The notes under the pieces: generated by a model | Database searches by the model: none | What the model was told of the DNA's origin: nothing | What the model saw: the letters and a program-made list of their open reading frames with translations, nothing else | In this document: positions 1-64,000 of the stretch, one piece after another | Position numbering within the stretch: position 1 is the stretch's first letter | Layout: the number at the start of each line of letters is the position of its first letter | Assembly: GCF_001999945.1 (NCBI RefSeq) | Contig: NZ_CP019650.1 | Location: 3,777,501-3,841,500 of the forward strand | Direction: 5' to 3' | From: Microbulbifer agarilyticus | Lineage (GTDB): Bacteria; Pseudomonadota; Gammaproteobacteria; Pseudomonadales; Cellvibrionaceae | DNA: 64,000 nucleotides | Position numbers and translations under genes: made by a program

Positions 1-145
1 GGGAATCCGCCGTGGGATCGAAACCACAATATAGCGTGCGACTCTGCTCTGCCAGATGCAGTTCGAGTTCGCCGTCACCGGTGGCCTGATTGACCAGCCC
101 GCGGCGCGTGAGATCTTCCAGTAGTGTCGCGTCCACTCCGGCCAT
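1..145 (-). CDS. tyrS: Tyrosyl-tRNA synthetase, N-terminal fragment
   Basis: Charges tRNA-Tyr with tyrosine in the cytoplasm. Only the first 48 codons are inside the window; the gene runs off the left edge. The translation starts MAGVDATLLEDLTRRGLVNQ and reaches LYCGFDPTADS, the characteristic class I TyrRS segment just before the HIGH-like motif. The ATG at 143-145 is preceded by an AAGGGGA ribosome site. It is divergent from the M23 peptidase gene, an arrangement also seen in Pseudomonas. Identification rests on the short but very typical CGFDPTADS block. Confidence 0.88.
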   Translation of the reverse strand, partial: MAGVDATLLEDLTRRGLVNQATGDGELELHLAEQSRTLYCGFDPTADS

Positions 146-510
146 GGTATCCCCTTGCGGTAAAATCAGATGTCTCAGAAAGCCGCCGAAGAGGGTTCCA
201 GCGGCCAAAAATTGGGCTGCAAATGTACCGAATCCTACGGCAAATACAAGCTTGGGGCGGTTATGCGGCAGGAGGCCACCCGGTACAGCGCAATGGGAAG
301 CCCCATTGACGTGCGGCGGCCTTAATTGAGCCCGTGGAGGAACTGAATCTTGATCAGACAGGTCAATTACCCCGTGAACGACGGCGTAAATTTTGTTATA
401 AAGTCGCCCTGGTGTTCGTTTTTTAGACGATCACAGGCCTGCGGCGCAACGCTTCACGTCTGACCCGAACCCAACAAATACCACTGTCAGCGCTACTTCT
501 ATATAGAACC
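146..510. other. Divergent tyrS / M23 peptidase intergenic region
   Basis: 365 bases with no convincing gene; the short open frames here lack ribosome sites. It must hold the tyrS promoter (leftward) and the promoter of the M23 peptidase (rightward). An A+T-rich patch around 393-402 (TTTGTTATAAAG) could be a -10 for the rightward gene, but no good -35 was found. No repeat or RNA structure was recognised. Confidence 0.4.
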
Positions 511-1881
511 ATGCAAAATCGACGCAAAAACGAGCGCCTGATCGGCGCTATGGGCAAGCATTTCCCGCGCACCCACGCCGTTGCCGCCGGCGCGGCGAGT
601 TTCGCCCTCGCCCTCGTCCTCTTTATTTCGCCGCCGGAAGTGGAAGCGAAGCGCACGGCACTGCCGGTGACCCTGAGCCACGCGGAAGTATCGACCGCAG
701 AATCGACGCGGGCGCCCGAAACAGAGACTGCGGAAACCACCAGTGTTATGGAAGGCCTGCGCGTTGTGCAGGAGACGGTGCGCAACGGCGATACCCTGTC
801 CGACCTGTTCCAGCGCGCTGGGGTCAGCAGCTCGGAAATGTACCAGCTGCTATCCAGCGGCAAAGAAGCGAAACAACTGGCCAAACTGGTGCCGGGCGAA
901 GAGCTCACCTTCCAAATTGACGGTGAGGGCAGCTTGCAGACTCTCGAGCTGCACCGGGACCGCCTCAGCAAGGTGGAGTTCAGCCGCGATAACTCCGACG
1001 AGTACAAGTACGCCCTGCACACTCGCGAAGCGGAGCGCTATACCGCGTTTCGCCAGGCGGAAATCAACAGCTCCCTGTTTGTGGACGGCACCAAGGCCGG
1101 CCTGAGCAACAACCTGATCATGGAGATGGCCGACATCTTCGGCTCGGACATCGACTTCGCACTGGATATTCGCAAAGGCGACAAGTTCAGCGTGGTTTTC
1201 GATGAAGAATTCATCGATGGCGAGAAGATTGGCAACGGCGCCATTCAGGCAGTGTCCTTTACCAACCAGGGCAAGACCTTCAGTGCGGTCCGTTACATAG
1301 ACCGCAATGGCGATGTGAATTACTACACGCCTGATGGCAAGAGCATGCGCAAGGCGTTCATCCGTACCCCGGTAGACATCGGCCGCATCAGCTCCCACTT
1401 CAACCCGCGCCGCCTGCACCCGATCTTCAAAACCCGTCGCCCGCACAACGGCACCGACTACGCCGCGCCGCGGGGCACCCCAGTGTATTCCGCTGGTGAT
1501 GGCCGCGTGGTCAAAGCAGGCTATACCAAGGCCAACGGTAACTACGTGTTTATCCAGCACGGCGAGCGCTATATCACTCGCTACCTGCACCTGCACAAGC
1601 GCCATGTGAAGCGCGGCCAGCGAGTCAAGCAGCGTCAGGTGATCGGCACCGTGGGCGCCACCGGCTACGCCACCGGCCCACACCTGCATTACGAATTCCT
1701 GGTAGACGGCCGCCACCGCAACCCTGCGACCATCGTGCGCAAGCTGCCCAAGGCGAAGGCCGTGGCCAGCTCGGAAATGGACCGCTTCCTGGCCCAGACG
1801 CAACCGCTGCTGGCCCAGCTGCAACGCTTTGAACAGCCCGCTCTTGCCCAAAATAACGAAGAGAAGGACTCCGTAAACTGA
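511..1881 (+). CDS. M23 peptidoglycan DD-metalloendopeptidase (MepM-like)
   Basis: Predicted envelope zinc endopeptidase that cuts peptide cross-links in peptidoglycan. The 456-residue protein has a basic N-terminus and one hydrophobic segment (about residues 23-40, signal or anchor), a LysM/OapA-like region starting at NGDTLSDLFQRAG (about 92-135), a middle domain, and a C-terminal M23 (lysostaphin-type) domain at about 290-405. Zinc ligands are visible as H312xxxD316 (HNGTDYA) and H393 in HLHYE, with H360 in YLHLH as catalytic helper. The stop codon abuts the anmK ATG, so the two cell-wall genes are probably co-transcribed. The start at 511 lacks a clear Shine-Dalgarno; the ATG at 550 is an alternative. 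Confidence 0.9.
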   Translation: MQNRRKNERLIGAMGKHFPRTHAVAAGAASFALALVLFISPPEVEAKRTALPVTLSHAEVSTAESTRAPETETAETTSVMEGLRVVQETVRNGDTLSDLFQRAGVSSSEMYQLLSSGKEAKQLAKLVPGEELTFQIDGEGSLQTLELHRDRLSKVEFSRDNSDEYKYALHTREAERYTAFRQAEINSSLFVDGTKAGLSNNLIMEMADIFGSDIDFALDIRKGDKFSVVFDEEFIDGEKIGNGAIQAVSFTNQGKTFSAVRYIDRNGDVNYYTPDGKSMRKAFIRTPVDIGRISSHFNPRRLHPIFKTRRPHNGTDYAAPRGTPVYSAGDGRVVKAGYTKANGNYVFIQHGERYITRYLHLHKRHVKRGQRVKQRQVIGTVGATGYATGPHLHYEFLVDGRHRNPATIVRKLPKAKAVASSEMDRFLAQTQPLLAQLQRFEQPALAQNNEEKDSVN

Positions 1882-3006
1882 ATGACGGACCTCTATATTG
1901 GCCTGATGTCTGGCACCAGCGTCGACAGTATCGACGCGGTGCTGGTCGAATTTTCTGAATCAAGTTCCCCTACCGGCACTCAATTACACTGCAAAACCCG
2001 CGCGGCGATTGGCCACCCCATTTCCACGGAAATGCGCGAAGCCATCCTCGCCCTGTGCGCACCCGGCCCCTCCGAGCTGGATCGTTCCGGACAGCTGGAC
2101 CGCCAGCTGGGCCAGGAATTTGCCGCCGCCACCCTCGCGGTGTTGCGCCAGGCGGATGTGCAGCCGCAGCAAGTGCGCGCTATTGGCAGTCACGGCCAAA
2201 CCGTGCGCCACCGCCCGCCGGGCTCTGTATCAACCCCATTTTCCCTGCAGCTCGGTGACCCCAATACCATTGCTGCAGAAACCGGCATCACCACCGTGGC
2301 CGATTTTCGTCGCCGGGATATGGCCCTTGGGGGCCAGGGTGCGCCACTGATGCCGGCATTCCACAACGCAGTATTTCGCGCCGACCGCGACCGCGCGGTG
2401 GTAAATATTGGCGGTATGGCGAATATCACCGAACTGGCCGCCGATGGCGGTGTGCGCGGCTACGATACCGGCCCGGGCAACGCGCTGCTGGATTACTGGG
2501 TCAAGCTGCATCGCGGCAAGGCCTACGATGCCGATGGCGCCTGGGGCGCCAGTGGCAACCCGCACCCGGAATTACTCAACCGATTACTGAACGATCCCTT
2601 CTTCGCCGCACCGGCGCCGAAAAGCACCGGGCGCGAGGCGTTTAACCCCAACTGGCTGGAGATGGCGTGCGCCGGGCTGGAATTGACCCCGGTGGATGTG
2701 CAGGCAACCCTGGCCGAGGTCACCGCGGCAACCATCGCCAATGGCGTGCACGAGTTTGCCCGTGGCGGTGAGCTGCTGGTGTGCGGGGGTGGCGCACGCA
2801 ATGGCGACCTGATGGAACGCTTGCGCAGGCGCCTGCCCACCTGGACGGTAGCGCCCACGGATCATTACGGGATCGATGCAGATTGGGTGGAAGGCGCCGG
2901 TTTTGCGTGGCTCGCGCGCCAGACCATTTTGGGGCTGAATGGCAATTGCCCGGCAGTGACCGGAGCAACAAAGAAAACCGTACTGGGAGGGATCTTTCCC
3001 GCCTGA
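1882..3006 (+). CDS. anmK: Anhydro-N-acetylmuramic acid kinase
   Basis: Phosphorylates and opens 1,6-anhydro-MurNAc to MurNAc-6-phosphate in cytoplasmic peptidoglycan recycling. The 374 residues match the family length (about 370). The N-terminus YIGLMSGTSVDSIDAVL is the signature phosphate-binding loop, and the catalytic/ATP region shows INGMAN-like NIGGMANIT and YDTGPGNALLD, whose Asp is the expected general base. It begins immediately after the M23 peptidase stop, so the endopeptidase that releases fragments and the kinase that recycles them form one unit. The stop codon lies in the loop of a hairpin at 2996-3016. Confidence 0.95.
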   Translation: MTDLYIGLMSGTSVDSIDAVLVEFSESSSPTGTQLHCKTRAAIGHPISTEMREAILALCAPGPSELDRSGQLDRQLGQEFAAATLAVLRQADVQPQQVRAIGSHGQTVRHRPPGSVSTPFSLQLGDPNTIAAETGITTVADFRRRDMALGGQGAPLMPAFHNAVFRADRDRAVVNIGGMANITELAADGGVRGYDTGPGNALLDYWVKLHRGKAYDADGAWGASGNPHPELLNRLLNDPFFAAPAPKSTGREAFNPNWLEMACAGLELTPVDVQATLAEVTAATIANGVHEFARGGELLVCGGGARNGDLMERLRRRLPTWTVAPTDHYGIDADWVEGAGFAWLARQTILGLNGNCPAVTGATKKTVLGGIFPA

Positions 3007-3016
3007 GTGGCGGGAA
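2996..3016. terminator. Hairpin over the anmK stop codon
   Basis: TTCCCGCC, loop TGAGT, GGCGGGAA: an 8-bp perfect G+C-rich stem with the anmK TGA in the loop. It lies in the convergent anmK/erpA junction and could terminate either transcript, but there is no U tract, so it may simply be a 3' stabilising hairpin. Confidence 0.4.
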
Positions 3017-3040
3017 GGGACCTGATACGCGGATCAGCGA

Positions 3041-3394
3041 TCAGATAGAGAAGGACGAACCGCAGCCACAGGTGGAAGATGCGTTGGGGTTCTGCACTAC
3101 AAAGCGCGAGCCAGACAGGCCCTCTTCGTAATCGACACTGGCGCCAACCAGGTACGGATAGCTCATGGCATCCACCAACACCTGGATACCATCTTTTTCC
3201 ACTACCGCGTCGTCTTCGGCCACCAGCTCATCAAAGGTAAACCCGTACTGGAATCCTGAGCAGCCACCACCGGTGACGAAAACCCGCAGCTTCAGCTCCG
3301 GGTTGCCTTCCTCTTCCAGCAACCCCTTCACCTTGGCAACGGCCTGTTCGGTCACCTGGATAGGTTCAGGAGAAAAGGAAACAGCTTCAGACAT
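3041..3394 (-). CDS. erpA: Iron-sulfur cluster insertion protein ErpA
   Basis: A-type carrier that delivers Fe-S clusters to apoproteins such as IspG/IspH. The 117-residue protein has the three invariant cluster cysteines: C45 in [11 protein letters not shown] and C109/C111 in the C-terminal STCGCGSSF motif. Length and sequence are typical of ErpA rather than IscA. It follows anmK in convergent orientation as in Pseudomonas. A good sigma70-type promoter lies at 3453-3482, giving a leader of about 50 bases; no IscR operator was identified by eye. Confidence 0.95.
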
Positions 3395-3452
3395 AGAATT
3401 TACTCGACACAGTTTGCAGCCCCAACCCTATGTGGGCGCTCTGACTGGGCGC

Positions 3453-3482
3453 ATTATGAATAAAACCCAGCAAATGGGTCAA
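3453..3482 (-). promoter_or_regulatory. Predicted erpA sigma70 promoter
   Basis: On the minus strand, TTGACC (3482-3477) and CATAAT (3458-3453) are separated by 18 bases, each matching the consensus at five of six positions. The expected start site near 3446 leaves a leader of about 50 bases before the erpA ATG at 3394. It overlaps the bactofilin terminator hairpin, so the two units are insulated from one another within 30 bases. Confidence 0.6.
3461..3479 (-). terminator. Short terminator after the bactofilin gene
   Basis: On the minus strand ACCCA, loop TTTGC, TGGGT is followed directly by TTTTATT, an intrinsic-terminator layout with a short stem. It lies 46 bases past the bactofilin stop and inside the erpA promoter spacer. 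Confidence 0.45.
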
Positions 3483-3524
3483 GTATTACCCTAATTGCCG
3501 GGTTTCACCAGCCGAGTTGGCGGA

Positions 3525-3938
3525 TCAGTCCGCGTCGGTGACCGTTTCGTCGGAGTTGAAGCCAAGCATGCGCGGTTCGCTGGCGGTATCCATTTCTACA
3601 TTAGATACCAGCGAGCCGTTAACCTGGGCACCTTTTACCATTTCGATCAGTTTGTAGTGCACATTGCCTTCAACCATTGCCTTGGAGGCCAGCTCCAGGT
3701 GGCCACTGGCGTGCACATCACCTTTCACATTGCCGTTTACCACGACATTGGGAACGCGGATTTCGCCTTCGATGGTGCCACCGTCGACCACTTGCAGACG
3801 CGCATCGCTGTCACTGTGGGCACTGATATTCCCCCGCACGGTACCTTCAACCACCAGGTTGCCGCGAAAGTGCAGGTCGCCGGTTACTTCGGTGTGTTTC
3901 GCAATCAGGGTTGTGCTGTTGCCGCCAGTGCTAGCCAT
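3525..3938 (-). CDS. Bactofilin (polymer-forming cytoskeletal protein)
   Basis: Bactofilins polymerise without nucleotide into filaments and scaffold cell-shape or cell-wall enzymes at the membrane. The protein (137 residues from this start) shows the right-handed beta-helix pattern of short hydrophobic repeats: TEVTGDLHFRGNLVVEGTVRG, GGTIEGEIRVPNVVVNGNVKG, SGHLELASKAMVEGNVHY. The chosen ATG at 3938 (MASTGGNS) has AAAGAGA eight bases upstream; an in-frame ATG at 3962 would add MLKKKEKT. The adjacent upstream gene encodes a membrane coiled-coil protein, a plausible anchor, and the nearby M23 peptidase is a possible client since bactofilin-M23 pairs are known in other bacteria. Confidence 0.9.
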   Translation of the reverse strand: MASTGGNSTTLIAKHTEVTGDLHFRGNLVVEGTVRGNISAHSDSDARLQVVDGGTIEGEIRVPNVVVNGNVKGDVHASGHLELASKAMVEGNVHYKLIEMVKGAQVNGSLVSNVEMDTASEPRMLGFNSDETVTDAD

Positions 3939-4032
3939 AGTTTTCTCTTTCTTTTTCAACATAATTCAACCGAACCTCATGAATTGGATGGAGTCTGGTC
4001 GCTCCAAACGTGCCATGTGCGCACTCAGCAAA

Positions 4033-4776
4033 TCAGCTCTGCTGCACCAGCCAGCCATAGCGCTGATCAATATTGAACCCTTTGCGCTTACTGGATTTGA
4101 GCGACAGTTCTACACCTTCCGGCACAAAGCCCTCGGGCAACTGCAGCTCTCCCTCGATATTCTGAAAATACTTGAATCGCAGTGGAATGGATTCGCTTTC
4201 CACCTGCTGTGACAGGTCCGCCAATGCATAGCGGCGGGCCTCGCCATCCGCCTGTCCAACAATAGTAAAGCGCACGGCTCCGGTCACCACCTGGTGACGG
4301 GCGGCAGACTGCTGAACCAGGAGTTTGTACTGATAGCGCCCATCGCCCGCCTCAGAAATGCTGAAGCGACCAATGGAGACACCTTCACTGCCCTCGGCCG
4401 GTGCCATGATTCCGCGATAGAAGGCGATTTCCTGGCGCAGTTCGGCGATCTGGTTGTCTTTGCTTACCAGCTCGGAGCGCACCGATTCGCTGGCCTGCTC
4501 ACCAATGGTCACAGACTGCTCGGCGGTGGTCGCGCGGATGCGCAGGGTTTCGATCTGCGCACGCAGGCGATCCACCTCATCCAGCGCGCGAGCGTGGGCA
4601 CGAGACTTCTCGTCCAGGCTCTTACTGATCTGGTATTGACCGGCAAAGAAAGCACCGGCACTCGTGGACAGCACCAGCAGACTCACCCCCAGGGCGGAAA
4701 ACACCCCGTGCAGGATGGGCCGGTGGGGCACCACTTTCATTCGGTACTGCTTGCTGCCTTTAACTTTGCGCGCCAT
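4033..4776 (-). CDS. DUF6776-like membrane coiled-coil protein
   Basis: 247-residue conserved hypothetical protein. A basic N-terminus (MARKVKGSKQYRMKV) is followed by one membrane segment (about 28-48), a heptad-rich coiled coil (about 50-125, with SLDEKSRAHARALDEVDRLR and repeated Leu/Ala/Glu), then a C-terminal globular part ending SSKRKGFNIDQRYGWLVQQS. A signal-anchor topology with the bulk in the periplasm is predicted. It sits 94 bases upstream of the bactofilin start on the same strand, as in related genomes, suggesting a joint role in envelope organisation. No catalytic motif was seen; the DUF assignment is from memory of the family and its genomic position. Confidence 0.7.
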   Translation of the reverse strand: MARKVKGSKQYRMKVVPHRPILHGVFSALGVSLLVLSTSAGAFFAGQYQISKSLDEKSRAHARALDEVDRLRAQIETLRIRATTAEQSVTIGEQASESVRSELVSKDNQIAELRQEIAFYRGIMAPAEGSEGVSIGRFSISEAGDGRYQYKLLVQQSAARHQVVTGAVRFTIVGQADGEARRYALADLSQQVESESIPLRFKYFQNIEGELQLPEGFVPEGVELSLKSSKRKGFNIDQRYGWLVQQS

Positions 4777-4836
4777 GGGATTGATTCGTGTTGTAGCCGT
4801 GTCGTGTATTTTTCTATTGTGCCACTGCTTTCGATT

Positions 4837-5892
4837 CTAAGGCAGCAGTGCCGGGCTCTCTAGCCCCTGGTTCTCATTTAAGCCAAACATGATGTTCATG
4901 TTCTGGATCGCCTGCGCAGATGCCCCCTTGGCCAGGTTGTCGATAGCCGAGAGTACCACCACGGTGTCGCGGCCCTGGGGACGCATTACCGACAGCCGGC
5001 ACATATTGGTGCCTTTCACGCTGCGGGTCTGCGGATGACTACCCGCCGGCATGACATCCACAAAGGGCTCCGCTGCATAGCGCTGTTCGAACAGCTGCTG
5101 CAGCGCCTCCTGTGCACTGGCCGCCGCGGCGGAATCCTTCAGCTTGGCATACAGGGTTGCATGGATGCCGCGCACCATCGGCAACAGGTGCGGTACAAAC
5201 GTCAGCTCTACCGGGCCACCGGCAGCGCGGCCAAGGCCCTGCTCGATCTCTGGCAGGTGACGATGCCCACCGGCCGCATAAGCGCGAAAAGTATCGTTGT
5301 TCTCTGCAAACAACAGGTCTGTTTTGCCCTGGCGACCGGCACCACTGGCGCCACTGGCGGCATTGGCGATGATCCCGGTGGACTCAACCAGCCCGGTCTC
5401 CAGCAGCGGCAGCAAACCCAGTTGCACCGACGTCGGATAGCAGCCTGGGCAAGCAATCAGCTGGGCGCCGGCGATCTGATCTCGATTGACCTCGGGCAGG
5501 CCGTAAACCGCCTGCGGCACCAGCTCCGGACAACCGTGCGGCTGGCCGTACCAGTCCTCCCAGGTGGCTATATCTTGTATGCGGAAATCCGCAGACAGGT
5601 CGATTACCCGCACGCCGCGTGCAATCAGCGCCGGCACCTGCGCCTGGGCAACACCGTGCGGCGTGGCAAAAAACACCACATCGCACGCCGCCAGGGCATC
5701 TACGTCTGGCGCGGTAAATTTCAGATCGTAGTGACCACGCAAACTGGGGAAGAGTTCCGCCACCGCGGTGCCCGCCTCGGCGCGGGAGGTAATTGCGCTC
5801 ACCTCAACCCCGCTGTGGCCAGCCAACAGACGCAGTAGCTCCACGCCGGTATAACCTGTTCCACCTACGATTGCCGCTTTGATGACACTCAC
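4837..5892 (-). CDS. argC: N-acetyl-gamma-glutamyl-phosphate reductase
   Basis: NADPH-dependent third step of arginine synthesis: reduces N-acetylglutamyl phosphate to the semialdehyde. The N-terminal Rossmann motif is [17 protein letters not shown], the catalytic Cys151 is in CPGCYPTS, and the second conserved block is [11 protein letters not shown]. The GTG at 5892 is chosen as start because AAAAGGAGC lies directly upstream and the protein then begins [16 protein letters not shown] like other ArgCs (351 residues); the longer frame from 5997 adds 35 unconserved residues. Same-strand neighbour of the DUF6776/bactofilin/erpA row, as in Pseudomonas. Confidence 0.95.
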
Positions 5893-6016
5893 GATCTTGC
5901 TCCTTTTTACTGCCTGCTGGTCACTGTCCTTTGCGGGGCGCCCTGCTGGCGGGCCAAGTCCCCTGTATACTGAGCCGTGCACTCTACCATAAGCCACTCA
6001 GATTAAAGGATTAACC

Positions 6017-7837
6017 GTGCGGCGCAGAACGCAGTCGAAAACCCCATCTCGCTTCGCATCCGCACTTTCTCGCCTGCGCAGGCCGCAGTTTCTCGACCGC
6101 CTGCAACTCGAACTATCCGCACAGCAAGCGCTCTCTACGCTGGTACTACTGGCGCTGGTTATCGGCATCTGCGCAGGATTGGTGATTATCGCATTCCGTC
6201 AACTCAGCGAAGGCCCAGCCATCCTGTACCTGCCGAAACTGGAGGACTTCGAGTCCCTCTCGCCGGAGTGGCGCTTCATGCTGCCCGTGGTCGGTGCAAT
6301 GATTCTCGGGCTGATATTCCACTGGATCGCACCCTCCGGGCGCCCGGTTGGTGTTGTTCACGTGCTCGACCGATTGCACAACCATCAGGGCAAGATGCCC
6401 ACCAAAAACGCGATTCTGCAGTTCTTTGGCGGCGCACTGGCGCTGCTCAGTGGCCAATCCATTGGCCGCGAAGGCCCTTCCGTTCACCTGGGTGCCGCCA
6501 CCGGCAGCTGGGTGGCGCAGCGCCTGCGCCTGCCCAATAACGCCCGGCGCACCCTGCTCGCGTGCGGGGTTGCCGCAGCGATTGCCGCATCATTTAACAC
6601 CCCCCTGGCCGGGGTGATTTTCGCCATGGAAGTAGTGATGCTGGAATACACGGTCGCGGGGTTCCTGCCGGTGATGATCGCGGCGGTGAGCGGCAGCGCG
6701 GCCACGCGTCTGGCGTTCGGCCACCAAACCATGTTCAACGTGCCCCCGTCGCAACTGCAGTCACTGGCAGAGCTACCCATTCTGTTTGCGTGCGCGCTGG
6801 CAATCGGCGCGCTCGCCTCGCTGTTTATCATCAGCCAGCGCAAACTGGTGCCACTCCAGCAAAAATATTCTCCCCTGCTGCGCTTCACTGTTGCCGGTGC
6901 GGCCACCGGGCTACTGGCTATCTGGATTCCCGAGGTACTCGGCACCGGGTACGACACCATGGAGCTGGCCATGCTCGGGCAAATCGGCGTTGTCGCCCTG
7001 ACCATTATTGTGCTGGCAAAGCTCACCGCCACATCCCTGGCAATCGGACTTGGCATCCCCGGCGGGGTTATTGGCCCCAGCCTGATTCTCGGTGCCTGTA
7101 TCGGCGGTGCCGCCGGCCATCTGGCCAATATTATGCTGGGTGAGGCCACTGCCAGCCCCGGACTCTATGCGATGGTGGGCATGGCCGCGATGATGGCCGC
7201 CATGCTGAATGCGCCGCTGGCGGCATTGCTGGCCATTCTGGAACTGACCTACAACGCCAACGTGCTGTTCCCCGCCATGCTATCCATCGTGGTTGCCTGC
7301 CTGGTGAGTCGTCAGCTGTTTTCCACCGATGGGATTTATCAGGAATCGCTGCGCGCCCTCGGCAAAAGCGGCACCCCCAGCTGGCGGGCGCAAATGCTGA
7401 GCCGGGTAGGGGTGGCAGGGGCAATGGAGCGAGCCATCGCGGTAGCCCCACAATTGCTGGACCAGGCACAGGCACAACGGCTAATCGACCAGAAACCCGC
7501 CTGGCTGCTGGTCGACACCGAAGACAGCGCGGTGGCGCTGCGCACCGCTGACCTGGCGCATTTCCTCCAGCGCCCGCAGAAAGAACCGGAAGACAAAGAG
7601 CAAAAGCCCGCACAAGAAGAAAAGATCGATCTGTTGCGCCTGCCCGGCGAGCGCCTGGAAATGGCGCCGCTGAGCTGGCGGGCAACGCTACTCGAAGCAC
7701 AGCAAACGCTGGAACGGCGCGATGTGGGCGCACTGTATATCGGCCGGGATTACGACCAGGGCAGTTCGGGTGTACGCAACTGCGATGTGGCGGGTATTAT
7801 CTTGCCCCAGCATATAGAACATTATTACCGCCAGTGA
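6017..7837 (+). CDS. CLC-family chloride channel/antiporter
   Basis: Inner-membrane anion transporter. The 606-residue protein has about ten hydrophobic helices (residues 40-440). The gating glutamate is present in GREGPSVHLGA (E152), and the third filter block reads GIPGGVIGPSL near residue 350, but the first filter motif GSGIP of ClcA is replaced by SGRPVGVVHV. The tail (about 450-606) looks like a divergent CBS-pair domain split by a charged linker (EPEDKEQKPAQEEK), ending VGALYIGRDY...VAGIILPQ. The GTG start at 6017 has AAAGGA eight bases upstream. A TATACT box at 5966-5971 may be its -10. Ion selectivity cannot be deduced. Confidence 0.9.
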   Translation: MRRRTQSKTPSRFASALSRLRRPQFLDRLQLELSAQQALSTLVLLALVIGICAGLVIIAFRQLSEGPAILYLPKLEDFESLSPEWRFMLPVVGAMILGLIFHWIAPSGRPVGVVHVLDRLHNHQGKMPTKNAILQFFGGALALLSGQSIGREGPSVHLGAATGSWVAQRLRLPNNARRTLLACGVAAAIAASFNTPLAGVIFAMEVVMLEYTVAGFLPVMIAAVSGSAATRLAFGHQTMFNVPPSQLQSLAELPILFACALAIGALASLFIISQRKLVPLQQKYSPLLRFTVAGAATGLLAIWIPEVLGTGYDTMELAMLGQIGVVALTIIVLAKLTATSLAIGLGIPGGVIGPSLILGACIGGAAGHLANIMLGEATASPGLYAMVGMAAMMAAMLNAPLAALLAILELTYNANVLFPAMLSIVVACLVSRQLFSTDGIYQESLRALGKSGTPSWRAQMLSRVGVAGAMERAIAVAPQLLDQAQAQRLIDQKPAWLLVDTEDSAVALRTADLAHFLQRPQKEPEDKEQKPAQEEKIDLLRLPGERLEMAPLSWRATLLEAQQTLERRDVGALYIGRDYDQGSSGVRNCDVAGIILPQHIEHYYRQ

Positions 7838-7909
7838 GCCTCGCCATAGGACACTGATCAACAATAAGCCAAAACGGCAACAACAAACCCTGCGGGGTAA
7901 GGAGCCTCA

Positions 7910-8332
7910 ATGCTGTGGGTCAAAGCCTTTCATATTATCGCCATGGTGTGCTGGTTTGCCGCGCTGTTTTACCTGCCGCGCCTGTTTGTGTACCACGTGG
8001 ACGCTACCGACGCGCTGAGTAAAGACCGCTTCAAGATTATGGAGCGCCGCCTGTATCGGGGTATCGCCATCCCCTCCATGCTGGCCACACTGATTTTTGG
8101 CATCTGGCTGATTACCTACAACCCCGAGTACTACAAGTCCGCTGGCTGGCTGCACGCCAAAATCACCCTGGTGGTGCTGCTGATCGGCTATCACCACATC
8201 TGCGGTAGCTTCGTGAAGAAGTTTGCCGCCGACAACATCACCAAAAGCGGACGCTTTTTCCGCGTATTCAATGAGTTGCCGGTGCTGGCACTGATCGCGA
8301 TTGTGATTCTCGCGGTAGTAAAACCGTTTTAA
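7910..8332 (+). CDS. hemJ: HemJ-type protoporphyrinogen IX oxidase
   Basis: Oxidises protoporphyrinogen IX to protoporphyrin IX in haem synthesis; a small membrane protein with four predicted helices. The 140 residues are the usual HemJ length, with the conserved start MLWVKAFHIIAMVCWFAALF and FYLPRLFVYHVDATD, and the conserved WLHAKITLVV segment. A GGGGTAAGGAG ribosome site precedes the ATG. Its position just before a kinase and hemL/hemB puts three haem genes within 4 kb. Confidence 0.9.
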   Translation: MLWVKAFHIIAMVCWFAALFYLPRLFVYHVDATDALSKDRFKIMERRLYRGIAIPSMLATLIFGIWLITYNPEYYKSAGWLHAKITLVVLLIGYHHICGSFVKKFAADNITKSGRFFRVFNELPVLALIAIVILAVVKPF

Positions 8333-8337
8333 GCCGC

Positions 8338-8362
8338 CACGCGCCCCGCACAGGGGCGCGTG
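8338..8362 (+). terminator. Hairpin downstream of hemJ
   Basis: CACGCGCCCC, loop GCACA, GGGGCGCGTG: a 10-bp perfect stem beginning six bases after the hemJ stop. There is no U run, so it is either a weak terminator or a 3' stabiliser. Confidence 0.5.
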
Positions 8363-8436
8363 AGCCCTCGTCGCAGCCCTGTCACTACCAGTGACGCAGC
8401 TAGAATTAGGAAACCTGCCAAAGATTCCCTAACGCC

Positions 8437-9228
8437 ATGGATACGCAACAACCTGTCGTCCTCACCGTCACCCACCACGATCCCAGCGGCAGCGCCGGTA
8501 TTGCGGCAGATACGGAAACGGCCGCAAGCCTGGGGTGCCACTGCGCCTCGGTGGTATCGGCGATTACGGTAGGGGACACCAGTGAACTCGCCGGCGTTGC
8601 CCCGGTAGACGACAACCTGCTGGTGGAACAGGCCAGGGCGGTTCTCGAAGACATGCCGGTGGCGGCCATCAAAATCGGCTATCTCGGCTCGGTGGAAAAT
8701 GTGCACGCCATGCACAGCGTGCTCCGCGACTACCCGGATATCCCGCTGATCATCGATCCCGACGCCACTCTGGCCGACAAGGAAAGCCTGCTGGCGCCGC
8801 CCCTGTGGCGCGCCATGTGTGATCTGTTACTGCCGCTCGCCACCCTGGTTGCGCCCAATAGACGCGAGGCCCGCGCCATGGCCGGCGAGGCCGACGTCTA
8901 CGACGCCCAGGCCCAGGAGCTACTGGAAAGCGGCTGTCGCTACCTGCTGCTGACCGGGGTACCGGCGGAAGATCAGCAGCTGGAAAATCGCCTCTACGAC
9001 GAGCGCGGCCTGATTCGCGAATTCCATTGGAAACGCCTGCAGCCTGCGGCCTATGGTGTGTGTGGGACCCTGACCACGGCGATCGCCTGTCACATAGCCC
9101 ACGGCTTGAACATGTTGGAGGCGGTGAACCGCAGCCAGCAATTTACCTGGAGCGCCATTGCCGACAGCCGACGCCTCGGCATGGGACGACCGGTACCCAA
9201 CCGACTGTTCTGGGCCTGCAAAGACTGA
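8437..9228 (+). CDS. Divergent ThiD-like (hydroxymethyl)pyrimidine kinase
   Basis: Ribokinase-fold protein of 263 residues related to HMP/HMP-P kinase of thiamine synthesis. Family landmarks remain: VTHHDPSGSAGIAADTE at the N-terminus (normally SGHDPSGGAGIQAD), VVSAITVGDT, KIGYLGSVENV, and a C-terminal FTWSAIADSRRLG block typical of the Pseudomonas ThiD group. However the anion-hole/catalytic GTGC motif reads GVCG (in YGVCGTLTTAIA) and the DPVM motif reads DPDA. The expected catalytic residues are therefore altered. In Pseudomonas thiD is followed by thiE then hemL; here thiE is absent and hemL follows directly. Either a degenerate ThiD or a kinase with a changed substrate. Confidence 0.7.
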   Translation: MDTQQPVVLTVTHHDPSGSAGIAADTETAASLGCHCASVVSAITVGDTSELAGVAPVDDNLLVEQARAVLEDMPVAAIKIGYLGSVENVHAMHSVLRDYPDIPLIIDPDATLADKESLLAPPLWRAMCDLLLPLATLVAPNRREARAMAGEADVYDAQAQELLESGCRYLLLTGVPAEDQQLENRLYDERGLIREFHWKRLQPAAYGVCGTLTTAIACHIAHGLNMLEAVNRSQQFTWSAIADSRRLGMGRPVPNRLFWACKD

Positions 9229-9277
9229 CCATTCCCCCACCCACTCATAGAACCCTGTTGCGGCACCCTCGCGCAGT

Positions 9278-9306
9278 TTGCGGTGCACGGCCGGGGCGCG
9301 GATAAT
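9278..9306 (+). promoter_or_regulatory. Predicted hemL promoter
   Basis: TTGCGG and GATAAT are separated by exactly 17 bases; the -10 matches the consensus at five of six positions. The expected start near 9313 gives a leader of about 54 bases before the hemL ATG at 9367. It lies after the thiD-like gene, so hemL-hemB can be expressed on their own. Confidence 0.5.
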
Positions 9307-9366
9307 ACGCGCAAATTTTCATCCCGGTGCCCCCGTCACCGCTCCCTACCCGGTATCTGTATTTCT

Positions 9367-10650
9367 ATGAGCAAGTCCGAAACTCTCTTTGCCGAAGCCC
9401 AGAAAGTCATCCCCGGCGGCGTTAACTCGCCGGTGCGCGCCTTCCGCGCAGTGGGCGGCACCCCGGTATTTATCGAGCGCGCCGAAGGTGCCTACCTGTA
9501 TGACGCGGATGAAAAACGCTACATCGACTATGTACAGTCCTGGGGACCGATGGTACTGGGCCACGCCCACCCGGACGTGATCGACGCGGTCGTGGAGCAG
9601 GCCCAGTCCGGCTTGAGCTTTGGCGCCCCCACCGAGCTCGAAACAGAGCTGGCGGAAGAGCTGTGCCGTGTATGGCCGAACATGGACCTGGTGCGTTTCG
9701 TAAACTCCGGTACCGAAGCCACCATGAGCGCCATCCGCCTGGCGCGCGGCTACACCGGCCGCGACAAGATCGTGAAGTTCGAGGGCTGCTACCACGGCCA
9801 CTCCGATTCCCTGCTGGTAAAAGCCGGCTCCGGCGCGCTGACCATGGGCGTACCGTCCTCCCCGGGCGTGCCCGCATCACTGGCAGACCACACCATCACC
9901 CTCACCTACAACGATATTGAGGGCGTGAAAAAGTGCTTCGCCGAAATTGGCGATCAGATCGCGTGCATTATCGTGGAGCCGGTTGCCGGCAACATGAACT
10001 GTATCCCGCCGATTCCCGGCTTCCTGGAAACCCTGCGTGAAGTGTGTGACCAGTCCGGTGCAGTGCTGATTCTCGACGAAGTAATGACCGGTTTCCGGGT
10101 TAGCCTGACCGGCGCCCAGGGACACTTCGACATCGACGCGGACATCACCACCCTGGGCAAGGTCATTGGCGGCGGTATGCCGGTGGGCGCCTTCGGCGGC
10201 AAGCGCGAAATCATGGAACAGATTGCACCACTCGGCCCGGTGTACCAGGCCGGCACCCTGTCCGGAAACCCCATGGCCATGGTGGCGGGACTGGAAACCC
10301 TGCAGCTGATTCAAGAGCCAAACCTCTACGACGAACTGACAGCCAAGACCGACCGCCTGGTGGAAGGCGTGCTGGATGCGGCCAAGGCGGCGGACATTCC
10401 GCTGACCGCCAATAAAGTTGGCAGCATGTTCGGTTTCTTCTTTACCGACGCCGACCAGGTCACCAACTACCAGCAGGTAATGGCGTGCGACACCGACCGC
10501 TTCAACCGCTTCTTCCACGGCATGCTGGAAGAAGGTGTGTACCTGGCACCGGCATCCTATGAAGCCGGCTTCATGTCTGCGGCGCACTCCGACGAAGATA
10601 TCGAAGCCACCATCGACGCGGCGAAAAATGTCTTCGCCAAACTGAAATAA
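9367..10650 (+). CDS. hemL: Glutamate-1-semialdehyde 2,1-aminomutase
   Basis: PLP/PMP enzyme converting glutamate-1-semialdehyde to 5-aminolevulinate, the second step of the C5 haem pathway. The 427 residues start [20 protein letters not shown] as in the family. The PLP lysine is K265 in [18 protein letters not shown], with the conserved [11 protein letters not shown] upstream. A frame opening at 9283 adds 28 unconserved residues overlapping the predicted promoter, so the ATG at 9367 is preferred although its ribosome site is weak. It is 12 bases upstream of hemB, the enzyme that uses its product. Confidence 0.96.
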
Positions 10651-11676
<1,026 letters not shown>

Positions 11677-11694
11677 CTCCGTTCAGCACATAAA

Positions 11695-11717
11695 AAGGGC
11701 CGGATATTCCGGCCCTT
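11695..11717. terminator. Bidirectional terminator between hemB and the DUF2167 gene
   Basis: AAGGGCCGGA, loop TAT, TCCGGCCCTT is a 10-bp perfect stem. On the minus strand it is followed by TTTTT, so it is a standard intrinsic terminator for the convergent DUF2167 gene; on the plus strand TTGTCTTTG follows and it can serve hemB as well. Confidence 0.75.
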
Positions 11718-11744
11718 GTCTTTGAAGTATTTTGCTGCGCAAAA

Positions 11745-12665
11745 TTATTCGCCAGACTTTCTGCCACGCCGGAAAAGTTTGAACAGCGCGCCAAACGCCA
11801 GCGGAATTAACACCCAGAATTTTTTCAAAAACAGCAGCAGGCCGGCCAGTACACCCGTTTTCGCCAGCGCCTTACCGGCAACCAGAGCGCCCAGCCCATA
11901 GGCCGCCACCTTGTCTACTTCCGGGTCAAACTCTTCGTATTTGTATCCGGGATTAAAGCTCGCCATGGACAGCACCGTGTCCCGGTTTTGTTTGATATCT
12001 TCCAGCTCCGTCATACCGGCAATAAAGTTCAGCACCAGTACGCCTTTGCGCCCCAGCACGCGGATGTTGTAGTTGAGCGTGTTGGTGTCCATAGAACCGA
12101 ACGTCAGCTCCTTGGCCCAGTAGAGCTTTTTCTGTTCGGCATCGTAGTAGGGCGCTTCCGCCCAGCCCACCAGGCTGATGGACTCATAGCCGTTTTCCAC
12201 GCGGTATTTACTTTCCTCGCGCGTCGACGCTTTCATATCCTGCAACAAGTCGCTGTAATCGATATCGGCGGCATCATCGTCGCGAATATAGCCCTCCTCG
12301 CTGTACTCAATGGAGACACCCCAAGAGTCGCCATCAAACGGCGTGCTGCCGACGGGAAACAACATACCCATGGTCAGCTCGCTTTCCGGATTACCCCAGA
12401 TTTCCTCCAGCACCACTTTGCTGTCCTGGGGGTTCAGGTAGTAAAAGGATTCGGGGACCTCGAGGCTGGCTACCCCACCGGGCAATTCCACGGTGCCACT
12501 AATACGCTCGATGCGATCCCAGGTTTCCTGGGCCCATGCCAGATATTGTTGCTGCTCCTCGCTCAACTGCGGTTCTGCAGCCTCCTCCACGGCCTGTGCC
12601 ATAGCGCAGATTGGCAACAGGGCGAATATCAGCCCCGCTATCCCTACGATTCGAGAAAAAGTCAT
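11745..12665 (-). CDS. DUF2167 membrane protein
   Basis: 306-residue exported membrane protein of unknown function. It has an N-terminal signal peptide ending AMAQA, a globular domain with DUF2167 landmarks (SLVGWAEAPYYDAEQKKLYWAKEL, GRKGVLVLNFIAGM, FNPGYKYEEFDPEVDKVAAYG), then one or two C-terminal membrane segments (about 255-295) and a basic tail FKLFRRGRKSGE. The bulk is predicted to be periplasmic. The next gene on the same strand (57 bases upstream) is a rhomboid protease, which may share its transcript. Confidence 0.8.
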   Translation of the reverse strand: MTFSRIVGIAGLIFALLPICAMAQAVEEAAEPQLSEEQQQYLAWAQETWDRIERISGTVELPGGVASLEVPESFYYLNPQDSKVVLEEIWGNPESELTMGMLFPVGSTPFDGDSWGVSIEYSEEGYIRDDDAADIDYSDLLQDMKASTREESKYRVENGYESISLVGWAEAPYYDAEQKKLYWAKELTFGSMDTNTLNYNIRVLGRKGVLVLNFIAGMTELEDIKQNRDTVLSMASFNPGYKYEEFDPEVDKVAAYGLGALVAGKALAKTGVLAGLLLFLKKFWVLIPLAFGALFKLFRRGRKSGE

Positions 12666-12721
12666 AAGTCCCCCAAGTGTTTTTTTATGTTTTGGTGAAA
12701 GTAATCAAAGAATACGAATGC

Positions 12722-13342
12722 TCACAGCAGGCGCGCCCAAGCCGCCGGATCGGTAAACAGGACAAATACCAGACCGGTGACCGCACCCCAGAAGTGCGCG
12801 TCGTGATTGATGCGACTGCTCTTATCGCGGCTGGCATAGACGCTGTAAATCAAATACAAAACACCAAACAGCCAAGCCGGCAGCGGAATCGGCAGGAATA
12901 AAAGGTAAAGCTCGGACTGCGGGTAATACACGATATAGGCAAACACCACCGCGGAAATGGCTCCCGAAGCGCCGACGCTGGCGTACTGGGGGTTATCGTG
13001 CTCTTTGAACAGAGTGGGTATGTGGCTGGTAATCAGTGCCAGCGCGTACAGCAGCACAAACAGGGTACCGCCAATGCGCTCGGCAAGCTCGCTGCCAAAG
13101 AGCCACAGGCACCACATGTTGACCGTAAGGTGCAGCAGGTTTGCATGTACGAAGCCGGCCAGATAAATGGAATCAAGATTTTGTCCGCGCCATACGCGGT
13201 AGGGGCGGAAGGCACACTCTTCGAGCAAACGCGGTGACAGGTACAGCGCGGCAAGGCTCACTACCGTCGTCACCACCAACAAAATCGTGGTGGGAGTCAG
13301 CAAAGACAGCAGGGAAAGTGAAGAAGAGCTGTCGGCAGTCAA
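12722..13342 (-). CDS. Rhomboid-family intramembrane serine protease
   Basis: Inner-membrane protease of 206 residues with about six predicted helices. The catalytic pair is visible: Ser126 in GASGAISA and His183 in NHDAHFWGAVTG; the oxyanion HxxxN is H71-N75 (HLTVNMW). The arginine-containing WR region precedes the L1 loop. It could process membrane proteins, possibly including the neighbouring DUF2167 product, but the substrate is unknown. Confidence 0.9.
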   Translation of the reverse strand: MTADSSSSLSLLSLLTPTTILLVVTTVVSLAALYLSPRLLEECAFRPYRVWRGQNLDSIYLAGFVHANLLHLTVNMWCLWLFGSELAERIGGTLFVLLYALALITSHIPTLFKEHDNPQYASVGASGAISAVVFAYIVYYPQSELYLLFLPIPLPAWLFGVLYLIYSVYASRDKSSRINHDAHFWGAVTGLVFVLFTDPAAWARLL

Positions 13343-13386
13343 AGGCGCGCCCCGCGAGTTGCAGAAATGAAACGATCGTCCATGCT

Positions 13387-13407
13387 ACCTCGCTTTTGTA
13401 GCGAGGT
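13387..13407. terminator. Hairpin between mrcB and the rhomboid gene
   Basis: ACCTCGCT, loop TTTGT, AGCGAGGT: an 8-bp perfect stem located 44 bases past the mrcB stop (mrcB reads leftward). No U tract on the minus strand, so terminator function is uncertain. Confidence 0.35.
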
Positions 13408-13450
13408 TTAGACTAACGCCATTACACGCGCTTACACGGGCAGCAAATGC

Positions 13451-16114
13451 TCAGGGCCACTGGTCCTCTTCCTGCTGCGGCGGCCAGGGTTGCGCTTCCT
13501 CCACGGTAACGCCGCCACGACGCCGGCGTTCATCTAACCGACGTCGCTCCTCCTGGGCGCGTCGCTCTTCTTCCTGATAGCGCTGCTCCTGCAAACGTGC
13601 GGACTCCTCAAGGCGGCGCAAACGCTCCGCTTCATCCGGAGGAATCTGCTGATACTGTTCCGGGCCGAACTGCTCTTCACGCTCCAGCTGCTCGCGCAAT
13701 TGGCGTTCCCGTTCGCGCTGCTCCTGCATCTGCTCGCGGCGTTGCTGCTCCGGATCAATGCCCCAGCCCGGGGTCATGTCTTCCCGCGGTGCGACATTCT
13801 CGTCGTCGCGATCAAACCAATTGCGGAACCAGCCACGGCGCTCGCAGCGCGGATCGGTCTTCAGGCGACTCTCCACCGACACCGGAATTTCGCGCCCGCC
13901 CTCGCAGTGACGCGGGTCCATATATTCGCCCTTCTGATTCACCGGCTTCCACTCGACGCCGCGGGGCGCCTGAATGCGGCCGTGACGGTGAGGCAGTTTG
14001 CGCATGATATCGGTCCAGATCGTCAGCGCACCGGTGGCGCCGGTCAGCTCGGTGCGTTCGTTATCGTCGCGGCCAAGCCACACCACCGCCGTCACTCCCG
14101 GGCTAAACCCGGCAAACCAGCTGTCGCGGTAATTATTGGTGGTACCGGTCTTGCCGGCAAAAGGCACACTGTTGGGCAGGCTGCGGTAGGCACTTTTGCC
14201 GGTACCCTCACGCATCACCTGCTCAAGCCCGTAGCGCAGTAAATAAATCGGCACCGCATCCACGCCGCGGTTCATTTTCGGACGGAAGCGCTGTACCTGA
14301 TCGCCCACCGCATCGGACACCGCCAGCAAGGTACGCGGCACTATATGCTCACCGCCATTGGCCATGGTCTGGTACATACCCGCGACCTGAAATGGAGTCA
14401 TTTCCACCGCCCCCAGGAACAGCGAGGGCACCCGCGGCAGGTTCGCTTCAACGCCAAGGCGGCGAATGGTTTCGCGCACGTTTTCAATACCAAGGTCCAA
14501 CCCGAGACGCGCGGTGGCCTGGTTGTAGGAGCGCGACAGCGCAACATACAGCGGGACCTGGCCGTGGCTGCGGTTGTTAAAGTTCGCCGGCATCCACACC
14601 TGGCCGTCGGCCGCCACTTCGCGAATGGGCGCATCATCGATCAGGGTGGCCAGATTAAATTCGTGCGGGCGCTCCAGCGCAGTGAGATAAATGGCTGGCT
14701 TAATCAGTGAGCCAACCTGGCGGTTAGCTTCCAGAGCGCGGTTAAACCCTGGATAGTGAGGGCGGCGATCGCCCACCATCGCCAGCACATTGCCGCTGTG
14801 ATTTTCCAGAATTACCGTGGCGCCCTGTAACGAATTGGCCTCGATGTTGCGGTCACTTTCCAGCTTGTCGGCACCCTGGCTAATCGCGTCTTCTGCCAGT
14901 TTCTGCACCGAGGGGGCAAGTGTGGTGTAAACCCGCAGGCCGGCGGTGCGCAGCTCTTCCACCGAGTAGTAGGGGCGCAACTCCTCTAACAATCGCTCGG
15001 TAAAGGCGGGATAGGGGTTCTGCGCGGCAGCACCTTTGGTTGCCACTTCCAATGGTTTGGCCTTGAGCCGTTGCAGGTCCTGCTCACTGATCAGCCCCTG
15101 CTCTTCCATGACGTCGAGCACGATATTGCGGCGCTCCAGCGCGCGTTTGGGGTGACGCCAGGGGTTGTAGTAGGAAGCGCCCTTGGCCAGCCCCACCAGC
15201 AACGCCATTTGATGGGGTTCCAACTGGTTGAGAGGCTTGTGGAAGTAAAACTCAGACGCCAGGCCAAAGCCATAAATCGCACGGCTGCCCTGTTGTCCCA
15301 GCCATACCTCATTGATGTATTCCTGCAGGATGTAGGCCTTGTCGTAATGGACCTCCATCAGGATAGCCATCAGGGCTTCGTTGAATTTTCGCCACAGGCT
15401 CGGCTTATGGTCGAAGAAAATATTCTTCACCAGCTGCTGGGTGATGGTTGAGCCACCCTGGACCACGGTACCAGCCTGCAAGTTGGCCACCATGGCGCGG
15501 GCGATACCGCGGGGAGAAACCCCAAAATGATGGGCGAAATCCTGGTCTTCCACGGCAATCAGCGTGGCACCCAGTAACGGTGGGATTTCTGTTATGCGCA
15601 CCGGTGTGCGGTCGTCACCGCCGCCAAGCAGCGTACCGATAGGCGCCGCATCCAGGCGGAACTCTTCCAGCGCCGCACCAGTTTCATCGCGCAAGTTAGT
15701 CAGCTCGTCATTGCGCAGGCGGAAGCTTACCTTGGCTTCCCGTTCGCGCCCGTCCGCATGCACAAAATCGCGGCGCCACACCACATATTCCATGCCCTCG
15801 CGCTGCCACTGGCCGGGCTCATCCACGGGCGACGCCTGTTTATAGTTGAGCGCAGAGAACTCGGCCTCCAGCTCATCCGGCCGCATCACCATCCCTTCCT
15901 GCAAGACCAACGGCCGCGCAAACACCCGTGCTGGCAACTGGTACTGGCGACTGTCGAGGCGCTCGCGCAACTGCATGTCCAGCCACACCATATAACCGGC
16001 CAGCAGCAACACGCCGAGCAAGGCCAGCAAGCTCAGCCGCTTGATCCAACGGCCCAGGCGCCCCTCTTTTCGGTTAGCGCGCTTTTTCTGGGTACGACGT
16101 TTTGTTGCTGGCAT
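13451..16114 (-). CDS. mrcB: Bifunctional penicillin-binding protein 1B
   Basis: Polymerises glycan strands from lipid II and cross-links the peptides. The 887 residues show a basic cytoplasmic start, one membrane anchor (about 27-46), a UB2H-like region, a GT51 glycosyltransferase with catalytic E189 (AVEDQDFAHH) and GGSTITQQLVKN, then a transpeptidase with S469xxK472 (GSLIKP), S529YN and K655TGT. An unusual tail from about 785 to 865 is almost entirely Gln/Glu/Arg (for example QRREQMQEQRERERQLREQL) and should be a long charged helix in the periplasm. Alone on its strand between the rhomboid and kinase genes; activators LpoB-like were not identified next to it. Confidence 0.95.
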   Translation of the reverse strand: MPATKRRTQKKRANRKEGRLGRWIKRLSLLALLGVLLLAGYMVWLDMQLRERLDSRQYQLPARVFARPLVLQEGMVMRPDELEAEFSALNYKQASPVDEPGQWQREGMEYVVWRRDFVHADGREREAKVSFRLRNDELTNLRDETGAALEEFRLDAAPIGTLLGGGDDRTPVRITEIPPLLGATLIAVEDQDFAHHFGVSPRGIARAMVANLQAGTVVQGGSTITQQLVKNIFFDHKPSLWRKFNEALMAILMEVHYDKAYILQEYINEVWLGQQGSRAIYGFGLASEFYFHKPLNQLEPHQMALLVGLAKGASYYNPWRHPKRALERRNIVLDVMEEQGLISEQDLQRLKAKPLEVATKGAAAQNPYPAFTERLLEELRPYYSVEELRTAGLRVYTTLAPSVQKLAEDAISQGADKLESDRNIEANSLQGATVILENHSGNVLAMVGDRRPHYPGFNRALEANRQVGSLIKPAIYLTALERPHEFNLATLIDDAPIREVAADGQVWMPANFNNRSHGQVPLYVALSRSYNQATARLGLDLGIENVRETIRRLGVEANLPRVPSLFLGAVEMTPFQVAGMYQTMANGGEHIVPRTLLAVSDAVGDQVQRFRPKMNRGVDAVPIYLLRYGLEQVMREGTGKSAYRSLPNSVPFAGKTGTTNNYRDSWFAGFSPGVTAVVWLGRDDNERTELTGATGALTIWTDIMRKLPHRHGRIQAPRGVEWKPVNQKGEYMDPRHCEGGREIPVSVESRLKTDPRCERRGWFRNWFDRDDENVAPREDMTPGWGIDPEQQRREQMQEQRERERQLREQLEREEQFGPEQYQQIPPDEAERLRRLEESARLQEQRYQEEERRAQEERRRLDERRRRGGVTVEEAQPWPPQQEEDQWP

Positions 16115-16224
16115 AGATATCCGGGTAACTCTTCAAACTTCTCAGAAACGTAAAATATGTCACTAACAGCGCCTACGTGCGGTCGACGCAGCCAGTTAAT
16201 CACTCGGGCTCGTTTGCATACACT

Positions 16225-16258
16225 CACTTGCACACAACTGGCACTTGTACACAACTGG
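16225..16258 (+). repeat. Tandem 17-bp direct repeat upstream of mrcB
   Basis: Two head-to-tail units of CACTTGYACACAACTGG (16225-16241 and 16242-16258) differing at one base. They lie 110-145 bases upstream of the mrcB start. Abutting repeats of this size could be paired regulator sites or a replication-slippage duplication. Confidence 0.6.
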
Positions 16259-16393
16259 CCCCCAGCCGCACCATAGGCTGTTATAGGCGGCATTTATAAG
16301 GTCGGCCGCACACAAGTCAAACCCAACGGGTTACGACGCGCCATGGTGTCAGCAAACCGTGGAACCGGCCGCAGCGCGCAGCGAGCGCTAAAC

Positions 16394-16421
16394 TTGCACT
16401 CGACCGGGTGGCCGCCATAAT
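16394..16421 (+). promoter_or_regulatory. Predicted adenosine-kinase promoter
   Basis: TTGCAC and CATAAT are separated by 16 bases, with the -10 matching at five of six positions. The predicted start near 16428 leaves about 42 bases before the ATG at 16470. Confidence 0.45.
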
Positions 16422-16469
16422 GCGCGCATTCCCAAATTCACAGCCCAATAATCACGGACTCCCGACCCC

Positions 16470-17474
16470 ATGCACCAGTATGAACTCTATGGCATTGGCG
16501 CCGCCCTGCTCGATACCGAAATTGAAGTCACCGACAGCGACCTGAAAACCCTCGGCGTGGATAAAGGGGTCATGACCCTGGTGGACGACGCGCGCCAGCA
16601 GCAGCTGGTGGACGACCTGAAAAACCACCTGGTCACCGCCAGCCACGCCTGTGGCGGCTCCGGTGCCAATACCATCATCGCCGCCAGCTACTTCGGCCTC
16701 GATACCTTCTATTCCTGCAAGGTCGCAGACGATGCCAACGGCAACTTCTACCGCGACAACCTGGCCGCAGCGGGCGTGAACTACCCGGAGGTCCTGAACA
16801 ACGCCGCCGAGGGCACTACCGGCAAATGCCTGGTACTGATCACCCCCGACGCCGAGCGCAGCATGAACACCTATCTGGGCATCAGCGCCGAACTATCAGT
16901 CAATGAACTCGACAGTGATGCGCTGGCGCAGTCCCGCTGGGCATATATCGAAGGCTATTTGGTGTCGTCACCCACCGGCCGCGCTGCTGCCATTGCCCTG
17001 CGCGAACAGGCCGAGTCCAGCGGCGTAAAAACCGCTCTGAGCTTATCCGACCCCATGATGGTGCAACTGTTCCACGACGGTCTGAAAGAAATGATCGGCG
17101 GCGGCGTCGACCTACTGTTCTGTAACCGCGATGAAGCCCTGCAATACTGCGCCACCGATGCCCTGCAGGAAGCCGCACAGACCCTGCGCAACCACAGCAA
17201 GGCCTTCGCCATCACCCTCGGTGCCGACGGTGCCCTGTTGTGGGACGGCGAACAGGAATACCGCGTATCCAGCCCCAAGGTAAACGCCATCGACACCAAT
17301 GGTGCCGGCGACATGTTTGCCGGCGCTTTCTTGTATGGGATTAACCGCGGTATGAGTTTTGCCGAAGCAGGTGAGTTGGCTTGCCGGGCGGCAGCGCAAG
17401 TAGTGAGCCAGTATGGGCCGCGTTTGCGTGCGGAACAGCACAAAGAATTGCTGGAGCAAACCGCAAGCGTTTAA
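16470..17474 (+). CDS. PfkB-family adenosine (nucleoside/sugar) kinase
   Basis: Ribokinase-fold kinase of 334 residues. The two PfkB signatures are visible: the GGSGANT substrate region (62-68) and the C-terminal DTNGAGDMFAGAFLYG with catalytic D281. The N-terminal lid region YGIGAALLDTEIEVTD and SMNTYLG resemble proteins annotated as adenosine kinase in Pseudomonas and other gammaproteobacteria. Likely to salvage adenosine to AMP, though the true substrate of this branch is not secure. It is a single-gene unit converging on the GGDEF/EAL gene. Confidence 0.8.
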   Translation: MHQYELYGIGAALLDTEIEVTDSDLKTLGVDKGVMTLVDDARQQQLVDDLKNHLVTASHACGGSGANTIIAASYFGLDTFYSCKVADDANGNFYRDNLAAAGVNYPEVLNNAAEGTTGKCLVLITPDAERSMNTYLGISAELSVNELDSDALAQSRWAYIEGYLVSSPTGRAAAIALREQAESSGVKTALSLSDPMMVQLFHDGLKEMIGGGVDLLFCNRDEALQYCATDALQEAAQTLRNHSKAFAITLGADGALLWDGEQEYRVSSPKVNAIDTNGAGDMFAGAFLYGINRGMSFAEAGELACRAAAQVVSQYGPRLRAEQHKELLEQTASV

Positions 17475-17504
17475 GCGGCCAAGAAGCAAGACGCGAAGAC
17501 AAAA

Positions 17505-17563
17505 CGCCGGGCAAAGAATTATAGGGGGCCGCCTGGCCCGGCCCTGAAAATCCTTGCCCGGCG
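17505..17563. terminator. Nested hairpin between convergent kinase and GGDEF/EAL genes
   Basis: Outer arms CGCCGGGCAA (17505-17514) and TTGCCCGGCG (17554-17563) pair perfectly, and a second G+C-rich hairpin GGGCCG...CGGCCC sits inside. It is placed between two converging 3' ends and probably ends both transcripts. It lacks the core sequence of the palindrome family found elsewhere in the window. Confidence 0.5.
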
Positions 17564-17615
17564 CCTTGCCGCCAGCACAAGAACTTCGACCCTATCCAAG
17601 CGGTAGTTTGATAGA

Positions 17616-19406
17616 TCAATCCACAGACGTCGGTCGCGGCCCGCTGATTTCGGGCAGACAGGAGGCGGCGGCAATTCCAAACCCCTGCGCGTAATCCACC
17701 CCCATCAAACGTAATCGCTCGAGCAGCTCCGGAGTTTCCGCAAATTCCGCAATGGTGCTGATTCCCATCCGCTTGGCCAGGTGGTCCACCGTACTCACCA
17801 TCGCACTATCGATCTCATCTTCGAGCATATTGCGCACAAAGGAGCCGTCGATCTTCAGGTAATCCACCGGCAACTGACGCAAGTAGGCCAGCGAGGAGGC
17901 GCCTCGGCCAAAATCATCCAGCGCAAAACTGCAGCCGGCCGCACGCAACTTGTGAATAAACATCAGCGCACGATCCAGGTTATTGATCGCGCTGGTTTCG
18001 GTAATTTCAAACTGCACCCGCGACGGCGCAACCCCCGCATCGGTCAGTTCACGCAGCACAAAATCGGCAAAGTACTCATCGCCCAGGCTGATACCGGAAA
18101 CATTAATCGCATAGTGGAAACCACCGGCACCACTGCTCTGCTCGAGCGCCATATACTTGAATATGTTACGGATCACCCAGCGATCCACATCATCGATAAT
18201 GCCGTAGCGCTCAGCTGCTGGTAAAAACAGTCCCGGGGAAATGATATCGCCATCGTGCCCGCGCATACGCACCAGCACTTCGTAGTGATGAATTCGGTTT
18301 TTTTCCTGCAGCGCCACCACGGGCTGGCGATAAAGCATCAAGCGGTCATCGCGAATCGCCGCATGAATCTCTGCCAGCCAAGTGCTCTCGCGGCGTTTCT
18401 CCAGCGCTTTGCGCGAATCGCCAAAGAATTTTACCCGGTTGCGCCCCTGTTCACGGGCTGCACTACACGCATCGTTGGCGGTGGCCAGCAGCTGGCTGGA
18501 AGGTGGTGCGTGCGTATCAACACTCACCGCACCAATGGACAGGGCTGGGCGGGTTTCACTGGTTTCCCACTCGAATACAAAATCGTTCACCGCCTCGCGT
18601 AGGCGCGTGACAATGCGTTTGGCTTCTTCGAGCGTGCAATCGCGAAGCAGCAGAGCAAATTCATCACTGCCTACGCGACCCAACAAATCGTTCTTGCCCA
18701 GACACTGGGTAAGGATACGGGCTATGGCAACCAGCAATGCATCACCGGCGCTGTAGCCGAGGGTGTCATTGACCACTTTGAATTGATAGACATCGAGATA
18801 CAGCAGGATATGGTGCTGGCGCGGTCCGGTATCTCGGTTGAGCAATTGCTGCAGGGCCTGCTCAAATGTCTGACGATTGGGAAGACGCGTGAGCGTATCG
18901 TGACTGCTTTGCCAGCTGAGGCGGGAAGAAATACGCCGCGCTTCCGACGTGTGCCGCAGAACAACGACATAACCGTCCAGGCTTATGCCGTCTTTGACGC
19001 TGTTTATCTGAACACTGATTTCAACCAGCTCGGCTTCACCATCCGCGCCCCGCGGCCCCTGCCTGCGCAAATTGGCACGCAACTCCCGACGGCTTGGCAC
19101 TTCTTCTGCGGCGTCACCTGAATTCAGACCCAGATCTAATGCCACACCTTCGTCATCTTCGAGGCTGAGACATTCCGACAAAATCTGGCCGGGCAGCAAG
19201 CCCACAAGGCTGCCACACAGCTCGCCAGCCAGCGGATTACTGTAACGGATGCGACCAAAGGGATCGGTAATCACTACGCCATCGGCCACCTCACCCAGCG
19301 CCAGTTCGGCAGCAGCCGGGCTCATCTGTGCACTCGGCGCCATATCCGGCGTCGATGCATCGAGCTGGCCATGAAAGGTGGCGTTTTGAGAGTCAAATTC
19401 AGTCAA
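17616..19406 (-). CDS. PAS-GGDEF-EAL cyclic-di-GMP regulator
   Basis: 596-residue predicted cytoplasmic protein: PAS-like sensor (about 35-155), GGDEF domain (about 165-330), EAL phosphodiesterase domain (about 345-590). The GGDEF signature is altered to G246SDEF, the usual GHxxGD reads GYSAGD, and no RxxD I-site is visible, so cyclase activity is doubtful. The EAL domain keeps EVL (376-378), N435, E467, DDFG (497-500), K518, E554 and Q574, i.e. the metal and catalytic residues, so hydrolysis of c-di-GMP is likely. No membrane segment. A CRP-like palindrome lies about 230 bases upstream. Monocistronic. Confidence 0.92.
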   Translation of the reverse strand: MTEFDSQNATFHGQLDASTPDMAPSAQMSPAAAELALGEVADGVVITDPFGRIRYSNPLAGELCGSLVGLLPGQILSECLSLEDDEGVALDLGLNSGDAAEEVPSRRELRANLRRQGPRGADGEAELVEISVQINSVKDGISLDGYVVVLRHTSEARRISSRLSWQSSHDTLTRLPNRQTFEQALQQLLNRDTGPRQHHILLYLDVYQFKVVNDTLGYSAGDALLVAIARILTQCLGKNDLLGRVGSDEFALLLRDCTLEEAKRIVTRLREAVNDFVFEWETSETRPALSIGAVSVDTHAPPSSQLLATANDACSAAREQGRNRVKFFGDSRKALEKRRESTWLAEIHAAIRDDRLMLYRQPVVALQEKNRIHHYEVLVRMRGHDGDIISPGLFLPAAERYGIIDDVDRWVIRNIFKYMALEQSSGAGGFHYAINVSGISLGDEYFADFVLRELTDAGVAPSRVQFEITETSAINNLDRALMFIHKLRAAGCSFALDDFGRGASSLAYLRQLPVDYLKIDGSFVRNMLEDEIDSAMVSTVDHLAKRMGISTIAEFAETPELLERLRLMGVDYAQGFGIAAASCLPEISGPRPTSVD

Positions 19407-19633
19407 GGGACATCCAGTTCAATCAGCCTGCGCAGACGGCCCGCTGTTACAACACGCAAGGGGCCAGTTGCCAGGATGCTCAGAGCGGTGTAACCAGTTA
19501 CCGTAGAATGCATTGCATATGGAATTAACTGTACACCGGATCGGTGACAATTTCCGATCGAAAACAAACTTCTCAAAATAATACCGAATCCCGCGCTGGC
19601 GCGGTAACCTTTGTACATCCTCTATTGCAAATT

Positions 19634-19649
19634 TGTGTGAACTCACACA
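19634..19649. promoter_or_regulatory. CRP/Vfr-like palindrome upstream of the GGDEF/EAL gene
   Basis: TGTGTGAACTCACACA: two 7-base arms with a 2-base centre, and TGTG-N8-CACA spacing as in the CRP consensus, with two departures (T for A and A for T at the inner positions). It lies between the yajG-like stop and the GGDEF/EAL start, about 230 bases upstream of the latter. Assignment to a particular regulator is a guess. Confidence 0.35.
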
Positions 19650-19694
19650 GTTTGAGGAAATTTTTTCAGGCCAGCACAAAACCCGCTTCACCCA

Positions 19695-20273
19695 TTACAG
19701 GTGCTGGCGCAAGAACGACTTCAATTTTTCATCTTCAAACGCGCGCTGCAATGTAGCACTCAGCAGCTGGTTGATGGTGCTCTGCACCTCTTCCTTGCTC
19801 GGCTTGATCAGATTGCGGTCTTTGCCACTGGTGCTGTAGTTACCAAAAAACGTAGCGCCCTTTACCGTAACCTGCAGCTGAATCGCCGCACCGGAGTCCA
19901 CCTTGGTGGTATAGAGCTTGTTCGGGCTGGTGTAGCGCAAGTCGGTCAGTGTCGCTACGACCTGTACATCACCGCCACCCTCCACGGTACGGAATGACCA
20001 GGCTTCAAAACCCTGATACAGGGCATCGGCGATCGCCCGGTCAATATTGTTGGCCAGGGTTACATTCGAGGAATCCGAGTAGATACCCCCCAGAGAACCG
20101 AGCCCATCGTTGCTCAGCTGGTTAGCGCCGCGCGCGGAAAGGGTGTAGCCCGCTCCGATATTATCCGCTGCAACGCTCACCTGCGGTTTGATCTCAACCT
20201 GTACCGGGCTGTGCGCACAGCCACCCAGCATGATTGCAAAACCCGTTGCCAATATCGCCAGCAGTGTTTTCAT
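19695..20273 (-). CDS. YajG-family outer-membrane lipoprotein
   Basis: 192-residue predicted lipoprotein with a signal peptide and lipobox (AIMLGGC). The mature part shows YajG features: IKPQVSVAADNIGAGYTLS, DIDRAIADALYQGFEAWSF-like region, and DVQVVATLTDLRYTS. The ATG at 20273 has GGAGCC upstream and gives a normal signal peptide; the frame could open four codons earlier. Role unknown; in enterobacteria yajG precedes ampG, which is not the case here. Confidence 0.8.
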   Translation of the reverse strand: MKTLLAILATGFAIMLGGCAHSPVQVEIKPQVSVAADNIGAGYTLSARGANQLSNDGLGSLGGIYSDSSNVTLANNIDRAIADALYQGFEAWSFRTVEGGGDVQVVATLTDLRYTSPNKLYTTKVDSGAAIQLQVTVKGATFFGNYSTSGKDRNLIKPSKEEVQSTINQLLSATLQRAFEDEKLKSFLRQHL

Positions 20274-20346
20274 AAAAGGCTCCACTTTTTATCAGTAACG
20301 TCCGCAAACCGCGGCGCAATATTTCAGTTAAGGTTTAAATTATGTG

Positions 20347-20895
20347 TTAACCGTGCCCATGGTGACCGTGATGGTGGTGATGACCTTCCTGCTCCACCTC
20401 AGCGTTCATTCCCGCAGGCAATGCATCATTGAGCCCCAGCACCGGTAATGAGAGCTGGTAGCTGCTGCCGTCTGCAAATACGAGTCTCACCGGCAACTTT
20501 GCACCCGCTTTCAGCCTGACACCGTGCACCATCAGATGCGTAGCACCGGGACGCATTTCGATAGAAGTCTGCGCCGGCAAGGCGAGGTTTTTCAATGCGC
20601 GCATCTTACTTACACCGCCCTCCTGCAAGGTCGTGTGCAATTCCACACGGCCCTCCGGATGGGACGGCAATTCGATGCGCTCAAGCACATATTCGCTCGC
20701 GGACAGATTTTGCAACGCCAGGTACGCGGCCCCCATTGGCGCACCCGGTGGCATTTCCCGGGCGTAGCCGACAGCGTTCAGCTGCTCAACAGACTGCTGA
20801 CCGGTCGACTCGTTTGCATGTATCGCGCCGGCAACAAACAAGGACACCAGAACAATGCCCCGCAACAGGCCAGTCACTGTGTGATTTTTTTTCAT
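20347..20895 (-). CDS. Periplasmic copper chaperone PCu(A)C with His-rich tail
   Basis: Binds Cu(I) in the periplasm and delivers it to cuproenzymes such as cytochrome c oxidase. After a signal peptide ending AIHA the 182-residue precursor has the PCuAC domain with the copper-binding His/Met set (VELHTT, VSKMR, IEMRPGATHLMVHG). An unusual 12-residue tail GHHHHHGHHGHG, preceded by an acidic stretch, adds another metal-binding site. The neighbouring lipoprotein and dsbD point to a periplasmic redox/metal theme. It is on the same strand as the yajG-like gene, 73 bases apart. Confidence 0.9.
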   Translation of the reverse strand: MKKNHTVTGLLRGIVLVSLFVAGAIHANESTGQQSVEQLNAVGYAREMPPGAPMGAAYLALQNLSASEYVLERIELPSHPEGRVELHTTLQEGGVSKMRALKNLALPAQTSIEMRPGATHLMVHGVRLKAGAKLPVRLVFADGSSYQLSLPVLGLNDALPAGMNAEVEQEGHHHHHGHHGHG

Positions 20896-20956
20896 TATCG
20901 ACTCCCCCGATAGATGTAGGTTGCGAACGCCCGCACCGTTATCTGGCGCGTACGGC

Positions 20957-21703
20957 TTAACGACTCTTTTGTAACAGTAAACGCGGTGGATTGCCGAGCT
21001 TTATGTCACCTCGAACCCGGTATCCGGGAACCGCCTGACGCAACTGGCTGTAGATCCAGCGCCCCTCCGCATCGTCGCGGGCAACAATAATGACCCGCAA
21101 CTGATGCTGCTGGATACGCTGTGCGGTGGTCGTGAGCATCTGCACCATGACCTCGGAGCGCGCCGACAGTTCGGCTGGCGGCAGTGCCACAGTTTGTGCA
21201 CCGGGCCCGTCCAAAGTCACATCCTGCCGAGCACGCTGCTGCTCGCGCTGCAATTGCGCGCGCACCTCAGCCGACAAGGGGTTACCGGGCGCAATTTCAT
21301 CCGCCGTATTCAGCAAGCTGCTCACCTGCCCGAAGGACCGCCGACGCAGGGCATCGCGCGCCCTATCCACTTGATGCATCACCAGGGTCTGGATACCCGC
21401 CTTGGCCTGGGTATTACCGGGGTCGAGCTGCAGCACCTGCAGGTAAAAATCGTAGGCACTGGCACCGGCCGGCATAGTAATAAACCCCTCACGCTGTGCC
21501 ACTTCCGCACGCGTCAGAAAGTGGCGGATGGTACGTTGGCGCACCTCTTCCGGGCTGGGGCCCGTGGGTGCCGGTGGCACGACCACTTGCGGCACCGGAG
21601 GCGGCGGCGTCGCACACCCTGCCAACAGCACAGTTGCACCGGTTGCGAAAACAGTGACCGCCTTCAACTTTCTGATACCCACCTCCCTGGAGCAGCCACC
21701 CAC
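20957..21703 (-). CDS. Hypothetical proline-rich lipoprotein
   Basis: Up to 248 residues. A hydrophobic stretch followed by VLLAGCATPPPP fits a lipoprotein signal with a proline-rich linker. The middle part (EVAQREGFITMPAGASAYDFYLQVLQLDPGNTQAKAGIQ) looks like one or two TPR-like helical repeats; the C-terminal part (RVIIVARDDAEGRWIYSQLRQAVPGYRVRGDIKLG) has a compact alpha/beta look. The start is uncertain: the ATG at 21703 has no good ribosome site, and a GTG 24 bases downstream sits directly on GGGAG. Function not recognised; upstream of and same strand as the copper chaperone. Confidence 0.6.
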   Translation of the reverse strand: MGGCSREVGIRKLKAVTVFATGATVLLAGCATPPPPVPQVVVPPAPTGPSPEEVRQRTIRHFLTRAEVAQREGFITMPAGASAYDFYLQVLQLDPGNTQAKAGIQTLVMHQVDRARDALRRRSFGQVSSLLNTADEIAPGNPLSAEVRAQLQREQQRARQDVTLDGPGAQTVALPPAELSARSEVMVQMLTTTAQRIQQHQLRVIIVARDDAEGRWIYSQLRQAVPGYRVRGDIKLGNPPRLLLQKSR

Positions 21704-21872
21704 TGGGATAACTGTTGTTTTTTTGTACCGACACCACCGTTATACTGCCAGCGCAATTGCGCTAGGGTTGCGGCAAACGCCAGAATCCAACCCGGGCCCA
21801 CCCCCTCAACAGGGGAACGACGGCTTGCAATAACAGTCCAATCTGACCCGACTATAAAGAATTTTATTACCG

Positions 21873-23753
21873 ATGACTGCGAACACTTCCGGCATGCGAG
21901 AAATTTATCCGCACAACCCGTTGAACACACGGCGCTCGCCACTCAACCAGCTGGGGGCGGCAATGGCTCTGCTGGCGGCATTGCTGTGCAGTGTGCTGCT
22001 GAGCGCGCCGGCGAGTGCCCAACAGGAAAACCCGTTCGCCGCGCTCAGTGGCGGCCAGGACGACTTTCTGCCAGTGGACGAAGCCTATCAGCTCGATGTC
22101 CTGTTAAATGACACGGACGCCGCCGCCCTGTTCCAAATCGCCCCAGAATATTACCTGTACCGGGACAAACTGTCGGTCTACCTGCTGAACGGCGAAGACA
22201 AGACCGAACTGCCGCTCACTCTGCAAAGCGGCGAGGTGATCTGGGACGACTATTTCGAAAAAGAAACCGAGGTGTATCGCTGGCAGCTGGAAGTTCCACT
22301 AGCGCTGCCCGCGGGATCCAGCAAGGCCCGCCTGCAGGTGAACTATCAGGGCTGCGCGGATGCGGGCCTGTGCTATCCGCCACAAACACGTAATTTTGAC
22401 CTGGATCTGCTGCAAAAAACCGCCACCCCCGTTGAAGGCAGTGGTGGTCTGGGCTCCGGCCCCAGTGGCGCAGCAAGCGGCAGCTCTGCGCCCCTCGCCG
22501 GCAGCGCCAGTAGCACGCTTTTCTCCAACCTGTTATTGGCCATGGCGCTGGCATTTGGTGGCGGCATGCTGCTGAACCTGATGCCCTGTGTCTTCCCGGT
22601 ACTGTCCATTAAGGCGCTGACCATCACCAATAGCGGTGACCGCCAGCAGCTGCACGGCTGGGCTTACACCGCGGGCGTGGTCGCAACCTTCCTGCTGATT
22701 GCCGCTTTGATGCTGGGCCTACGAGCCGCGGGTGAGGCCGTCGGCTGGGGCTTCCAGCTGCAGTCACCGGTAGTGGTAGCGGCGCTGGCCTACCTGTTTT
22801 TCGCCATGGGCCTCAGCCTGTCCGGGCTGACCGAGTTCGGCGGCCGCCTGATGGGGCTCGGCGCCAACAGTGAAAGCAAAGGCCTCAGCGGCTCCTTCTC
22901 CACCGGCGCACTGGCTACCGTAGTGGCCAGCCCATGTACCGCACCCATGATGGGCTCGGCGCTGGGCTTTGCCGTGACCCAACCCGCGCCAGTGGCACTC
23001 GCGGTATTCGCCGCACTCGGTTTCGGCATGGCGGCGCCCTTTTTGCTGCTTACTTATATCCCCGCACTGGCCCAACGCCTGCCGCGCCCCGGCCCATGGA
23101 TGGAAACGCTCAAGCAACTGCTGGCCTTCCCCATGTATCTCACCGCTGTGTGGCTTTTATGGGTACTGGGCCGCCAGAGCGGCAGTGACGGGGTTACCCT
23201 GGTTCTGGCCGGTGCGGTCGCCATCGCCTTCGCCCTGTGGCTGTGGCCACGCCCCGCAACCACTGGCAAAACCTGGCTGCGGACCAGCACCGCCGTGATC
23301 GCGGTTGCCGGCGCCATTTGGGTATTGCCCAACCTGGACAGCAATGCCGGCCAGCCAACTCAGGCGAACAAAAGCGATTACTGGCAAACCTACTCGCCGG
23401 AAGCCCTTGCCGCTGCGCGCAGTGAGGGCCGCCCGGTGCTGATCAACATGACCGCTGCCTGGTGCATCACCTGCCTGGCCAACGAAAAAGTCGTACTTTC
23501 CAGCGACCGTATTACCGCGGCGGTAGAGGATCTTGGCATTACCGCCCTGAAAGGAGACTGGACCAACCAGGACCCGCAAATCACCGAGCTGCTCGCGCGC
23601 TATGGTCGCTCCAGCGTACCGTTGTACTTACTGTTTCCGGAGGGCGGCGGTGAACCACAGATTTTGCCGCAAATCCTGACCCGCGACGGTCTGCTCACCG
23701 CCATGCACAGCGCCGTGAGCGAAGAGCGCCTCGCTGAATCCACCAGCCGATAA
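21873..23753 (+). CDS. dsbD: Thiol:disulfide interchange protein DsbD
   Basis: Carries electrons from cytoplasmic thioredoxin across the membrane to periplasmic DsbC/CcmG-type proteins. The 626 residues contain a signal peptide, the N-terminal alpha domain with its cysteine pair C161/C167 (GCADAGLCYPP), a membrane domain of about eight helices with C239 (NLMPCVFPVLSIK) and C355 (ASPCTAPMMG), and a C-terminal thioredoxin-like domain with C531xxC534 (WCITCLANEK). All three cysteine pairs are present. A short Gly/Ser-rich linker (about 188-213) joins the first two domains. Divergent from the copper chaperone/lipoprotein row. Confidence 0.95.
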   Translation: MTANTSGMREIYPHNPLNTRRSPLNQLGAAMALLAALLCSVLLSAPASAQQENPFAALSGGQDDFLPVDEAYQLDVLLNDTDAAALFQIAPEYYLYRDKLSVYLLNGEDKTELPLTLQSGEVIWDDYFEKETEVYRWQLEVPLALPAGSSKARLQVNYQGCADAGLCYPPQTRNFDLDLLQKTATPVEGSGGLGSGPSGAASGSSAPLAGSASSTLFSNLLLAMALAFGGGMLLNLMPCVFPVLSIKALTITNSGDRQQLHGWAYTAGVVATFLLIAALMLGLRAAGEAVGWGFQLQSPVVVAALAYLFFAMGLSLSGLTEFGGRLMGLGANSESKGLSGSFSTGALATVVASPCTAPMMGSALGFAVTQPAPVALAVFAALGFGMAAPFLLLTYIPALAQRLPRPGPWMETLKQLLAFPMYLTAVWLLWVLGRQSGSDGVTLVLAGAVAIAFALWLWPRPATTGKTWLRTSTAVIAVAGAIWVLPNLDSNAGQPTQANKSDYWQTYSPEALAAARSEGRPVLINMTAAWCITCLANEKVVLSSDRITAAVEDLGITALKGDWTNQDPQITELLARYGRSSVPLYLLFPEGGGEPQILPQILTRDGLLTAMHSAVSEERLAESTSR

Positions 23754-24160
23754 CTCCCCCCACTGCCGGTGGCGACGCCACCGGCAGCATCCCTGGCTTG
23801 CTGTTCCGGCTAGCATCGCAGCTTCCAACAAAAGATTTCCATCTCCTACCTCTCGCCCCCCTCTCGCCTTGATCGCCGCAGCGGCACCTAACCTCACTTT
23901 GCGGCCAAAATGCCATTGTGGCCATTCACGCTGGCGAAAACGCCACCCTTTCATAAAAAACTACGGCAATTAGGTCGCTAACTTCGGCGAACTGCGCGCA
24001 ACGTCTCTTTTTCGACATTTGAGGCATGGACAGGGGGTCACTTTTGCGGCAAACTCCAAGCGAAATTTGCCAAACACCCCTTGTGACGCGGTTTTCCGGG
24101 AACTTCCATGACTTTTTCCCGATTTTAGTCACAACTTTGCGCGCTTTACCGAGGCACAGA
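23754..24160. other. dsbD-aroQ intergenic region
   Basis: 407 bases. A perfect 11-bp hairpin (CTGCCGGTGGC, GAC, GCCACCGGCAG; 23763-23787) follows the dsbD stop and is the likely 3' end of that transcript, though without a U run. The remainder, rich in short T and A runs around 23930-24140, should contain the aroQ-accBC promoter; no confident -35/-10 pair was identified. An open frame from 24026 merges into aroQ but is unconserved. Confidence 0.45.
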
Positions 24161-24598
24161 ATGGCTAAACTGCTTTTGCTACACGGCCCCAATCTGAACC
24201 TGCTGGGCACCCGCGAGCCGGAGATCTACGGCTCCACGACCCTTTCCCAGATAAATGAAGCTGCCAGCGCGCAGTGTGCGGCGGCCGGCTGTGCGTTCGA
24301 CAGCCTGCAAACCAACCATGAAGGAGTGCTGGTGGAACGTATCCACCAAGCGCTTGCCGACAAGGTCGACTTCATCGTTATCAATCCCGCAGCCTTTACC
24401 CACACCAGTGTCGCGCTGCGCGATGCCCTGGCCGGTGTAGCCATTCCGTTTATCGAGGTACACCTGTCAAACCCCCACGCCCGCGAGACTTTCCGCCACC
24501 ACTCCTATCTGTCCGACTTGGCCAAGGGCGTGATTTGTGGGTTCGGGGCCAATAGCTACACCCTGGCCGTGGGCGCTGCGCTCAAGCAACTGGGCTAA
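24161..24598 (+). CDS. aroQ: Type II 3-dehydroquinate dehydratase
   Basis: Third step of the shikimate pathway. The 145 residues show the type II signatures [17 protein letters not shown] (catalytic Tyr in EIYG), [30 protein letters not shown] and [12 protein letters not shown] with the catalytic His. The ATG at 24161 is chosen because GAGG lies seven bases upstream and it yields the normal length. The order aroQ-accB-accC is conserved in gammaproteobacteria. Confidence 0.96.
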
Positions 24599-24664
24599 CC
24601 AAGATTTTCATTTCCCGACTGCGTGTCGGGGAACCGGTATACACAAGATCAAGAGTGAACTGTT

Positions 24665-25141
24665 ATGGATATCCGCAAAATCAAGAAACTGATCGAACTG
24701 CTCGAAGAGTCCGACATCGGCGAGCTGGAGATTAAAGAAGGTGAAGAGTCTGTACGCATCAGTCGTGGCCCCAGCGGTGCCGCAATACAGATGCCACAAA
24801 TGGCAATGCCGATAGCGGCCGCTCCCGCTGCACCGCAGGCACCGGCCGCGCCCGCGCCGGCTGCAGCACCCGCCGCGCCTGCAGAAGAAGCGGTCCCCGC
24901 TCTGACCGGCCACCCGGTAAAATCCCCAATGGTTGGCACCTATTATGCGGCCTCCAGCCCCGGCGCCGATCCTTTCGTAAAAGTCGGCCAACAGGTAAAA
25001 GCCGGCGACGTCATCTGCATCGTTGAAGCCATGAAAATGATGAACCAGATCGAAGCGGACAAGGCCGGTACCATTGAGGCAATCATGGTAGAAGACGGCC
25101 AACCGGTAGAGTTTGACCAGCCGCTCGTCGTTATTTCCTGA
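24665..25141 (+). CDS. accB: Biotin carboxyl carrier protein of acetyl-CoA carboxylase
   Basis: Carries the biotin that shuttles CO2 between the carboxylase and transferase in the first step of fatty-acid synthesis. The 158 residues have an N-terminal domain ([18 protein letters not shown]), an Ala/Pro linker (about 51-76) and a biotinyl domain with K124 in [11 protein letters not shown]. It is followed 16 bases later by accC. Confidence 0.97.
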
Positions 25142-25157
25142 ACCGGGGCGTTTACGC

Positions 25158-26501
25158 ATGTTTGAAAAAATTCTGATTGCCAACCGCGGCGAAATTGCCC
25201 TGCGGGTGCTGCGCGCCTGTAAAGAAATGGGCATCGCCACGGTAGCGGTACACTCGCAGGTTGACCGCGATCTCAAGCACGTACGCCTGGCGGATGAAGC
25301 CGTATGTATCGGCCCCAACCCATCCCCCCAGAGCTACCTGAATATCCCCGCGATCATCGCGGCGATGGAAATTACCGATTCCGTAGCGGTGCATCCGGGA
25401 TACGGCTTTCTCGCTGAGAATGCGGATTTTGCCGAGCAGGTACAGAAAAGCGGCTTTACCTTTATTGGCCCGGACGCGGACGTGATTCGCCTGATGGGTG
25501 ACAAGGTTTCCGCAATCGCCGCCATGAAGAAAGCTGGCGTACCTACGGTACCGGGTTCTGACGGCCCGCTGCCGGACGATGGTGAGCGCTGCCTGGAAAT
25601 CGCACGCAAGATCGGTTTCCCAGTCATTATCAAGGCGGCTGCCGGTGGTGGTGGCCGCGGTATGCGCGTGGTACACAGCGAAGGAGCACTGGTAAATTCC
25701 ATCGCGGTAACCAAGTCCGAAGCCGCTGCCGCGTTTGGCGACAGCACCGTCTATATGGAGAAATTCCTGCAGAATCCGCGTCACGTGGAGATCCAGATAA
25801 TGTCCGACGGACAGGGCAGCGCCGTGCATTTTGGTGATCGCGACTGCTCACTGCAGCGCCGCCACCAGAAGGTTCTGGAAGAAGCACCCGCGCCCGGCAT
25901 TCCGGATGCGGTACGCAAGGAAGTACAGGACTCCTGTATTCAGGCATGTATCGATATCGGCTACCGCGGTGCCGGTACTTTCGAGTTCCTGTACGAAGAC
26001 GAGCGTTTCTACTTCATCGAGATGAACACCCGTATTCAGGTTGAGCATCCAGTATCGGAAATGGTGACTGGCGTTGACCTGATTAAAGAGCAGATCCGCG
26101 TATGTGCGGGTGAGAAGCTCTCTTTCAAACAGGAAGACATCAAGATTACCGGTCACTCGTTCGAGTGTCGTATTAACGCGGAAGACCCGAAGACCTTCTT
26201 CCCGAGCCCGGGCAAGGTGGAAAACTTCCACGCACCCGGTGGTTTGGGCGTACGTGTGGACTCCCACTTGTACGCGGGCTACTCGGTACCGCCCAACTAC
26301 GATTCCATGATCGCCAAGATCATCACCCACGCGGAAGACCGTGAAACTGCACTGGCGCGGATGCGTGTCGCCCTCAGCGAAACCATCATCACCGGTATCA
26401 AAACCAACATTCCTTTGCAGGAAGACCTGGTTCGGGATGCGGAATTTGCCAAGGGTGGGGTGAACATTCACTACCTAGAGAAGAAGCTGGGGCTCGAATA
26501 A
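25158..26501 (+). CDS. accC: Biotin carboxylase subunit of acetyl-CoA carboxylase
   Basis: ATP-grasp enzyme that carboxylates biotin on AccB. The 447 residues start [20 protein letters not shown] and contain [14 protein letters not shown] (ATP loop), [17 protein letters not shown] and [16 protein letters not shown] (catalytic region). The ATG at 25158 matches family starts; a longer frame overlaps accB. The gene is followed by a terminator and two large palindromic elements. Confidence 0.97.
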
Positions 26502-26518
26502 GCCCTGTGACCTCTCCA

Positions 26519-26561
26519 CCCGCCCCGAAGGTATTTCGCTCTGAAGTACCTCCGGGGCGGG
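26519..26561 (+). terminator. Hairpin downstream of accC
   Basis: CCCGCCCCGAAGGTA (26519-26533) pairs with TACCTCCGGGGCGGG (26547-26561) with one mismatch: a 15-bp stem beginning 18 bases after the accC stop. There is no U run. It abuts the first palindromic element, so the whole 26519-26857 stretch is potentially folded. Confidence 0.5.
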
Positions 26562-26667
26562 AAAGCACCGGGGATCGGTTTTCAAAACCGCTGTGAACCC
26601 ATCCCTGGGCGCTGCGGCGGCGACGTCCTGTCGCCGACGCTTTTGAAAACCGCCCCCCGGCGCTTCC
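26561..26667 (+). repeat. Nested palindromic element A1 (type II)
   Basis: Outer arms 26561-26587 and 26641-26667 pair at 23 of 27 positions (inner part CGGTTTTCAAAA). Next to the left arm comes the family core GTGAACCCATCCCTGGG (26593-26609) and CGCTGCGG; an inner hairpin GGCGAC/GTCGCC spans 26619-26635. Same plan as five other elements in this window. Plus orientation by the core. Located in the accC-prmA spacer in tandem with A2. Confidence 0.8.
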
Positions 26668-26755
26668 CCTTCAGTCTTTCCCCTCCTACCCTGAAAGCAC
26701 CACCGCTCTATTGCCACGTTCTAGTAGAATACGCTGAATTTTGAAGAGAAGGATT

Positions 26756-26857
26756 CGCTGCCGGTATGGCCCTGCGAGACCTTCTAAAACAGGGACGTTT
26801 TAGAAGAGCCCCCATGGATGGGTTCACGGCGTGTCTCGCAGGGCCATACCGGCAGCG
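26756..26857 (-). repeat. Nested palindromic element A2 (type I)
   Basis: Outer arms 26756-26780 and 26833-26857 pair perfectly over 25 bases, ending in GCGAGAC/GTCTCGC. The inner hairpin CTTCTAAAAC/GTTTTAGAAG (26781-26806) is also perfect. The core on the minus strand is CCGTGAACCCATCCATGGGG, one base different from the other copies. Opposite orientation to A1, 88 bases away. A TAGAAT box at 26725-26730 between A1 and A2 could belong to a prmA promoter. Confidence 0.85.
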
Positions 26858-26908
26858 GAGCCGCCACGGAAGCACTTAACAACGACCCACATTACCGGAC
26901 CAAACTAC

Positions 26909-27793
26909 ATGCCCTGGCTCCAGCTACGAGTAAACACCAACCGCGAACAAGCCGAGAAGATTGAAAATGCTCTGCTATTCGCCGGCGCCGTATCCGTCAC
27001 CCTGCAAGACAATGCCGACCAGCCCATCCTCGAACCCGGCCTCGGCGAGACGCCCCTGTGGGACGAAACCCTCGTCACCGGCCTGTTCGATGCAGAGGTC
27101 GACACCGGCATAACCGAAGCCAAAGCGGCCTCGTTCCTGTGTGAACTCCTCCCCAACGCCCGCTGGGAGCAGCTCGAAGACAAGGACTGGGAACGGGAGT
27201 GGATGAGTAACTACAAGCCCATTCAGTGCGCCGATAACCTGTGGATCTGCCCGAGCTGGTGCGAACCGCCCGCGCCGGATGCCGTTAACATCGTTCTCGA
27301 CCCGGGCTTGGCTTTCGGCACCGGCACCCACCCGACTACCTTCTTATGCTTACAATGGCTCGCCGGTGAAGCAGTGCAGGGCAAGACTGCCATCGATTTC
27401 GGCTGTGGCTCCGGCATTCTGGGTATCGCCGCCATTTTGCTGGGTGCCGAGAGCGCCCTGGGTACCGATATCGACCCCCAGGCACTCATCGCCAGCCGCG
27501 ACAATGCGGTGCGCAACGGCCTCGAACCGGAGCGCTTCCCGGTCTACCTACCGGAGAAAACACCGGCAGATGCCAGTGCAGACATCATGCTCGCCAACAT
27601 CCTCGCCGGCCCGCTGGTGGAACTGGCCCCGCAACTGGTGGAGCGCACCAAGGTCGGCGGCCGCATCTGCCTGTCCGGGATTCTGGCGAGCCAGTCTGAC
27701 AAGGTAAAAACCGCCTATAGCCAGTGGATCGATTTCGATGCAGATGGTGAAAAGGAAGAGTGGGTCCGCCTGAGCGGAACCCGCGTCAGATAA
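26909..27793 (+). CDS. prmA: Ribosomal protein L11 methyltransferase
   Basis: SAM-dependent trimethylation of ribosomal protein L11. The 294 residues start MPWLQLRVNTNREQAEKIEN, with VLDPGLAFGTGTHPTT and the SAM loop DFGCGSGILGIAA, then MLANILAGPLVELAP. The ATG at 26909 matches family starts; an upstream in-frame ATG at 26831 lies inside palindromic element A2 and is not preferred. The following order DUF3426-dusB-fis is the usual one in this lineage. Confidence 0.95.
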   Translation: MPWLQLRVNTNREQAEKIENALLFAGAVSVTLQDNADQPILEPGLGETPLWDETLVTGLFDAEVDTGITEAKAASFLCELLPNARWEQLEDKDWEREWMSNYKPIQCADNLWICPSWCEPPAPDAVNIVLDPGLAFGTGTHPTTFLCLQWLAGEAVQGKTAIDFGCGSGILGIAAILLGAESALGTDIDPQALIASRDNAVRNGLEPERFPVYLPEKTPADASADIMLANILAGPLVELAPQLVERTKVGGRICLSGILASQSDKVKTAYSQWIDFDADGEKEEWVRLSGTRVR

Positions 27794-27892
27794 ACCACGG
27801 AGTGCGCAACGCCGCAACTGAGACGCCTCAGACTACGCGGCGGGCCTCACGACTGATAAACTCCCACGCCAAAGCAATAATCGTCGAAATCC

Positions 27893-29179
27893 ATGTCGCA
27901 ACTGGTTACCCGCTGCCCCCACTGCAGCACCTCGTTTCACGTCAGCGAACCTCAGCTGCGCGCCGCCCGTGGTGCCGTGCGCTGCGGCTCCTGCCTGCAA
28001 GTATTCCGTGCAGACGAAAATATCGTATTCAACGAGGACGATGCGCAGCCAGCCAACAAAAAGGCCATCGAGGAGCTGCTGGAAGATGACGACTTCCTGA
28101 TCCACGACGATATCGATCTGGATGGCGACGACCAGGCTGGGGACGAGGCCCAGGCGGATTCAGCAAAGACAGCCCCCAAGCAAGCTGCAGCCGATAAAGC
28201 CGCCACCCCGCAAAAGAGCGACAATCAAAACGACAACCCACTGATCGACGATGCCTTTGGCGAACAGCAGTGGCAGGAGCTCGGCAGTGAAGACGACGAT
28301 GACCGACAGGGCGACCTGCTGGACCTGAACAGTGGGCTCGACCGGATTGGCGACACATCGGACAACCCCTGGGCGGAAGAAATGGCCAGGGAGGAGTCCA
28401 GTAATATCCACTCTGGCAGCGCCAAGCAGTCGGAAGATGATCTGTTCGCCGAGCAGTTCGCAGCAACGGAGGACACCGACCCCGCCGAGCATGAAGAACT
28501 AATTGCCTGCCCGGCAGAAGCCCCCGTTAACGATGATGACCTGGTGCCACTGCCTGACATTCAGCTGCCCCCCTCTGAAATGAGTGCACGGCACCTGGAT
28601 TCCGGCCAACTGGAATCGGCGCCACTGCTACCCAAAGACCAGCTGATCTCATCCATCGGCGCCGCGCCGATCGAAATGTCCTGGCAGCCCAAACGGCACC
28701 ACATTATCCCAACTTGGCTGTGGGCCCTCGGTAGCTTGCTATTGATGCTGGGGCTGGCGGCGCAGATCGCCTACTTCGGCTTCGACACCCTCAGCAAGCG
28801 CGAACCCTGGCGCAACCTCTACGCCCAGGTATGCCCGTACATCGGCTGTAAACTGCCGGCGCAGGTGGACATAAATTCGATTCACACCGCTAACCTGGTG
28901 GTGCGCAGCCACCCCTCGATTCCCGGCGCCCTCGCCGTAGAGGCGGTTCTGCTCAACCGCGCACCATTCGACCAGCCCTTCCCCAGCCTGCAGCTGCGCT
29001 TCACCGACCTGAAGAACAGCCCGGTGGCGAGCCGCCGCTTCAGTCCGCGGGATTACCTGCGCGGTGAACTGTCCGGCCGACGGCTGATGCCCGCTGGCAA
29101 CCCGGTGCATATCGCGCTGGACATCGTCGACCCGGGCGCGGACGCGGTGAATTACGAGCTGCGAATCGCCCCGAACTGA
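27893..29179 (+). CDS. Zinc-ribbon plus DUF3426 membrane protein
   Basis: 428 residues, function unknown. An N-terminal MJ0042-type zinc ribbon has C8xxC11 and C31xxC34 (RCPHCSTSFHVSE, RCGSCLQVFRA). A long acidic low-complexity region (about 45-250, many Asp/Glu runs) leads to one membrane helix (about 270-293) and a periplasmic DUF3426 domain with PGALAVEAVLLNRAPFDQPFPSLQLRF. Found between prmA and dusB in Pseudomonas and relatives, so its presence here is part of a conserved order. Confidence 0.88.
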   Translation: MSQLVTRCPHCSTSFHVSEPQLRAARGAVRCGSCLQVFRADENIVFNEDDAQPANKKAIEELLEDDDFLIHDDIDLDGDDQAGDEAQADSAKTAPKQAAADKAATPQKSDNQNDNPLIDDAFGEQQWQELGSEDDDDRQGDLLDLNSGLDRIGDTSDNPWAEEMAREESSNIHSGSAKQSEDDLFAEQFAATEDTDPAEHEELIACPAEAPVNDDDLVPLPDIQLPPSEMSARHLDSGQLESAPLLPKDQLISSIGAAPIEMSWQPKRHHIIPTWLWALGSLLLMLGLAAQIAYFGFDTLSKREPWRNLYAQVCPYIGCKLPAQVDINSIHTANLVVRSHPSIPGALAVEAVLLNRAPFDQPFPSLQLRFTDLKNSPVASRRFSPRDYLRGELSGRRLMPAGNPVHIALDIVDPGADAVNYELRIAPN

Positions 29180-29358
29180 GTCCGCGGCGAACATGGCGGT
29201 GCAGAAGCGGAAGGCGCAAAAATGCGCGCTATGGCGCATATTGCTACAAACTGTTGCACAAAGTTCGTCCCAAACGGCCAGCCATCGACCAATTTGAGCG
29301 CTTTTTCGCTTTTCCAGTGGGCAGGCAGCCGCTATCATAGGCGGCTCTTTGACACCTG

Positions 29359-30396
29359 ATGAGACCAAACCCGCGGGAGGGTGTGTTGCCCACGGAACTG
29401 CCAAGCAGCTTCGCCATAGGCCCCTATAACATCGGAGCGCCAGTTATCCTGGCGCCCATGGCCGGCGTTACCGATCGCCCCTTCCGCAAATTGTGCCGTG
29501 AACTCGGTGCCGGCTTGGTCGTATCCGAGATGGTCACCTCCGACACCAGCCTGTGGAACAGTCGCAAATCACGTATGCGTCTGAATCACGCCGGCGAGGC
29601 GGGGCCGATTTCGGTGCAGATTGCTGGTGGCGATCCGGAGATGATGGCGGAAGCTGCACGTGCAAACGTCGAGCGCGGCGCCCAGATCATCGATATCAAC
29701 ATGGGTTGCCCGGCAAAGAAGGTGTGCAAAAAAGCAGCGGGTTCTGCCCTGCTGCGCGATGAGAAACTGGTCGCCGATATCCTGCAGGCAGTGGTTTCCT
29801 CGGTTCCGGTTCCAGTGACGCTGAAAATTCGCACTGGCTGGTGCCCGGATTCCCGCAACGGGGTAACGGTGGCCAAGATGGCCGAAGATTTCGGGATTTC
29901 TGCACTGGCAGTTCACGGACGCACCCGCGCCTGTGGCTACCATGGTCAGGCCGAATTCGATACCATTGCCGAGATTGTGTCGGCGGTGAAGATACCTGTC
30001 TTTGCCAATGGCGACATATCTGGCGCGGAGAAGGCCCGCAAGGTGTTGGACTACACCGGCGCCAAAGCGGTCATGATTGGCCGTGCGGCTCAGGGACGTC
30101 CATGGATATTTCGGGAGATTGCTCACTACCTCGCAAAGGGGGAGCACCTACCGGAGCCCTCACTGGATGAAGTCAGGGACATATTAATCACTCACTTGAG
30201 TGAACTGCACCGTTTCTACGGTGAGGTTATGGGGGTACGTATCGCCCGTAAACATGTGGGTTGGTACGTAAAGACTCTCGCGGACAGCGAAGAGTTTCGT
30301 AAAGCCTTTAACCGAATAGATAGCGCAGAAGCACAACATGCCAGCGTTCGTGAGTGGTTTGAACGCCGAATAACTAGAGGGGCAAAAGCGGCATGA
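29359..30396 (+). CDS. dusB: tRNA-dihydrouridine synthase B
   Basis: FMN/NADPH enzyme reducing a uridine in tRNA. Motifs: [18 protein letters not shown] (FMN site), [21 protein letters not shown] with the catalytic Cys of [11 protein letters not shown], and [12 protein letters not shown]. The ATG at 29359 gives 345 residues, but a TATCAT box at 29333-29338 would leave only about 14 bases of leader; a TTG at 29386 with GGAGG five bases upstream (starting [17 protein letters not shown]) is a strong alternative. Overlaps fis by four bases (ATGA), so the two are translationally coupled as in most gammaproteobacteria. Confidence 0.95.
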
Positions 30397-30692
30397 CTAA
30401 CGAAGCATTAATTCCGGATACCAGCGATGTGGTGTCCACTGGGGGCCAGACTCAACTACAGCAACCGCAAGCCTTGCGCGATGCAGTTGAGCACGCGATG
30501 GAAAACTACTTCCGCCACCTGGACGGACAGATGGTAACCGACGTGTACGATATGGTGCTGTCTGAGATTGAAGCACCTATGCTGGAAGTGGTGATGAAGC
30601 ACACCCGCCACAATCAGACCCGCGCAGCGCAGCTGCTGGGCCTCAACCGGGGCACCCTGCGCAAGAAGCTTAAGCGCTACGGCCTGCTGTAA
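30393..30692 (+). CDS. fis: DNA-binding protein Fis
   Basis: Nucleoid-associated dimeric regulator of rRNA, supercoiling and many promoters. The 99 residues end in the hallmark helix-turn-helix [29 protein letters not shown]. Start ATG overlaps the dusB stop. A strong hairpin at 30741-30773 closes the dusB-fis unit. Confidence 0.97.
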
Positions 30693-30740
30693 GGCAGCCA
30701 ACCGCTCCAGGCAGCCTTAGCCGGAGCGGCAAAAATTCGA

Positions 30741-30773
30741 CGAGGGGGGATGAGCTGAGCTCATCCCCCCTCG
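30741..30773 (+). terminator. fis terminator hairpin
   Basis: CGAGGGGGGATGAG, loop CTGAG, CTCATCCCCCCTCG: a perfect 14-bp stem, followed by CTATTTGTATTT. A weak U-rich tail follows. It separates fis from purH and could also act as an attenuator in the purH leader. Confidence 0.7.
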
Positions 30774-30832
30774 CTATTTGTATTTCCAACGTTTTTAACC
30801 TGCTCTTTACACATCTGAATGGACGATGCGAT

Positions 30833-32407
30833 ATGACTGACAAGGTGGCCGTTCGCCGCGCGCTGATCAGCGTTTCCGATAAAACCGGCATTGTGGAGTT
30901 TGCCCGCGAGCTCTCCGCCATGGGCGTAGAGATTCTCTCTACCGGTGGTACCTACCGCCAGCTGGGCGAAGCCGGCATCCCGGTTGTGGAAGTTTCCGAT
31001 TACACCGGCTTCCCGGAAATGATGGACGGTCGCGTTAAGACCCTGCACCCGAAAGTGCACGGCGGCATCCTGGGCCGTCGCGGCAAAGACGACGTGGTAA
31101 TGGACGAACACGGCATCAAGCCCATCGATATGGTTGTGGTGAACCTGTACCCGTTCAAGGCCACCGTCGCTGACCCCAACTGCGACCTGCCCACCGCCAT
31201 CGAAAATATCGACATCGGCGGCCCCACCATGGTCCGCTCCGCGGCCAAGAACCACAAAGATGTGGCCATCGTGGTTAACGCGCACAGCTATGACACCGTG
31301 ATCGAAGAGATGAAAGCCAACGACGGCGCGCTCGGTTACGAAACCCGCTATGACCTAATGGTGCAGGCGTTCGAACACACCGCCCAGTACGACGGTATGA
31401 TCGCCAACCACTTCGGCGCGCGTAACACCAAGAACGAAGCCCGCGAATTCCCGAACACCTTCAATACCCAGTTCGAGAAAGCCCAGGACATGCGCTACGG
31501 CGAGAACCCGCACCAGAAAGCGGCCTTCTACGTAGAAGCAGACGCAACCGAAGCTTCTGTATCCACCGCCAGCCAGCTGCAAGGTAAGGAACTGTCCTTC
31601 AACAACGTCGCCGACACCGACGCCGCACTGGAAACCGTCAAACTGTTCGACGAGCCGGCCTGTGTGATCGTCAAGCACGCCAACCCCTGTGGTGTTGCCG
31701 TTGCTGCGGACATCAAGACCGCCTACGAACTGGCCTTCGCCACCGACCCGGAATCCGCATTCGGCGGCATCATCGCCTTCAACCGCGAGCTGGACGCCGA
31801 AACTGCCCAGCTGATCGTCGACAAGCAGTTCTCCGAAGTCATCATCGCGCCGAAGGTCAGCGCCGAAGCCGCCCAGGCCGTATCCGCCAAGAAAAACGTC
31901 CGCCTGCTGGAATGTGGTGAGTGGAGCACAGACCGCCCCGCCGCCTTCGACTACAAGCGCGTAACCGGTGGCTTGCTGGTACAGGAAAAAGACAACGGCA
32001 TGGTTGCCAAGGAAGACCTCAAGGTGGTCACCAAGGTACAACCGTCGGAAGAACAGCTGGACGAACTGCTGTTCGCGTGGAAGGTGGCCAAGATGGTTAA
32101 ATCCAATGCCATCATCTACGCCAAAGACGGCCGCACCATCGGTGTTGGCGCCGGCCAGATGAGCCGCGTCAACTCCGCGCGTATCGCCGCAATCAAGGCT
32201 GAACACGCGGGCCTCGAAGTTAAAGGCGCGGTTATGGCATCTGACGCCTTCTTCCCCTTCCGCGACGGCATCGACAACGCCGCCAAGGTAGGCATCAGCG
32301 CTGTAATCCAGCCCGGCGGCTCCATGCGTGACGAAGAAGTGATCGCAGCAGCCGACGAGCACGGCATGGCGATGGTATTTACCGGAATGCGTCACTTCCG
32401 CCACTGA
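30833..32407 (+). CDS. purH: Bifunctional AICAR transformylase / IMP cyclohydrolase
   Basis: Last two steps of de novo IMP synthesis. The 524 residues contain the N-terminal cyclohydrolase domain ([45 protein letters not shown]) and C-terminal transformylase domain ([23 protein letters not shown] with catalytic KH, and ending [19 protein letters not shown]). Near-perfect family match. It is followed by a hairpin and a palindromic element before purD. Confidence 0.97.
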
Positions 32408-32437
32408 TAACGTCACGCAAACGACGACTGTTGTAAT

Positions 32438-32465
32438 GACTCTGCAGTAAACAACTTGCAGAGTC
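32438..32465 (+). terminator. Hairpin downstream of purH
   Basis: GACTCTGCA (32438-32446) and TGCAGAGTC (32457-32465) pair perfectly across a 10-base loop, 31 bases after the purH stop. No U tract. Lies just ahead of palindromic element B. Confidence 0.45.
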
Positions 32466-32474
32466 AGACGCGAA

Positions 32475-32587
32475 GGGGCTGTGGCTGGCGACCTTTCGCG
32501 AGACCGTCTGCGGCCTGGATGGCCGCAGCCGAGCCCCCAGGGATGGGTTTACGGCGTGTCTCGCGAAAGGTCGCCAGCCATAGCCCC
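32475..32587 (-). repeat. Nested palindromic element B (type I)
   Basis: Outer arms of 30 bases (32475-32504 and 32558-32587) pair at 29 positions, the exception being a G-T pair; they end in GCGAGAC/GTCTCGC like elements A2 and C. The inner hairpin CTGCGGCC/GGCCGCAG (32508-32528) is perfect. The core on the minus strand is CCGTAAACCCATCCCTGGGG. It fills most of the 288-base purH-purD spacer, in which no gene was seen. Confidence 0.85.
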
Positions 32588-32695
32588 GCCACGGACTGGC
32601 CAGGTACTTTTCCCCTGACGCCAGTAGAGCAGCAGTTGAACTCATCTGAATGCTAAACTAGCCCACCTAAATCACAGGCACGGGGAAACTCAAGA

Positions 32696-33991
32696 ATGAA
32701 CATCCTGGTAATCGGCTCTGGTGGCCGCGAACACGCACTGGCCTGGAAGGCCGCCCAAAACCCCGCCGTAGACACCGTCTTCGTCGCGCCGGGCAACGCC
32801 GGCACCGCCCACGAATCCAAAGTCCAGAACGTCAACATCGGCGTCGACAACTTCTCTGCCCTCTCCGATCTGGTGGAAGAAAAAGGCATCGACCTCACCA
32901 TCGTTGGCCCTGAAGCCCCGCTGGTTGACGGCATCGTCGACTTCTTTAACAGTCGCGGCCACAACATCTTTGGCCCGGAAAAAGCCGCAGCGCAGCTGGA
33001 AGGCTCCAAAGCCTTCACCAAAGAATTCCTCGAGCGCCACGCCATCCCCACCGCTGCCTACCAGAACTTCACCGAGATCGAGCCCGCGCTCGAGTACATC
33101 CGTGAACAGGGCGCGCCCATCGTGGTTAAAGCCGACGGCCTCGCCGCGGGTAAAGGCGTGATCGTTGCCGAAACCGTAGAACAAGCCGAGCTGGCCGTGC
33201 GCGATATGCTCTCTGGCAACGCCTTCGGCGACGCCGGCTGCCGCGTAGTGATCGAGGAATTCCTCACCGGCGAAGAAGCCAGCTTCATCGTGATGGTGGA
33301 CGGAGAAAACATCCTGCCGATGGCCACCAGCCAGGACCACAAACGTGTCGGCGACGGCGACACCGGCCCCAACACCGGCGGCATGGGCGCCTACTCCCCG
33401 GCTCCGGTAGTGACCCAGGACGTGTACCAGCGCATCATGGACGAAGTGATCGAGCCCACCGTGAAAGGCCTCGCCTCCGAAGGCATGCCCTACACCGGTT
33501 TCCTGTACGCGGGCCTGATGATCAATGAAGAGGGCACCCCCAAGGTCATCGAATACAACTGCCGCTTCGGCGACCCAGAAACCCAGCCGATCATGATGCG
33601 CCTGAAGTCCGACCTGGTTGACCTGTGCATGGCCGCAGTGGAAAAGCGCCTGGATCAGGTCACCGCAGAGTGGGATTCCCGCCCGGCACTGGGCGTCGTA
33701 CTGGCAGCCAATGGCTACCCGGGCAGCTACCGCAAGGGTGATGCAATTTCCGGCCTGGACAAAGCGGATAGCGAGAACGCCAAAGTTTTCCAGGCAGGCA
33801 CTGCGCTCGACGGCGAACGCGTGGTAACCAGCGGCGGTCGCGTGCTCTGCGCCACTGCCCTGGGTGACACGGTGGCCGACGCCCAGAAGAATGCCTACGA
33901 GTGCGCCAGCAAGATTTACTGGGAAGGCGTCTTCTACCGCAAGGACATCGGTTACCGCGCAATCGAGCGCGAGCAGCCGACCGAAGCCTAA
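32696..33991 (+). CDS. purD: Phosphoribosylamine-glycine ligase
   Basis: ATP-grasp enzyme, second step of purine synthesis. The 431 residues start [18 protein letters not shown] and show [40 protein letters not shown] and [14 protein letters not shown], all family signatures. Purine genes purH and purD are separated by palindromic element B rather than being tightly packed. Confidence 0.97.
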
Positions 33992-34043
33992 TTGCCCTCG
34001 CGAAACGAAGCGGAAAAGCTACAAAGCTAAAGAGGAACGCACC

Positions 34044-34691
34044 TTGAGCAGTCACCGCCAATTGACCGGACTCGACCGCCTGCTGCTGCAGGCGGACCGC
34101 GCCCTGCGCACCCTGAGCCCCGGCCCCCCCTGTCACGAGCGCCCGTCACCCGCGAAAGCGGTGGATGAAGCGGAGCTTTCCGACGGTGAGCGCCGCCATG
34201 CGGCGGGGCTGATGCGGGTCAATCACAGCGGTGAAGTTTGCGCCCAAGCCTTGTACCAGGGCCAGGCGCTGACCGCCAAGTTGCCCGAGGTGCGCGCGGA
34301 GATGGAGCACGCCGCGGACGAAGAAATCGACCACCTGGCGTGGTGCGAGCAACGTCTGGATGAACTGGGCAGCCGCCCCAGCGTGCTCAATCCGCTCTGG
34401 TACGGCATGTCCTTCGGTATCGGCGCTGCCGCCGGCAAGATCAGTGACAAGGTCAGCCTCGGCTTTCTCGCCGCTACCGAAGAGCAGGTGTGTAAGCACT
34501 TGGAAGGCCATCTGCAGGAACTGCCTGAGCAGGATGAAAAGAGCCGCGCGGTGGTGGAGCAGATGCTGGTGGATGAGGCCAAGCATCAACATGCAGCGCT
34601 GGAAGCCGGCGGGGCACGCTTCCCCGGCCCGGTTAAAGGTTTGATGACACTGGTTTCTAAGGCGATGACTTCGGTCAGCTACCGTTTGTAG
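34044..34691 (+). CDS. coq7: 2-polyprenyl-3-methyl-6-methoxy-1,4-benzoquinone monooxygenase
   Basis: Di-iron hydroxylase of ubiquinone synthesis. The 215-residue protein from the TTG start begins [20 protein letters not shown], as in Pseudomonas Coq7; the TTG has AAAGAGG eight bases upstream. Iron-ligand motifs are present: [29 protein letters not shown] (ExxH) and [15 protein letters not shown] (ExxH). An upstream in-frame opening overlaps purD and is rejected. Two palindromic elements follow. Confidence 0.93.
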
Positions 34692-34711
34692 TACCTCTGT
34701 GGCGGTTGCGC

Positions 34712-34809
34712 CGCCGGGTAGGCTTTTGCGAGACACGCCGTGAACCCATCCCTGGGGGCTCCTCTAAAACATCCTTGTTTTAGAGGGTCTCGCAAAAGCC
34801 TACCCGGCG
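34712..34809 (+). repeat. Nested palindromic element C (type I)
   Basis: Outer arms 34712-34734 and 34787-34809 pair perfectly over 23 bases and end in GCGAGAC/GTCTCGC. The core CCGTGAACCCATCCCTGGGG follows the left arm; the inner hairpin CTCTAAAACA/TGTTTTAGAG (34762-34785) is perfect and shares CTAAAAC with element A2. Begins 20 bases after the coq7 stop in a convergent spacer. Confidence 0.87.
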
Positions 34810-34864
34810 TCACAACCTTCGCCCTAACCAGACGCACTACGAAGTGCAACTGGTCTAAGCGAAG

Positions 34865-34974
34865 CAGGAGTGTCGGTGGGAAGGTTTCAAAAGCGTCGGC
34901 GACAGGGATGTCGCCGACGCAGCGTACATGGACGTATTCACAGCGGTTTTGAAACCTTCCCGCCGACGCTCCTG
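34865..34974 (-). repeat. Nested palindromic element D (type II, variant core)
   Basis: Outer arms 34865-34892 and 34947-34974 pair at 26 of 28 positions. The inner hairpin GCGTCGGCGACA/TGTCGCCGACGC (34893-34920) has a perfect 12-bp stem. On the minus strand the core is GCTGTGAATACGTCCATGTA: GTGAA and the CGCTG flank are kept but the middle has drifted from CCCATCCCTGGG. Opposite orientation to C, 55 bases away. Together C and D fill the 307-base coq7-FAH spacer, where no gene was seen. Confidence 0.8.
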
Positions 34975-34998
34975 TGCCCCAGAATCAGCTCAAAAACC

Positions 34999-35661
34999 TC
35001 AAACCACCTCAGTCTCGCAGCGAAGCCAGTCCTCTTCGAGCCCCATCGCGATACGATCCCCAACCAACAACTCCCCCACACCCGCCGGCGTGCCGGTAAG
35101 CACTACATCTCCCGGCATCAGGGTGAAGTACTCACTGATATACGCCACCAGATCCAGAATCGGCGTCAGCATATGGTTGGACTTACCCCGCTGGCGGATC
35201 TCGTCGTTCAGCCACAGGGTGTAAGTCAGGTTGTCCCAATCCGGCAACCAGTCCAGCTTCACAAACGGCGATAGCGGGCAGGCTCCATCAAATCCCTTGG
35301 CTTTCTCCCACGGCTGTCCCTTGGCTTTCAGGTCCGACTGTAACTCCCGCAGCGTGAGGTCCAGGGCCAATCCAAGCCCGGCAATCGCCCCCGGTACGTC
35401 GCCGGGGTTGGCATCGGTCAGGCGCTCGCCAATCAATAGCGCCAGCTCCCCCTCGAAGTGACAGCTACCGCGGCCACGGGGAAGGTGAACCGGCTGCGCC
35501 ATCGGCACCACTGAAGTCGCCGGCTTGATAAACAGCAGCGGCTCGTCCGGAATCGGGTTATTCAGTTCCTCCGCATGCGCCGCATAGTTGCGTCCGACGC
35601 ACACAATTTTGCCAAGAGGCAGGTCGACCGGGGTATTGCAGGTAAATTCGTGTTGATACAT
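34999..35661 (-). CDS. Fumarylacetoacetase-fold hydrolase (FAHD1/YcgM-like)
   Basis: 220-residue metal-dependent enzyme of the FAH superfamily. Motifs: KIVCVGRNYAAHAEELNNP, PLLFIKPATS, CHFEGELALLIGERL (metal-binding Glu pair), and PGDVVLTGTPAGVGEL. This compact form resembles FAHD1/YcgM proteins, which act on oxaloacetate or acylpyruvates as decarboxylase, tautomerase or hydrolase; which activity applies cannot be read from sequence. Divergent from serA. Confidence 0.88.
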   Translation of the reverse strand: MYQHEFTCNTPVDLPLGKIVCVGRNYAAHAEELNNPIPDEPLLFIKPATSVVPMAQPVHLPRGRGSCHFEGELALLIGERLTDANPGDVPGAIAGLGLALDLTLRELQSDLKAKGQPWEKAKGFDGACPLSPFVKLDWLPDWDNLTYTLWLNDEIRQRGKSNHMLTPILDLVAYISEYFTLMPGDVVLTGTPAGVGELLVGDRIAMGLEEDWLRCETEVV

Positions 35662-35716
35662 AACCAGTTTCGATAGCTAGGATAGATATTGCGTATAAAG
35701 CTTTGGAAAGCCCTTG

Positions 35717-35725
35717 TGGTATGAT
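35717..35725 (+). promoter_or_regulatory. Extended -10 element of the serA promoter
   Basis: TGGTATGAT is a TGn-extended -10 matching TATAAT at five of six bases; the -35 region is poor, as is usual for extended -10 promoters. A start near 35732 would give an 85-base leader before serA. Confidence 0.45.
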
Positions 35726-35816
35726 GCCGCCCTCGCCGGGTCCCCGGTGAGGCCCAACCGATTTTTCTTTAACCCGCCGCGACCGATCATCATCGCGCAC
35801 GGCCAAGAGACCCGAT

Positions 35817-37049
35817 ATGGCTCCGCAGACTTCTCTTCAGAAAGACAAAATCCGCATCCTGTTACTGGAAGGTGTACACCAGTCCGCTGTGGACCTGCTG
35901 TCTTCCCGTGGTTACACCAACGTGGAATATATCAAAACCGCGCTGCCGGAAGACCAACTGATCGAGAAGATTGCCGATGCCCACTTTGTCGGGATTCGTT
36001 CGCGCACCCAACTGACCCGTAAAGTGCTCGAGAATGCGCCCAAACTGATCGCCGTAGGTTGCTTCTGTATCGGCACCAACCAGGTAGACCTGCAATCCGC
36101 TACGGATCTGGGTATTGCGGTATTCAACGCGCCCTATTCCAACACCCGAAGCGTAGCCGAACTGGTGATCGCTGAAGCCATTATGCTGCTGCGCGGTATC
36201 CCTGAGAAGAATATCGTGTGCCACCGCGGGGGCTGGAAAAAGTCTGCAGTGGGCTCCTACGAAGCGCGCGGTAAAACCCTCGGTATCATCGGCTACGGCG
36301 CCATCGGCTCCCAGACCTCGGTACTGGCCGAAGGCATCGGCATGCGCGTGATCTTCTTTGACGTAGTCACCAAACTGCCCCTTGGCAACGCCAGCCAGGT
36401 CAACAGCCTGGACGAGCTGCTGGCGCAGTCTGACGTTGTCTCCCTGCACGTGCCGGAACTACCCTCCACCAAGTGGATGATTGGCGCCGAGCAGATTGCC
36501 AAAATGAAGAAGGGTGCCATCCTGCTGAATGCCTCCCGCGGCACCGTGGTGGAAATCGAGCCGCTGGCCGAAGCACTGAAAAGCGGCCATCTGGCCGGTA
36601 CCGCCATCGATGTATTCCCGGTGGAGCCACGCGGCAACGATGATGAATTCCAGTCGCCACTGCGCGGTCTCGACAATGCCCTGCTGACCCCGCACGTTGG
36701 CGGCTCTACCGTCGAAGCGCAGGAAAACATCGGTGTGGAAGTGGCCGACAAACTGGCGCTCTACTCCGACAATGGCACCACCACCAGCTCCGTGAACTTC
36801 CCGGAAGTCGCCCTGCCCGGCCACGCCGGTGCGCACCGCCTGCTGCACATCCACAAAAATGTGCCCGGCGTACTCGGCGCGATCAACCAGGTGTTTTCCG
36901 ACAACGGCATCAACATCTCCGCGCAGTTCCTGCAAACCAACGAGACCGTCGGTTACGTGGTAATTGATGTCGACGCAGAATACTCCGATCTGGCGCTGGA
37001 AAAGCTGAAGAACATTCCCGGCACCCTGCGTTGCCGCGTGCTGTTCTAA
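35817..37049 (+). CDS. serA: D-3-phosphoglycerate dehydrogenase
   Basis: First step of serine synthesis. The 410 residues equal the E. coli length. Features: NAD-binding TLGIIGYGAIGSQ, catalytic NASRGTVVEIEPL region, HVGGSTVEAQENIG (catalytic His), and a C-terminal ACT domain (HIHKNVPGVLGAINQVF, GYVVIDVDAE) that binds serine for feedback inhibition. Monocistronic with a good terminator. Confidence 0.97.
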   Translation: MAPQTSLQKDKIRILLLEGVHQSAVDLLSSRGYTNVEYIKTALPEDQLIEKIADAHFVGIRSRTQLTRKVLENAPKLIAVGCFCIGTNQVDLQSATDLGIAVFNAPYSNTRSVAELVIAEAIMLLRGIPEKNIVCHRGGWKKSAVGSYEARGKTLGIIGYGAIGSQTSVLAEGIGMRVIFFDVVTKLPLGNASQVNSLDELLAQSDVVSLHVPELPSTKWMIGAEQIAKMKKGAILLNASRGTVVEIEPLAEALKSGHLAGTAIDVFPVEPRGNDDEFQSPLRGLDNALLTPHVGGSTVEAQENIGVEVADKLALYSDNGTTTSSVNFPEVALPGHAGAHRLLHIHKNVPGVLGAINQVFSDNGINISAQFLQTNETVGYVVIDVDAEYSDLALEKLKNIPGTLRCRVLF

Positions 37050-37103
37050 GCGCAAACGCTCGACACCGCTAACGGGCGCCTCCGGCGTCTGTTACACTCC
37101 CCC

Positions 37104-37145
37104 GAAACCCGGGTGCTACTGTAAATCTACAGTACCCCGGGTTTC
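37104..37145 (+). terminator. serA terminator
   Basis: GAAACCCGGG ... TACTGTA, loop AATC, TACAGTA ... CCCGGGTTTC: two stacked stems separated by a small internal bulge, followed by TTTATT. Classic intrinsic terminator 55 bases past serA. Confidence 0.8.
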
Positions 37146-37259
37146 TTTATTGTGCCTCCAGACAGATGGCTCACGGCATCTCCGGGTGATCCCCGACTAA
37201 GCCGTACCTGTACCCATTGCTGCTACGCAATACCAACCGCGAAGCATAGGTAATACCCG

Positions 37260-38168
37260 TTGAACAATCACAACTCAGACTCCGCTGCGACCGGCCTGCT
37301 TGCGGGTATTGGTGCCTACTTTATCTGGGGCGTCGCACCGCTGTACTTCAAGTTGCTGGACGACCTGTCGGCAATGGAGATTCTCAGCCATCGCAGTATC
37401 TGGTCGCTGGTACTGGCGCTGATCATGCTGGCGGTGCTGGGTAAGCTTACTGGCTTGCGCGAGGTACTGCACACACGCAAAACGGTGATTGCACTGCTGA
37501 TCACTACCGCCCTGATTACCTGTAACTGGCTGATCTTTATCTGGGCGATCAATAGCGACCATATTCTGGATGCCAGCCTCGGCTATTACATCAATCCAAT
37601 TTTCAGCGTACTGCTCGGTGTGGTGGCGATGGGGGAACGGCTGCGTCCGCTGCAGTGGTTTGCGGTATTCCTCGCCGCGGTGGGGATTTCCTATGAAATA
37701 TGGAGCTACGGGCGCCTGCCGCTGGTGGCTCTCGGCGTGGCACTGACTTTCGGCCTCTACGGGCTAGTGCGCAAGAAGACACCGGTGGACAGCCTCACAG
37801 GGCTAACCGTGGAAACCCTGTTCATGCTGCCGTTGGCGCTCGGCTTTCTGTTCTGGAGCAGCAGCCCCACCAGCAACCTGCTCAACAACAGCTGGCAAAT
37901 GAACGCGCTACTGATGGCCGCCGGTCCCGTCACTCTGACCCCGCTGCTGCTGTTTAACATTGCGGCGCGGCGCCTAAACCTCTCCACCCTGGGCTTCCTG
38001 CAATACATCGGGCCGACCCTGATGTTTATCTTCGCCATCGTGATCTACAAGGAGCCGATGGATAACACCAAGCTGGTCACCTTTGCCTTTGTGTGGGTGG
38101 CACTGATCTTCTATTCCGCAGACGCACTCATGCAGCGGCGCCGACACCGTCGCCGCCAACAGGCATAA
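37260..38168 (+). CDS. rarD: RarD-type EamA family transporter
   Basis: 302-residue membrane protein with ten predicted helices in two EamA repeats. RarD signatures: GIGAYFIWGVAPLYFKLL, EILSHRSIWSLVL, LGYYINPIFSVLLGVV, GFLQYIGPTLMFIFAIVIYKEP. It starts with TTG at 37260 (AGGTAA upstream). Substrate unknown; related proteins export small molecules or amino acids. Converges on the next hydrolase gene. Confidence 0.9.
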   Translation: MNNHNSDSAATGLLAGIGAYFIWGVAPLYFKLLDDLSAMEILSHRSIWSLVLALIMLAVLGKLTGLREVLHTRKTVIALLITTALITCNWLIFIWAINSDHILDASLGYYINPIFSVLLGVVAMGERLRPLQWFAVFLAAVGISYEIWSYGRLPLVALGVALTFGLYGLVRKKTPVDSLTGLTVETLFMLPLALGFLFWSSSPTSNLLNNSWQMNALLMAAGPVTLTPLLLFNIAARRLNLSTLGFLQYIGPTLMFIFAIVIYKEPMDNTKLVTFAFVWVALIFYSADALMQRRRHRRRQQA

Positions 38169-38205
38169 GTTTGAAAAAGGATTGTGAGAACAGCGCCCGA
38201 AACCG

Positions 38206-39201
38206 CTAGTCCGCCAGCCACTGTTCGAGCGCTTCGATGATCTGATGCCGGTACGGCTGGGTTTCGTTGATCATCTGATGACGCGCACCGCGCACGATAA
38301 CGCGCTTACTATTGGGGAAACGATCTGCGATCGCCCCCATGTTGTAGCGCCAGTCCACGGTCTTATCATCGGTGCCCTGCACCACCAAAATGGGCTTGGG
38401 GTTGCGGTTGGTTTTCGGGAACACCTTTAGCCAGTCCACCATGGCGCCCAGCCAACGAATCGACATAACCGGCGATTGCAATGGGTCGCGCAAGGCCTGA
38501 CGGCGGGCAAACTCTGCGTCGTGGGTATTGATGTTAAACCCACGGCTGGGATGCGGCATCAGAAAACGCCCGAGGTAATACACCCACTTGCGCAGGTGCC
38601 AGTTGGCCGGGCGCACCAGCGGTGCCAGCAGCATGATCTTGTCGAACGGCTGCCACAAACTGAACTGCAAATAACTCAGCAAGGTCGCGCCGCCCGTACT
38701 CTGCCCCATGCCGTGCCAGGGTTCCGGCATTTTATTTCTGGCCTTGCTCAGCAGGGCTTCCAGCACTTCGCGGTATTGCAGAAAGGTATCGATGGCCACG
38801 GGCTCACCGCTCGATAGTCCGTGCCCGGGAAAATCCACAATCACCACGTTGTAGCCACGCTCCAGGCCAAAGCGTATGGCCGAAGCGTAAATACCGGTGT
38901 GGTCGAAGTAACCGTGACAGATAAATAATGTGCCCTTGGGGTTATCGACAAACCAGTACTGGGCAACCAGTTCAAAACCGGCGGACTTGAAGGTACCGAT
39001 ACCGGTGGCACAGGCCTCGGAAAATTGGAGTCGATAAAAATTGCGGTAGGAAATCACCGCTTCCGGCAGGGGCTCGCTACAGGAAAAATCCAACAGCGGC
39101 AGTTGGCTGCGCAACGCAGAATAGTCCGGACGGCGAATCACCGGACTGGTATCAACGGCATTGAGATCTTTCAGCAGTTCCATGACCCAATGGTACTGCA
39201 T
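38206..39201 (-). CDS. Alpha/beta hydrolase (lysophospholipase/monoacylglycerol-lipase-like)
   Basis: 331-residue serine hydrolase. Nucleophile S168 in GMGQSTGGATLL, preceded by LFICHGYFDHTGIYA (oxyanion HG) and VIVDFPGHGLSSGEP; catalytic Asp in VVQGTDDKTVDW and His in VRGARHQMINE. No signal peptide is evident, so probably cytoplasmic. Start could be the ATG 18 bases downstream (MELLKDLN). It lies downstream of fba on the same strand but behind a strong terminator, so is probably separate. Confidence 0.85.
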   Translation of the reverse strand: MQYHWVMELLKDLNAVDTSPVIRRPDYSALRSQLPLLDFSCSEPLPEAVISYRNFYRLQFSEACATGIGTFKSAGFELVAQYWFVDNPKGTLFICHGYFDHTGIYASAIRFGLERGYNVVIVDFPGHGLSSGEPVAIDTFLQYREVLEALLSKARNKMPEPWHGMGQSTGGATLLSYLQFSLWQPFDKIMLLAPLVRPANWHLRKWVYYLGRFLMPHPSRGFNINTHDAEFARRQALRDPLQSPVMSIRWLGAMVDWLKVFPKTNRNPKPILVVQGTDDKTVDWRYNMGAIADRFPNSKRVIVRGARHQMINETQPYRHQIIEALEQWLAD

Positions 39202-39212
39202 TTTTCAACAAA

Positions 39213-39253
39213 AAAGGGCGACCCCAATTCCATAAAATTTGGGATCGCCCTTT
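39213..39253 (-). terminator. fba terminator
   Basis: On the minus strand AAAGGGCGATCCCAAATT pairs with AATTGGGGTCGCCCTTT with one G-T or mismatch, followed by TTTTGTTG. Starts 18 bases past the fba stop; closes the pgk-fba unit. Confidence 0.75.
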
Positions 39254-39270
39254 CAATTAACCGCTTTTGA

Positions 39271-40335
39271 TCAATTGATCTTGGGTACCAGCTCACCTTT
39301 TTCGTAACGCTGGGACATGGCATCCAGACTGATCGGCTTGATCTTGCTGGCGTTACCGGCGGTGTTAAACGCTTCGTAACGGGCAACGCAAATATCTTTC
39401 ATGGCCTGGGTAGTAGCCTTCAGGAATTTACGCGGATCGAACTCGGACGGGTTTTGAGCCAGGAAGCGACGTACCGCACCGGTGCTCGCAAGACGCAGAT
39501 CGGTATCGATATTCACCTTGCGCACACCGTACTTGATGCCTTCGCAAATTTGCTCAACCGGAACGCCGTAGGTTTCCGGAATCTCACCGCCAAACTCGTT
39601 GATGACCGCCAGCCACTCCTGCGGTACAGAGGAAGAACCGTGCATCACCAGATGGGTATCCGGGATACGCGCGTGAATTTCCTTGATGCGATCGATCGCG
39701 AGAATGTCACCGGTGGGCGGACGGGTAAACTTGTAAGCGCCGTGACTGGTACCACAGGCAATTGCCAGTGCGTCTACTTGCGTCTTTTTCACGAAGTCTG
39801 CCGCTTCTTCCGGGTCGGTCAGCAGCTGGTCGTGGGACAGTTTGCCCTCCGCACCTACACCATCCTCTTCACCGGCCATACCGGTTTCCAGAGAACCCAG
39901 GCAGCCGAGTTCGCCTTCCACAGACACACCACAGGCGTGGGCCATTTCCACTGCGCGCTGGGTGACATCCACGTTGTACTCATAAGATGCCGGCGTCTTG
40001 CCGTCATCCATCAGCGAGCCGTCCATCATTACCGAGCTAAAACCCAGTTGGATCGAACGCTGGCATACTGCCGGGCTGGTGCCGTGGTCCTGGTGCATCA
40101 CCACCGGGATGTGCGGAAACTCTTCCACCGCCGCCAGAATCAGGTGGCGCAGGAATGGTGCACCGGCATATTTACGCGCACCGGCGGAAGCCTGCACGAT
40201 CACCGGAGAGTCGGTCTGTTCAGCCGCCTCCATAATGGCGCGCATCTGCTCCAGATTGTTGACGTTGAACGCAGGCACGCCGTAGCCGAACTCGGCAGCG
40301 TGGTCCAACAATTGACGCAAGCTGATTAAAGCCAT
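39271..40335 (-). CDS. fba: Class II fructose-1,6-bisphosphate aldolase
   Basis: Zinc aldolase of glycolysis/gluconeogenesis. The 354 residues start [25 protein letters not shown]; zinc ligands are in [10 protein letters not shown] and the conserved GTSHGAYKF and [17 protein letters not shown] is also present. This is the longer 'Calvin-cycle type' class II subgroup used by Pseudomonas rather than the E. coli FbaA type. Follows pgk on the same strand after a 271-base spacer. Confidence 0.96.
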
Positions 40336-40531
40336 GAAAAAACCCTTTCTCGTCGATATTTAGCAGTTTTGGGTTAGCGAGCCATTTTTGACCCGCTGGG
40401 GCGTGCGATTCCTGAAGCAAAGCTCCGGTCGCATCTATTTTTAATTTGGTGTCAGCCCCGACATTCCGCCGGGTGCTTTAAATCTGCATCGGGCAACCGA
40501 GTCATCCTGTTGCCCTGAAAACTTCTTGCAA

Positions 40532-40559
40532 GATGCGCTCCGCAAACGCGGGGCGCATC
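40532..40559 (-). terminator. Hairpin downstream of pgk
   Basis: GATGCGCTCCGC, loop AAAC, GCGGGGCGCATC: a 12-bp stem with one wobble pair, 48 bases after the pgk stop on the leftward transcript. No U run; may attenuate or stabilise rather than end the message before fba. Confidence 0.45.
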
Positions 40560-40606
40560 TGTATTCCTCATTCCTTTGCAGCGCTGATTTATTCAGCTGC
40601 GCGGCT

Positions 40607-41770
40607 CTATTCAGCGGCGCGGCTTTCCAACATCGCCACCGCCGGCAGCACCTTGCCTTCCACGTATTCCAGGAAAGCACCACCCCCAGTAGAAATATAG
40701 GAGACCTGCTCGGCGATGCCGTACTTGTCCACCGCCGCCAGGGTGTCACCACCGCCGGCGATGGAGAAGGCGTCGCTCTCGGCAATCGCCTTGGACAAAC
40801 GCTCGGTACCACCACCAAACTGGTCAAATTCAAATACGCCCACCGGACCGTTCCAGATAATGGTCTTGGCGTTTTTGAGGATGTCAGCCAGTGCCGCAGA
40901 AGAGTCCGGGCCGATATCGAAAATCATGTCGTCTTCGGTCACCGCGTCGGCAGGCTTGGTTTCCGCCGCCGCAGACTCGCTGAATTCCTTGCCGGTAACC
41001 ACATCGGTCGGCACAGGAATATCGCACTTCTGCATCAGGCCTTTTGCGGTATCGAGCAGATCGTGCTCGCACAGGGATTTGCCTACGGGCTTGCCGCTCG
41101 CTGCCAGGAAGGTGTTGGCAATGCCGCCGCCCACAATCAGCTGGTCCACCTTGTCAGACAGGCTCTCCAGCACGGTCAGTTTGGTGGACACTTTAGAGCC
41201 ACCAACGATCGCCACCATGGGGCGCGCCGGGTTGGCCAGCGCCTGCTCCAGGGCATCCAGCTCTGCTGCCAGCAGTGGGCCCGCGCAGGCGACAGGGGCA
41301 AACTTGGCCACACCATGGGTAGAGGCCTGGGCGCGGTGCGCGGTACCAAAGGCGTCCATCACAAAGATGTCGCACAGGGACGCGTACTGCTTGGCCAGTG
41401 CCTCATCGTCTTTCTTCTCGCCTTTGTTAAACCGCACGTTTTCCAACAGTGCGACTTCACCGTCCGCGAGTTCCACACCACCCTGCCAGTCTTTGATTAC
41501 CGGCACGTCTTTACCCAGCAGCTTGCCCAGGTGTTGCGCCACCGGCGCCAGGGAGAATTCCTCCGCGAACTCACCTTCCGTAGGGCGCCCCAGGTGGGAC
41601 ATCAACAGAACCTTTGCGCCTGCGTCTACAGCGGCTTTGATGGTGGGCAGTGCCGCGCGAATACGCGCATCGGAAGTCACAACCCCGTCTTTTACCGGCA
41701 CGTTCAGGTCTTCGCGAATCAATACGCGCTTGCCTGCCAGATCCAGGTCCTTCATCAATTTAACCGCCAT
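40607..41770 (-). CDS. pgk: Phosphoglycerate kinase
   Basis: Transfers phosphate from 1,3-bisphosphoglycerate to ADP. 387 residues from the ATG at 41770 (AGGA upstream), beginning [25 protein letters not shown]; further motifs [33 protein letters not shown] and GPVGVFEF. Frames extending upstream to 42052 are unconserved. It has its own TATAAT promoter at 41846-41875, fitting its separation from epd by about 20 kb. Confidence 0.97.
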
Positions 41771-41845
41771 AGCCAATCCTCTTTTGCTGGTTGCTGAATA
41801 CTTACTCACGCTACCTGCCCCGGCGGGGCGGGAAAGCGGGCGCGG

Positions 41846-41875
41846 ATTATACGCTGATGCGCCACCGGCGGTCAC
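41846..41875 (-). promoter_or_regulatory. Predicted pgk promoter
   Basis: On the minus strand GTGACC (41875-41870) and a perfect TATAAT (41851-41846) are 18 bases apart. The expected start near 41839 leaves a leader of about 70 bases before the pgk ATG. It lies in the 349-base divergent spacer 41771-42119, where no gene was recognised. Confidence 0.55.
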
Positions 41876-42119
41876 CGTGCGGCAAAGTCTGCGCGACGGG
41901 GGCTTGGGCAGGCGCGAGTATATCAACCCGTTTTGTAAATGAATTACGACATGCCGCGGATAAGCCACTGACACCGTTGTCATTTTTACAAGAACGCAAA
42001 AAAATTGGTCGAACTGTCCTCGCACCGTTTGCCGCGATTTGCCGAGCCCCATACCATGGCCCGCAAACCCGTGCTTTGCTTGCTACTCCCGCTACCCCTA
42101 CCAGTTCACCGGACCCCAT

Positions 42120-42899
42120 ATGTCGCGAAGTAAACGCCGCCACAAGGTGCGCTTCCCCAACCCCAACGGGTTGCCCCTCGCGGGTATCCTGGAAACACCA
42201 CAAGGCGCCACACACGGCTTCGCGCTGTTTGCGCCCTGTTTTACCTGTGGCAAAGATGTACTGGCAGCCTCGCGAATCTGCCGCCGCCTCGCCGACCACG
42301 GTATCGCCACCCTGCGCCTGGATTTCACTGGCCTCGGCGACAGCGCTGGAGATTTCAGTGAAACCAGCTTCTCCAGTAACGTGGCGGACCTGATATGCGC
42401 CGCGCGCTTTCTGCGCGACGAGTACCAGCCCGCGGACTTACTGATCGGGCACAGCTTCGGCGGCGCTGCGGTGCTCGCCGCGGCCGAGTCAATTCCTGAA
42501 GCAAAGGCCGTCGCTACCGTCGCCTCCCCTGCAGACCCAAAACATGTGTTGAAGCAGTTTGGCAGCGCCCTTGAGATCATTCAGCAAGAAGGCCAGGCCG
42601 AGGTACAGCTTTCCAGGCGCCCGTTTGTGATTCGCAAGCAGTTTGTGGACGATGTGTTGGGCATACAGGAGGGACACATCCACAAGTTGGGGCGTCCGCT
42701 GCTGATCTACCATTCCCCGATTGATCAGGTGGTATCAATTGACGAGGCGGCAGATATCTACAATCGCGCATTGCACCCGAAGAGCTTTATCAGCCTGGAC
42801 GATGCCGACCACTTACTGAGTGAGCGGGCAGATGCCCTCTATGTGGCCGATACTCTAGCCGTCTGGGCACAGCCGCACCTCAAAGCGCGTTCAGTGTAA
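42120..42899 (+). CDS. Alpha/beta hydrolase, OsmC-partner type
   Basis: 259-residue serine hydrolase. Nucleophile S112 in LLIGHSFGGAAVL; HGFALFAPCFTCGKDVLAASRI and LRLDFTGLGDSAGDFSETSFSSN are typical of the hydrolase domain that is often fused or adjacent to OsmC-like proteins; catalytic Asp in HSPIDQVV and His in LDDADHLLS. No OsmC domain follows here. The ATG at 42120 is preferred to an upstream one that adds 27 unconserved residues. Followed by the CPXCG gene 9 bases later. Confidence 0.85.
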   Translation: MSRSKRRHKVRFPNPNGLPLAGILETPQGATHGFALFAPCFTCGKDVLAASRICRRLADHGIATLRLDFTGLGDSAGDFSETSFSSNVADLICAARFLRDEYQPADLLIGHSFGGAAVLAAAESIPEAKAVATVASPADPKHVLKQFGSALEIIQQEGQAEVQLSRRPFVIRKQFVDDVLGIQEGHIHKLGRPLLIYHSPIDQVVSIDEAADIYNRALHPKSFISLDDADHLLSERADALYVADTLAVWAQPHLKARSV

Positions 42900-42908
42900 G
42901 GGAGCAAG

Positions 42909-43103
42909 GTGACCCAAATGGAAGAATTCACGGACCAGTGCCCCTACTGTGGAGAAATGATTTCCATGCTGATCGATACCAGTGCCGGCGACCAGCACTA
43001 CATTGAAGATTGCACAGTGTGCTGCCGGCCAATTCAGGTTCGGGTAACGGTGGAGCTGGACGGTAGCTGGCACGCACAGTTAAGCCATGAGAACGAGGTG
43101 TAA
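42909..43103 (+). CDS. CPXCG-motif cysteine-rich mini-protein
   Basis: 64-residue protein of a conserved proteobacterial family. Two cysteine pairs, CPYCGE (11-14) and CTVCCRP (about 35-39), with QHYIEDC and I-Q-V-x-V patterns, form a likely zinc ribbon. GTG at 42909 or ATG at 42918 could be the start. It probably shares a transcript with the upstream hydrolase and is followed by a strong terminator. Function unknown. Confidence 0.85.
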   Translation: MTQMEEFTDQCPYCGEMISMLIDTSAGDQHYIEDCTVCCRPIQVRVTVELDGSWHAQLSHENEV

Positions 43104-43135
43104 ATCACCTGCTGTCGTACAATAGCCCCCACAAC

Positions 43136-43171
43136 AAAAAAGGCCGCGAACATATGTTCGCGGCCTTTTTT
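43136..43171. terminator. Bidirectional intrinsic terminator
   Basis: AAAAAAGGCCGCGAACATATGTTCGCGGCCTTTTTT, a perfect palindrome with A and T tracts on both sides. It ends the CPXCG unit (rightward) and the amine oxidase gene (leftward). Confidence 0.9.
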
Positions 43172-43205
43172 GCATCCTGTGAGATGAAGTTGGCGGACTG
43201 AAAAT

Positions 43206-44873
43206 TTACACCGACTGGTGAATTTCCTTGGCCGCGCGCTCGCCGGTAGATACTGCACCGTCGATGTAGCCGAAAGCTTCCAGCTCGGTGTGCTCACCAC
43301 AGAAGTGGATATTGCCTTCCGCCAGCGGCTGGGCACCCCACCAGGAGGTGTAGCTACCGAAGGTCGGAGTGGAGTAAGAACCTTTGGACCACGGGTTGGC
43401 AGACCACTTGGACTGCATCGCAGTGCCGGAGAAGGTCGCAGACGTACCCGGAAAGACGTTATCCACAATGCCGTAGAAGTGGTTAATATCCGCCTGGGTC
43501 GGCGCAGCAAATGGCTGATCTCCACCCAAGTTAGCACCGTAGTTGCCACCGAAGAAGTTCACCAGAATGCCATCTGGCTGACCATTTACCGAGCTAGAAT
43601 CCCAGGTATCAAACAATTCCGGACGGCCCACATAGGTTACACCGTTGCCGGTAACCGCCTGACCATTTACGTATTGAGTCTGGGTCCAAGGACGGCTGTT
43701 GTGGTGCAGCGCCATTTTACCATTAGCACCAAAGGCCATCTGTTCAATCGCCAAACGCTTCTCAGGGCGGAAGCTGTTGTACAGAGCCGGCTCGATATCT
43801 ACATCACGCAGCAGAGAGAACGGCAGCGCCAGAACCAGCTTGTCACAGTTGTGAACGTAGCCGTCTTCGAAGGTCAGGGTGTAGGGACCATTGATGTCGC
43901 CATTGATGGCCACCAACTTACGACCGGTTTCGATAGTACCTTCCGGCAACTGCTCAACCATCTTGCTCCACAGCTGATCGTTACCGCCAGCAATACGGAA
44001 GCGCTCGTCGGTACCTGCCAGCGGCGTCGCACTGTTGATAGGGTTCCATGCCAGCAGATAGATCAGGTTCAGTGCGGTCTGATCTTCCGGCTGCAGGCCA
44101 TACTCGGCAACCAGGTCAGCCTGGAATACCTGCCCCATATTAGAGTTCGCGCCGATACCTACCTGGTCCATCCAGGTATTGGAGTCGGTGTAGTCCAGCG
44201 TTTTGTGGATGTCGTTGTGCGAATCGTAGGTAGGTAACCACGGCGCGTCTTGCTGGAGTTTTTTGAAAATTTTGTAAACATCGCGCCACTCTTCATTCAG
44301 CTGGTGCTCGGAGTAGTGCTGGCCGTTCACGTAGTACAGTTCGTTGCCACCGGGCACCGCGTTACCGTTTACATCTTCGATATCCAGACCCAACTGATTC
44401 GCCAGATTACGCACTGCAGTGTGCTCACTAGAGATCAACTCACCGCCACGCTCTACCGGACCACCAAAAATGCTGCGGTTAGTGCTAACCCGGCCGCCCA
44501 GACGGGTGTTGCCTTCAAACACAGTGCTGGCAATACCGTACTGCTGCAAACGGTGCGCACAGCGGATGCCGGCCACGCCACCACCGATGATTGCAACGCT
44601 GCCAGGACGGCCGTCACCATTGCCGCCACCCGGAACCGCTTGCGCCTGCTTGGAAACGCCGGCCAGTGATGTACCAACACCAACAGCCGCGGCACCCATA
44701 CCCAGTTGCTTGAGGAAGCGACGGCGCTCTTCATTACCCGTCAGCTTGGCGCCTTCGGTAACGATATCGAGACTTTCGTCGGCAGAGACTCCGGTTTTAT
44801 CGGACAGCGCCTGGGCGACACGCATGCGGCGCATCAGCCCCGCGATGGGGGAGAGGGACTTGCGACTTCTCAT
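43206..44873 (-). CDS. Tat-exported flavin amine oxidase
   Basis: 555-residue FAD-dependent oxidase predicted to act in the periplasm, oxidising an amine or amino acid to aldehyde/keto acid, ammonia and peroxide. The N-terminal 49 residues precede a twin-arginine motif (ERRRFLKQLG) and hydrophobic stretch to about residue 78, an unusually long n-region; the start is supported by AGGA six bases before the ATG. FAD binding: VAIIGGGVAGIRCAHRLQ, then EGNTRLGGRVSTN and VERGGELISSEH; the C-terminal GNIHFCGEHTELEAFGYIDGAVSTGERAA is the classic amine oxidase FAD segment. Substrate not deducible. Operator-like palindromes lie in its leader. Confidence 0.88.
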   Translation of the reverse strand: MRSRKSLSPIAGLMRRMRVAQALSDKTGVSADESLDIVTEGAKLTGNEERRRFLKQLGMGAAAVGVGTSLAGVSKQAQAVPGGGNGDGRPGSVAIIGGGVAGIRCAHRLQQYGIASTVFEGNTRLGGRVSTNRSIFGGPVERGGELISSEHTAVRNLANQLGLDIEDVNGNAVPGGNELYYVNGQHYSEHQLNEEWRDVYKIFKKLQQDAPWLPTYDSHNDIHKTLDYTDSNTWMDQVGIGANSNMGQVFQADLVAEYGLQPEDQTALNLIYLLAWNPINSATPLAGTDERFRIAGGNDQLWSKMVEQLPEGTIETGRKLVAINGDINGPYTLTFEDGYVHNCDKLVLALPFSLLRDVDIEPALYNSFRPEKRLAIEQMAFGANGKMALHHNSRPWTQTQYVNGQAVTGNGVTYVGRPELFDTWDSSSVNGQPDGILVNFFGGNYGANLGGDQPFAAPTQADINHFYGIVDNVFPGTSATFSGTAMQSKWSANPWSKGSYSTPTFGSYTSWWGAQPLAEGNIHFCGEHTELEAFGYIDGAVSTGERAAKEIHQSV

Positions 44874-44898
44874 GATTTTTCCTGTGAGTTTGGCGAAA

Positions 44899-44916
44899 CT
44901 GGGACCTAGGTCCCAG
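44899..44916. promoter_or_regulatory. 18-bp perfect palindrome in the amine oxidase leader
   Basis: CTGGGACCTAGGTCCCAG, 26 bases upstream of the amine oxidase ATG. It may be a regulator-binding site or an RNA hairpin (7-bp stem, CTAG loop) close to the ribosome site. Confidence 0.5.
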
Positions 44917-45009
44917 AAGTTATTTTTTACGCCATTCTACAGAGACCGCGAGAAAATGGAATATTTATTCGGTTTTTACCAAGCAAGCGGAACTAAGTAC
45001 TCACAAACT

Positions 45010-45028
45010 TGTAAATGACTGATTTACA
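45010..45028. promoter_or_regulatory. Operator-like inverted repeat TGTAAAT-N5-ATTTACA
   Basis: Two perfect 7-base arms around GACTG, about 137 bases upstream of the amine oxidase start and overlapping the start of a doubtful rightward frame. The size and symmetry fit a dimeric repressor site; the regulator is not identified. Confidence 0.45.
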
Positions 45029-45236
45029 TAGACTTTATCCATCACTTCGCCAATTAGCCGGTCAATTAGCACAGACGAGCAGGTGTATTTTTGACCAATT
45101 CAACCCAGATTTGTCACCCGCCACGAATGGAACAGGGCAACGGTACCTGGCGCACGATGATTCCATCGGCCAGATGCAAGCAGGACTATGCGCGAATTGG
45201 GAAGGGCTGAGCCAAGAACCGGAAGAATTGCGCTAA
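45015..45236 (+). CDS. Doubtful small ORF
   Basis: 73-residue frame (MTDLHRLYPSLRQLAGQL...) with no recognised family, no ribosome site upstream, and a start inside an inverted repeat. The only support is a terminator-like hairpin 19 bases past its stop. Could be a real small protein or chance. Confidence 0.25.
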   Translation: MTDLHRLYPSLRQLAGQLAQTSRCIFDQFNPDLSPATNGTGQRYLAHDDSIGQMQAGLCANWEGLSQEPEELR

Positions 45237-45254
45237 GCGCGGCAACCAATAAGC

Positions 45255-45276
45255 GGCACGATTAAGCGTGCCTTTT
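45255..45276 (+). terminator. Rightward hairpin terminator
   Basis: GGCACG, loop ATTAAG, CGTGCC followed by TTTT. It implies a rightward transcript coming from 44.9-45.25 kb, even though no convincing gene is there. Confidence 0.5.
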
Positions 45277-45308
45277 GATTAGGTGTTATTGCGGCAAGTC
45301 ACCAACGA

Positions 45309-45340
45309 AAAAGGCTTGCCGGTTAAGCGGCAAGCCTTTT
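45309..45340. terminator. Terminator after the small secreted-protein gene
   Basis: AAAAGGCTTGCC, loop GGTTAAGC, GGCAAGCCTTTT: a 12-bp perfect stem with A/T flanks, active in either direction. It lies 60 bases past the stop of the leftward gene at 45401. Confidence 0.75.
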
Positions 45341-45400
45341 CCTATTCGCCCTAGCTAAAAGGATTAACTAGGTAGAATCACTGGTATATCGAGTAACGTC

Positions 45401-45778
45401 TTATTGACGCTGCAGATCGCCGATACAACGATTGTACTCATTGATATACACAGAACTGCCTCGGTTAGGTACTGCGTTGGATTTATCCGCAGCAGCGTTA
45501 CGACAGCCCTCGATCTGGTCTGAAGTCAGACCAACACCAGGATTAGTCACTACAGACGCATTTGGAGTGGACTGATGGTCCATTACACGAGGCGGATTGG
45601 TTTCATAAAAGTAACCACCTTGCTCGTTAAAACGATAAAAGGTGTCACCGCTTTTGTAATAGGTGTTACCCAGAATTTGCACTTCCTGAGCGCCAGAAGG
45701 CAGCTGAGTCATAGTGCTTTGAGCGTGGGCAAAACCCGCAATGGAACAAAACAGAACTACAGGTAACAGGTAACGCAT
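45401..45778 (-). CDS. Small secreted protein of unknown function
   Basis: 125-residue precursor with a clean signal peptide (MRYLLPVVLFCSIAGFAHAQ). The mature part has GNTYYKSGDTFYRFNEQGGYFYETNPP, Tyr/Gly rich, and two cysteines near the C-terminus (IEGCRNAAADKS, NEYNRCIGDLQRQ) that could form one disulfide. The ATG at 45778 has GAGGAG nine bases upstream. No family recognised. Single gene with its own terminator. Confidence 0.7.
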   Translation of the reverse strand: MRYLLPVVLFCSIAGFAHAQSTMTQLPSGAQEVQILGNTYYKSGDTFYRFNEQGGYFYETNPPRVMDHQSTPNASVVTNPGVGLTSDQIEGCRNAAADKSNAVPNRGSSVYINEYNRCIGDLQRQ

Positions 45779-45895
45779 GATGATCTCCTCATCTCCCAAT
45801 GTGTTCGGAAGTCTATTCACGGTATCTGGGCATCCCAACAGAATTTCTGAAAATAAAACCGTTGCAATGACTTCAAAATGGAGATGAGTCGTAGA

Positions 45896-46306
45896 TTAAT
45901 TTTCCTGTTCGCTTTCCTGCTTCTGCTGTTCGCGCAGGTCCTCTAAACGTTGGCTCGTTTGTGCCGCTGTTGGCTTTTCCGGGGCAAAATTTTCCACATG
46001 ATCGCGCTCTGCACGCAACGCTCGTTCGGTGGCCTGTTGCTCGTCACTATAGTCCGGCGCCAGCTCCAATTTCGGTCCATTGCTGTTAAAACCCAGTAGA
46101 ACCCAAATAAAGAACAGCAAACTGAGCAGACGAATGACCAGTGAACGGTCCAACAGCCAGTGCAGCCCTTCGCCACGGCGGCGCAAAAACTGAATCCGCA
46201 CCAGAATATTCAGCACCAGCAGCACACACGCCGCGATAACCACCCAGCTTGCCAGCCCACCCAAGGCACCCGCCAGCCAGTTGGCCACCTGTGAATTGAA
46301 TTCCAT
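45896..46306 (-). CDS. Small membrane protein next to the SPFH gene
   Basis: 136 residues with two predicted membrane helices (about 12-36 and 56-74) joined by a basic loop (RIQFLRRRGEGLHWLLDRS), then a charged, helical C-terminal tail rich in Glu/Gln/Arg. No family recognised. It starts 14 bases after the SPFH gene stop on the same strand, so the two are almost certainly one operon and the protein may bind the SPFH assembly. Confidence 0.7.
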   Translation of the reverse strand: MEFNSQVANWLAGALGGLASWVVIAACVLLVLNILVRIQFLRRRGEGLHWLLDRSLVIRLLSLLFFIWVLLGFNSNGPKLELAPDYSDEQQATERALRAERDHVENFAPEKPTAAQTSQRLEDLREQQKQESEQEN

Positions 46307-46320
46307 CAGACAGCCCTCGC

Positions 46321-47226
46321 TTAGCGCTTGCGCGCAACCTGCTTCATTTGTTCAGAAAACACCGCCTGCTGCAGGCCAATGGTGCCCAGGGCTTCGACCG
46401 GTACAAACACCTTGTTATTCGACTCGGCCATGGTCTCCAGCACCTCGAGTGTGCGGTAGGAGAGGTATTTGTCGGTAACCGACTTGGCCAGCAGGTCATT
46501 CACCTCTTTCTGCCCCATTGCCTTTTCGCGGGCAATCGCACGGTTCATTTTCTCACGCTCCAGATCCCGCTCCATTTGGATCTTCTGGATTTCAAACTGT
46601 GCCTTCTCCTGCTCGATCAGCTCGCGACGCTCCGCCGCACGCTCCTTGGCCTCAGTGATCACTTTCGGGAACTGTACGTCGGCGATACCCAGGCGCTTTA
46701 TCTTGATCGGCGTTCCTTCCAGCGAGGAGGCTACAGCGGTAAACAGCTCCTGGCTGAGCATTTCGCGGCTGGAGGCAATTTCATTGATCGAATACTTGGC
46801 GATCACCCGCCGTACCACATCGCGGATAACCGGCTGCGCATAGGTGTTGTACACCTGACTCACGGAAATATTGCCATTCTGCGGAGGCATACGGTCAAAG
46901 ATATTGTCGATATATTTTTCGTTTACCGCCCCAGTCATCCGGATATCAAAGCTCATATTGAGCTGGTCTTTGGGCATAAACAGTTTGAATTTTTCCAGGT
47001 GGCCGAAATCTGCAATTGCCAGGGTTACCAATTTGTCACAGTAGAACAGGCACATATCCAGGCGGAATTTGGATGGCGGTACGGTACTCGGCTTGTAGCC
47101 ATTTTTGGTGAGAACCTTACCGACATGTGCCGGCGGCACCTCCACCCGGTCCGCGCAGGCAGCAAGGCCCAGGAAAGGCAGCATCAACAGGAAGGCTGGC
47201 AATTTCAACAGCTTTGGCATTTCCAT
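46321..47226 (-). CDS. SPFH/prohibitin-domain lipoprotein-like protein
   Basis: 301 residues. Signal/anchor with a lipobox-like LGLAAC, then an SPFH (band 7) domain (about 30-200: VPPAHVGKVLTKNGY, SFDIRMTGAVNEKYIDNIF, IRDVVRRVIAKYSINEIASSRE) and a long coiled coil (about 200-250: AKERAAERRELIEQEKAQFEIQKIQMERDLEREK). SPFH proteins form large membrane rings that organise microdomains or control proteases. Divergent from the DUF350/transglutaminase pair, with a 161-base shared promoter region. Confidence 0.85.
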   Translation of the reverse strand: MEMPKLLKLPAFLLMLPFLGLAACADRVEVPPAHVGKVLTKNGYKPSTVPPSKFRLDMCLFYCDKLVTLAIADFGHLEKFKLFMPKDQLNMSFDIRMTGAVNEKYIDNIFDRMPPQNGNISVSQVYNTYAQPVIRDVVRRVIAKYSINEIASSREMLSQELFTAVASSLEGTPIKIKRLGIADVQFPKVITEAKERAAERRELIEQEKAQFEIQKIQMERDLEREKMNRAIAREKAMGQKEVNDLLAKSVTDKYLSYRTLEVLETMAESNNKVFVPVEALGTIGLQQAVFSEQMKQVARKR

Positions 47227-47387
47227 ATATCCCTAAATTCATTATTCACTCGGGCGACTACATTAAAGAGCTATTTACGCTGGAGCAAGTTGATCAATCC
47301 GCGTACAGCCCGCAGAACTCCAACAAGAAAAACCTACTTGCCTATGATCTAATTACGGCTTTCTTGCCGCTTTCGGAATCCATCAAG

Positions 47388-47618
47388 ATGCAAACTGAAT
47401 TTCTTACCGCGACCCTGTTTAACCTGGGTTTGAACCTGCTGTATACCATTCTCGCCCTGCTGATCGGCATGGTTGCGCTGTTGCTGATCGACAAAAAACT
47501 GCTCAAGCATGTGGATATCGAAGGCGAACTCAAAAATGGCAATGTCGCCGTGGCCATTTTTGCCTCAACTATCCTGATCTTTGTTGCAATGATCATTTCT
47601 TTCGGCCTCAAGGGCTAG
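47388..47618 (+). CDS. DUF350 membrane protein
   Basis: 76-residue protein with two membrane helices: LFNLGLNLLYTILALLIGMVALLLID and NVAVAIFASTILIFVAMIISFGL, separated by a DKKLLKHVDIEGELKNGN loop typical of DUF350 (E. coli YjfL is a double-length relative). The ATG at 47388 has GGAA nine bases upstream; a longer frame running back over the SPFH gene is rejected. Ten bases before the transglutaminase-like gene. Confidence 0.8.
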   Translation: MQTEFLTATLFNLGLNLLYTILALLIGMVALLLIDKKLLKHVDIEGELKNGNVAVAIFASTILIFVAMIISFGLKG

Positions 47619-47627
47619 GGCATCGCC

Positions 47628-48443
47628 GTGAGATCCCTGTTCTTCTATCTGGCCATTGGTTTGCTGATGATGTTGCCGGAGCTGGTGCGGCACTGGCGAG
47701 CCCTACCCGCAGAGCACGCCCTGCAGCAACACCAGCTCGCCGTCATGCAAAGTGAAGACGGTACGGATGCGGTTAAAGATGACCAGGGCGGAATTGTAAA
47801 GATTGCCGGTAGCTACTCCCCGCTCACCGAAGCAATGGTGCAGCAGGCGGTGGCAAAACGCAGTGAGCAGCAGAGCAGCTATATCTCTATCTGGAACTGG
47901 CAGGGCATCGAGGCGGTAACTGCCTCCGCCCGCGGGCTCGACAGCCAACACCACTTTGCCAATAGCTATCTGGTGGGTTTCCAGCCATTTGAGACCGAGG
48001 CCTTATGGGTGCCGCTGTACACTCTGGCGGTGCGCAAGGAATACCAGTACGACCACTTGCAATACGCGGGTCTCGCCGATATCTGGCAGACCTCGCGCCA
48101 GGCGTATTACCAGAAGCGCGGCGATTGCGAAGACCATGCGATCTTGCTGGCGGACTGGCTGATTAACCTGGGTGTGGATGCGCGGGTTGCTCTGGGAACC
48201 TATAAGGGCGACGGCCACGCCTGGGTCGTGGCCATTGTGGATAACACCGAGTATTTGCTCGAGGCCACCAGCAAACGTCGCCAGGCCAGCTGGCAAGCCA
48301 TGCCACTTGCCGCCCTGACCGAAGGGTATGAAGTGGAATTCCAGTTCAACCGCGACTATTTCTGGGCCAAGACCACCTCAGCGCCGACACGCCGCTACCG
48401 CGGTGATCACTGGATTCGAAAGTCACAGTTTATTCGCGGATAA
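47628..48443 (+). CDS. Transglutaminase-like cysteine protein, membrane-anchored
   Basis: 271 residues from a GTG start. One N-terminal membrane segment (about 3-18), then a papain/transglutaminase-fold domain with C167 in KRGDCEDHAILLADWL, H197 in GDGHAWVVAI and an acidic third residue near 205-212 (DNTEYLLEAT). It may act as a protease or cross-linking enzyme at the outer face of the membrane. Operon with DUF350; opposite the SPFH pair. Confidence 0.85.
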   Translation: MRSLFFYLAIGLLMMLPELVRHWRALPAEHALQQHQLAVMQSEDGTDAVKDDQGGIVKIAGSYSPLTEAMVQQAVAKRSEQQSSYISIWNWQGIEAVTASARGLDSQHHFANSYLVGFQPFETEALWVPLYTLAVRKEYQYDHLQYAGLADIWQTSRQAYYQKRGDCEDHAILLADWLINLGVDARVALGTYKGDGHAWVVAIVDNTEYLLEATSKRRQASWQAMPLAALTEGYEVEFQFNRDYFWAKTTSAPTRRYRGDHWIRKSQFIRG

Positions 48444-48449
48444 AAGTAC

Positions 48450-48481
48450 GCCGGTAATCTTCAGTATCAAGGATTACCGGC
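48450..48481. terminator. Bidirectional hairpin between convergent genes
   Basis: GCCGGTAATC and GATTACCGGC pair perfectly (10 bp, 12-base loop), seven bases after the transglutaminase stop and 37 before the stop of the leftward protease gene. Confidence 0.6.
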
Positions 48482-48517
48482 TCCGCACAATTTCCCCAGC
48501 TCTTATCGCTGGCCGAC

Positions 48518-50923
48518 CTAGATCGGCGAGCCAGGCGGCATGGATTTCAGGTCCCCTTTCTCCACCTTCAAGTCGCCATCCATAAACGCGGCGATACGAT
48601 TTGCCTCGTAAAAGTAGTGGGCGTTGTATCCGTGTTGGTCGTCACCAAACAGTTTCATCGCGCCGATCGCGTGCTGGAATTTAGCCAGCTCAAAATTGGC
48701 GCGCGCGCGGGCGGATTCCGGTGCCTGCTTGTTGTCTGCCAGTAACATCAGGTGGTGGATATACACGTGGTTAACCCGCTGATGGATGGCCGCCTGGAGT
48801 CCGGTGTATTGCCCGCTCGTCAATGACTGATCGGTAAGCTGCGCCAGCAGAGTATTGAAGCCGGGGCCACCGCCGCGACGCGCCTGTTGCTCCTGCAGAC
48901 GGGCGGCACGCTGTGGGTCAAGCAGTATGGAAAAGGTGTGTCCTGCGGCTGCTTCCGCCATGGCGATCCCGTCAAATGCCACGCCGGTGTATGCAGGGAA
49001 GCTCTCATTACTGCGACTATAGCCAAACGCTTTGGGGGGCAGCAGTTTCAGCACGCGCTCCGGCAGGGTTAAGAACTCCGGTTTCAGGGTTTGCGCCAGC
49101 GCGTCGATCGCCTGTTGTTGTTGGCCTGCAGAGACCAATTGGTAACTCGCGTCACCGGCGTCATTCGACAGGTAGTCATAGTCCAGCCCGCCGATCAGCT
49201 TGCCGACCGCCTCGGCTTGGTAGCGGTGTCCGTAGTACACCGGCACCAGGGTTTCATCCAGTGACGAACGCGCAGAATCTGTCGTGTTGGCCGCCGGACC
49301 AAAGTTCTCCAGTGCGTGTTTGCGCAACTCGGTCATCCGCTGGAATTCGTCCAGCGGCTCTCGCCCGTTATCCCAGAGATGGGAATAGGCATGGGCATTA
49401 TTGATACTGCGAGAATCTCGGTCGGTGATAAAGCGCAGCTTCTGCTGCTGCGCCTCTTCAAGCACGCCGGCGAGATACTCCGCTTCATCGCCCTCGGCTA
49501 CGCCGTAGCCATAGCGGATAGCCAGCTTATCCCAGGCACCAATACCCGATGCGTAGGCATTCTCTACATCGAGCTTGATGCCAGCCAATGTCACCAGCGG
49601 GGCTGGATAGTCCATTACCGACGCGCGATCTTCCGTGCTGGAAATAAAATTGTGCGCAAGGCCGATGGTGTGACCAACCTCGTGAGCGGAAAGCTGGCGA
49701 ATACGCGCCAGCGCCATCGCCTTGAGTTGTTCGGTATCCGTATCCTTGTTGCCATAGGGCTGCAGCAGCCCCTGGGCGATCAGGAAATCCTGGCGCACCC
49801 GCAGGGATCCGAGGGTTACATTTCCTTTGAGAATTTCACCGGTGCGCGGATCATAAATCGAATACCCGTACGACCAGCCGCGGGTGGAGCGGTGCACCCA
49901 GTTGATCACGTTGTAACGCACATCCAGTGGATCTGCGTCTTCCGGCAGCAGCTTCACCTGAAAAGCGTTTTCAAAGCCAGCAGCTTCAAACGCGTCGTTC
50001 CACCAGCTTGCGCCATCGATCAGGGCGCTGCGCACCGGCTCCGGTACACCCGGATCAATGTAATACACAATCGGCTCTACAGGCTCGTTGCTCCCCGGGC
50101 GCTTCTCCAGTCGATGACGAAAGATAAGCCGCTGATCCATGGGCTGGTCGATGGCGGTGGCGTAGTCGCGAAAAATCAGCGGAAAGTACCCGGAGTTACT
50201 GTGGAAGCGTCGCGGCTGGTAGCCGTCGTCGGGGAGGGCCACCAGGGAAATATGCTGGCGCAAAGTGGCGAGCTGTGGGGTCGGCACCACCTCCTGCATG
50301 TATTTACCCGGGTCGCTGCCGGCAAAGGTTAGCTGCGCTTCAAACTCACTATTTTGCGGAAAGCTTTTGGTGCGCGGCAGGTAGATCGCAGAGCGGTCTT
50401 TATCCAGACTGTAGCTGCCCTGCCCGGCCTGTTTGAGCCGCGCAGCAATACCGTGTTGGTCGCTCAAGACAAACGGAGTGAAGTCCACCAACACCGCACC
50501 CGCTTCTTCACCCAGTACCTTGAATCCCCAAATTACCGAGGAAGCAAAAGCTTCGGATACGGCGCGGCGCTCGGCCGGGTTATCCGATAGCGCGCGGTAT
50601 TTGAGGTTTACCTGATGCAACAACACCTTGTTGCCCACCCGCTCAAATTTAACCACACGGCTTTCGCCCACCTGATTGCGATCCAGACCAACCGGGTTGG
50701 ATCCCAAACCCTGTGCGAGCCCAGTGAGCAAGAGCAACTCGCGGTCGAAGGTATCGACCTGCAATAACAGCCGCCCCTGCTGGGGGTCCCAGAAGTAATC
50801 AAACAGTCCCTGCTGCCGCTCCATACCGGAGGTAATCGTGGAAATTGACTCCGCGCGTGAAAAAACGCTGAGCGATAAGGCACCTATTAACAGAACAACA
50901 GCAATAATCGACCGGCGTGACAT
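48518..50923 (-). CDS. Secreted zinc metalloprotease (HExxHxxGxxH, DUF5117-like)
   Basis: 801 residues from the ATG at 50923 (GGGGGGA upstream), with a signal peptide ([22 protein letters not shown]). The metzincin zinc motif is H414[10 protein letters not shown]424 with catalytic E415. An N-terminal pro/beta region ([40 protein letters not shown]) matches the DUF5117/DUF5118-type architecture of large secreted proteases; the C-terminal half contains [21 protein letters not shown] and a helical end. Likely degrades peptides outside the cytoplasm. Divergent from the TauE/SafE gene. Confidence 0.88.
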
Positions 50924-51156
50924 GGTCCCCCCAAAAGTATTTTGGTCATCGTTAGACAATGCAGAAGAGTACCACCCGCACAAATTCAGTTCACCGCATA
51001 ACATACAAAGTCTGTACTTTGCTGCCGTAACATCCACTGATCCTTAAAAACACTCGTTTCACCCACCGGACCGGCATCCCCACCCACCATCCGCGCTCGT
51101 TGGCACGGTTAATGCTTTTTACAACCTGTTCAACGAAGAACAATCTGGGGGAGCCG

Positions 51157-51975
51157 ATGAGTTTCGAGGAAATATCTCTGTTCATCCTGCTGCTGTGCGC
51201 TGCGGGTTTGATTGCGGGCATCACCGCGGGACTATTTGGAAATGGTGGTGGGTTCGTGGTGGTTCCCGCACTGCTAGCGGTGTTCCCCTTCCTGCACAGT
51301 GCCAGTGACGAGATGATGCGCGTCGCCGTGGGCACATCCCTCGCTTCCATTGTGATTTCTTCGGCACGCTCGGTGCAGGCACACCGCAAGCGCGGGGCAG
51401 TGGACTTTGGGGTTCTGCGGGACTGGTCCATATGGATCGTCCTCGGGGTCGGCGCAGGTCTCTACATTGCATCCTTTACCGACAGCAAAAGTCTGATCTA
51501 CGTATTTGCCGGTGGGGTATTGCTGTACTCCATCTATTTTCTTTTCCCCAACTTGTTCGACGGTCTTAAAGGCAAACTCGAAATGCCCACCGGCTTGGCG
51601 CGCGCGAGCCTGGCCAGTTTCCTGGGCGGATTTTCGTCGCTACTCGGGATCGGCGGCGGCACCATAACGGTGATGACCATGGTGCTGTGCAATCGCCCGG
51701 CGCACCAGGCTGTGGCAACGGCTTCGGGCATCGGCTTTCTTATCGGACTTCCCGGCGCCATCGGATTTCTGCTGATGGGTCTGGGCGCACCGAACCTGCC
51801 TGTAGGCTCCATCGGATATATCAACATTCCAGCGCTGATCGCCATCTCTATATTTTCGGTTATATCCGCACCCATCGGTGCCCGCTGGGCGCACAGTTTG
51901 AATGAACTCCACCTCAAACGACTGTTTGGCGTTTATTTAATAGCAGTATCCCTGGCGATGTTTGCCAAGGCCTGA
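51157..51975 (+). CDS. TauE/SafE-family permease
   Basis: 272-residue inner-membrane protein with about eight helices. N-terminal AAGLIAGITAGLFGNGGGFVVVPAL and the internal repeat LASFLGGFSSLLGIGGGTITVMTMVL are the family hallmarks. Members export sulfonates, sulfite or other small organic anions; substrate here unknown. ATG at 51157 has GGGGGAG upstream. The aminotransferase gene follows 57 bases later on the same strand. Confidence 0.9.
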   Translation: MSFEEISLFILLLCAAGLIAGITAGLFGNGGGFVVVPALLAVFPFLHSASDEMMRVAVGTSLASIVISSARSVQAHRKRGAVDFGVLRDWSIWIVLGVGAGLYIASFTDSKSLIYVFAGGVLLYSIYFLFPNLFDGLKGKLEMPTGLARASLASFLGGFSSLLGIGGGTITVMTMVLCNRPAHQAVATASGIGFLIGLPGAIGFLLMGLGAPNLPVGSIGYINIPALIAISIFSVISAPIGARWAHSLNELHLKRLFGVYLIAVSLAMFAKA

Positions 51976-52032
51976 CCGACAAAATCGGTGCAAATAAAAT
52001 GCACCACCACTGACCTTACCGGGAGGAAAATA

Positions 52033-53187
52033 ATGCATAAATCACTCAGCAGAAGGTTATTTCTACAAGGGACCACGGCCGGCGTCTCCGCGGCTCTGGC
52101 TGCGACAAGCACCGCCAGCCTTGCCGCGGGCGCTAAAGAAATAGTTCAGCCAACGCCGCTCTATGGCCCGCCCCCGGGCGTCGCAAAACTCAACGCCAAC
52201 GAAAACCCTTACGGACCCAGCCCCGCCGCACTGAAGGCAATGATGGAGGCAAGCCAGAAGGGGGCCTACTACGTATACGACAGCGTCATGCGCCTGAAAA
52301 CCATGATTGCTGAACGACACGGATTGACGCCGGAACATGTGACTCTCGGCTCCGGCTCCAGCGCTGGGCTCGCCGCGGCCGCAATTACGGCCGCGCAGAC
52401 CGGCAATATTCTCGGACCGGATTTATTCTGGGATACCACATCGCGCGTGGTAGAAATTCAGAGCATTGGTGCAATCAAACGGCTGCCGAAACTGGAAAGT
52501 CTGGCGATCGATCTCGACGCCATGTACAACGCCATCGATGACAGTATTTCCATGGTTCAGGTAACCAATCCAAATAACCCGACGGGCATGCTTATTAACC
52601 CGCAAGCTATGCGCAACTTCTGCATCAAGGCCTCGAAGAAATGCACGGTGCTGGCAGATGAGGCGTACAACGAGCTGACCGACAACAGCGACCTGAATAC
52701 TGTCATTCCCCTGGTAAAGGACGGACACGACATCATCGTCGCACGGACTTTTTCCAAAATTTACGGCTTGGCCGGTATGCGCGTCGGCTACCTGATTGCC
52801 CAACCGGAAAAGATCGAGCAGATGGAAAAGTATGGCCTCGGCTGGTACGGATTGAATCAGGCGGGTCTTGCGGCCGCGATTGCCTGCTATGAGGACCAAC
52901 GTTTTATGGACTACTCACGTGCAAAGGTACTGGAGGGCCGAGAGATGGTCAGCGCTGCACTGAAAGAACACGGACTTTCCGCACTCCCCTCAGTGACCAA
53001 CTTTATGTTCGTAAATCTGGGAGAGTTGAATGCGGAAAAGTTCCGCGCAGAAATGGCCAAGGAAAATGTACTGATAAGGGGCATTTATCGCGATTATACC
53101 AACTGGTCCCGGGTCAGCATGGGGCATTTGGACGATGTGGAGAAATATACTGCCGCACTGCCGAAGGTCCTGCATCGTATGAGCTGA
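52033..53187 (+). CDS. Tat-exported PLP aminotransferase (HisC-like fold type I)
   Basis: 384 residues. A twin-arginine signal (SRRLFLQGTTAGVSAALAA) ending near ASLAAGA implies export of the folded, cofactor-loaded enzyme. The catalytic domain has NPNNPTGM (178-185), D209 in ADEAY, PLP lysine K242 in ARTFSKIYGLAGMRVGY and R250, all needed for a working fold type I aminotransferase of the histidinol-phosphate group. The ATG at 52033 has GGGAGGAAAA upstream. Placement between a permease and a TonB receptor suggests amino-acid chemistry in the periplasm. The true substrate is unknown. Confidence 0.9.
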   Translation: MHKSLSRRLFLQGTTAGVSAALAATSTASLAAGAKEIVQPTPLYGPPPGVAKLNANENPYGPSPAALKAMMEASQKGAYYVYDSVMRLKTMIAERHGLTPEHVTLGSGSSAGLAAAAITAAQTGNILGPDLFWDTTSRVVEIQSIGAIKRLPKLESLAIDLDAMYNAIDDSISMVQVTNPNNPTGMLINPQAMRNFCIKASKKCTVLADEAYNELTDNSDLNTVIPLVKDGHDIIVARTFSKIYGLAGMRVGYLIAQPEKIEQMEKYGLGWYGLNQAGLAAAIACYEDQRFMDYSRAKVLEGREMVSAALKEHGLSALPSVTNFMFVNLGELNAEKFRAEMAKENVLIRGIYRDYTNWSRVSMGHLDDVEKYTAALPKVLHRMS

Positions 53188-53211
53188 TACAGCCCACTGA
53201 ATTCGCTCACT

Positions 53212-53234
53212 GGCCGGCTCTGCTGGCCTTTTTT
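53212..53234 (+). terminator. Aminotransferase terminator
   Basis: GGCCGG, loop CTCTG, CTGGCC (one G-T pair) followed by six T. Intrinsic terminator 24 bases past the aminotransferase stop. Confidence 0.7.
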
Positions 53235-53273
53235 ATGCCTGCGCATCATCCGACAAAAATCAATCCAAAAAAA

Positions 53274-53292
53274 ATCCCCGCATTGCGGGGAT
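53274..53292 (-). terminator. TonB-receptor terminator
   Basis: On the minus strand ATCCCCGC, loop AAT, GCGGGGAT followed by a run of T: a compact intrinsic terminator 27 bases past the receptor stop. Confidence 0.85.
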
Positions 53293-53318
53293 CAAAAGTG
53301 GTAAAACAAACAACGTGA

Positions 53319-55889
53319 TTAGAAATCGTGGTTTAAGCTCATGTAGTAGAAGCTACCCTGCCAATCCACCACGGTGTCCGATGCGTACAGCGCACCGCAG
53401 CAATAATCACCCAACGCATCCTTTTCCGGGTACTCGTCAAAGATATTACGGCCACCGAGACTCACATTGGTGTTGTCGGTGATGTGGTATTTACCTTCCA
53501 AATCGACTTGTACCACCGGATCGTAGGTCTGGTAGATCAAGCCACTATCGGAGCCTTGCGAGTTTTTGTAGCTGCCATACCAGTTCGCACGTGCCATAAA
53601 GGACAGCGCACCAAAATCGTGAGTTGCAGTTACCGCGCCGCGTAGCGTTGGCTCAAAGTTTTCGAAATCATACTGGTCTTCATCGTTCAGATAATCCGAT
53701 GGATCCGAAGTGAATTCTGACTGGTTGTAATTCACTGAGGCGGTAAGGTTGGTTGTGCTGTCATTGGCCCAGCTTAGCGGGTAAGTAGCGACCAGATCGA
53801 CACCCTGCGTACGGGTATCAAACGCATTGCTAAAATAGAAAACCCCACCAATGGATTCGGCACCAACCACGCCCGCATCGACAAGCGCCAGATAATTGTC
53901 GTAAGCCGAGCCACTTTCGCTATCGGCCGATACATCCAGGGTAGAGATCGCATAGGTGCGGTCATCAACATCGATGCGATAGAAATCGATGGTCAAACTG
54001 AGAGCGTCGAAGTCTGCCGTCATGCCAAAGGTAAAGTTCGTGGAAGTCTCCGGCTTGAGCGGCTGCGCGCCCAGGGCGGCAGCGACATCGCTACTGGCCG
54101 GGAACAGACCGGTGGCAACCGGGAAGCCATTCGGCAGGCGGGTAGAGACATTGGTGGTACCTTGCTGGCCCGGAGTGGGAGCACGGAAGCCAGTGCCGAT
54201 GGACGAGCGCAGGCCAATGGTATCGGTCACGTCGTACTGCATGGCAAGTTTGCCAACCAGCTCGGAATCAAAATCGGAGTAATCCTCAAAGCGCACCGCC
54301 GCCTGCACAAACAATTGATCGGACAGATCCGTGCTCAAGTCGCCATACACCGCGTAGGAGTCACGGGAATAGCTACCGCTGTACTCCGGCGCGTATCCGG
54401 GGAAACCATTTGAGCCGACGCCCACTACTGTATACACCGGGTCGCCACCGTCCAGGCTACAGTCCAGGGTTGAACCATTATCGATAACGCCCTGACCCGC
54501 GGCCGTCGGCGTACCATCTGCGCTACAGAAGCCCCATGGATCCTGAGTCGCGTAGGGCCCTGCAGTGTAGGAATCGACATCGCCGCCACTCAGTTCATAA
54601 GACTCGTCCATATAGCTGAAGCCAAAGGCCGCAACCACATCACTGGGCAGGCCGATGCTTAACTCTTTGGAGAAATCTGCCTGAATCTGAATTTCTTCAT
54701 TGGCCAGTGTCCCGGGGTTAAACTCTGTTGGACTGTCGGGACCCATGGATGGGTTGATGGTATTTTTCAGGGTGTACGCAACTTCCGAGTAACCATAACG
54801 CGCACTGTAATCGTACAGCAGTCCCGAGGCTGTCTCGCCTTTTATCCCGGACGCTGCTGAATAGTCGGTGACGTCGCCGGAAAATCGTGGGGTAAAGCCG
54901 CCCGGGAATTTTTCCAGCGGGCTGTAAATGGCACCATCTTCGGTACGAAGATCCATAATGGTGCCATTATTTGGGTAACGATAGTAAAAACTGCCATCGG
55001 CTTCGCTTTCGGAGTAGTTACCAAACGCATACAGCTCCATGCCGTCGGCAATATCGTAGCCGGCGTTAAAGAACATGCGCGCGGCTTCCGCATTTGGCTG
55101 CCCCCAAGGCTGCACCACGTCGCCTTCCAATGACGCATTTTTTGCCGCCTCGATAAATTCTGGATCCTGCTCTTCCAAGCAGAACCAATTTTCGCAGTAC
55201 TGCTCACTGCGGGAAGTGAAGTCTTGCTGCGAGATCTCTCCCGAAATACTCAGGAAACCTGCACTACCCAGAGGCATGCCGACATTGCCAGTTGCAGTGG
55301 ACTGGAAACCATCACCTTCACTGTATTCACCGGTACGAAATCCAAAAGAACCGCCTTCGTCATTGTCCTTCAGGATAAAGTTGATCACACCCGCGATCGC
55401 GTCCGAGCCATATTGTGCAGCCGCACCATCACGCAGTACCTCAACCGACTTCAAAGCGGAGCTGGGAATGGTTGCAATGTCCGGGCCCTGGGTACCGGAC
55501 CCACCAATTTCCACCAGTGCCGCGCGATGGCGACGTTTTGAATTTACCAGTACTAGGGTTTTGTCCGTTGGCATGCCCCGCAACTGCGCCGGACGGATAA
55601 AGGTTCCACCATCGCTAATTGGCTGTCGGGATACGTTGTAGGAAGGAACCAGTGTTTTCAGTACATCGTTTGTATCCGTGTGCGATACCGACTCCAGTGC
55701 CTCGCTGCCAAACACGTCCACCGGCACCGGCGAATCTGAAACCGAGCGCGGCTTCCCCCTTACGCCGGTTACCGCGACCTCTTCGATTTCTTCCGCCACA
55801 ATTGGCGCGCTGGGTGCCATCGCGCTACCGGCGATAACGGCGACTACTGCACAGCTAAGAGACTTCTGTTTAAGAGACTGTCGTTTCAT
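53319..55889 (-). CDS. TonB-dependent outer-membrane receptor
   Basis: 856 residues from the ATG at 55889 (AGGGG upstream). Signal peptide, then a plug domain (SVSDSPVPVDVFGSEALESV, IRPAQLRGMPTDKTLVLVNSKRRHRAAL, SVEVLRDGAAAQYGSDAIAGVINFIL) and a 22-strand barrel with the usual aromatic C-terminus (SFYYMSLNHDF). EEVAVTGVRG near the mature start resembles a TonB box. It has the look of large marine receptors for peptides or glycans rather than a siderophore receptor, but substrate cannot be read. Divergent from the DUF2884 gene, convergent with the Tat aminotransferase. Confidence 0.93.
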   Translation of the reverse strand: MKRQSLKQKSLSCAVVAVIAGSAMAPSAPIVAEEIEEVAVTGVRGKPRSVSDSPVPVDVFGSEALESVSHTDTNDVLKTLVPSYNVSRQPISDGGTFIRPAQLRGMPTDKTLVLVNSKRRHRAALVEIGGSGTQGPDIATIPSSALKSVEVLRDGAAAQYGSDAIAGVINFILKDNDEGGSFGFRTGEYSEGDGFQSTATGNVGMPLGSAGFLSISGEISQQDFTSRSEQYCENWFCLEEQDPEFIEAAKNASLEGDVVQPWGQPNAEAARMFFNAGYDIADGMELYAFGNYSESEADGSFYYRYPNNGTIMDLRTEDGAIYSPLEKFPGGFTPRFSGDVTDYSAASGIKGETASGLLYDYSARYGYSEVAYTLKNTINPSMGPDSPTEFNPGTLANEEIQIQADFSKELSIGLPSDVVAAFGFSYMDESYELSGGDVDSYTAGPYATQDPWGFCSADGTPTAAGQGVIDNGSTLDCSLDGGDPVYTVVGVGSNGFPGYAPEYSGSYSRDSYAVYGDLSTDLSDQLFVQAAVRFEDYSDFDSELVGKLAMQYDVTDTIGLRSSIGTGFRAPTPGQQGTTNVSTRLPNGFPVATGLFPASSDVAAALGAQPLKPETSTNFTFGMTADFDALSLTIDFYRIDVDDRTYAISTLDVSADSESGSAYDNYLALVDAGVVGAESIGGVFYFSNAFDTRTQGVDLVATYPLSWANDSTTNLTASVNYNQSEFTSDPSDYLNDEDQYDFENFEPTLRGAVTATHDFGALSFMARANWYGSYKNSQGSDSGLIYQTYDPVVQVDLEGKYHITDNTNVSLGGRNIFDEYPEKDALGDYCCGALYASDTVVDWQGSFYYMSLNHDF

Positions 55890-56203
55890 TGGTGACCCCT
55901 TTTTTGCGATTGGCTTAACGTTTTTATTCTTGATTCGTTTCTTGCGGCCAAAGGAACCCCCTGCAGCGCACTCGATTAGTGCTTGCAAACTTGCGGGTTA
56001 CTTTTGTCGGGTTCTCTAACGGTGCGGCGCGGCTTGCGGCGCAATATTCAGCACAATATCCGGAGCGATATCCGTGAACATCAGTATTTGGTGATCAGTT
56101 ACTCAGACACGAGCAATATGCGTGCCAGATTTTTTTGTCGGACTGTGCATCCAAACGTCCACAACGGGGAGTCATACCCAAAACACCTGTTATGGAATTC
56201 CCG
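55890..56203. other. Divergent TonB receptor / DUF2884 spacer
   Basis: 314 bases. Should carry promoters in both directions; a possible leftward pair TTGGCC-17-AATAAA lies near 55925-55953. Two near-identical ATATCCG words occur at about 56056-56075. No operator or RNA structure was convincingly identified. Confidence 0.35.
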
Positions 56204-57004
56204 ATGAAGCCGATACTCCCATTTACCTTCGCCGCCCTGGCCACCATGGCCACCGTCACATTTGCGGCGGAAGATATTTCTATTTCCCACGATGGAAATA
56301 GCTGCAACGCTTCCATGCATCATCAGGTCACCGTCGGGCCGGACTTCCTGGAAGTGCGTGATGAGAACGACCTGGCCCCACTGATCGCATTCAGCGAGCC
56401 AGATCAGCTGGCTGTGGGCGACGATGGCCTGACACTGACGGCGGACCAGCAGAAGCTGATGCGGCAATACCAGCAGCAACTGCACCACACCGGTGAAGAG
56501 GTGTCCCTGCTGGCCGTAGCCGCGGTCGACGTGGCACTGGAAGGTCTGGGCATTGCATTAACGGCCCTTGCGGGACCGAACGATCCGGATACCGAATACT
56601 TCTTACACGAGTCCAGCCTGATCCGTAGCGAGGTTATCGAGAAGCTGCAGCACCCTGGCGATGTGTATTCTTTTGGCACCCCGTGGGTGGAAGGGGTTCT
56701 GGAGAGCACCCTAGAAGAAGAGCTGGAACCGCGGATCGCGGCATTGGCGACCCGCTCTGCCGGCAAGATCGCCTGGCATGCAATGAAGGCGGTGTTTACC
56801 GGTGGCGGCAGTATAGAGGCACGCGCCGAAGCGGCTGCAGAGGAAGCGGAAGCACTGGTAGAAGAGAAAGCGGAAGCATTGGAAGCGCGTGCGGACGCCC
56901 TGTGTGCGCAAATGGAGTCTCTCGATACGCTGGAGACCGAGCTGCACCGTGCCATTCCAGAGCTGAACGGACTCGACCTGATTAAATTCGATCGCCGAGG
57001 TTAA
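56204..57004 (+). CDS. DUF2884 (YggN-like) periplasmic protein
   Basis: 266-residue exported protein with a signal peptide (MKPILPFTFAALATMATVTFA). The LTADQQKLMRQYQQQLH segment and the following helical region resemble the YggN family; the C-terminal third is an Ala/Glu-rich helix (RAEAAAEEAEALVEEKAEALEARAD) ending with a conserved Cys and LEALD-type motif. The ATG at 56192 (MEFPMKP) is an alternative start. Function unknown. Confidence 0.65.
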   Translation: MKPILPFTFAALATMATVTFAAEDISISHDGNSCNASMHHQVTVGPDFLEVRDENDLAPLIAFSEPDQLAVGDDGLTLTADQQKLMRQYQQQLHHTGEEVSLLAVAAVDVALEGLGIALTALAGPNDPDTEYFLHESSLIRSEVIEKLQHPGDVYSFGTPWVEGVLESTLEEELEPRIAALATRSAGKIAWHAMKAVFTGGGSIEARAEAAAEEAEALVEEKAEALEARADALCAQMESLDTLETELHRAIPELNGLDLIKFDRRG

Positions 57005-57049
57005 CCACACCACCTCGAGAGCGAGACTCCTAACACTCCCCAAGTGTTT

Positions 57050-57084
57050 GGCCGCATCCCCCCACAGGGTATGCGGCCTTTTTT
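57050..57084 (+). terminator. DUF2884 gene terminator
   Basis: GGCCGCAT and ATGCGGCC pair around CCCCCCACAGGGT and are followed by TTTTTT. Standard intrinsic terminator 45 bases past the stop; also between convergent genes. Confidence 0.85.
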
Positions 57085-57093
57085 ATTGGGCTG

Positions 57094-57612
57094 TCAGGAC
57101 TTTTTGTCCACACCCAGCTCACCCAGAGTCTGAGCCATATCCTGGGCACTGGTGGCCGGCTGAATGTCACGATCGATCTTCAGAACATTGCCATCTTTGC
57201 CAATGTAGAAGGTCACGCGCTTGGCCATGTTCAGTACTGGCATTTTTACGTCGTAGGCCTCGGCGACCTCACCAGTAGGATCGCTCAGCAGAGGAAAATC
57301 GGCCTTCATCTCTTCGGCAAATTTTGTGTTGTCTTCCAGGTCATCCGTGCTGGCCATGAAATAGGTCACATCGTATTCACGAATCAGATCGCCATTTTCG
57401 GCCAGGGACTTGCACTCGATGGTACATCCTTTGGTAAAGGCCTTGGGATACCAGGCAACAACGACCGCCTGCTTACCCTTAAAATCGGACAGCGTGTAGG
57501 TTTTCCCATCGGAAGCTTTCAAAGAAAATTCCGGCGCCGGGCTTCCCACCTCAAGCGCCATTGCTGGAACAGTGACGACCAGCAATGCCATCCACAGAAA
57601 CAATTTTCTCAC
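57094..57612 (-). CDS. Periplasmic peroxiredoxin (AhpC/TSA, Bcp-like)
   Basis: 172 residues from the GTG at 57612 (GGAGAGG upstream). A signal peptide (LFLWMALLVVTVPAMA) is followed by a thioredoxin-fold peroxiredoxin: VGSPAPEFSLKASDGKTYTLSDF, then YPKAFTKGCTIECKSLAE, where the peroxidatic Cys in KGC is followed by a second Cys four residues on as in Bcp/PrxQ enzymes. Predicted to reduce peroxides in the periplasm, a sensible companion for the exported amine oxidase 13 kb away, though no direct link is shown. Confidence 0.9.
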   Translation of the reverse strand: MRKLFLWMALLVVTVPAMALEVGSPAPEFSLKASDGKTYTLSDFKGKQAVVVAWYPKAFTKGCTIECKSLAENGDLIREYDVTYFMASTDDLEDNTKFAEEMKADFPLLSDPTGEVAEAYDVKMPVLNMAKRVTFYIGKDGNVLKIDRDIQPATSAQDMAQTLGELGVDKKS

Positions 57613-57830
57613 TTTCCTCTCCTTTACCAGAGTTATGTTCAACAGGCAGATCAGCCTAATTTTTTGACCAAACATCCACCTCAAGTTTCCAGCTTTTTAC
57701 CACTGGCTTCAATGGATATCGGCCCATAGAATGCGGTCTTTTGCGCAATTCGGTCAGGAACCACGACACCGGGCAGTCACATACTGCTGCGCAGGGAACA
57801 ACAGAATAACGCGATAACAAGAGCGCTCTT

Positions 57831-59129
57831 ATGTTTTCCCCTGTTCAGAGTCCGGCCCCCTCTCTGCGACTCCTAGTAATCCTAGCTGTACTCCAGCTGC
57901 TTACCGCCTGTGGCGGCGGCAGTAGCGAGGCAGACAGCAGCGATAGCGACCTGTCCCAGGCGCCGCCACCTTCTTACGCCCCGGGGAACGGTTCGGATTC
58001 CTCCGGCTCCCCTCCGGGTTCCGGTAGTAGTGGCGGTACCCAGGCGGTATCTCCCGGTGAATACGCAACACTTGAACGTTGCACACCGTTTTCCGGCAGT
58101 GCCGAAGCGCCGTTCAAGGTAATCTTTGCCAACCTGGATTCGGCACCGTACTTTGATGAGATTGTGCAGAATGCAGTGGAGAATCAATTCCACTCGCTTG
58201 CGCCTTTTGCGGAATACCAGCACCAGTTCGGTTTTTACCAGTTAGACCTTGATGACTTTTCTGCGCAGGGCTGTAGCCGCCTTGAAAGTGGTGGCTTTAG
58301 CTGTGATGTGGATAAGATTCATCAGTCGATTTATCAGCAATGTGGCGGCGACGATTTACAGGGCGTGATCAAGATCGTTATCGCCGAGGCGGACTTCGGT
58401 GCGTCCGGAGGCGAAGTGATCTATATCGCCAGTGACCGCGACTGGCAAGATAGCGCGACGGCACTGCATTACCTGCGCAATATTGTGATTCACGAGGTGG
58501 GGCACAATTTCGGTCTCGCCGACCTGTATGACGGCGGCATCAATCAAGATGGCTCCGCGGTTGAGGGCTGGCCCAGTGAGCTGTCCCGTGAGTGGGCGAA
58601 CCTGGACGCCCCTGGCTGCAGTAAATGGTGCAACAACTTCAAACCGGCAAGCGAGTACACCCAATCGGAAAATGCAGTTTGCCCGTCCTTTACCGATAGA
58701 AGCAGCTGCGTTGCGTACAACCGTTCAGGAGCGGGGGAGTGTGCGACCGATGAAGATGGCAACCCCACCTGCTGCGCCTGGTCGAGCAGCAATGAGGACG
58801 ACTATTTCGCCTCCCAGTGCACCCCGGCCTGGGGCACGGAAAATATTGCACAGGATTGTTTGCAGGGTACCGGTTGCTTTTACGGCGGTGCCTACGGCAA
58901 CAACTCCTGGCGCCCGGTGAAGGCATGGGGAGACAGCATTATGTACGGTGCCGGGCAATCCACAGCGTTTGACGCGGTATCGGAGCGGGCCCTTGGCGAA
59001 ACCATGCGCTGCTGCGGCACCTCGGATGACAGTACCAAGTCCTGCGCGTTGTTTCGCGCGAACTTCAATACGTTCCTGCGGGATTTCCAGCCGTATAAAA
59101 CCCGACTCGGTTCCTGCGGCACACGCTAA
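57831..59129 (+). CDS. Cysteine-rich metzincin-type lipoprotein
   Basis: 432 residues. Lipobox LLTAC27 followed by a Ser/Gly/Pro linker (about 28-75). A zinc-protease motif H221EVGHNFGLAD231 (HExxHxxGxxD) follows IRNIVI, so residues about 90-240 form a metzincin-like domain. The remainder is rich in cysteine: 18 in the mature part apart from the lipid Cys (for example WCNN, CPSF, TCCAW, MRCCG), suggesting many disulfides. No close family recognised; distantly like M64/gametolysin-type proteases. Alone between a peroxiredoxin and a DTW gene. Confidence 0.8.
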   Translation: MFSPVQSPAPSLRLLVILAVLQLLTACGGGSSEADSSDSDLSQAPPPSYAPGNGSDSSGSPPGSGSSGGTQAVSPGEYATLERCTPFSGSAEAPFKVIFANLDSAPYFDEIVQNAVENQFHSLAPFAEYQHQFGFYQLDLDDFSAQGCSRLESGGFSCDVDKIHQSIYQQCGGDDLQGVIKIVIAEADFGASGGEVIYIASDRDWQDSATALHYLRNIVIHEVGHNFGLADLYDGGINQDGSAVEGWPSELSREWANLDAPGCSKWCNNFKPASEYTQSENAVCPSFTDRSSCVAYNRSGAGECATDEDGNPTCCAWSSSNEDDYFASQCTPAWGTENIAQDCLQGTGCFYGGAYGNNSWRPVKAWGDSIMYGAGQSTAFDAVSERALGETMRCCGTSDDSTKSCALFRANFNTFLRDFQPYKTRLGSCGTR

Positions 59130-59131
59130 GG

Positions 59132-59620
59132 CTATTTACCCGCCTGCAGAAACGCGCGGAAGCGTATATCCAGTTCTGCCGCTGCAGCGGTTTCGCCCTT
59201 TGCGCGTAAAATCTCTATTACACACTCGGCGGTACACAGGCCGCCGTCGCGCTGGTTGCGGCGTAAACTGAAACGCGAAGGGTGATCTAGTGTCAGTTCG
59301 ACACGCGGGGCGCTCTTCAGATAAACGCTGCGATTAAACATTTTGCGCGCTTCCTGCCAGGTCGCATCCAGCAGAATAAACGTTTGGCAATCCGCGACAG
59401 AGAGACGCTGCGGAGTGACATTCTCTTCGTGCACTTCGCTACTCGGATACAGCAGCCCTGTATTAGGCCACTGCAGGAGTTGCAGGAGCTGTGCATTCGG
59501 TTCTGTACGTTTCCATACCACACGGCGTACAACAGCAGCTGCCTTCCCCATCAGCGCTAACTTGCCGGTATTTGTCGCTTTCTTCAGTTCCCTCTCGTGC
59601 GTTAGAAAAATAATGTTCAT
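59132..59620 (-). CDS. Short DTW-domain protein (tRNA aminocarboxypropyltransferase-like)
   Basis: 162 residues. DTW family members (TapT/YfiP) use SAM to make acp3U in tRNA. The signature is LLDATWQEARKMF, followed by LKSAPRVELTLDHPSRFSLRRNQRDGGLCTAECV. The N-terminal cysteine knuckle of long members is missing, and an in-frame stop six bases before the ATG shows it is not hidden upstream. Start MNIIFLTHERELKKATNTGKL retains the conserved HxxE-K region. Convergent with the metzincin gene. Confidence 0.85.
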   Translation of the reverse strand: MNIIFLTHERELKKATNTGKLALMGKAAAVVRRVVWKRTEPNAQLLQLLQWPNTGLLYPSSEVHEENVTPQRLSVADCQTFILLDATWQEARKMFNRSVYLKSAPRVELTLDHPSRFSLRRNQRDGGLCTAECVIEILRAKGETAAAAELDIRFRAFLQAGK

Positions 59621-59660
59621 CGCACCCTATTCACAGGTCACTCAATATCCGCAAGACAAT

Positions 59661-59687
59661 AAAAAGCACGGTTTCACCGTGCTTTTT
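59661..59687. terminator. Bidirectional terminator
   Basis: AAAAAGCACGG, loop TTTCA, CCGTGCTTTTT. Ends the leftward propeller lipoprotein gene at 59720. Confidence 0.85.
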
Positions 59688-59719
59688 ATACGATTTTCCC
59701 GCACATAATCAGCGGTAGA

Positions 59720-61552
59720 CTACTCTGTCGTCGGCCACACTAGGGGAAAAGCTACAGATGTGTTCCAATTCTCCCCATCTTTCGTGTTCCACAAATAATC
59801 TTGATCCAAACCTGAATAAACCCAAAGTAATTCTGAATGGACGGCAAGTGCGTGCGTTTGATTCATCTTTCTCAGAGGCTCTGACACAAACAAAGACCAA
59901 GACACGCCATCAGTCGAGCGATATACAGAATTATGGCTGTCGGGGAAGGAGTGTCCCCCTATCATGAACAGGTTGTCAGCGAACGTCACAACACTTGCAT
60001 CGATACGAGCAACATAGCCACCGTCATCCGCATCTTTAGTCCATACACGACCGTCAGGACTCGACCATACATCGCTGCGAAGATCATCCGAGCCCGTAGG
60101 CCCCATTCCTCCTGCAACGAACAGCTTTCCAGCCCACTCATAGACCGCCATACCTTCACGAGACTCAAAAGGGGACTCCGCCAGTTCCTGATCCCAATTC
60201 AACCCATCCGTCGAGGAATATATCTTCGACTCCCCAGAGAAGGCGCCATCGCCTATAACCCATATCTTCCCATCAAAGACAATAGCTTGGCCTTGCCCCA
60301 GAAATGGCGCGGTCTCCACTAGGCGCTGCCAAGTTACACCATCATCTGATTTCCAAACGTCTCGTTTAAACCAAAGGGCACCACCTGTTCCGATGCCTTC
60401 CTCTCCACCTAACAAGTAAAGAGAATTTTGATATTCAACGACCTTGTGGAAGGCTCTGGCAGAAAACTCTGCGCTTTCCACCTCCTGAACCCAGTTGACA
60501 CCGTCTTCAGAAGACCAGATATCATTGTACCAATATGTGTCGTTACCTGACTCTCCGGCACTGTTATCTTGACCAGCAATCACAAATAGTTTGCCTTTGA
60601 AGCTCACCATCGCTTGCCCCATTCTACGAACAAAAGGAGGGCGCTGCGCTTCTACTCTGACAGGCTGACTCTGTAATCCGGCGCGCTCCAATACAACATA
60701 CGCAGGAAGACCAACGGCGATGTAACTATCTAAAACTGGCAGTTGTCCTTCTATCTCAACTGTAGTCATTGCACTTTGACTACAGCTTGCATAGCTCTCT
60801 ACATCACAGTCTTCATTTGTGAAGCGATAAACATCGGTCGGTGAGAAAATACCATTGAGTGTTAACTCGGAACCCGTTTTCCCAATAGCTGCCGCTAGTT
60901 GGCTCGGTGGCCCGACTACGGTCAACTGGTAGCTCGTGCTGGATTCAGCGTAACTGTCCGCGGCAGCTTTTTTGGCTTCAATAGTTGCACTGCCCTCTGC
61001 CAGTAGCGTCACTATGCCTGTCATTGCATCTATGCTAGCAACAGATGTATTACTTGAAGAAAACATGAGCTGACCGTTTCCTGATCCACCACTCAGAGGG
61101 TTCTCAACGGTCGACGTCAAGGTTAAATCCACTGTCAGTGCAGCAGATTCAAATACCAAGGGCTCTTGTGTATCGGCCTCTAGAACTCTGACGCTGTAAG
61201 AAGTACTGGCGGATTTGTAATCAGAATCGCTGGCTTTCAGTGCTGTAATCGTCGTACTTCCGACTGCGATCAACTGCAATTCACCGGAACTTGCATTAAC
61301 TGTAGCAACACCGGTATCGCTGGAACTATAAGAAACAGCTCCATTACCCGAACCTCCTGACAGTTCGTTTACCTGCACTTCACTGTGCAAATAATATTCA
61401 ACCTCGATTTGCGCGAAATTCAGAGCGGCTTGATTCTCTTTTTCTTCAACTGCTGGGCTATCATTTCCATTACTACCGCCCCCGCCACAGGCAGCGAGTA
61501 ACAATACTGTCGTGGCCAATACTAAATGGGCCACCTCTCGCACTTTCAACAT
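59720..61552 (-). CDS. Lipoprotein with two Ig-like repeats and a six-bladed propeller
   Basis: 610 residues from the ATG at 61552 (AGGGGGA upstream). Lipobox LLLAACGGGG, then two Big2-type repeats (about 45-215) recognisable by SGGSGNG, VSYSSSDTGVATVN / LMFSSSNTSVASID and AVGSTTITALKA / AEGSATIEAKKA. From about 300 to 605 six blades each carry S-x-D-G-x-x-W (SSEDGVNW, KSDDGVTW, SSTDGLNW, SSPDGRVW, RSTDGVSW, NTKDGENW), a kelch/BNR-like motif, alternating with LYLLGG, LFVAGG, LFMIGG strands. Probably surface exposed and ligand binding. The gene looks distinctly more A+T rich than its neighbours. Function unknown. Confidence 0.8.
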   Translation of the reverse strand: MLKVREVAHLVLATTVLLLAACGGGGSNGNDSPAVEEKENQAALNFAQIEVEYYLHSEVQVNELSGGSGNGAVSYSSSDTGVATVNASSGELQLIAVGSTTITALKASDSDYKSASTSYSVRVLEADTQEPLVFESAALTVDLTLTSTVENPLSGGSGNGQLMFSSSNTSVASIDAMTGIVTLLAEGSATIEAKKAAADSYAESSTSYQLTVVGPPSQLAAAIGKTGSELTLNGIFSPTDVYRFTNEDCDVESYASCSQSAMTTVEIEGQLPVLDSYIAVGLPAYVVLERAGLQSQPVRVEAQRPPFVRRMGQAMVSFKGKLFVIAGQDNSAGESGNDTYWYNDIWSSEDGVNWVQEVESAEFSARAFHKVVEYQNSLYLLGGEEGIGTGGALWFKRDVWKSDDGVTWQRLVETAPFLGQGQAIVFDGKIWVIGDGAFSGESKIYSSTDGLNWDQELAESPFESREGMAVYEWAGKLFVAGGMGPTGSDDLRSDVWSSPDGRVWTKDADDGGYVARIDASVVTFADNLFMIGGHSFPDSHNSVYRSTDGVSWSLFVSEPLRKMNQTHALAVHSELLWVYSGLDQDYLWNTKDGENWNTSVAFPLVWPTTE

Positions 61553-61664
61553 CCCCTCCCCCTTTTTTTCATACTCATTGGAAAACTTTATATTTAAACG
61601 CAAATCTAATATAACTTGCAGTCACTAGCGCAAAAAATCCATTTTTGACTAGCCGGCCCCGTTT

Positions 61665-62705
61665 TCACCCTACACCTATTTCAGGCCACTGATTTTTGAG
61701 TTGCCCAGCCATATCAAGCATGCGATTGGCAAATCCCCACTCGTTATCGAACCAGATCAATACTTTGACCAGCTTGCCCCCCGCCACACGGGTCTGGCTG
61801 GCATCGACTATGCCGGAGCGTGGGTCGTGGTTATAGTCACACGAGGTCAGCGGTTCTTCACTGTACCCAAGCACTCCACAGTATCCGGTTTGCGCTGCGG
61901 CCTTGAGCACGGCATTGACCTCCGCCTGGGTGACCGGCTGATGCAGCTGTACCGAGAGATCAATGGCGGAAACGTTGATGGTGGGTACACGCATGGCCTG
62001 GGCTTCAAACTTACCGGCCATGTCCGGGAGTATGCGTTCGATGCCGCGGGCGAGCCCGGTATCCACGGGAATAATGGAGCCGATGGCAGAGCGCGTTTTG
62101 CGTAAATCGGTGTGGTGATAGGCATCGTTGACCGGCTGATCATTCATCGCCGAGTGGATGGTGGTGATTACACCGGCATCGATACCAAAGGCGCTGTCCA
62201 GGGCGGCGATTACGGGAATGCTGCAGTTGGTGGTGCAGGAGGCGGCGGAGATGATGGTTTCTTCTCCGCTCAGCGTGCTGTGATTCACCCCGTAGACGAT
62301 GGTGGCATCGACGTCGTTTTTCGCGGGCTGCGAGAAAATGACTTTTTTCGCCCCTGCCTTGAGGTGTAATTCGGCGCGTTCGCGCTCGGTGAAACTGCCA
62401 GTGCACTCGAGGACGATGTCGACTTGAGTCGAGCGCCAGTCGAGGTCTTCCAGCTCGCTGTAATGGGTTACGGAAATTTTGTCGCCGTTCACCAAAAGGG
62501 TGTCGTCCTGCACGGCAACGTCGCCAATAAAGCGACCGTGGACGGTATCGTATTTGGTGAGATGGGCAATGGTGGCGCAGTCGGCCAACTCATTGATGGC
62601 GACGATCTGCAATTGATCACGCAGGTTGGATTCGTACAGGGCTCGCAGAACGCTGCGTCCTATACGGCCGTAGCCATTGATCGCGAGTCTTATCGGGTTG
62701 GGCAT
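61665..62705 (-). CDS. epd: Erythrose-4-phosphate dehydrogenase
   Basis: NAD-dependent oxidation of erythrose-4-phosphate toward pyridoxal phosphate; the fold and chemistry are those of GAPDH. 346 residues with [20 protein letters not shown], the Epd-specific [25 protein letters not shown], catalytic [10 protein letters not shown], and [18 protein letters not shown] (Epd signature versus GAPDH). In Pseudomonas, tkt-epd-pgk-fba are contiguous; here pgk lies about 20 kb away. tkt is 209 bases upstream on the same strand across palindromic element E. Confidence 0.93.
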
Positions 62706-62762
62706 GTATACCTCAGGCTATGTCCACCGCCCTAGGTCAATGCTCGGTTGTCGTGCGGTGGC

Positions 62763-62873
62763 GGCTGGCTACCGGATGCGGATTTTCAGGACCACTGTAA
62801 ACCCATCCCTGGGCGTTGCGGCGCAAACCTCCTGTTTGCGACGCTCCTGAAAATCCGCATCCGATACCCAGCC
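62763..62873 (+). repeat. Nested palindromic element E (type II)
   Basis: Outer arms 62763-62791 and 62845-62873 pair at 27 of 29 positions. The core CTGTAAACCCATCCCTGGG follows the left arm, then GTTGCGGC and an inner hairpin CGCAAAC/GTTTGCG (62822-62840). It sits in the tkt-epd spacer between two leftward genes. A further small hairpin GACCCC/GGGGTC (62883-62907) lies just past the tkt stop. Confidence 0.83.
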
Positions 62874-62914
62874 TGCAATTCAGACCCCACACATTTTCAG
62901 CGGGGTCGAACGTT

Positions 62915-64000
62915 TTACTTCAGCAGACCTTCTACAGCTTCAACCACTTTATCGGTGGTGATGCCGAAGTGCTTCATCAGGTCGCCTGCCGGTGCGGATT
63001 CACCAAAGGTTTCCATACCGATGATGGCACCGTCGAAGCCAACAAACTTGTACCAGTAGTCCTTGTGCGCAGCTTCCACGGCAACGCGGGCACGCACGGC
63101 AGACGGCAGTACAGATTCGCGATAGTCGGCGCTCTGCGCAGAGAAGGCTTCGGCACACGGCATGGAGACAACGCGTACCTTGCGGCCGGACAACTGTTCC
63201 GCGGCAGCAGTGGCTAGTTCGACTTCGGAGCCGGTGGCGATGATGATCGCTTCCGGTTCGCCGTCGCAATCGCGCAGGATGTAACCACCCTTTTCGACGT
63301 TGGTCAGCTGCTCATCGGTACGCGGCTGTGGGGCCAGGCCCTGACGGCTGAAGATGAGCGCGCTGGGGCCGTCGCTGCGGGCGATCGCCATTTTCCAGCT
63401 TACCGCGGACTCGGTGGCGTCACAGGGGCGCCAGGTCTGCAGGTTCGGGGTGGCGCGCAGTGCGGTCAGCTGTTCTACCGGCTGGTGGGTCGGCCCGTCT
63501 TCACCGAGACCGATGGAGTCGTGGGTGTATACGAAGATGACCTTCTGCTTCATCAGCGCGGCCATACGTACGGCGTTGCGGGCGTATTCCATAAACATCA
63601 GGAAGGTCGCGCCGTACGGTACGAAGCCGCCGTGCAGGGCGATACCGTTCATGATGGCGCTCATGCCGAATTCGCGCACACCGTAGTAAACGTAGTTACC
63701 TGAAGCATCCTCTGGGGTGACACCTTTGGTACCGGACCAAATGGTGAGGTTGGAGCCGGCGAGGTCAGCGGAGCCGCCCAGGAATTCCGGCAACAGCGGG
63801 CCGTAGGCATTCAGGCTGTTCTGGCTGGCTTTACGGGAAGCGATCTTCTCGGCATCCGCCTGGCACTGCTTGATGTACTCGTCGGCCTTGGCCATGAAGT
63901 CCACCGGCAGCTCGCCGCTCATGCGGCGTTCAAATTCGGCAGCCAGCTCCGGATGGGCTTCTTTATAGTCTTCGAAGATGTCTTTCCACTCGTCTTCCTG
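62915..64000 (-). CDS. tkt: Transketolase, C-terminal part
   Basis: Thiamine-diphosphate enzyme of the pentose phosphate pathway. 361 residues are in the window; the N-terminal half runs off the right edge. Visible motifs: [42 protein letters not shown] (Glu that activates ThDP), [39 protein letters not shown] and the C-terminal [11 protein letters not shown]. Reads toward epd, as in the conserved tkt-epd order. Confidence 0.96.

Follow-up and report, generated by a model that had tools for sequence, protein, structure and literature searches.

Background

CsrA/RsmA is a global regulator, and its known antagonists are dedicated sponge RNAs. A role in protection from exonucleases has been hypothesised for another kind of sequence, the REPs. 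In the available part of PMC7652899 the SELEX consensus of CsrA is given as RUACARGGAUGU, the hexaloop of RsmE as ANGGAN and the repeat of CsrB as CAGGA(U/A/C)G, and a CsrA dimer is said to bridge two sites if 10-63 nt separate them, working best at distances above 18 nt. The same text reports that the SELEX hairpins mostly had four or fewer contiguous pairs and suggests that very stable structure is disadvantageous (PMC7652899). TwoAYGGAY RNA (RF01731) and Bacillaceae-1 (RF01690, reverse strand) have two hairpins with CsrA-type loops and are predicted CsrA binders, according to the available text of PMC4333381. REPs are 20-40 bp long and have GTGG at one end in some families, according to the portion of PMC3733652 that is available.

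The repeat described here shares features with several of these systems and differs from each. It is like the sponge RNAs CsrB, CsrC and RsmX/Y/Z in that its GGA hairpins are repeated and have loops of the CAGGA(U/A/C)G or ANGGAN type, but unlike them it has two hairpins per unit and occurs as about 70 dispersed copies within inverted-repeat arms. With TwoAYGGAY and Bacillaceae-1 it shares two hairpins with CsrA-type loops. Like REPs, BIMEs and REPINs with their RAYT, the elements are intergenic, present in many copies and found in inverted pairs, with a GTGG-like end in the genome studied, but they are about 120 bp long, have a twin-hairpin core and showed no link to a RAYT in that genome.

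A repeat family with fixed ends

The window, by which we mean the whole stretch of 64,000 nucleotides of Microbulbifer agarilyticus DNA that was analysed, had been described in a first-pass annotation as holding six elements of one plan, with a long outer arm, a single-stranded core, an inner hairpin and a closing arm. All six were recovered by a covariance model, R1, with E ≤ 3.8e-26, five of the six having belonged to its training set. The loci had been placed correctly but the limits were drawn slightly too short, the real elements being 118-123 bp long with fixed ends. These ends read GTGGCGG...CCTTC on the strand used in that annotation, in an alignment of 45 copies. Six of the 45 are 133-135 bp long and carry an extra internal, GCTAGGCGCCCCCC-like stretch. 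We distinguish two subtypes, named A and B here, that differ in their inner arms and inner hairpins. The features in the window, with their strand, and one copy elsewhere in the genome are as follows.

17495-17575, (+): decayed remnant, 81 bp; R1 37.8 bits, and synteny
26554-26672, GGA strand (-): element 1, subtype A, in the accC-prmA spacer; R1 115.8 bits
26598-26609, (-): core hairpin of element 1, the "core" of the first-pass annotation, RNA CCC[AGGGAT]GGG; from sequence, pattern and fold
26619-26635, (-): inner hairpin of element 1, RNA loop C[AGGAC]G; from sequence and hairpin list
26748-26867, (+): element 2, subtype B, inverted partner of element 1; R1 117.0 bits
26781-26806, (+): inner hairpin of element 2, RNA C[AGGGAC]G; from sequence and hairpin list
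26811-26822, (+): core hairpin of element 2, RNA CCC[ATGGAT]GGG; from sequence and hairpin list
32472-32592, (+): element 3, subtype B; R1 111.5 bits
34699-34820, (-): element 4, subtype B, first of an inverted pair; R1 113.9 bits
34861-34980, (+): element 5, subtype A, with the variant core GTACATGGACGTATTCAC, second of the pair; R1 98.8 bits
62758-62876, (-): element 6, subtype A; R1 117.8 bits
Genome position 3270472: diverged copy; R1 match

The search with R1, which was built from the 45 aligned copies, showed that this nested-palindrome repeat has about 73 separate copies in the 4.26-Mb genome. The list of 94 matches is made up of 72 at 70 bits or more, the diverged copy, the remnant and 20 opposite-strand duplicates of those loci. 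In the window the core motif with up to three mismatches has six matches, compared with 0.13 expected from shuffles, and five of them are elements. The sixth (54742-54758) was taken as a chance match because no inverted repeat is close by, and it probably sits in coding sequence. The 14-base core has 46 exact matches in the genome, 45 of which are elements, as against none for the reversed control pattern. The core that had been called fixed is not quite so, because the element at 34861 has a variant that the three-mismatch pattern misses. We regard the existence of the element and the conservation of its structure as nearly certain. The GCTAGGCGCCCCCC-like stretch lies 5' of the core in copies of both subtypes (e.g. 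G000:C1:517460, 1762922, 3083413, 3149023 and 3902942) and can pair with core bases in some folds. A separate hairpin with 19-bp arms (window 26519-26561) abuts element 1.

The first-pass annotation knew of no named family, and in agreement with this no Rfam family reached its gathering threshold in the whole window and only sub-threshold matches were found in 26450-26950. RF01731 and RF01690 were absent among the matches with E ≤ 5 in 26450-26950 on both strands, and RF01731 had none at gathering threshold in the window. No description of the repeat was found among the papers listed on palindromic and miniature inverted repeats, CsrA/RsmA, TwoAYGGAY and Microbulbifer, and in the available part of PMC9788540 the CsrA-related sRNAs of Alcanivorax are described without such a repeat. 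A search of plasmids with the accC-prmA tandem pair gave no match.

Fold, covariation and strand

It had been claimed that the arms are specific to each copy and yet pair within it, and that the fold itself is under selection. Both claims hold. On the strand used for them, 90.3% of the pair cells form in the 45 copies compared with 71.5% after shuffling, and the covariation check found changes on both sides at 25 of the 26 outer-arm pairs. The strand, on the other hand, was chosen wrongly. The other strand, which we call the GGA strand, folds more stably in 71 of the 73 copies (mean difference -7.6 kcal/mol; for element 1, -74.3 as against -69.1 kcal/mol) and is favoured by wobble pairs, and on it what had been taken for a single-stranded core forms a hairpin whose loop carries GGA. 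Folding energies range from -54 to -99 kcal/mol, with 66 of the 73 copies at -70 or lower. For 65 of the 73 copies, a set without the six long copies, the diverged one and a short one, 91.9% of pairs form on the GGA strand compared with 70.0% after shuffling and 37 of 43 pairs have changed on both sides, the structure tested being derived from the same alignment.

The wobble-type cells are nearly all A-C on the first-pass strand, which is G-U on the GGA strand. Purely DNA-level pairing, a reading drawn from the rarity of G-T on the first-pass strand, was dropped for this reason. Arm wobbles counted on the GGA strand and on the other strand were 119 and 3 in the genome studied (70 of 72 copies parsed) and 43 and 4 in orthologues (27 of 29 parsed). 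Most of the excess in the genome studied comes from the part of the arm outside the inner 18 pairs, where the counts are 96 and 0 and many of the wobbles fall at shared places; within the inner 18 pairs they are 23 and 3. Outside the genus the counts were 71 and 22 (55 of 74 parsed), with 34 elements favouring the GGA strand and six the other, in an ungapped, drop-off count; a gapped count gave 147 versus 183, the opposite direction, because it ran into flanking DNA. A second set from other genomes, picked by the GGA-strand model, had a weak strand difference of 33 versus 23. The strand bias of the wobbles suggests that a molecule derived from a single strand is involved, and it suits RNA and single-stranded DNA alike. 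Wobbles are rare, at 33 of the 1439 cells compared when copies from other genomes were aligned; in this low rate, which counts against the CsrA reading, the elements look like perfect DNA palindromes.

Two GGA hairpins at a fixed spacing

Read along the GGA strand, the module begins with an arm and the inner hairpin; an AGC linker then leads to the core hairpin, which has a UUCAC bulge on its 3' side, and a second arm closes the unit. GGA is present in both hairpin loops in nearly all copies. The core stem alternates between CCC/GGG and UAC/GUA while its loop is kept, and there are two-sided stem changes in 16 of 65 copies. The inner stems are of several unrelated sequences and mostly 7-12 bp long; they exceed the stems of the SELEX hairpins, which counts against the CsrA reading. 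Of the 73 copies, 65 contain two C-N(0-2)-GGA-N-G motifs, with a spacing of 22-24 nt in 63 and of 14 nt in two. The motif is likewise doubled in 30 of the 34 copies taken from other genomes, always at 22-24 nt (one fragment of 35 was dropped). This spacing falls within the 10-63 nt over which a CsrA dimer bridges two sites. The hairpin form, C-A-N-G-G-A-N-G, is of the CsrA/RsmA recognition type, some being one base shorter, and most copies, although not all, have the hairpin-loop GGA of the ANGGAN or CAGGA(U/A/C)G type found in CsrA/RsmA-binding RNA. The sequence ACANGGANGU is present in 32 of the 73 copies and in 22 of the 34 from other genomes, and the exact SELEX consensus RUACARGGAUGU in four and five, respectively. 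Among non-element hairpins with stems of at least 7 bp, in the window and in blocks from seven relatives, GGA/TCC loops were not in excess (14 of 262, below the 10% expected). The sponge-RNA families RF00166 and RF00195 had no match in the genome studied and passed their cut-offs in none of 38 genomes, among the candidates scored.

A csrA gene was found in 54 of 58 genomes including the one studied. Eight congeners (G003, G004, G006, G008, G009, G013, G029 and G036) have 5-19 csrA-like matches, most others having one, and the R1 matches in these eight number 1, 1, 46, 2, 5, 11, 1 and 3, at most 11 in all but one. We draw no conclusion as to an inverse relation between csrA copies and elements because the six csrA-rich genomes in the prmA tree form two groups, and because G007, G010, G018 and G030, with no or one csrA match, also have 0-2 R1 matches. 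The eight csrA-rich congeners are probably related lineages, which confounds the comparison.

Genomic context

Fifty-one copies lie between tandem genes, 26 in sense and 25 in antisense orientation, or 20 and 19 when single copies alone are counted, on rough ORF calls that penalised overlap with the element. Seventeen copies are between convergent genes and five between divergent genes. When the overlap penalty is lifted, the overlap with called genes is at most 30% for 63 of the 73 copies, as against 33 of 365 random windows. The random orientation together with the very stable stems speaks against simple cis regulation, and since there is no orientation bias we do not claim a cis element that depends on gene direction. 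A terminator had been among the roles suggested earlier. However, a T-tract follows the element in none of the 73 copies on the GGA strand and in eight on the core strand, and a terminator scan of 26300-35300 gave none at the five elements there; the role of intrinsic terminator is therefore rejected. Scanning the same region for the sigma-70 consensus gave no promoter-like site at these five elements. As for their distribution along the chromosome, 33 of the 73 copies are within about 0.5 Mb by the replication origin (G000:C1:3800000-4255625 and 1-50000; the dnaA gene runs across the contig ends), and 30 of these are on the same side.

Occurrence in other genomes and possible mobility

R1 matches were found in 39 of 58 genomes including the one studied, namely in 35 of 37 of the genus and four of 21 others, and 25 genus members have at least 18; in these per-genome counts 62 is the ceiling of candidates scored and both strands of one palindrome may count. 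An exact-core scan of GTDB genomes found at least 119 stretches. Among the core matches listed are Stenotrophomonas, Xanthomonas, Halomonas, Alteromonas, Shewanella, Rheinheimera, Marinobacter, Methylotuvimicrobium and others, the genera named being, we presume, all Gammaproteobacteria. A second model, R2, built from the GGA strand of 65 copies of the genome studied, matched 34 of 185 genomes of the class, the one studied included, and 13 of 150 genomes sampled from the phylum, all 13 from the same class or nearer. All matches so far, among the genomes listed or sampled, are thus in one class. A single genome-specific expansion, which had been considered at the outset, is excluded because copies are found in other genera. 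For 35 matches at 32 loci in other genomes, 95.3% of pairs form compared with 55.3% after shuffling and 40 of 43 pairs have changed on both sides, in an alignment fitted to the model. It is the RNA-like module, and not the ends of the repeat, that is conserved between distant genomes of the class.

Two distant genomes carry the module in a different setting. In G092 it is inside near-identical units of 209 bp (up to 99%), most of which sit in differing sequence contexts. Terminal inverted repeats enclose the module in these units; 19 bp of them are perfect, and 21 of the first 22 positions match. The pattern of these ends has 111 matches with up to two mismatches, and there is also a 102-bp version of the unit without the module. 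From one G092 subfamily to another, the arms vary in paired blocks. The units end in CTA...TAG with no outer duplication, which could mean a TA duplication at CTAG, as in IS630-type elements. In G124 the module is carried by inverted-repeat units of 232 bp; a GCGGTGCAKGGATGCACCGC-like extra hairpin with a GGA loop stands beside several of them (L350, L351, L353, L355 and L356). Terminal inverted repeats and recent copies without a gene, as in MITEs, were found in G092 and G124 only. The earlier statement that the copies are too different for MITEs fails in these two genomes, where the module is inside multi-copy MITE-like units. The likeness consists in the G092 units of about 209 bp with 19-bp terminal inverted repeats and in the 232-bp units of G124, but unlike in MITEs the conserved part of the repeat is an RNA-like module, and the outer repeats differ between hosts.

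Close pairs of elements are inverted in 10 of 10 cases. The sole Y1 transposase match of the genome studied (353909) has no element within the 2.2 kb examined and the nearest copies are more than 45 kb away; G011, G021 and G035 have 49, 44 and 19 R1 matches and no Y1 match. Mobilisation of the REP/RAYT kind was set aside, no RAYT gene flanked by copies being found in the genome studied.

Possible function and alternative explanations

We lean towards the view that this is a mobile-looking nested-palindrome repeat whose centre is an RNA module with two candidate CsrA/RsmA-type docking hairpins. No other single explanation accounts as well for the loops, the spacing and the class as a twin CsrA-type docking site does, and we hold such a site to be somewhat probable. 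On this account the GGA-strand RNA would be made by transcription, mainly by read-through from neighbouring genes, the long arms would hold both hairpins side by side, and one CsrA dimer would clamp both GGA loops. The arm sequence would be free to change because only the pairing matters, and whole-arm changes may arise partly by template switching within the palindrome. Collectively the copies could serve as a reservoir or sponge for CsrA that is distributed over the genome, and they may also have a local effect on the mRNA that contains them. Because the orientation is random, our guess is that they act as a distributed sponge rather than as a local switch. More tentatively, the elements may be a family of mobile CsrA-docking modules that spreads intergenically throughout the Gammaproteobacteria, its copies buffering free CsrA and its insertions putting neighbouring transcripts under CsrA control; this wider proposal we think possible rather than probable.

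The main rival to CsrA docking is that the hairpins work as single-stranded DNA, the folded GGA strand being the substrate of a one-strand transposase or recombinase (HUH/Y1 or similar) and the loops its recognition bases. The many copies, the conserved ends, the consistent inversion of close pairs, and the strand-specific wobbles in arms that are otherwise near-perfect Watson-Crick would all agree with this, as would the GTGG at one end that some REP families also have (available part of PMC3733652). We nevertheless regard it as unlikely. No element is near the Y1 match at 353909 and three element-bearing genomes have no Y1 match, the perfect 19-bp terminal inverted repeats of G092 fit a DDE-type transposase better, and a CsrA consensus in both loops at a fixed spacing is not something that such a substrate predicts.

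Two other explanations do without CsrA. It is rather improbable, in our estimate, that the element is simply an RNA barrier, a very stable stem at the gene end that shields the upstream mRNA from exonucleases. Stability alone leaves the kept GGA loops, the fixed spacing and the conserved UUCAC bulge unexplained, even though the folding energies (-54 to -99 kcal/mol, 66 of 73 copies at -70 or lower), the intergenic bias (63 of 73 versus 33 of 365 random windows) and the small number of copies in divergent spacers (5 of 73) are what a barrier would show. That the palindrome is passive, its arms kept paired solely by template-switch correction with no selected function, would explain the low wobble rate and why orthologous arms differ and yet pair within each copy; but such correction would preserve neither non-palindromic loops and linkers in distant genomes nor strand-biased wobbles, and we consider it very improbable. 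If the docking of CsrA is true, then a large, rapidly evolving reservoir of dozens of intergenic repeats per genome has been left out of models of CsrA titration, many Gammaproteobacteria may have dozens of unrecognised mobile-looking CsrA docking sites each, and a repeat that resembles structural filler would gain a testable regulatory role.

Orthologous sites in relatives

R1 matches one or more times at 14 of 29 other prmA loci and not at all at the remaining 15. The accC-prmA pair is present in the same place and orientation in eight of the 29 (G024, G020, G019, G026, G017, G001, G014 and G002), and at a ninth locus, that of G025, the contig end cuts at the pair site. There are insertions or partial copies among the accC-prmA pairs of G019, G002 and G014. 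Two GGA motifs are present in 30 of 34 orthologous copies, five from the genome studied included. Element 3 has an orthologue in all seven relatives compared, with both flanking genes aligned and 88-91% identical. Its 5' arms are 54-92% identical between genomes and self-folding in each, and the inner stems differ. The element-2 match in G019 is a fragment, so the minimum arm identity of 0.42 was not used, and this fragment and the G019 pair at elements 4/5 were left out of the arm comparison.

The element 4/5 pair is common to G024 and G020 and was not found beside the aligned left gene in four other relatives. When the G019 pair is compared with window 34699-34980, the members match best when swapped (75-86% versus 57-66%). 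A whole-pair inversion is likelier for this reason, and a change of subtype at this site was rejected on the same ground; the pair has probably been flipped as a unit in G019, as judged from these identities, and such a flip fits recombination between inverted repeats, as expected. At the site of the remnant (17495-17575) there are 120-bp elements in G020, G026 and G002, matches of 162 bp and 96 bp in G024 and G014, and none in G019 and G017. Sites have also been gained or lost, one site 3' of prmA being occupied in G024 and G020 only among the eight genomes shown and another in G024 only. Within the genus, presence and absence could be compared at two sites, where the junctions are too diverged to give a precise target. 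Insertions inside the inner hairpin are seen in the accC-prmA element of G002 and, in G092, in L368 and L360.
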